Shown one piece after another: positions 1 to 14,666 of a DNA stretch of 14,666 nt (position 1 is its first letter; each line of letters begins with the position of its first letter). Made by a program: the position numbers and the translations under genes. This DNA comes from Anaerolineae bacterium. Its GTDB lineage: Bacteria; Chloroflexota; Anaerolineae; Aggregatilineales; Phototrophicaceae. Under the pieces are notes generated by a model. That model worked only from the letters and a program-made list of their open reading frames with translations, searched no databases and was not told the DNA's origin. The stretch is from positions 1 through 14,666 of the forward strand of contig JANQRM010000681.1 in assembly GCA_028284565.1 (NCBI GenBank), read 5' to 3'.

Positions 1-479
1 TTTATGCCGATGAGGAGACAATACGCCTGCTCACTTCGATCAATGCCTATGTGATGAAAGGCAAACGTGCCGGAAACAATACCTTCCGCGATTTGTTTCA
101 TCAAGCTCTCTTGCTTGTTGAAGCCGAACCCAGAGAATCATTTGACTCGCTGAAAGAAGCCTTGTGTCAGCAGATTGTGTCACATGGGATAATTCAGATT
201 GGGCGGGGATGGCGTGTGCCTGTGATGAAAAAGCAGAACCTCATCGGTGGCGAGTTTTTTGTGGTCGGGAAGCCCTTCCGCATCAACGGGATTTCGATAC
301 CGGGCAAATGGGACAAAGCGGGCTGGCGCGTCACGATCAAAATGTATAAAGCGACTTCTGACTTGTTGGATGCCCTCGCTACCGAAATGCTCACTGACCG
401 ACGACGGGGCTATAACGCCGTCCTTCAACGCGCATTGGATTTGATATCCACGATATTCGACCAAGTGGTTGCGATGTAA
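1..479 (+). CDS. Hypothetical protein, 3' part only (5' end lies outside the window)
   Basis: The reading frame is open from the left edge (first full codon at base 3) to a TAA at 477-479, so this is the C-terminal 158 or so residues of a longer protein. The GTG-ATG pair at 51-56 could be read as a start, but the upstream codons (ending ..RLLTSINAYV) look like normal coding sequence and there is no ribosome binding site before 51. I therefore treat it as a fragment. I do not recognise the family. The visible part is soluble, mixed alpha/beta, with basic and aromatic residues (GRGWRVPV, KWDKAGWRV) and a helical C-terminus. It ends 44 bases before the preferred start of the TIR gene downstream, on the same strand, so co-transcription is possible. 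No function can be assigned from this part alone. Confidence 0.6.
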   Translation, partial: YADEETIRLLTSINAYVMKGKRAGNNTFRDLFHQALLLVEAEPRESFDSLKEALCQQIVSHGIIQIGRGWRVPVMKKQNLIGGEFFVVGKPFRINGISIPGKWDKAGWRVTIKMYKATSDLLDALATEMLTDRRRGYNAVLQRALDLISTIFDQVVAM

Positions 480-486
480 ACTGCTC

Positions 487-492
487 TATAAT
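487..492 (+). promoter_or_regulatory. Putative -10 element (TATAAT) upstream of the first small TIR gene
   Basis: TATAAT at 487-492 lies inside the 12-mer CTGCTCTATAAT (481-492). The same 12-mer occurs in inverse orientation at 4448-4459, upstream of the Uma2-like gene. The best -35 match 16 bases upstream (TGGTTG, 465-470) is weak. Transcription would start near 499, downstream of the ATG at 491, which favours the TTG at 524 as the true start. Inference from motif and position only. Confidence 0.4.
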
Positions 493-523
493 GGTACAAC
501 ACATCAATCGGAGTTACGCAACT

Positions 524-1255
524 TTGATAAAGAATCCACTTGACGATAAAATCCCCGAAGAGTTTGGCGACCAAGTGATTGCCTATGGTCGTGACTTGGC
601 GTATGGGGCGATGAATGGGCTGTGGAAGCCGACCTTTAGCTTTGCCATGAAGGGAGTCATTCACCTTTATGATCCGCATCCCGAAGCAGAAGCCATTTTC
701 AATGAGAAGTGGAATACCTTAGGCAACTTGGATGTCTATACGCAGTTGCTCGTCTCGTTGGGATATGCTGAGGAAGTTGAACATCGCTTCCGTCTGACGC
801 AAAATGCCTTTTCTCTGCTGGACAAACCCTTAAACCCACCTTCTGTTTTCATCTCCTACCGACGTTCGGAGAGTAGCGCCTTTGCCTTGGCTGTCGAAGC
901 CCGCTTGAAAAATGCAGGGGTGGACAATCCCTTTGTAGATAAGAACATCGTACCGGGTGATAAATGGAATAGCCTGTTGGAAGAAACTGTAAAGGACGCA
1001 GAATATTTCGTCTGTCTTGTGGGACCCACCACACTTGATTCGGTCAATGTACAGGAAGAGATTGAATGGGCGGAGCGATATGGCTGTCGAATCATTTCCA
1101 TATGGCACAACGGAGTCAATTCGCGGGATATTGCTGATAAAATCCCGCAAGTTTTCAATGACACACATCGAATCAAAGTGGATGTAGAAAGCGCGCTCCA
1201 CTACGAAATTGCCATCAGTCAATTGTTGAATGCGATGGGATACTCAACTTTTTAA
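524..1255 (+). CDS. Small TIR-domain protein with uncharacterised N-terminal domain (copy 1)
   Basis: This 243-residue protein probably cleaves NAD+ or makes a nucleotide signal through its C-terminal TIR domain (residues 106 to about 190). The domain opens with SVFISYRR (107-114), has a BB-loop-like PGDKW, and carries the likely catalytic Glu179 in a V-x-x-E-I-x-x-A context. Residues 1-102 form a separate helical domain (KIPEEFGDQ near its start, RLTQNAFSLL at its end) that I do not recognise; its end resembles a winged helix. The TTG at 524 is preferred over the in-frame ATG at 491. The protein then starts in step with its downstream paralogue (both read ..NPL..KIP[ED]EF), a GGAG lies at 510-513, and the ATG overlaps a TATAAT. 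If 491 is used the protein has 254 residues. No membrane segment is present, so it should be cytosolic. It forms an operon with the paralogue, 28 bases apart. TIR assignment is secure; the N-terminal role is unknown. Confidence 0.88.
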   Translation: MIKNPLDDKIPEEFGDQVIAYGRDLAYGAMNGLWKPTFSFAMKGVIHLYDPHPEAEAIFNEKWNTLGNLDVYTQLLVSLGYAEEVEHRFRLTQNAFSLLDKPLNPPSVFISYRRSESSAFALAVEARLKNAGVDNPFVDKNIVPGDKWNSLLEETVKDAEYFVCLVGPTTLDSVNVQEEIEWAERYGCRIISIWHNGVNSRDIADKIPQVFNDTHRIKVDVESALHYEIAISQLLNAMGYSTF

Positions 1256-1283
1256 AGATACTTCAGCAAATGAAGATAATCAA

Positions 1284-2072
1284 ATGACCGAATACAATCC
1301 TCTCCAAGAAAAAATCCCAGATGAATTCCTAGATCAAGTATACGATTTAGCGAGAGACTTAGCCTATGGCGTGGCTCAAGGCTGGTGGGACAAACATTTT
1401 ATTTATGTTTATGGTATAGAAAAGATTGAGTTCACTATCTTTAAGAACGGTCATCAAGGTGTGAAGCAATTTGAAAATAAATGGACAATGGAATTGTGGG
1501 ATTATTTTCATGAGTTGTTTAATCACGATTTCATCAAAGAAACCGAAGTAGGGAAAGGGTTAGACTGTCATCTTACCGAAGCAGGATTCTCCTTACTAAG
1601 ACAACCAACAATATCGCCAAGTGTTTTTATCTCCTGCGAAGGAAACCAAGGTTACCTTCTATGTTTATCGTTGGAAGAAAGGTTGTCTAAAAGACCTGTT
1701 AATAGCGCATCCATTACAAAATCTATAGAAACTGGGGATGATTGGCGAAAGCAATCAGAGATAGCAATAAAAGACGTTGATTATTTTCTGTGTCTTGTAG
1801 ATGAGAAGTCTATATATTCAGAAAGGGTATACCAAGAACTTGAATGGGCAGAGCTATATAGATGTCGTATTATTTTGATTTTGCATAATGACATGAATAT
1901 GATTAACATGCAGTCTGCACCGTCGTTATATCTGGAACACCAAATGTTCCAACTGCATCGAATGATTCCAGTGGATCAAGACCAAGATGCTTTAGAAAAT
2001 CGTCTATCTTTAATTCCTCTACTAAATATGATGGGATATGCAACTGACCCTTTCCCTTTGAAACACGATTGA
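1284..2072 (+). CDS. Small TIR-like protein, diverged AT-rich paralogue (copy 2)
   Basis: This 262-residue protein aligns with the preceding gene along its whole length: NPLQEKIPDEFLDQV, a shared RDLAYG, a C-terminal LLNMMGYAT matching LLNAMGYST, and TIR landmarks between them. The TIR-like part (about 112-200) starts SVFISCEG where the paralogue has SVFISYRR, so the usual YRR of the first motif is lost. Glu185 in V-Y-Q-E-L-E-W-A, the likely catalytic residue, remains, as does the GDxW of the loop. Sampled stretches are about 37% GC against about 47-50% for neighbours. The ATG at 1284 is chosen because it aligns with the paralogue's start and follows the stop at 1255; the ATG at 1230 would overlap the previous gene and add 18 unrelated residues. 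It may be a partner or regulator of copy 1, or a slowly decaying duplicate. Confidence 0.85.
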   Translation: MTEYNPLQEKIPDEFLDQVYDLARDLAYGVAQGWWDKHFIYVYGIEKIEFTIFKNGHQGVKQFENKWTMELWDYFHELFNHDFIKETEVGKGLDCHLTEAGFSLLRQPTISPSVFISCEGNQGYLLCLSLEERLSKRPVNSASITKSIETGDDWRKQSEIAIKDVDYFLCLVDEKSIYSERVYQELEWAELYRCRIILILHNDMNMINMQSAPSLYLEHQMFQLHRMIPVDQDQDALENRLSLIPLLNMMGYATDPFPLKHD

Positions 2073-2083
2073 AACAGAAACAG

Positions 2084-2102
2084 CAGTGATATCTGATTAC
2101 TG
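2084..2102. terminator. Weak hairpin between convergent genes
   Basis: CAGTGAT (2084-2090) and ATTACTG (2096-2102) pair over seven bases, with one G-T pair and a five-base loop. It lies in the 49-base gap between the stop codons of the TIR paralogue (+) and the potassium channel (-). On the minus strand it is followed by a T-rich tract (GCTGTTTCTGTTTC), so it could end the channel transcript. The stem is short and no clean T-run follows on the plus strand. Confidence 0.3.
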
Positions 2103-2121
2103 ACAATCTGAAATCTATCCT

Positions 2122-3180
2122 CTAACTCACATCATCTTCCATGTTGGCTTTTTCGAGGTCATAAACATTGTCGGGTTCGCCGATGACAATCAAAGTCGAG
2201 CCAGCTTCTAATTCAGTATGCGGGTTGGGTGAGATGACCATCTTGCCATTGGCATGTTTGATTCCCAAGATGGTGAGATTATGCACACGCCGTAAATCGC
2301 AAGTGGCAACCGTCTGCCCAGCCAAGTGTGATCCCTCCTGCACGGTAACTTGCCCCACTTCAATATTCAAATTATCTCCGAAATGGAAGATGTGACTCAA
2401 GAAGTCATTCACAGCTGGACGCAGGAGTGAGAGTGCCATCCGATGACCACCAATTTGGTAGGGATTAATAACTTCGTTTGCCCCTGCCCGACGCAACTTG
2501 CTCTCCGATTCATGTCGGACGGCTCGTGCAACGATATATAGCTTGGGATTGAGTTCATGTGCCGTGAGGACGGTCATGACATTACCAGCATCATTGCTCA
2601 GGGCGGCGACTAAGCCCTTTGCCCGTTCAACCTCAGCTTCCAGCATGATTTCGTCGGCGGTGGCATCCCCAATCAAATAGGGAATCCCTTGTTCTAGTAA
2701 TTCATCCGCAATCGTTTCATTAGAATCAATCACCACAAATGGTTCGCCGCGTGCGCGCAAATCCGCAACAATCTGCCGACCCATACGCCCATAACCACAA
2801 ACGATGTAGTGATTTTTGAGTTGATGTAATCGCTGATTCATACGGCGTTTCTCCAAGGAGGTCCAGAAAAGGGGACCTAAGAAAATACTAAAAGCGTTAC
2901 TGACGGCTACGGTTGTTACCCCAACACCCAGCATGATAAACAGCATGGTAAACGCACGACCTTCGGGTGTCAGTTCCTGAACCTCACCATAGCCAACGGT
3001 CGCCACCGTAATGACTGTCATGTACATCGCATCAATCGGGGTCATGTCTTCGATAACGATATAGCCGAGTGTCCCACACAGAATAAGGAAAGCCATCGCG
3101 CCCAAGGAATATTGAAAGCGACGAATCGGGTCATGGTCACGATTCAATGGAGCGGCGAGAAGGGAGAGCAGTCGGGACAT
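2122..3180 (-). CDS. Two-TM potassium channel with RCK (TrkA-N/TrkA-C) domains, MthK-like
   Basis: This 352-residue inner-membrane protein should form a tetrameric K+ channel gated by a cytoplasmic RCK ring. The first membrane helix is at about 24-43. A pore helix and the selectivity filter TVGYGE (61-66) follow, then the second helix at about 75-101. The RCK N-lobe begins at 123 with HYIVCGYGRMG (Rossmann GxGxxG at 129-134), the acidic residue Asp152 after the second strand (VVID) and GDAT (171-174). A TrkA-C-like lobe occupies about 270-345 (EGSHLAGQTV, GSTLIVIGEPD). Length and order are typical of two-TM RCK channels. The ATG at 3180 has no clear Shine-Dalgarno, but the start agrees with the domain order. 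It converges with the TIR pair and is the last of three minus-strand genes. A palindromic repeat lies between it and the gene upstream. Ion selectivity is secure from the filter; the RCK ligand cannot be read from sequence. Confidence 0.96.
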   Translation of the reverse strand: MSRLLSLLAAPLNRDHDPIRRFQYSLGAMAFLILCGTLGYIVIEDMTPIDAMYMTVITVATVGYGEVQELTPEGRAFTMLFIMLGVGVTTVAVSNAFSIFLGPLFWTSLEKRRMNQRLHQLKNHYIVCGYGRMGRQIVADLRARGEPFVVIDSNETIADELLEQGIPYLIGDATADEIMLEAEVERAKGLVAALSNDAGNVMTVLTAHELNPKLYIVARAVRHESESKLRRAGANEVINPYQIGGHRMALSLLRPAVNDFLSHIFHFGDNLNIEVGQVTVQEGSHLAGQTVATCDLRRVHNLTILGIKHANGKMVISPNPHTELEAGSTLIVIGEPDNVYDLEKANMEDDVS

Positions 3181-3220
3181 GGATGTAGGTCAGTTTAAGT
3201 TATCGTATTCAGAATTAAGC

Positions 3221-3248
3221 AGGGGCGTACAGCTGTACGCCCTTACAG
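3221..3248. repeat. Palindromic intergenic repeat, copy 1
   Basis: Bases 3223-3242 are a perfect 20-base palindrome (GGGCGTACAGCTGTACGCCC), continuing into TTACAG on the right. A related, slightly decayed copy is at 14061-14090. Both copies lie just 3' of the stop codon of a minus-strand gene and before the start of the next. Each also has the 10-mer CAGAATTAAG within a few bases of one edge. This fits a dispersed REP/MITE-like element that can form a hairpin in RNA and may act as a terminator or transcript stabiliser. Confidence 0.75.
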
Positions 3249-3314
3249 ATCATTCGATATTATTGGACGATTGATTACTTTGTCTAGCAATCATAATTCA
3301 GATTCATATAATAT

Positions 3315-3716
3315 TTAGTTCTCAATTTCACAGTATTCTAATGTACCTTCATACCACAGTATCCTAAAAATGGTTTCATCAGAGAATGTGACTTGAAGAT
3401 ACACTTCATCACCCCCTCTATTGGGAATGTGATCATCCCAATTATACCAAAGTATCTCAACTTCATATTCTTGATTCGTATTGTTGATAGATTGTGGAAT
3501 CGCTTTGAGGCAAGGGTAACCTGTTAGTAGCCCACAGAGCTGTTGTTGCTCTTCCTGTGTCGCATTCAGACATTGAATTACTTTTTCTGTGGCTTGTTCT
3601 TTTGGGTCGTAACTTCCCCAACTCTCAAGTAATTTATGCATTGCAAGTGTCGTGGATAGACAGATAAAGACAGATATCGCAATGATGAACAAATATTGCC
3701 ACTTAGCATTTGCCAT
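3315..3716 (-). CDS. Small membrane-anchored protein of unknown function
   Basis: This is a 133-residue protein with one hydrophobic N-terminal segment (about residues 7-27: YLFIIAISVFICLSTTLAM), either an uncleaved anchor or a signal peptide. A mostly exported domain with beta-rich features follows, ending in IFRILWYEGTLEYCEIEN. Five cysteines lie in the protein, four of them after the anchor (near residues 49, 61, 69 and 130). The ATG at 3716 is chosen because a strong AAGGAG (3724-3729) lies seven bases upstream and the membrane segment then starts near the N-terminus. An in-frame start at 3782 would add 22 residues and bury the anchor. The gene is AT-rich (about 35% in sampled stretches) compared with its flanks. 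I do not recognise the family. It lies between the Uma2-like gene and the potassium channel, all on the minus strand; there is no evidence that the three share a job. Confidence 0.72.
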   Translation of the reverse strand: MANAKWQYLFIIAISVFICLSTTLAMHKLLESWGSYDPKEQATEKVIQCLNATQEEQQQLCGLLTGYPCLKAIPQSINNTNQEYEVEILWYNWDDHIPNRGGDEVYLQVTFSDETIFRILWYEGTLEYCEIEN

Positions 3717-3723
3717 GAAGTTT

Positions 3724-3729
3724 CTCCTT
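3724..3729 (-). promoter_or_regulatory. Shine-Dalgarno AAGGAG that fixes the start of the small membrane protein
   Basis: The minus strand reads AAGGAG, seven bases before the ATG at 3716. It is the strongest ribosome binding site in the window and argues against the longer reading from 3782. Confidence 0.75.
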
Positions 3730-3783
3730 ATCCATCTATATCGTTGCAAATTCTTGCTTGACTCTACCCCAAAAGGAGACACG

Positions 3784-3801
3784 ATCCTGCTTAGACAGGA
3801 T
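3784..3801. terminator. Short hairpin downstream of the Uma2-like gene
   Basis: ATCCTG (3784-3789) and CAGGAT (3796-3801) form a perfect six-base stem with a six-base loop, 20 bases past the Uma2-like stop codon. On the minus strand no immediate T-run follows (CGTGTCTCC, then TTTT), so termination is only suggested. Confidence 0.3.
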
Positions 3802-3820
3802 ATTCTAAGGAAGTGACTAT

Positions 3821-4390
3821 TTAAGGTCGGAAGGTTTTGCGTTTAGGGATGATGTCATCTACTGGCATGGCAAACTCTGGTAGTACATCTTCGCCGCGTA
3901 AGGTATCGCCAAGGGTCAAGGGTTGTGGGGCGCGTTCCCGACAATAGACGACCACAGTTTGTGTATCGGGATAGATAAACCACATATAGCGTGTGCCAGC
4001 ACGGATATACTGTGCGGCGAGGTTTCGAATGTCTGTGTTCTTATGTTGTGGTGCAATGACTTCGACGGCAATATCTGGCGCGAAAGGGAGATACGAATAG
4101 GGATACTGAATATTTTGCCACTTGTATTTGCTGATGAACGCCGTGCGTGGTGAGCGAATGGTGTATTTACCTAAGCGAAAACCATTGTGACTTTCGACGA
4201 CTTCTCCAGCATCATTGGCTTCGGCATGATTGCGTAGAGTCGTTTCCATCCGCAAGCCGACAATTGAATAGCGAAAGGGGACATGAATCGCCTCAATCAC
4301 TTGCCCATTGTCAAGTTCATAGGGTTGAAATCCGTACTGACTCCAAAACTCGCTGACCGTTATTTTTTTACTTGGATTGGGTGTATCCAT
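3821..4390 (-). CDS. Uma2-family (DUF820) PD-(D/E)XK nuclease-like protein, degenerate
   Basis: This 189-residue protein follows the Uma2 plan: an N-terminal YELDNGQVIEA strand pair (24-34), then a helix. GFRLGKYTIRSPRTAFIS (70-87) is next, then PDIAVEVIAP (105-114), YIRAGTRYMWFIYPDTQTVVVY (128-149) and the closing DTLRGEDVLPEFAMPVDDI (162-180). Uma2 proteins have a restriction-endonuclease-like fold, are very numerous in Cyanobacteria and Chloroflexota, and mostly lack a proven role. Asp106 and Glu110 are present. The first P-D motif usual in the family reads P-R here (81-82), and the lysine usually found shortly before the Tyr at 128 is missing, so nuclease activity is doubtful. The ATG at 4390 has AAGG six bases upstream; an upstream TTG at 4438 has none. 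A TATAAT at 4448-4453 (minus) suggests its own promoter. The gene is divergent from the glycosyltransferase. Confidence 0.87.
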   Translation of the reverse strand: MDTPNPSKKITVSEFWSQYGFQPYELDNGQVIEAIHVPFRYSIVGLRMETTLRNHAEANDAGEVVESHNGFRLGKYTIRSPRTAFISKYKWQNIQYPYSYLPFAPDIAVEVIAPQHKNTDIRNLAAQYIRAGTRYMWFIYPDTQTVVVYCRERAPQPLTLGDTLRGEDVLPEFAMPVDDIIPKRKTFRP

Positions 4391-4447
4391 GATGTGCCTT
4401 GCAATACAATCAATATCCGCTGACAACACAATCACCAACTATCGACT

Positions 4448-4459
4448 ATTATAGAGCAG
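4448..4459 (-). promoter_or_regulatory. Putative -10 region (CTGCTCTATAAT) upstream of the Uma2-like gene
   Basis: On the minus strand the 12-mer CTGCTCTATAAT lies 57 bases before the ATG at 4390. It is identical to 481-492 upstream of the first small TIR gene. It would give a leader of about 50 bases and exclude a start at 4438. No convincing -35 is seen. Confidence 0.4.
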
Positions 4460-4475
4460 AATTATCAATTACGTA

Positions 4476-6434
4476 TTGGAACGATGGGTTATTGTGAATC
4501 GTCAGCCGACTTTCATTTTCGCGATCGTTAGTTTTTGTATCAGTGCGCTTGCATTCACTATTATTAGTGATGCCTTTTATGGATTGGTGCTTGCCATGGT
4601 GGGTTGGGTCATCTGGCTGTGGAAAGTCTGCGACGAGTCGCCAGAGCCACCCCTTTCATCTCAACTAGACAATCCCTTTACACACTGGCATGGTCTAGCT
4701 ATCGCAATTGCTCTACTTTGCTTCATTGCACTGGTCGAAATCAATACGGCGCACTGGAACATTGCCTTCCTGTCAGGTTTATCGTTACCCACTCAACTCA
4801 TCTTCTTCTTTGTTGGGGTATTTGGTGTCGTTTGGGGTTTAGGCGTAGGCAGTTACCAGAAGCAGTGGATCCCACAGATACGACACCTATCTTCACAATG
4901 GGAATGGCAATTCGTTTTCTTGCTCACCATTATTGGTTTTTTCTTGCGCGCGGCAGGACTCGATGAAACTTCGCGCTTCATGGTCGATGAACTGAATACC
5001 GTCTCCGGTGTGCTGGCATTGCGCGATGGCGAAGCGAATAATTTGTTATGGCAAATGTCTCGTAATATCATGCCCTATCCATGGCATTATGCCTATGCAC
5101 ATCACCTCGCGGTTGAACTCTTTGGTCGCTCTCTCTTCGGCTTGCGTGTAGTAGATGCCATGTTTGGTGCATTCAGTATCCCCTTGCTCTATCTACTCGC
5201 AAAAGCTCTTTTTGATAAAAAAACAGCGCAAGTTTCTGCATTGTTTGTTCTCACCTTTCCACTACATCTCCATCTGAGTCGGCTGGCACTCATCAATTTG
5301 TCAGATGGTGTGTTGATTGTCGGCATAATGGCGTTCTTCGTACGGGGATTTCGGCATGGTTCGCGGATGGACTTTGCACTCGCCGGACTATTTTGGGGAT
5401 TAACACAATATTTTTATGAAGGCGGACGACTGCTCATTACGCCTTTGGTTATTGTGAGTCTACTCGTGGGTTTGCTCTTCTGGCGGGATGTGCTTCGACG
5501 ACACTGGCGGGGAATTGTTGTGATGTTCATCGTAGCGTTGGGAATTAGCATACCGCTTTATATCACTTGGTCACTACTCGAATTCCCTATCGCCGGACGC
5601 ATGACAACTGTCGGCAGTAGCGGAGAGTACTGGCTCGCAGTCCTGTTGTCCGAAGTCGATTCGGGTTGGCTCGATACCCTCTATGACCAAATTGCCCGCG
5701 CCTTCCGCGTTTATGTCAATCTGCCTGACCAATCACTATTTTATGGTGGCGAGCTAGCGATGATCTTGCCCCCGCTGATACCTTTCTTTCTCGTTGGGAT
5801 TGCAGTGGTGCTTTCTCGCCGGCGGACACAAGCTCTCCTCATCTTATTACCTATCGTTGGTTATTCCTTATCCAACGGACTCTTCATCTTCAACCCGGCA
5901 CGTTATGCCCGTTATATCGGTGCAACGCCCTTTGTTGTCTTGCTGATTGCTATCGGCGTGGTCAGACTGTTTCAATCTTCCAAACCAAGCTGGCTCATAT
6001 GGACAGTCACTATTCTAATTGTCATCGGACAAGGGGTTTACTATTTTGTTCCGCATCTGACGCATTACAACATCCAATTCCGCGAAGGACGACCTTATCC
6101 CGATTATGAAGATGCCATGTTGCGATCAGTGGATTTTGTAGCAGGGACACAGATTCATGTAATCGCACCAGAGGGCTTGAACCAGAATGATGCTCAGACC
6201 TTCTTGCGCTTGTTTGTAGATGACATCACGGTCAATACAATTTATAGAGGAGAGTTTGATGAAACCTATCTTCAAGATTTGCCATCTAACATCGAGCATG
6301 TCTTTTACATCACACCAGACGATGGACGAAGTCGACACATCCTCAGGCAGACATATGGCGACTTGGCACCTCAAGTAAGTCCTTATACCAACTTGCCCAA
6401 CTCAACAACGATGGAAGCCTATGTTATTCCTTAG
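4476..6434 (+). CDS. Polytopic membrane glycosyltransferase, PMT/ArnT (GT-C) type
   Basis: This 652-residue protein probably transfers a sugar from a lipid-phosphate donor to a substrate on the outer face of the membrane. About a dozen hydrophobic segments run from residue 11 to about 525. The stretch DETSRFMVDELNTVSG (163-178) matches the first external loop of the dolichol-phosphate-mannose transferase-like family, with Asp171-Glu172 as the likely catalytic acidic pair. HHLAVELFGRSLFGLRVVDAMFG (about 208-230) is the typical following segment. The C-terminal 120 residues are a soluble domain outside the membrane. The N-terminal 140 residues form an extra multi-helix region before the catalytic loop. 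The start is uncertain: a TTG at 4476 gives the longest reading and a GTG at 4494 is the alternative; neither has a good Shine-Dalgarno, and the frame is closed by a TAG at 4452. Donor and acceptor cannot be read from sequence. The gene is divergent from the Uma2-like gene and is followed by the SRP RNA gene on the same strand. Confidence 0.9.
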   Translation: MERWVIVNRQPTFIFAIVSFCISALAFTIISDAFYGLVLAMVGWVIWLWKVCDESPEPPLSSQLDNPFTHWHGLAIAIALLCFIALVEINTAHWNIAFLSGLSLPTQLIFFFVGVFGVVWGLGVGSYQKQWIPQIRHLSSQWEWQFVFLLTIIGFFLRAAGLDETSRFMVDELNTVSGVLALRDGEANNLLWQMSRNIMPYPWHYAYAHHLAVELFGRSLFGLRVVDAMFGAFSIPLLYLLAKALFDKKTAQVSALFVLTFPLHLHLSRLALINLSDGVLIVGIMAFFVRGFRHGSRMDFALAGLFWGLTQYFYEGGRLLITPLVIVSLLVGLLFWRDVLRRHWRGIVVMFIVALGISIPLYITWSLLEFPIAGRMTTVGSSGEYWLAVLLSEVDSGWLDTLYDQIARAFRVYVNLPDQSLFYGGELAMILPPLIPFFLVGIAVVLSRRRTQALLILLPIVGYSLSNGLFIFNPARYARYIGATPFVVLLIAIGVVRLFQSSKPSWLIWTVTILIVIGQGVYYFVPHLTHYNIQFREGRPYPDYEDAMLRSVDFVAGTQIHVIAPEGLNQNDAQTFLRLFVDDITVNTIYRGEFDETYLQDLPSNIEHVFYITPDDGRSRHILRQTYGDLAPQVSPYTNLPNSTTMEAYVIP

Positions 6435-6470
6435 GGATGAAATATTAATACGATTCTGATGGTACAACCA

Positions 6471-6500
6471 TTGACGCAAGCAAGCCTCAAACCGTATACT
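6471..6500 (+). promoter_or_regulatory. Sigma-70-type promoter of the SRP RNA gene
   Basis: TTGACG (6471-6476) and TATACT (6495-6500) are separated by 18 bases, the best promoter match in the window. Transcription would start near 6507, about 25 bases before the predicted mature 5' end of the SRP RNA, leaving a short leader to be processed. Confidence 0.7.
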
Positions 6501-6532
6501 AAACATCTTAAAATAGTTCATCTTGACGGATA

Positions 6533-6627
6533 GTCGAGTCCCTGCGCGGCAGAACCTCCGAACCGTGTCAGGGCTTAACGGCAGCAGCACTAAGGAGTCT
6601 CTTCTGGGTGTCGTGGGGTCGCTCGGC
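6533..6627 (+). ncRNA. ffs: Bacterial small signal recognition particle RNA (4.5S type)
   Basis: This is the RNA core of the signal recognition particle, which binds Ffh and targets nascent membrane proteins. The apical domain is clear: GUGU (6565-6568) pairs with GCAC (6587-6590), enclosing the symmetric loop CAGG (6569-6572) / AGCA (6583-6586) that Ffh contacts. GCU/GGC then closes a tetraloop, UAAC (6576-6579). Below it CUCC (6556-6559) pairs with GGAG (6594-6597) across the asymmetric loop GAACC/UAA. CAGAA (6550-6554) pairs with UUCUG (6602-6606). GUCGAG (6533-6538) pairs with CUCGGC (6622-6627) to close the rod. The length of about 95 bases fits the small bacterial form without an Alu domain. 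The usual bacterial tetraloop is GGAA, so UAAC is a variant. A good promoter lies upstream and a short T-rich stretch (TTTCCTT) follows. It is convergent with the TIR-propeller gene, 26 bases away. Exact ends are estimates. Confidence 0.88.
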
Positions 6628-6653
6628 TTTCCTTCTGGGTGAACTGTTTTGCT

Positions 6654-9600
6654 TTAACCCTCACCTTCCTCACATCGTACCGGAGACCGATGCTCGTCCC
6701 GTTGTTGACAACTCAAGTTGGCTACACGGCGATTGAGTTGTACCCATTCGATCATTTCAGTGTCCGGCGGGATGAGGTCCAATCGATAAAAAGACTCCCA
6801 CTCGTTGAATATCGCCTGATTATCGCGTGGTGCAAAGTGAATGATCTCATTGCCTTCAACGGGGATAGCGCGCAAGGTTGTGCCATTTTGTATATTCCAA
6901 TAGAACATGATGGTCGAAAAGTCAGAGGTCAAAGCAAAGCGATTATCGGGAGAGATAGCCAGCACAGAGGGTGGATTGCGGTGTCCATCAAAGCGACGCA
7001 GAATCCGTTGATTGACCACATCCCATACAAAGACGGTTAGCCGATTATCTTGCACCAACAAGGCTACTGAACCGTCATCGGATAAGGTGGCGAGCTCCAC
7101 ATCTTGCAAGGGTTCTATGGATTGCTCTTCCACAATGTCTCCGGTAGCGACATCCCAGGTGGTGATGCCATTCCCGTGAATCCCCAAGAGTTGCGAGCCA
7201 TCGTTGATAAATCGCATCGTAGTATAAATCGGTTCGGAATTCGCCAATGCACGGAGTTTGTCCCCCGTTTCACTGCTCCATAGCTCATATGCGCCATTAT
7301 TGTCATTGCGGACGACAAAGACTTCATTGGGAGAATGCCACAGTACAGCAGGTGGAACGCCATCTAACACATGCAAAATCTCGCTCGTTTGAATATCAAT
7401 CTGTGTGAGTTGCCCAGAAAAATCACTAACGAGAGCGTGTGACTCATCCACACTCAGATGTAGTGTTTCGATTTCAAATTCTGTTTCGGGTTCATTGAGG
7501 ATTATCGGATTCAGGGTGATGGGGTCGTAAAATCCAAAAAGTCCTTGTTCATCATGGGCGAAGATTTGCTCGCCGTCATCAAGATAATGGGCATTCAGCA
7601 AGCCACCGCTGATGAGTTGGATTCGATTGCTAGACAGTTCATGTAATATGATTTGATCATCCGTCGCACTGATGACCAACAACCCATCGGAGGAGACATC
7701 AATCAAGGGATGCAAGCCCATGTCATATGAACCCAACGTCTGTCCTGTTTCCAAATCAAACACAGTCAAGCCCTCAGAGAGGAAGGTGTTGTATTGTGAA
7801 TCGCTAATCAGGTCTAATCCCGCAAACATCAACTGCTCATCATTGCTAAACAAGAGGGTCTTAACAGGCGCAGAAAACAGGCGGTTCGTCAGCGAATCCA
7901 GTGTTCCCTTGTTCAAGATATAGGTGGCGGTTACTTCATCCGCTTCCAAATCCCAGCGTCGCACTTCATTCCGTGCATTGAAGAGGAGGGCGTTTCCATC
8001 ATCAATAAACCATACCCGACTCGCCTCCACACCCCCAACAAACAGTTCATTAAGCAACTCGTTTGTCTCAATATCTAAAATTTGAATGCTTTCAGGGCGA
8101 TACACAACATCATCACGAGGACATTCCTCACAGGCAGGAAGCGTCGCCATCACGTAGATCGCAATTTTGCTTCCATCCGGTGAAACTCCAGCAAAACGCG
8201 ATTCGCGCTCATCGAAGAAAAATGCATAAAGAAAGTCACCCGTTGCATAATCTAAAAAGACAACTTCCGTTTCCGTACAAACCCGCTCGTCATCCTCATC
8301 AACATCCTTCTCAACATCGTCATCCACGACAAGGAAATCCAAGCATTGGTTCTGATATATCCATTCTGGACTGGATAATATCTCGCCCCATGTCTCGACA
8401 CTGCCGAGGTTTTCACCTGTCAGCGTGTCATACACATCCGTCCAGCAAAACGCACCAGCAGGGTTGTCTAAGTCCTCACAAAATTCAATATAAACAACTT
8501 CGGCATCATGGCTTAATTGAACCGTGACCGCACCGTCGCCTTGTGCCTCGATGAGATATTCATTCTCCAACTCGTGACCAATCACGTCCCACCACGCCAC
8601 CTTAATATCGGGACAGGGGTGTTCAATCGTATCTGCACAGGTTACAACCACAGCGGAAGTATCATCCGATGTGAAAACGGCATCCAATGGAAACGTCGCG
8701 TCAATCGTATCACTCAAGGGCATGACCGCCGTGGTGTCATAAAACGTTGAGGCGATAGTTTCGCGGATGTTATCTGGCAGATTCTCGATTTGTAATACAT
8801 CTTGTGCAAGTGCGTAGGCAAGGAAAGGATTCGTTTTGGTCATCGCTGGTAGATTGTTCGCCAGTCGATTCGCATCCGCTAGTTGTGCTCGTTGGACAGC
8901 TGTGGCTTCCGCACTCAGCGCACGGTCTTCATTGGCAATGGCTGTGGCTTCGGCATCGAGGGCGCGCGCTTCGGCAACCGTGGCGCGTTGGAAACCAATA
9001 AAGGACAATACGCTCAATATCACCGATACAAGCAAGGCAACGGATACCGCACTCAACATCAAACGTGTCCGACGGCTATCCCGCTTCCGACTCGCCAAAA
9101 CATAGTCTTTGTGTAAATCGGTAGGGTAGGGACTTTTGCCTGCCGAATTCGCCAGCCACGCTTCGGCTTCTGTAATCTCATCACCTTCCAGCAGGTAACT
9201 ATCTTCGCGGTCTAATTTGTCCCATTCTAGCGCACGGAGTAAAAAGCGTTTGTGTTGGCGAGTATGTTCGAGGTCGCTATCGAGGGCTTCCATAATGCGG
9301 GGAAACGAATCCTCAAACGTATTCTCTTGTCCCGCATGAGGCGTGAAGTAAATCCAGTTGATATGTCCGATGCCATCGGGGATGGGTTTGCCCTCAAATT
9401 TAGTTAGGACAATGGGGATGATCTTTTTCTTCAAATCAATCGCATATTTCAGTTCCAAATCGACACAATAGGTCGATTCCAGATAATCAGGCGAGAGTAC
9501 CGCGATAAAAGCATCTGCGCCTTCTAACCCTCGCTTGATGTCATCTGAAAAGCCCACACTCCCCGGCGGAATGTCTTCCCAATCAATCCAGACCTCTTTA

Positions 9601-9695
9601 CCTGATGATTGGAGTTGTTCGACCAATTCCTTGACGAACTCCACATCCACTCGTCGATAGGAGACGAAAACATCACTGAAATCACTTGCACTCAT
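6654..9695 (-). CDS. TIR - transmembrane - beta-propeller receptor-like protein
   Basis: This is a 1013-residue single-pass membrane protein. A TIR domain occupies residues 6 to about 115 (VFVSYRRVDVEF; EVWIDWEDIPPG; SPDYLES; likely catalytic Glu81 in E-L-K-Y-A). A linker (145-205; YLLEGDEITEAEAWL, PYPTDLHKDYVLASRKR) resembles those of bacterial TIR-WD40 proteins. It is followed by RKRDSRRTR (203-211) and a membrane helix at 212-235. An Ala/Glu-rich coiled coil (237-281; repeats like AEATA) leads to a beta-propeller from about 320 to 975. Blades are diverged, but WDV / DGS..A strands recur (VWDVVNQRILRRFDGH). The tail has WVQLNRRVANLSC, a motif shared with the neighbour. Basic residues before the helix place TIR inside and propeller outside. 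All ten cysteines after the helix form five close pairs. An acidic patch (457-470) sits in one loop. AGAAGG lies five bases before the ATG. The stop of the upstream STAND gene is 20 bases away, implying an operon. No NTPase domain is present. Confidence 0.93.
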   Translation of the reverse strand: MSASDFSDVFVSYRRVDVEFVKELVEQLQSSGKEVWIDWEDIPPGSVGFSDDIKRGLEGADAFIAVLSPDYLESTYCVDLELKYAIDLKKKIIPIVLTKFEGKPIPDGIGHINWIYFTPHAGQENTFEDSFPRIMEALDSDLEHTRQHKRFLLRALEWDKLDREDSYLLEGDEITEAEAWLANSAGKSPYPTDLHKDYVLASRKRDSRRTRLMLSAVSVALLVSVILSVLSFIGFQRATVAEARALDAEATAIANEDRALSAEATAVQRAQLADANRLANNLPAMTKTNPFLAYALAQDVLQIENLPDNIRETIASTFYDTTAVMPLSDTIDATFPLDAVFTSDDTSAVVVTCADTIEHPCPDIKVAWWDVIGHELENEYLIEAQGDGAVTVQLSHDAEVVYIEFCEDLDNPAGAFCWTDVYDTLTGENLGSVETWGEILSSPEWIYQNQCLDFLVVDDDVEKDVDEDDERVCTETEVVFLDYATGDFLYAFFFDERESRFAGVSPDGSKIAIYVMATLPACEECPRDDVVYRPESIQILDIETNELLNELFVGGVEASRVWFIDDGNALLFNARNEVRRWDLEADEVTATYILNKGTLDSLTNRLFSAPVKTLLFSNDEQLMFAGLDLISDSQYNTFLSEGLTVFDLETGQTLGSYDMGLHPLIDVSSDGLLVISATDDQIILHELSSNRIQLISGGLLNAHYLDDGEQIFAHDEQGLFGFYDPITLNPIILNEPETEFEIETLHLSVDESHALVSDFSGQLTQIDIQTSEILHVLDGVPPAVLWHSPNEVFVVRNDNNGAYELWSSETGDKLRALANSEPIYTTMRFINDGSQLLGIHGNGITTWDVATGDIVEEQSIEPLQDVELATLSDDGSVALLVQDNRLTVFVWDVVNQRILRRFDGHRNPPSVLAISPDNRFALTSDFSTIMFYWNIQNGTTLRAIPVEGNEIIHFAPRDNQAIFNEWESFYRLDLIPPDTEMIEWVQLNRRVANLSCQQRDEHRSPVRCEEGEG

Positions 9696-9715
9696 AAAGA
9701 CCTTCTATCCGTCCA

Positions 9716-12700
9716 TTATTCTCCAGAAAAATAGCCTGCGCTCTGTGCAGAGAAGATGTCTTGCGTCGTAACCCAGCCTGTTAAGCCATCGCTTGTACAG
9801 ACTTTGCGCCAATTTTCATTTTCAGATTGGCTGACAATCCGTACGGATTCACCATTCATGATTTGTCCGATAATCTCACTGTCTGCACTTGCTTGCATAT
9901 GGACATCTAGCTGACTGGCTTCGACCACGATTTGCTCAAACGATGTATCGCCTTCATCCAAGCCAAAGACCAGCCGTTCATTACAACTCAAGTCTCGCAC
10001 ATGGCGATTATCCAGCGTCCATTCCAGAAGAATATCCACTGTCGGCAACACTTGCCATAGGCTTAAGGTATCATCATTCAAGCCCGTGACTGCGAATTGC
10101 CCCGTCGAATCAATATCCACAGGACGAATCGCCACAGCCCGCCCGATATTATTCTCAACAGTATAGCTATGCAGTTCTGCACCCGCGCGTATATCCCATA
10201 GACGCATTGTGCCATCGCTTGACGTAGATAGAACGGTATCCGTATTCGGCACAAAGGTGACATCGTTCACACCACGATCATGTCCTTCAAGGCGACGAAT
10301 CTCTTGTCCACTGGCAATATCCCAGATTCGCACGGTGTTATCGGATGCACCGGATACTGCCAATGTGCCATCATTATTGAAAGCTACAGCGAACACAGAG
10401 GCAGAGTGTCCTGTCAAAGTACGCAATATCTCACCAGTTTCGACATCCCACAAAATAATCGAATTATCGAATGAACCCGTCAGTGCGTGTGTCCCATCCG
10501 GGCTAAACACAACACTAGCGACGGTATCTGAATGTCCGTTAAATCGACGGATAATCTCACCAGTTTCGACATCCCACAGAATCATCTGATTATCAAACGC
10601 ACCAGAAATGGCGTGTGTCCCATCCGGGCTGACATCAAGAGAGGTAATGTTACCCGTATGCCCTTCATAGATTCGCAGGATTTTGGCGGTTTCGATGTCC
10701 CACAAAATCAGTGTCTTATCCACCGAAGCTGATAGAATCTGTGTGCCATCCGGCAGGAAATCGACATCCGTGATACTACCCGTATGCCCATCGAAAAAAC
10801 GAATCGGGTCGCCTGTTGCTATTTCCCACAAAATTAATCTATCGTCCAACGAACCCGATACCAAGAACTGTTCGTCGGGGCTAAATTCTGCTGCCGTGAC
10901 GACATTGTCATGTCCTGCATAGGCAACCAATTCTTCACTACCTGCAAAGTCCCACACCCGAATTTCGGATTCCGTCACCGTCGCTACCCGATTTGACCCA
11001 ATCACGGTCGCAAGGTCGAGTACCGCTGTCTCACGAATGAAGTTTTGCAACTGAATGCCCGCAAAGGTATCCCATGAGCGAATACTGCCATCCCGTGCCG
11101 TGGCAACCAGTTCTTCATCGCCCGATAAGAAACCGATAGCTGTAATGGCACTGCTAATCGACTCAAAGTTAATGTCTAAAGCTCCCGTGCCAACTTCCCA
11201 GATGCCCAAGCCCCCATTGCCAAAACCTGCACCGATTGACAAGCCGTTGGGACTAAAGGCTAACGCGGTAATCCGTGAATCGAAGCTGTCTTGTTTGACA
11301 TCAATTGATAAATCTAAGACATCCCCAATCATTCCCGGACTGACGGAGCGTATCCGGATTTCGCCATCGCGCGAACCCGAAGCCACAAAGTCATTGTCGG
11401 GGTTCGGACTCGCTGCCACGGCATTCACCGCCGTCAGATGAGTGGATTGAAACGCCACCTCATAGGTCGATAAATCCCATAGGATGAATTGTCGGTCTTC
11501 GCCACCCGAAAGGGCAAATTGCAGATTGCTGGTGAATGCTACACTATTGACACTATCCGAATGTCCCGCCAACGGGCTAATTATGCGCCAATCGGATGTA
11601 CTCCACAGCAACAAATTGTTCTCTGTCCCATCCGATGCCGATAGCATCCAACGTCCATCGACACTAAAGGCAAGGTCATTCACGTTGTCATTGTGTGCCG
11701 CCAGGCGTTGAATCTCGCTTGCATTCGTCACATCCCACACAATCAACATGCCCGATTCCATGCCCGTGACCAAAATCGAGCTATCCGGACTGAGAGCAAC
11801 CGATTCGATTTCATCTCCGTCATTAATCGTCATCAGGCGATGCGTCCCCGGTGCGAGGACAATTCGCTCAACATTGTTCACCGCTTGCACAGGCGGATTC
11901 GGCACACGCACCGCTTCGAGAGCGAGAGCAATTGCCAAGTCGCCATCATTATCATCCAACGCACGGTCAGCCGATGCTGAGACAGCGAGACTTTGTGATT
12001 CGGATAAGGCTTGCTCCAGTGCAATCGACTGTTCTTCCAATTCATTTGTGGTTTGTTGCAAAGCCGTGTTCGTCTGGATCATCGCAATAATCCCTATGCC
12101 TGCGATGACAATACCCACAATCAGCAACGCGACAATCCCACGCAGACGGCGCGCCGACGTTTGTTGTAACGCCAGTTCCCGTTCTTGCTGTTCTCGCCGA
12201 CGTTCTTCGCGTTCTTCTTGTGATTTCAAACTCGCTTGGATGAATTCCTGTTGTAGCGGATTCGCATCCGTCGTCTCAATCCAGATTTCCGCACGATTCA
12301 ACCGTTTCCCTACGAGCAGATAGGCACTATCTTGTCCACTTTCTTGCCAGTCATGCGCGCTCTTGAGCAACTCGCTGTTGTATTGCAGATTCTCTAGGCT
12401 CGCATTCACCCATGTCTTGAAGCGTTCCCACTCCCGAATCAGGGCTTCATGACTGACTTCGAGCCATGTGACAGGTTCCACTTCCAGTTCGCTCGATGTG
12501 ATTTCACGGCTGGCAATCAACAAGCGCGACTCCGCAGAGGTCAATAAGTCTACGATGCGGTCAACGTCAGCATCCGTCACATCCCGAAATTGCAATTCAT
12601 TACGCGGGACACGTCGGCGTGTAGCTTCGCCTACATCATTCACTTCCACCAAACGCAAGAGGATACGGCGCGTCAAATCTTGTTGGAGTGGAGGCAAGTC

Positions 12701-14005
12701 GGCAAAAATCGTTTCGGCATGGCGGGCGAGGGCTTGTTGCACCCCACCAATCGCGTCATACGCCGCATTCGTGAGATTCACCCCATCTCGTTGTTCATAG
12801 AGTTGACTCAACGCATATTGCAACAGAGGCAATGACCCCGGCTCACTTTGCACATCTTCTAGGATGCGGTCAACCAAACCATGCTCATATTGCAATCCCA
12901 CTGCTTTCGCGGGACCTTCAATCACCCGCAAGAGATTCGCTGTCGTCATTTCCGTGACAATGAGCAGATTGCGTTGCTCAAATAGCTCCGCCAATTCAGG
13001 ATAGCGGCTCAAATTCCCGAAAAAGTCCGCGCGCATGGTGATGATTATCTTCGCTCGGCTTTTGGGGGATGTCGCCGCGACAAGCATTGTCTTCAAGAAA
13101 GGAACACGTTCTGCTTCACTCGCGCGGGTGAACACCTCTTCAAATTGGTCAATGACAATCAGAATGCGGGTCTGTTCGGTGCGATCTGCCCAAATTTGTT
13201 CCATCAAATCAATCACACGCTCCGGCTGACGGAAGGTCGCCATCAGTGCATTGAGATTAAACGTCGCTTGATGTTCTTCTGGGATAACAGGCAAAATCCG
13301 CTTCGCCAACGATTCAATCGGTTTATTTCCCGGCTTGAAAATCGCCATCAACCACTTTTCAGAGCCATCCAGCGCGCCCTTTCTGAGTTTGGGGATAATT
13401 CCCGCGCGCACGAGTGACGACTTCCCACTCCCACTTGCGCCGACCACACCCAGAAAGCGGGTCGTTTGTAGACGGTTCAGAGCTTTGTCAATCAGCGTTT
13501 CGCGCCCAAAGAAGAAGTCCGCATCTGTCTGTTGGAAAGACTGCAACCCTTTAAAGGGATTCGGGATATTCTCTGGATCAAAGAGGTCGTATGCCCCAAT
13601 TGCCCGTCGTCCGGGGAGGGCTTCCAGTAATTCAGGGAAAGTCTCTTCATAGCCCTTCTCAAAATTGATGATATGGATGTCGGTCAACCATACCATTTCA
13701 TCATCAGCACGGAGTTCGTCCAGTGCCCGCACAACCATGATGGGGATAATGAGCTTGCCTTGTTCACGCGCGGTCAAAATCTCCTTCTTGACCCATACGC
13801 TTTGCACCGCAGGGGGTGATAAACACGCCACGATGAAATCCGCCCGTTCAATTCCCCGAAAAATCTCTTCTTGCCATGGTTCACCGCCTTGTATTTGACG
13901 GAAATCTACCCACACATCCAGCCCTGCATCATCCAAATCACGGGCGATGCGCTCGGCAAAGTTTTTGTTGCGTCGGGAATAGGAGATAAAGACACGTTGT
14001 TGCAT
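9716..14005 (-). CDS. TIR - nSTAND1 NTPase - TM - WD40 (14 blades) - SH3b protein
   Basis: This 1429-residue NLR-like signalling protein has, in order, a TIR domain (4 to about 125) with VFISYSRRNKNF, DVWVDFRQI, and likely catalytic Glu75 in W-V-K-K-E-I. An nSTAND1-type NTPase follows from NPFKGLQSF (149). It has FFGRE, Walker A GASGSGKSS (189-197, Lys195) and Walker B ILIVIDQFEE (281-290, Asp286). TMRADFFG (323-330), EPGSLPLLQYALSQLYE (388-404) and VSHEALIREW (517-526) continue the domain. A basic helix (596-623) precedes one membrane segment (624-643) and a coiled coil (645-682). Fourteen WD40 blades, enough for two seven-blade propellers, cover about 725-1319. Then come W-T-L-D-N-R-H-V-R-D-L-S-C and an SH3b domain (about 1362-1418, ending GLTGWV). 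STAND proteins oligomerise on ligand sensing; TIR would then cleave NAD+. AAGGA lies nine bases before the ATG. It is followed 20 bases later by the TIR-propeller gene. Confidence 0.95.
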   Translation of the reverse strand: MQQRVFISYSRRNKNFAERIARDLDDAGLDVWVDFRQIQGGEPWQEEIFRGIERADFIVACLSPPAVQSVWVKKEILTAREQGKLIIPIMVVRALDELRADDEMVWLTDIHIINFEKGYEETFPELLEALPGRRAIGAYDLFDPENIPNPFKGLQSFQQTDADFFFGRETLIDKALNRLQTTRFLGVVGASGSGKSSLVRAGIIPKLRKGALDGSEKWLMAIFKPGNKPIESLAKRILPVIPEEHQATFNLNALMATFRQPERVIDLMEQIWADRTEQTRILIVIDQFEEVFTRASEAERVPFLKTMLVAATSPKSRAKIIITMRADFFGNLSRYPELAELFEQRNLLIVTEMTTANLLRVIEGPAKAVGLQYEHGLVDRILEDVQSEPGSLPLLQYALSQLYEQRDGVNLTNAAYDAIGGVQQALARHAETIFADLPPLQQDLTRRILLRLVEVNDVGEATRRRVPRNELQFRDVTDADVDRIVDLLTSAESRLLIASREITSSELEVEPVTWLEVSHEALIREWERFKTWVNASLENLQYNSELLKSAHDWQESGQDSAYLLVGKRLNRAEIWIETTDANPLQQEFIQASLKSQEEREERRREQQERELALQQTSARRLRGIVALLIVGIVIAGIGIIAMIQTNTALQQTTNELEEQSIALEQALSESQSLAVSASADRALDDNDGDLAIALALEAVRVPNPPVQAVNNVERIVLAPGTHRLMTINDGDEIESVALSPDSSILVTGMESGMLIVWDVTNASEIQRLAAHNDNVNDLAFSVDGRWMLSASDGTENNLLLWSTSDWRIISPLAGHSDSVNSVAFTSNLQFALSGGEDRQFILWDLSTYEVAFQSTHLTAVNAVAASPNPDNDFVASGSRDGEIRIRSVSPGMIGDVLDLSIDVKQDSFDSRITALAFSPNGLSIGAGFGNGGLGIWEVGTGALDINFESISSAITAIGFLSGDEELVATARDGSIRSWDTFAGIQLQNFIRETAVLDLATVIGSNRVATVTESEIRVWDFAGSEELVAYAGHDNVVTAAEFSPDEQFLVSGSLDDRLILWEIATGDPIRFFDGHTGSITDVDFLPDGTQILSASVDKTLILWDIETAKILRIYEGHTGNITSLDVSPDGTHAISGAFDNQMILWDVETGEIIRRFNGHSDTVASVVFSPDGTHALTGSFDNSIILWDVETGEILRTLTGHSASVFAVAFNNDGTLAVSGASDNTVRIWDIASGQEIRRLEGHDRGVNDVTFVPNTDTVLSTSSDGTMRLWDIRAGAELHSYTVENNIGRAVAIRPVDIDSTGQFAVTGLNDDTLSLWQVLPTVDILLEWTLDNRHVRDLSCNERLVFGLDEGDTSFEQIVVEASQLDVHMQASADSEIIGQIMNGESVRIVSQSENENWRKVCTSDGLTGWVTTQDIFSAQSAGYFSGE
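10300..10900 (-). repeat. 126-base tandem repeat encoding near-identical WD40 blades
   Basis: Within the STAND gene, blades 8-12 repeat with an exact 126-base (42-residue) period. Bases 10428-10452 and 10554-10578 are identical over 25 bases, and 10485-10504 and 10611-10630 over 20. The following unit (from about 10686) is similar but more diverged. Other blades in the same gene show little nucleotide similarity. This points to recent duplication or gene conversion among these blades. Confidence 0.85.
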
Positions 14006-14060
14006 TGCGTGGATTCCTTATGGGTGGACGGGTGGATATTAAAGAAGTTTGTCTTAATTC

Positions 14061-14090
14061 TGTAAGGGTGTACAGTTATACGCCCTTACG
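14061..14090. repeat. Palindromic intergenic repeat, copy 2
   Basis: The arms GTAAGGG (14062-14068) and CCCTTAC (14083-14089) are complementary. The core (TGTACAGTTATACG) is a decayed form of the perfect palindrome of copy 1 at 3223-3242. It lies in the 101-base gap between the gene at the right edge and the STAND gene, 17 bases past the former's stop. It could end or weaken read-through between them. Confidence 0.72.
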
Positions 14091-14106
14091 AAAATCCAAT
14101 AACTGA

Positions 14107-14666
14107 CTATTGCTTCAATTTCTTCTGCACAAACCCCAAAAAGGGATACGCCAACTGATTCGCTTGCACCGTGTCTTGTGACAAGAAGCGTTCATTTGCC
14201 ACTTCAAAATCATGATGCAAACGCTCTAACTCACGCACTTGCTGAGGCGCAGGTTCATTCAAAAACAACACAATCACCGTTGTCTTCTGGCGGGTGGCAA
14301 ACATCATCCAGATTCCGCGTTGGGTTTCCTGCGTCCGCGTTTCAATAAATTGGTTGGTGTCGAGTTGATGGGTAATATCCGCTAGCACAGGCACAATCAC
14401 CGAATCGGGAATAGAGAAGTTCCCCAAAGTTTCCAGCAATTCTCCGCTATGATGATGATAAATCGCCATGCCGATGGCTTTGCCGGTGGTCGCTTGTCGG
14501 ATCGCATAGGTCGGGACACTATTTTGCACTTCATTCACAAGGCGTTGGTCATTCGTCAGCAAGGCTTCATGGGCGACTCCCAATTGCCCGTTATAGCGTT
14601 CATAGAGCAAGTTAAATTGCTCACGGCTGATTTTGCCCTCCGTGAACTCTTGCATCAGGTCACGGA
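14107..14666 (-). CDS. Hypothetical protein, possibly roadblock-like, 5' end outside the window
   Basis: The frame is open to the right edge: codons before the ATG at 14655 read R-D-L, continuing the helical MQEFTEGKISREQFNLLYERY. The gene therefore probably starts beyond the window, and 182 residues from that ATG are the minimum. After this charged, SHOCT-like helical segment comes an alpha/beta region: IGMAIYHHHSGELLETLGNF, then VIVPVLADITHQLD, GIWMMFATRQKTTVIVLFLNEPA, and RELERLHHDFEVANERFL. The order of strands and helices is what a roadblock/LC7-like regulator would show, but I see no diagnostic motif, so this is only a suggestion. No membrane segment is present, so it should be cytosolic. 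It lies 101 bases upstream of the STAND gene on the same strand, with a palindromic repeat between. It may be part of the same transcription unit or a separate gene ended by that hairpin. Confidence 0.7.
   Translation of the reverse strand, partial: RDLMQEFTEGKISREQFNLLYERYNGQLGVAHEALLTNDQRLVNEVQNSVPTYAIRQATTGKAIGMAIYHHHSGELLETLGNFSIPDSVIVPVLADITHQLDTNQFIETRTQETQRGIWMMFATRQKTTVIVLFLNEPAPQQVRELERLHHDFEVANERFLSQDTVQANQLAYPFLGFVQKKLKQ

Follow-up and report, generated by a model that had tools for sequence, protein, structure and literature searches.

A probable cell-surface TIR receptor with paired cysteines in predicted outer propellers from an Anaerolineae bacterium

The 14,666 nucleotides of Anaerolineae DNA analysed here (the window) encode a protein, P0001, in which a TIR domain and two propellers are separated by a membrane helix, and the locus raises the question of the side of the membrane on which the propellers lie. 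The open reading frame lies on the minus strand (9695 to 6654) and specifies 1013 amino acids. According to the ORF, Pfam and a predicted structure, the whole gene (6654..9695) encodes a TIR domain, a helical linker, a membrane helix, a helical stalk, two seven-bladed propellers and a C-terminal cysteine motif. The TIR domain (aa 1-140, 9276..9695), predicted to lie on the cytoplasmic side, contains Cys77 and Glu81 and is matched by Pfam TIR_2 at aa 9-125 with 89.5 bits, above the curated cut-off of 28, which places it in the TIR domain superfamily. The juxtamembrane linker (aa 141-211, 9063..9275) is conserved and helical, and no Pfam family matched in the stretch spanning it (aa 126-240). 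Its C-terminal end, RKRDSRRTR (residues 203-211), stands directly before the membrane helix, as an earlier note on this DNA had described. The helix (aa 212-235, 8991..9062) belongs to the single stretch of the protein with a 19-residue Kyte-Doolittle mean above 1.4 (averages starting at 209-223, peak 2.66 at 212). It is followed by a predicted extracytoplasmic stalk (aa 236-319, 8739..8990) with model helices at 250-288, 290-300 and 308-319, and with a pLDDT below 50 at residues 241-251. Propeller 1 (aa 323-697, 7605..8729) has seven blades by the strand order of the model, of which blades 1-4 and 6 have extended b-c loops; propeller 2 (aa 699-973, 6777..7601), also seven-bladed, is based on the model and on Foldseek matches to 2ymu and Apaf-1. 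WD40-type propeller matches in P0001 were all below the Pfam cut-offs, and its nine Pfam matches include neither an NTPase family nor LRRs. Only weak matches, to TIR or propeller models, were obtained for P0001 from PADLOC and NCBIfam, in a defence-library search that covered five ORFs of the window.

The distribution of cysteines bears most directly on the question. One cysteine, Cys77, precedes the helix, and ten lie beyond it, at 353, 361, 406, 417, 451, 473, 522, 525, 996 and 1008; the description of these as five close pairs in the earlier note is correct in both counts and positions. When ten cysteines were placed randomly in 236-1013, five consecutive pairs each of 22 residues or less were obtained in 0.04% of 200,000 draws, a cut-off which was taken from P0001 itself, so that the family provides the independent test. 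The family set was built by three homologue searches, from which the best 120 of 179, 206 and 242 matches gave at least 199 relatives; the first search scored the 7992 candidates sharing most words, and two of the three used the TIR part only. A helix at 200-260 after the TIR is present in 187 of the 200 proteins (199 relatives and P0001), and removal of the 13 others and of 26 members shorter than 800 aa left 161 members. The number of ecto-side cysteines is even in 149 of the 161 (zero in seven) and odd in 12; one of the odd members, P0135, is labelled partial by its source, and the other 11 have one extra, apparently unpaired cysteine. Even counts were also found in 85 of 93 representatives, taken as one per 50%-identity ectodomain cluster. 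The C-terminal pair of P0001, Cys996/Cys1008 (6672..6710), recurs in the family, the last two cysteines being no more than 30 aa apart and less than 60 aa from the C-terminal end in 123 of 161 members. When the last two cysteines are excluded, the spacing within consecutive inner pairs is 30 residues or less in 67 of 68 (median 8), as against a mean of 15.4 and a maximum of 27 for the same 68 pairs placed at random (2000 runs); the pairs were contributed by 39 of the 93 representatives, those whose inner cysteines are even in number and not zero, odd representatives lying outside the count.

The pre-helix side follows no parity rule: six of the 161 members have no cysteine there, 89 have one, 58 two and eight three, and the count is dominated by the Cys77 position, which is conserved in 110 of 114 members. 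In 34 more distant members from other genomes, counted after exclusion of seven fragments (three open-ended, four short or lacking the helix), ecto counts are even in 29 and odd in five, and pre-helix counts are odd in 26. As a control, 54 membrane-less ORFs from the sampled loci divided into 27 even and 27 odd; they were chosen mechanically, longest first, and may contain spurious or secreted ones. Among proteins with 2-10 cysteines, 21 of 36 controls are even and six have all consecutive pairs within 30 residues, compared with 141 and 132 of 152 family members. Even cysteine number is used as a mark of exported disulfide proteins in passages of PMC7678975 and PMC12421883, the latter working with an alpha-carbon distance of 3.0-7.5 angstrom. 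At the level of sequence, the outer cysteines of the family are mostly even in number and paired in the way expected of a disulfide-bonded extracytoplasmic protein. Cysteine parity may also offer a cheap means of assigning the topology of WD40, STAND and TIR membrane proteins. Among the short members (<800 aa), odd ecto-side cysteines occur in P0157, P0178 and P0192, and in P0172 inside a second helix; a few of the short odd-count members are perhaps truncated or frame-shifted.

The orientation with the N-terminus inside and the C-terminus outside, predicted in the earlier note from the charge pattern, agrees with three further features. In the first search, 114 members have a helix; in 112 of them the 15 residues leading up to the helix carry a more positive net charge than the 15 that follow, and in 103 they have the higher K+R count. 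Domains of the LysM or SH3 type lie beyond the helix in at least three of 15 scanned relatives (the best 25 families being listed for seven of the 15), namely LysM in P0090 (44.9 bits) and P0156 (35.9 bits, Pfam cut-off 20.9) and SH3_3 in P0081 (27.4 bits, cut-off 27), and precomputed domain annotation also assigns LysM to P0150, P0152, P0154 and P0155. Two further candidates fell below their cut-offs and were not counted, GH46 in P0147 (26.7 bits, cut-off 27) and PPC in P0059 (22.4 bits, cut-off 25.9). VKOR is present in all nine searched genomes bearing relatives and also in three of 14 control genomes, and is therefore permissive for the export reading rather than specific. Seven short members consist of a TIR, a helix, a loop of ~190 aa and a second helix, which is followed by a basic stretch in six of the seven.

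The converse arrangement, in which the propeller is cytoplasmic, its cysteines are metal-binding or incidental and the helix is a mere anchor, is very improbable. WD40 propellers are often cytoplasmic and Cys522/Cys525 does form a CxxC, but the inner pair spacings range from 1 to 46 residues with no fixed metal motif, the control ORFs show no preference for even counts, the charge bias favours the opposite orientation, and some relatives carry LysM and SH3 on the propeller side. Metal binding by the CxxC (522/525) was rejected on the spacing of the pairs.

If the cysteines are bonded to each other, both members of a pair should be gained and lost together, as the earlier note had proposed to check in homologues, and this is what was found. 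The comparison used 318 member pairs sharing 38% or more ectodomain identity, each scored both ways; cysteine pairs were taken from even-count members only, a 3-residue shift was allowed, and related sequences are counted repeatedly in the totals. Inner pairs were kept in full 306 times, absent in full 17 times and split four times. With the last pair included (895 comparisons), the corresponding numbers are 838, 41 and 16. All four inner splits arise at a single pair near 623-631, where the spacing is 3 or 4, and the remaining 12 arise at the last pair of six proteins, spaced by 10 or 14. In all 16, both cysteines are present in both proteins with shifted spacing, and no true single was found. 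The odd ecto counts, in 12 of the 161 members and five of the 34 distant ones, count against strict pairing. The earlier suggestion that the propeller is exported and disulfide-bonded gains support from parity, co-conservation of the pairs, charge, the LysM and SH3 domains and VKOR. The cysteine rules on the two sides of the helix, the charge bias and the co-conservation are observed, and export and disulfides would be their reading; P0001 is probably a cell-surface TIR receptor.

The structural model of P0001 (pLDDT 82.3, pTM 0.66) shows the TIR, a helix running from 193 through the membrane segment, the helical stalk and 56 strands, which are read from their order as 14 blades. The Foldseek list is headed by multi-propeller proteins including 2ymu and Apaf-1, with low whole-chain TM-scores of 0.26 and 0.36. 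The four inner pairs fall within the b-c segments of blades 1-4, where the b-c loops are 8-18 residues long; the loop of blade 6 has 14 residues and is cysteine-free, and those of the remaining nine blades have 2-6 residues. In blade 1, Cys353/Cys361 (8613..8639) occupy the end of strand b and the b-c loop, and in blade 2, Cys406/Cys417 (8445..8480) are at facing positions of strands b and c. Cys451/Cys473 (8277..8345), in blade 3, span from the start of strand b to where the b-c loop ends, and Cys522/Cys525 (8121..8132) lie within the b-c loop of blade 4. A second model, of P0046 (pLDDT 89.6, pTM 0.72), which is 29% identical to P0001 and has five pairs, puts each of the pairs 339/346, 389/398, 484/488 and 703/708 around the end of strand b and in the b-c loop or at the start of strand c. 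Seven of the eight inner pairs of the two models are placed in b-c hairpins, in line with the expectation that paired cysteines would be close in a predicted structure; the placement of 451/473, which are not at facing positions in the model, is ambiguous because it falls in a stretch of low confidence. In the short inner pairs of cluster representatives, W[DNSE] follows the second cysteine by 3-11 residues in 26 of 51 cases (7.0 expected) and an a-b turn motif precedes the first cysteine in only nine of 51 (3.2 expected); taken with the placement in the models, this makes the b-c loops the preferred, though not the sole, site. Sequence evidence strongly supports the view that the cysteine pairs would act chiefly as staples for the elongated b-c loops of propeller 1, on a single face of its wheel, and for the C-terminal tail.

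On the inner side, the glutamate aligned with Glu81 (codon 9453..9455) is invariant in 114 of 114 members and is the likely position of the TIR catalytic glutamate. It follows the Cys77 position by two residues in 27 members and by three in 83 (four not parsed, n=114), two being presumably the usual spacing. This glutamate is catalytic in TIR NADases. The closest solved TIR is Cat1 (E 4.9e-10), and in the pairwise alignment Glu81 stands opposite a neighbouring glutamate of Cat1 and not the one at the usual spacing, so that Glu81 is likely, but not proven, to be the catalytic residue. NAD+ cleavage by the TIR of P0001 is predicted from the conserved Glu81.

The gene upstream of P0001 (9716..14005, minus strand), probably in the same operon, encodes a 1429-aa protein with the order TIR, nSTAND1, membrane helix, WD40 and SH3_3. 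Its N-terminus is matched by TIR models, and it scores 397 bits for nSTAND1, 307 bits for WD40 and 39.1 bits for a C-terminal SH3_3 (cut-off 27). Cys61 precedes its membrane helix, and beyond that helix there are just two cysteines, 1341 and 1403. The intergenic gap is 20 bases (9696..9715), with AGAAGG five bases before the ATG of P0001; promoter and terminator scans gave chance-level results. Two small TIR genes are also present in the window at 491-2072. This setting, with a second TIR receptor 20 bases upstream and two further TIR genes in the window, would suit a reading in which the TIR of P0001 is a structural adaptor without enzymatic activity that recruits the TIR-nSTAND1 protein or the small TIR proteins. 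Such a role is nevertheless unlikely, since the invariance of Glu81 speaks against a purely structural TIR. The TIR-nSTAND1 part had 105 tblastn matches in the sampled loci, and all 18 listed fall in the TIR part; a conserved pairing with P0001 is therefore not shown, which weighs against that partner. Neither the 182-aa ORF nor either of the small TIR genes had a tblastn match at 1e-8 in the sampled loci.

The explanation proposed for P0001, judged likely from its sequence, is a single-pass TIR receptor with disulfide-stapled outer propellers, in which a ligand would drive TIR assembly and NAD+ cleavage inside. The receptor would span the cytoplasmic membrane once, with the TIR and helical linker inside and the helical stalk and two seven-bladed propellers outside, where disulfides could form by VKOR-type oxidation. 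A ligand at the outer face would change how the stalks and membrane helices of two or more receptors pack together, upon which the TIR domains would assemble on the inner side. Their NAD+-cleaving activity (Glu81) would then deplete NAD+ or make a signal nucleotide. In this way a sensor outside the membrane may drive the TIR, as the earlier note had supposed.

The outer part of the family is far more variable than the inner part. Median identity to P0001 over 160 members is 62% for the TIR and linker and 23% for the ectodomain, with the TIR higher in all 160, a contrast which is partly one of ascertainment because two of the searches were biased to the TIR part. Three paralogue pairs, whose divergence is less affected by that bias, have TIR-linker and ectodomain identities of 94 vs 47%, 73 vs 33% and 67 vs 32%; the last pair is adjacent in one locus (L011) and the other two are probably each on the same contig. 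Related receptors sharing the TIR-linker part and differing outside is what would be expected for a receptor repertoire. It is tentatively suggested, as quite possible, that Anaerolineae possess a multi-gene repertoire of TIR receptors at the cell surface, which would be an independent bacterial counterpart of Toll-like receptors with the domain order reversed. Each would join a conserved TIR output to a rapidly diverging outer sensor (disulfide-stapled propellers, LysM, SH3 and others) that recognises wall fragments, phage or other cells and triggers NAD+-based signalling or cell death.

The same topology could serve the monitoring of the envelope or cell wall rather than defence, as a TIR counterpart of PknD or the PASTA kinases, and this is a possible though somewhat doubtful alternative. 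The LysM and SH3_3 variants are wall-associated domains, and an extracellular propeller is described for PknD in the excerpted text of PMC6213207. The genes beside relatives are also compatible with it. Ten ORFs adjoining relatives in eight loci gave Pfam matches in nine, of varied kinds (M23 peptidase, P450, FAD synthetase, a kinase with a periplasmic-binding domain, PMT_2 and others), with no common partner and no defence theme by Pfam, and defence is not favoured by these few neighbours. Set against the monitoring role are the known outputs of bacterial TIR domains, which are mostly immune, the strong divergence of the paralogue ectodomains, which resembles a non-self repertoire, and the small size and Pfam-only scope of the neighbour scan.

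The cell-surface arrangement proposed for P0001 has several partial parallels. Animal Toll-like receptors are likewise single-pass, with an outer ectodomain and an inner TIR, according to a passage of PMC7075850. P0001 differs from them in having the TIR first (9-125) and C-terminal propellers in place of an N-terminal LRR region, and common descent of the architecture is not claimed. If the proposal is true, the logic of animal innate-immunity receptors, with recognition outside and a TIR inside, exists in bacteria, and what a bacterial TIR senses becomes directly testable through a defined outer domain. Mycobacterium PknD and the PASTA receptor kinases also combine a cytoplasmic output, one helix and an outer propeller or wall-binding repeats; PknD has a kinase in place of the TIR and a six-bladed propeller (excerpts of PMC6213207). 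Bacterial TIR-STAND-WD40 proteins, of which the product of 9716-14005 is one, with a membrane helix of its own, share with P0001 the N-terminal TIR and C-terminal WD40 repeats, but in P0001 no STAND NTPase stands between the TIR and the repeats, unlike in these NLR-like proteins. The TIR fold is common to P0001, Thoeris ThsB and the CRISPR-associated Cat1. ThsB models match P0001 weakly, the best Thoeris model reaching 30.1 of 220 bits, and P0001 does not qualify as a Thoeris TIR. ThsB and Cat1 are described as soluble cytoplasmic proteins, and Thoeris, TIR-STAND and TIR-SAVED are generally taken to sense infection intracellularly. Among the titles and abstracts covered, a range beyond which most subscription papers lie, none dealt with a TIR receptor in bacteria that has its propeller outside the cell. 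Partial texts do mention periplasmic NACHT and lectin domains predicted for one STAND-system target (PMC10907252), variable outer domains with membrane helices in EACC2 systems (PMC8195603), outer domains in GAP1-N2 systems (PMC7159879) and short TIR proteins with transmembrane regions (PMC9153377); outer sensing in conflict systems and membrane TIRs have therefore already been suggested, as far as these excerpts go.

The named members of the family are labelled Anaerolineae, Phototrophicaceae, Aggregatilineales or Anaerolineaceae (Chloroflexota). A single-sequence scan of genome contigs with P0001 gave no match, and an alignment-based scan gave 12 loci. At E ≤1e-30, the TIR-linker-helix module was found in 22 of 298 genomes sampled from the class and in 13 of 301 sampled from the phylum, the two samples overlapping; twelve of the module-bearing genomes are known from module matches alone, without the rest of the gene. 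One genome has at least nine matches to the module.

The rule of parity, by which members of the family mostly carry an even number of cysteines beyond the membrane helix, seems to apply to the STAND-type membrane WD40 proteins as well, since six larger relatives (P0128, P0125, P0130, P0131, P0087 and P0119), with the membrane helix at about residues 640-770, have 2 cysteines each after the helix (4 in P0131), as against 0-12 before it. At locus L011 two family members, P0091 and P0105, stand in direct tandem (5978-11464) and are 67% identical in the TIR domain and linker and 32% identical in the ectodomain. At locus L006 the gene immediately before a family member (5893-7914) codes for a protein kinase that also carries a periplasmic-binding domain, and so has the plan of the TIR family, with the output inside and the sensor outside.

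In the window, the ORF of 182 aa upstream of the STAND gene (14107-14655, minus strand) is possibly a member of the same operon and had no matches in Pfam, PADLOC or NCBIfam. At 2122-3180 (minus strand) lies the gene of an ion channel that contains both a TrkA_N and a TrkA_C domain. Two small TIR genes (491-1255 and 1230-2072, both plus strand) are arranged in tandem with overlapping ends; the second exceeds the TIR_2 cut-off of 28 bits only slightly (29.8 bits), and carries SCEGN in the place of SYRRS in the first.
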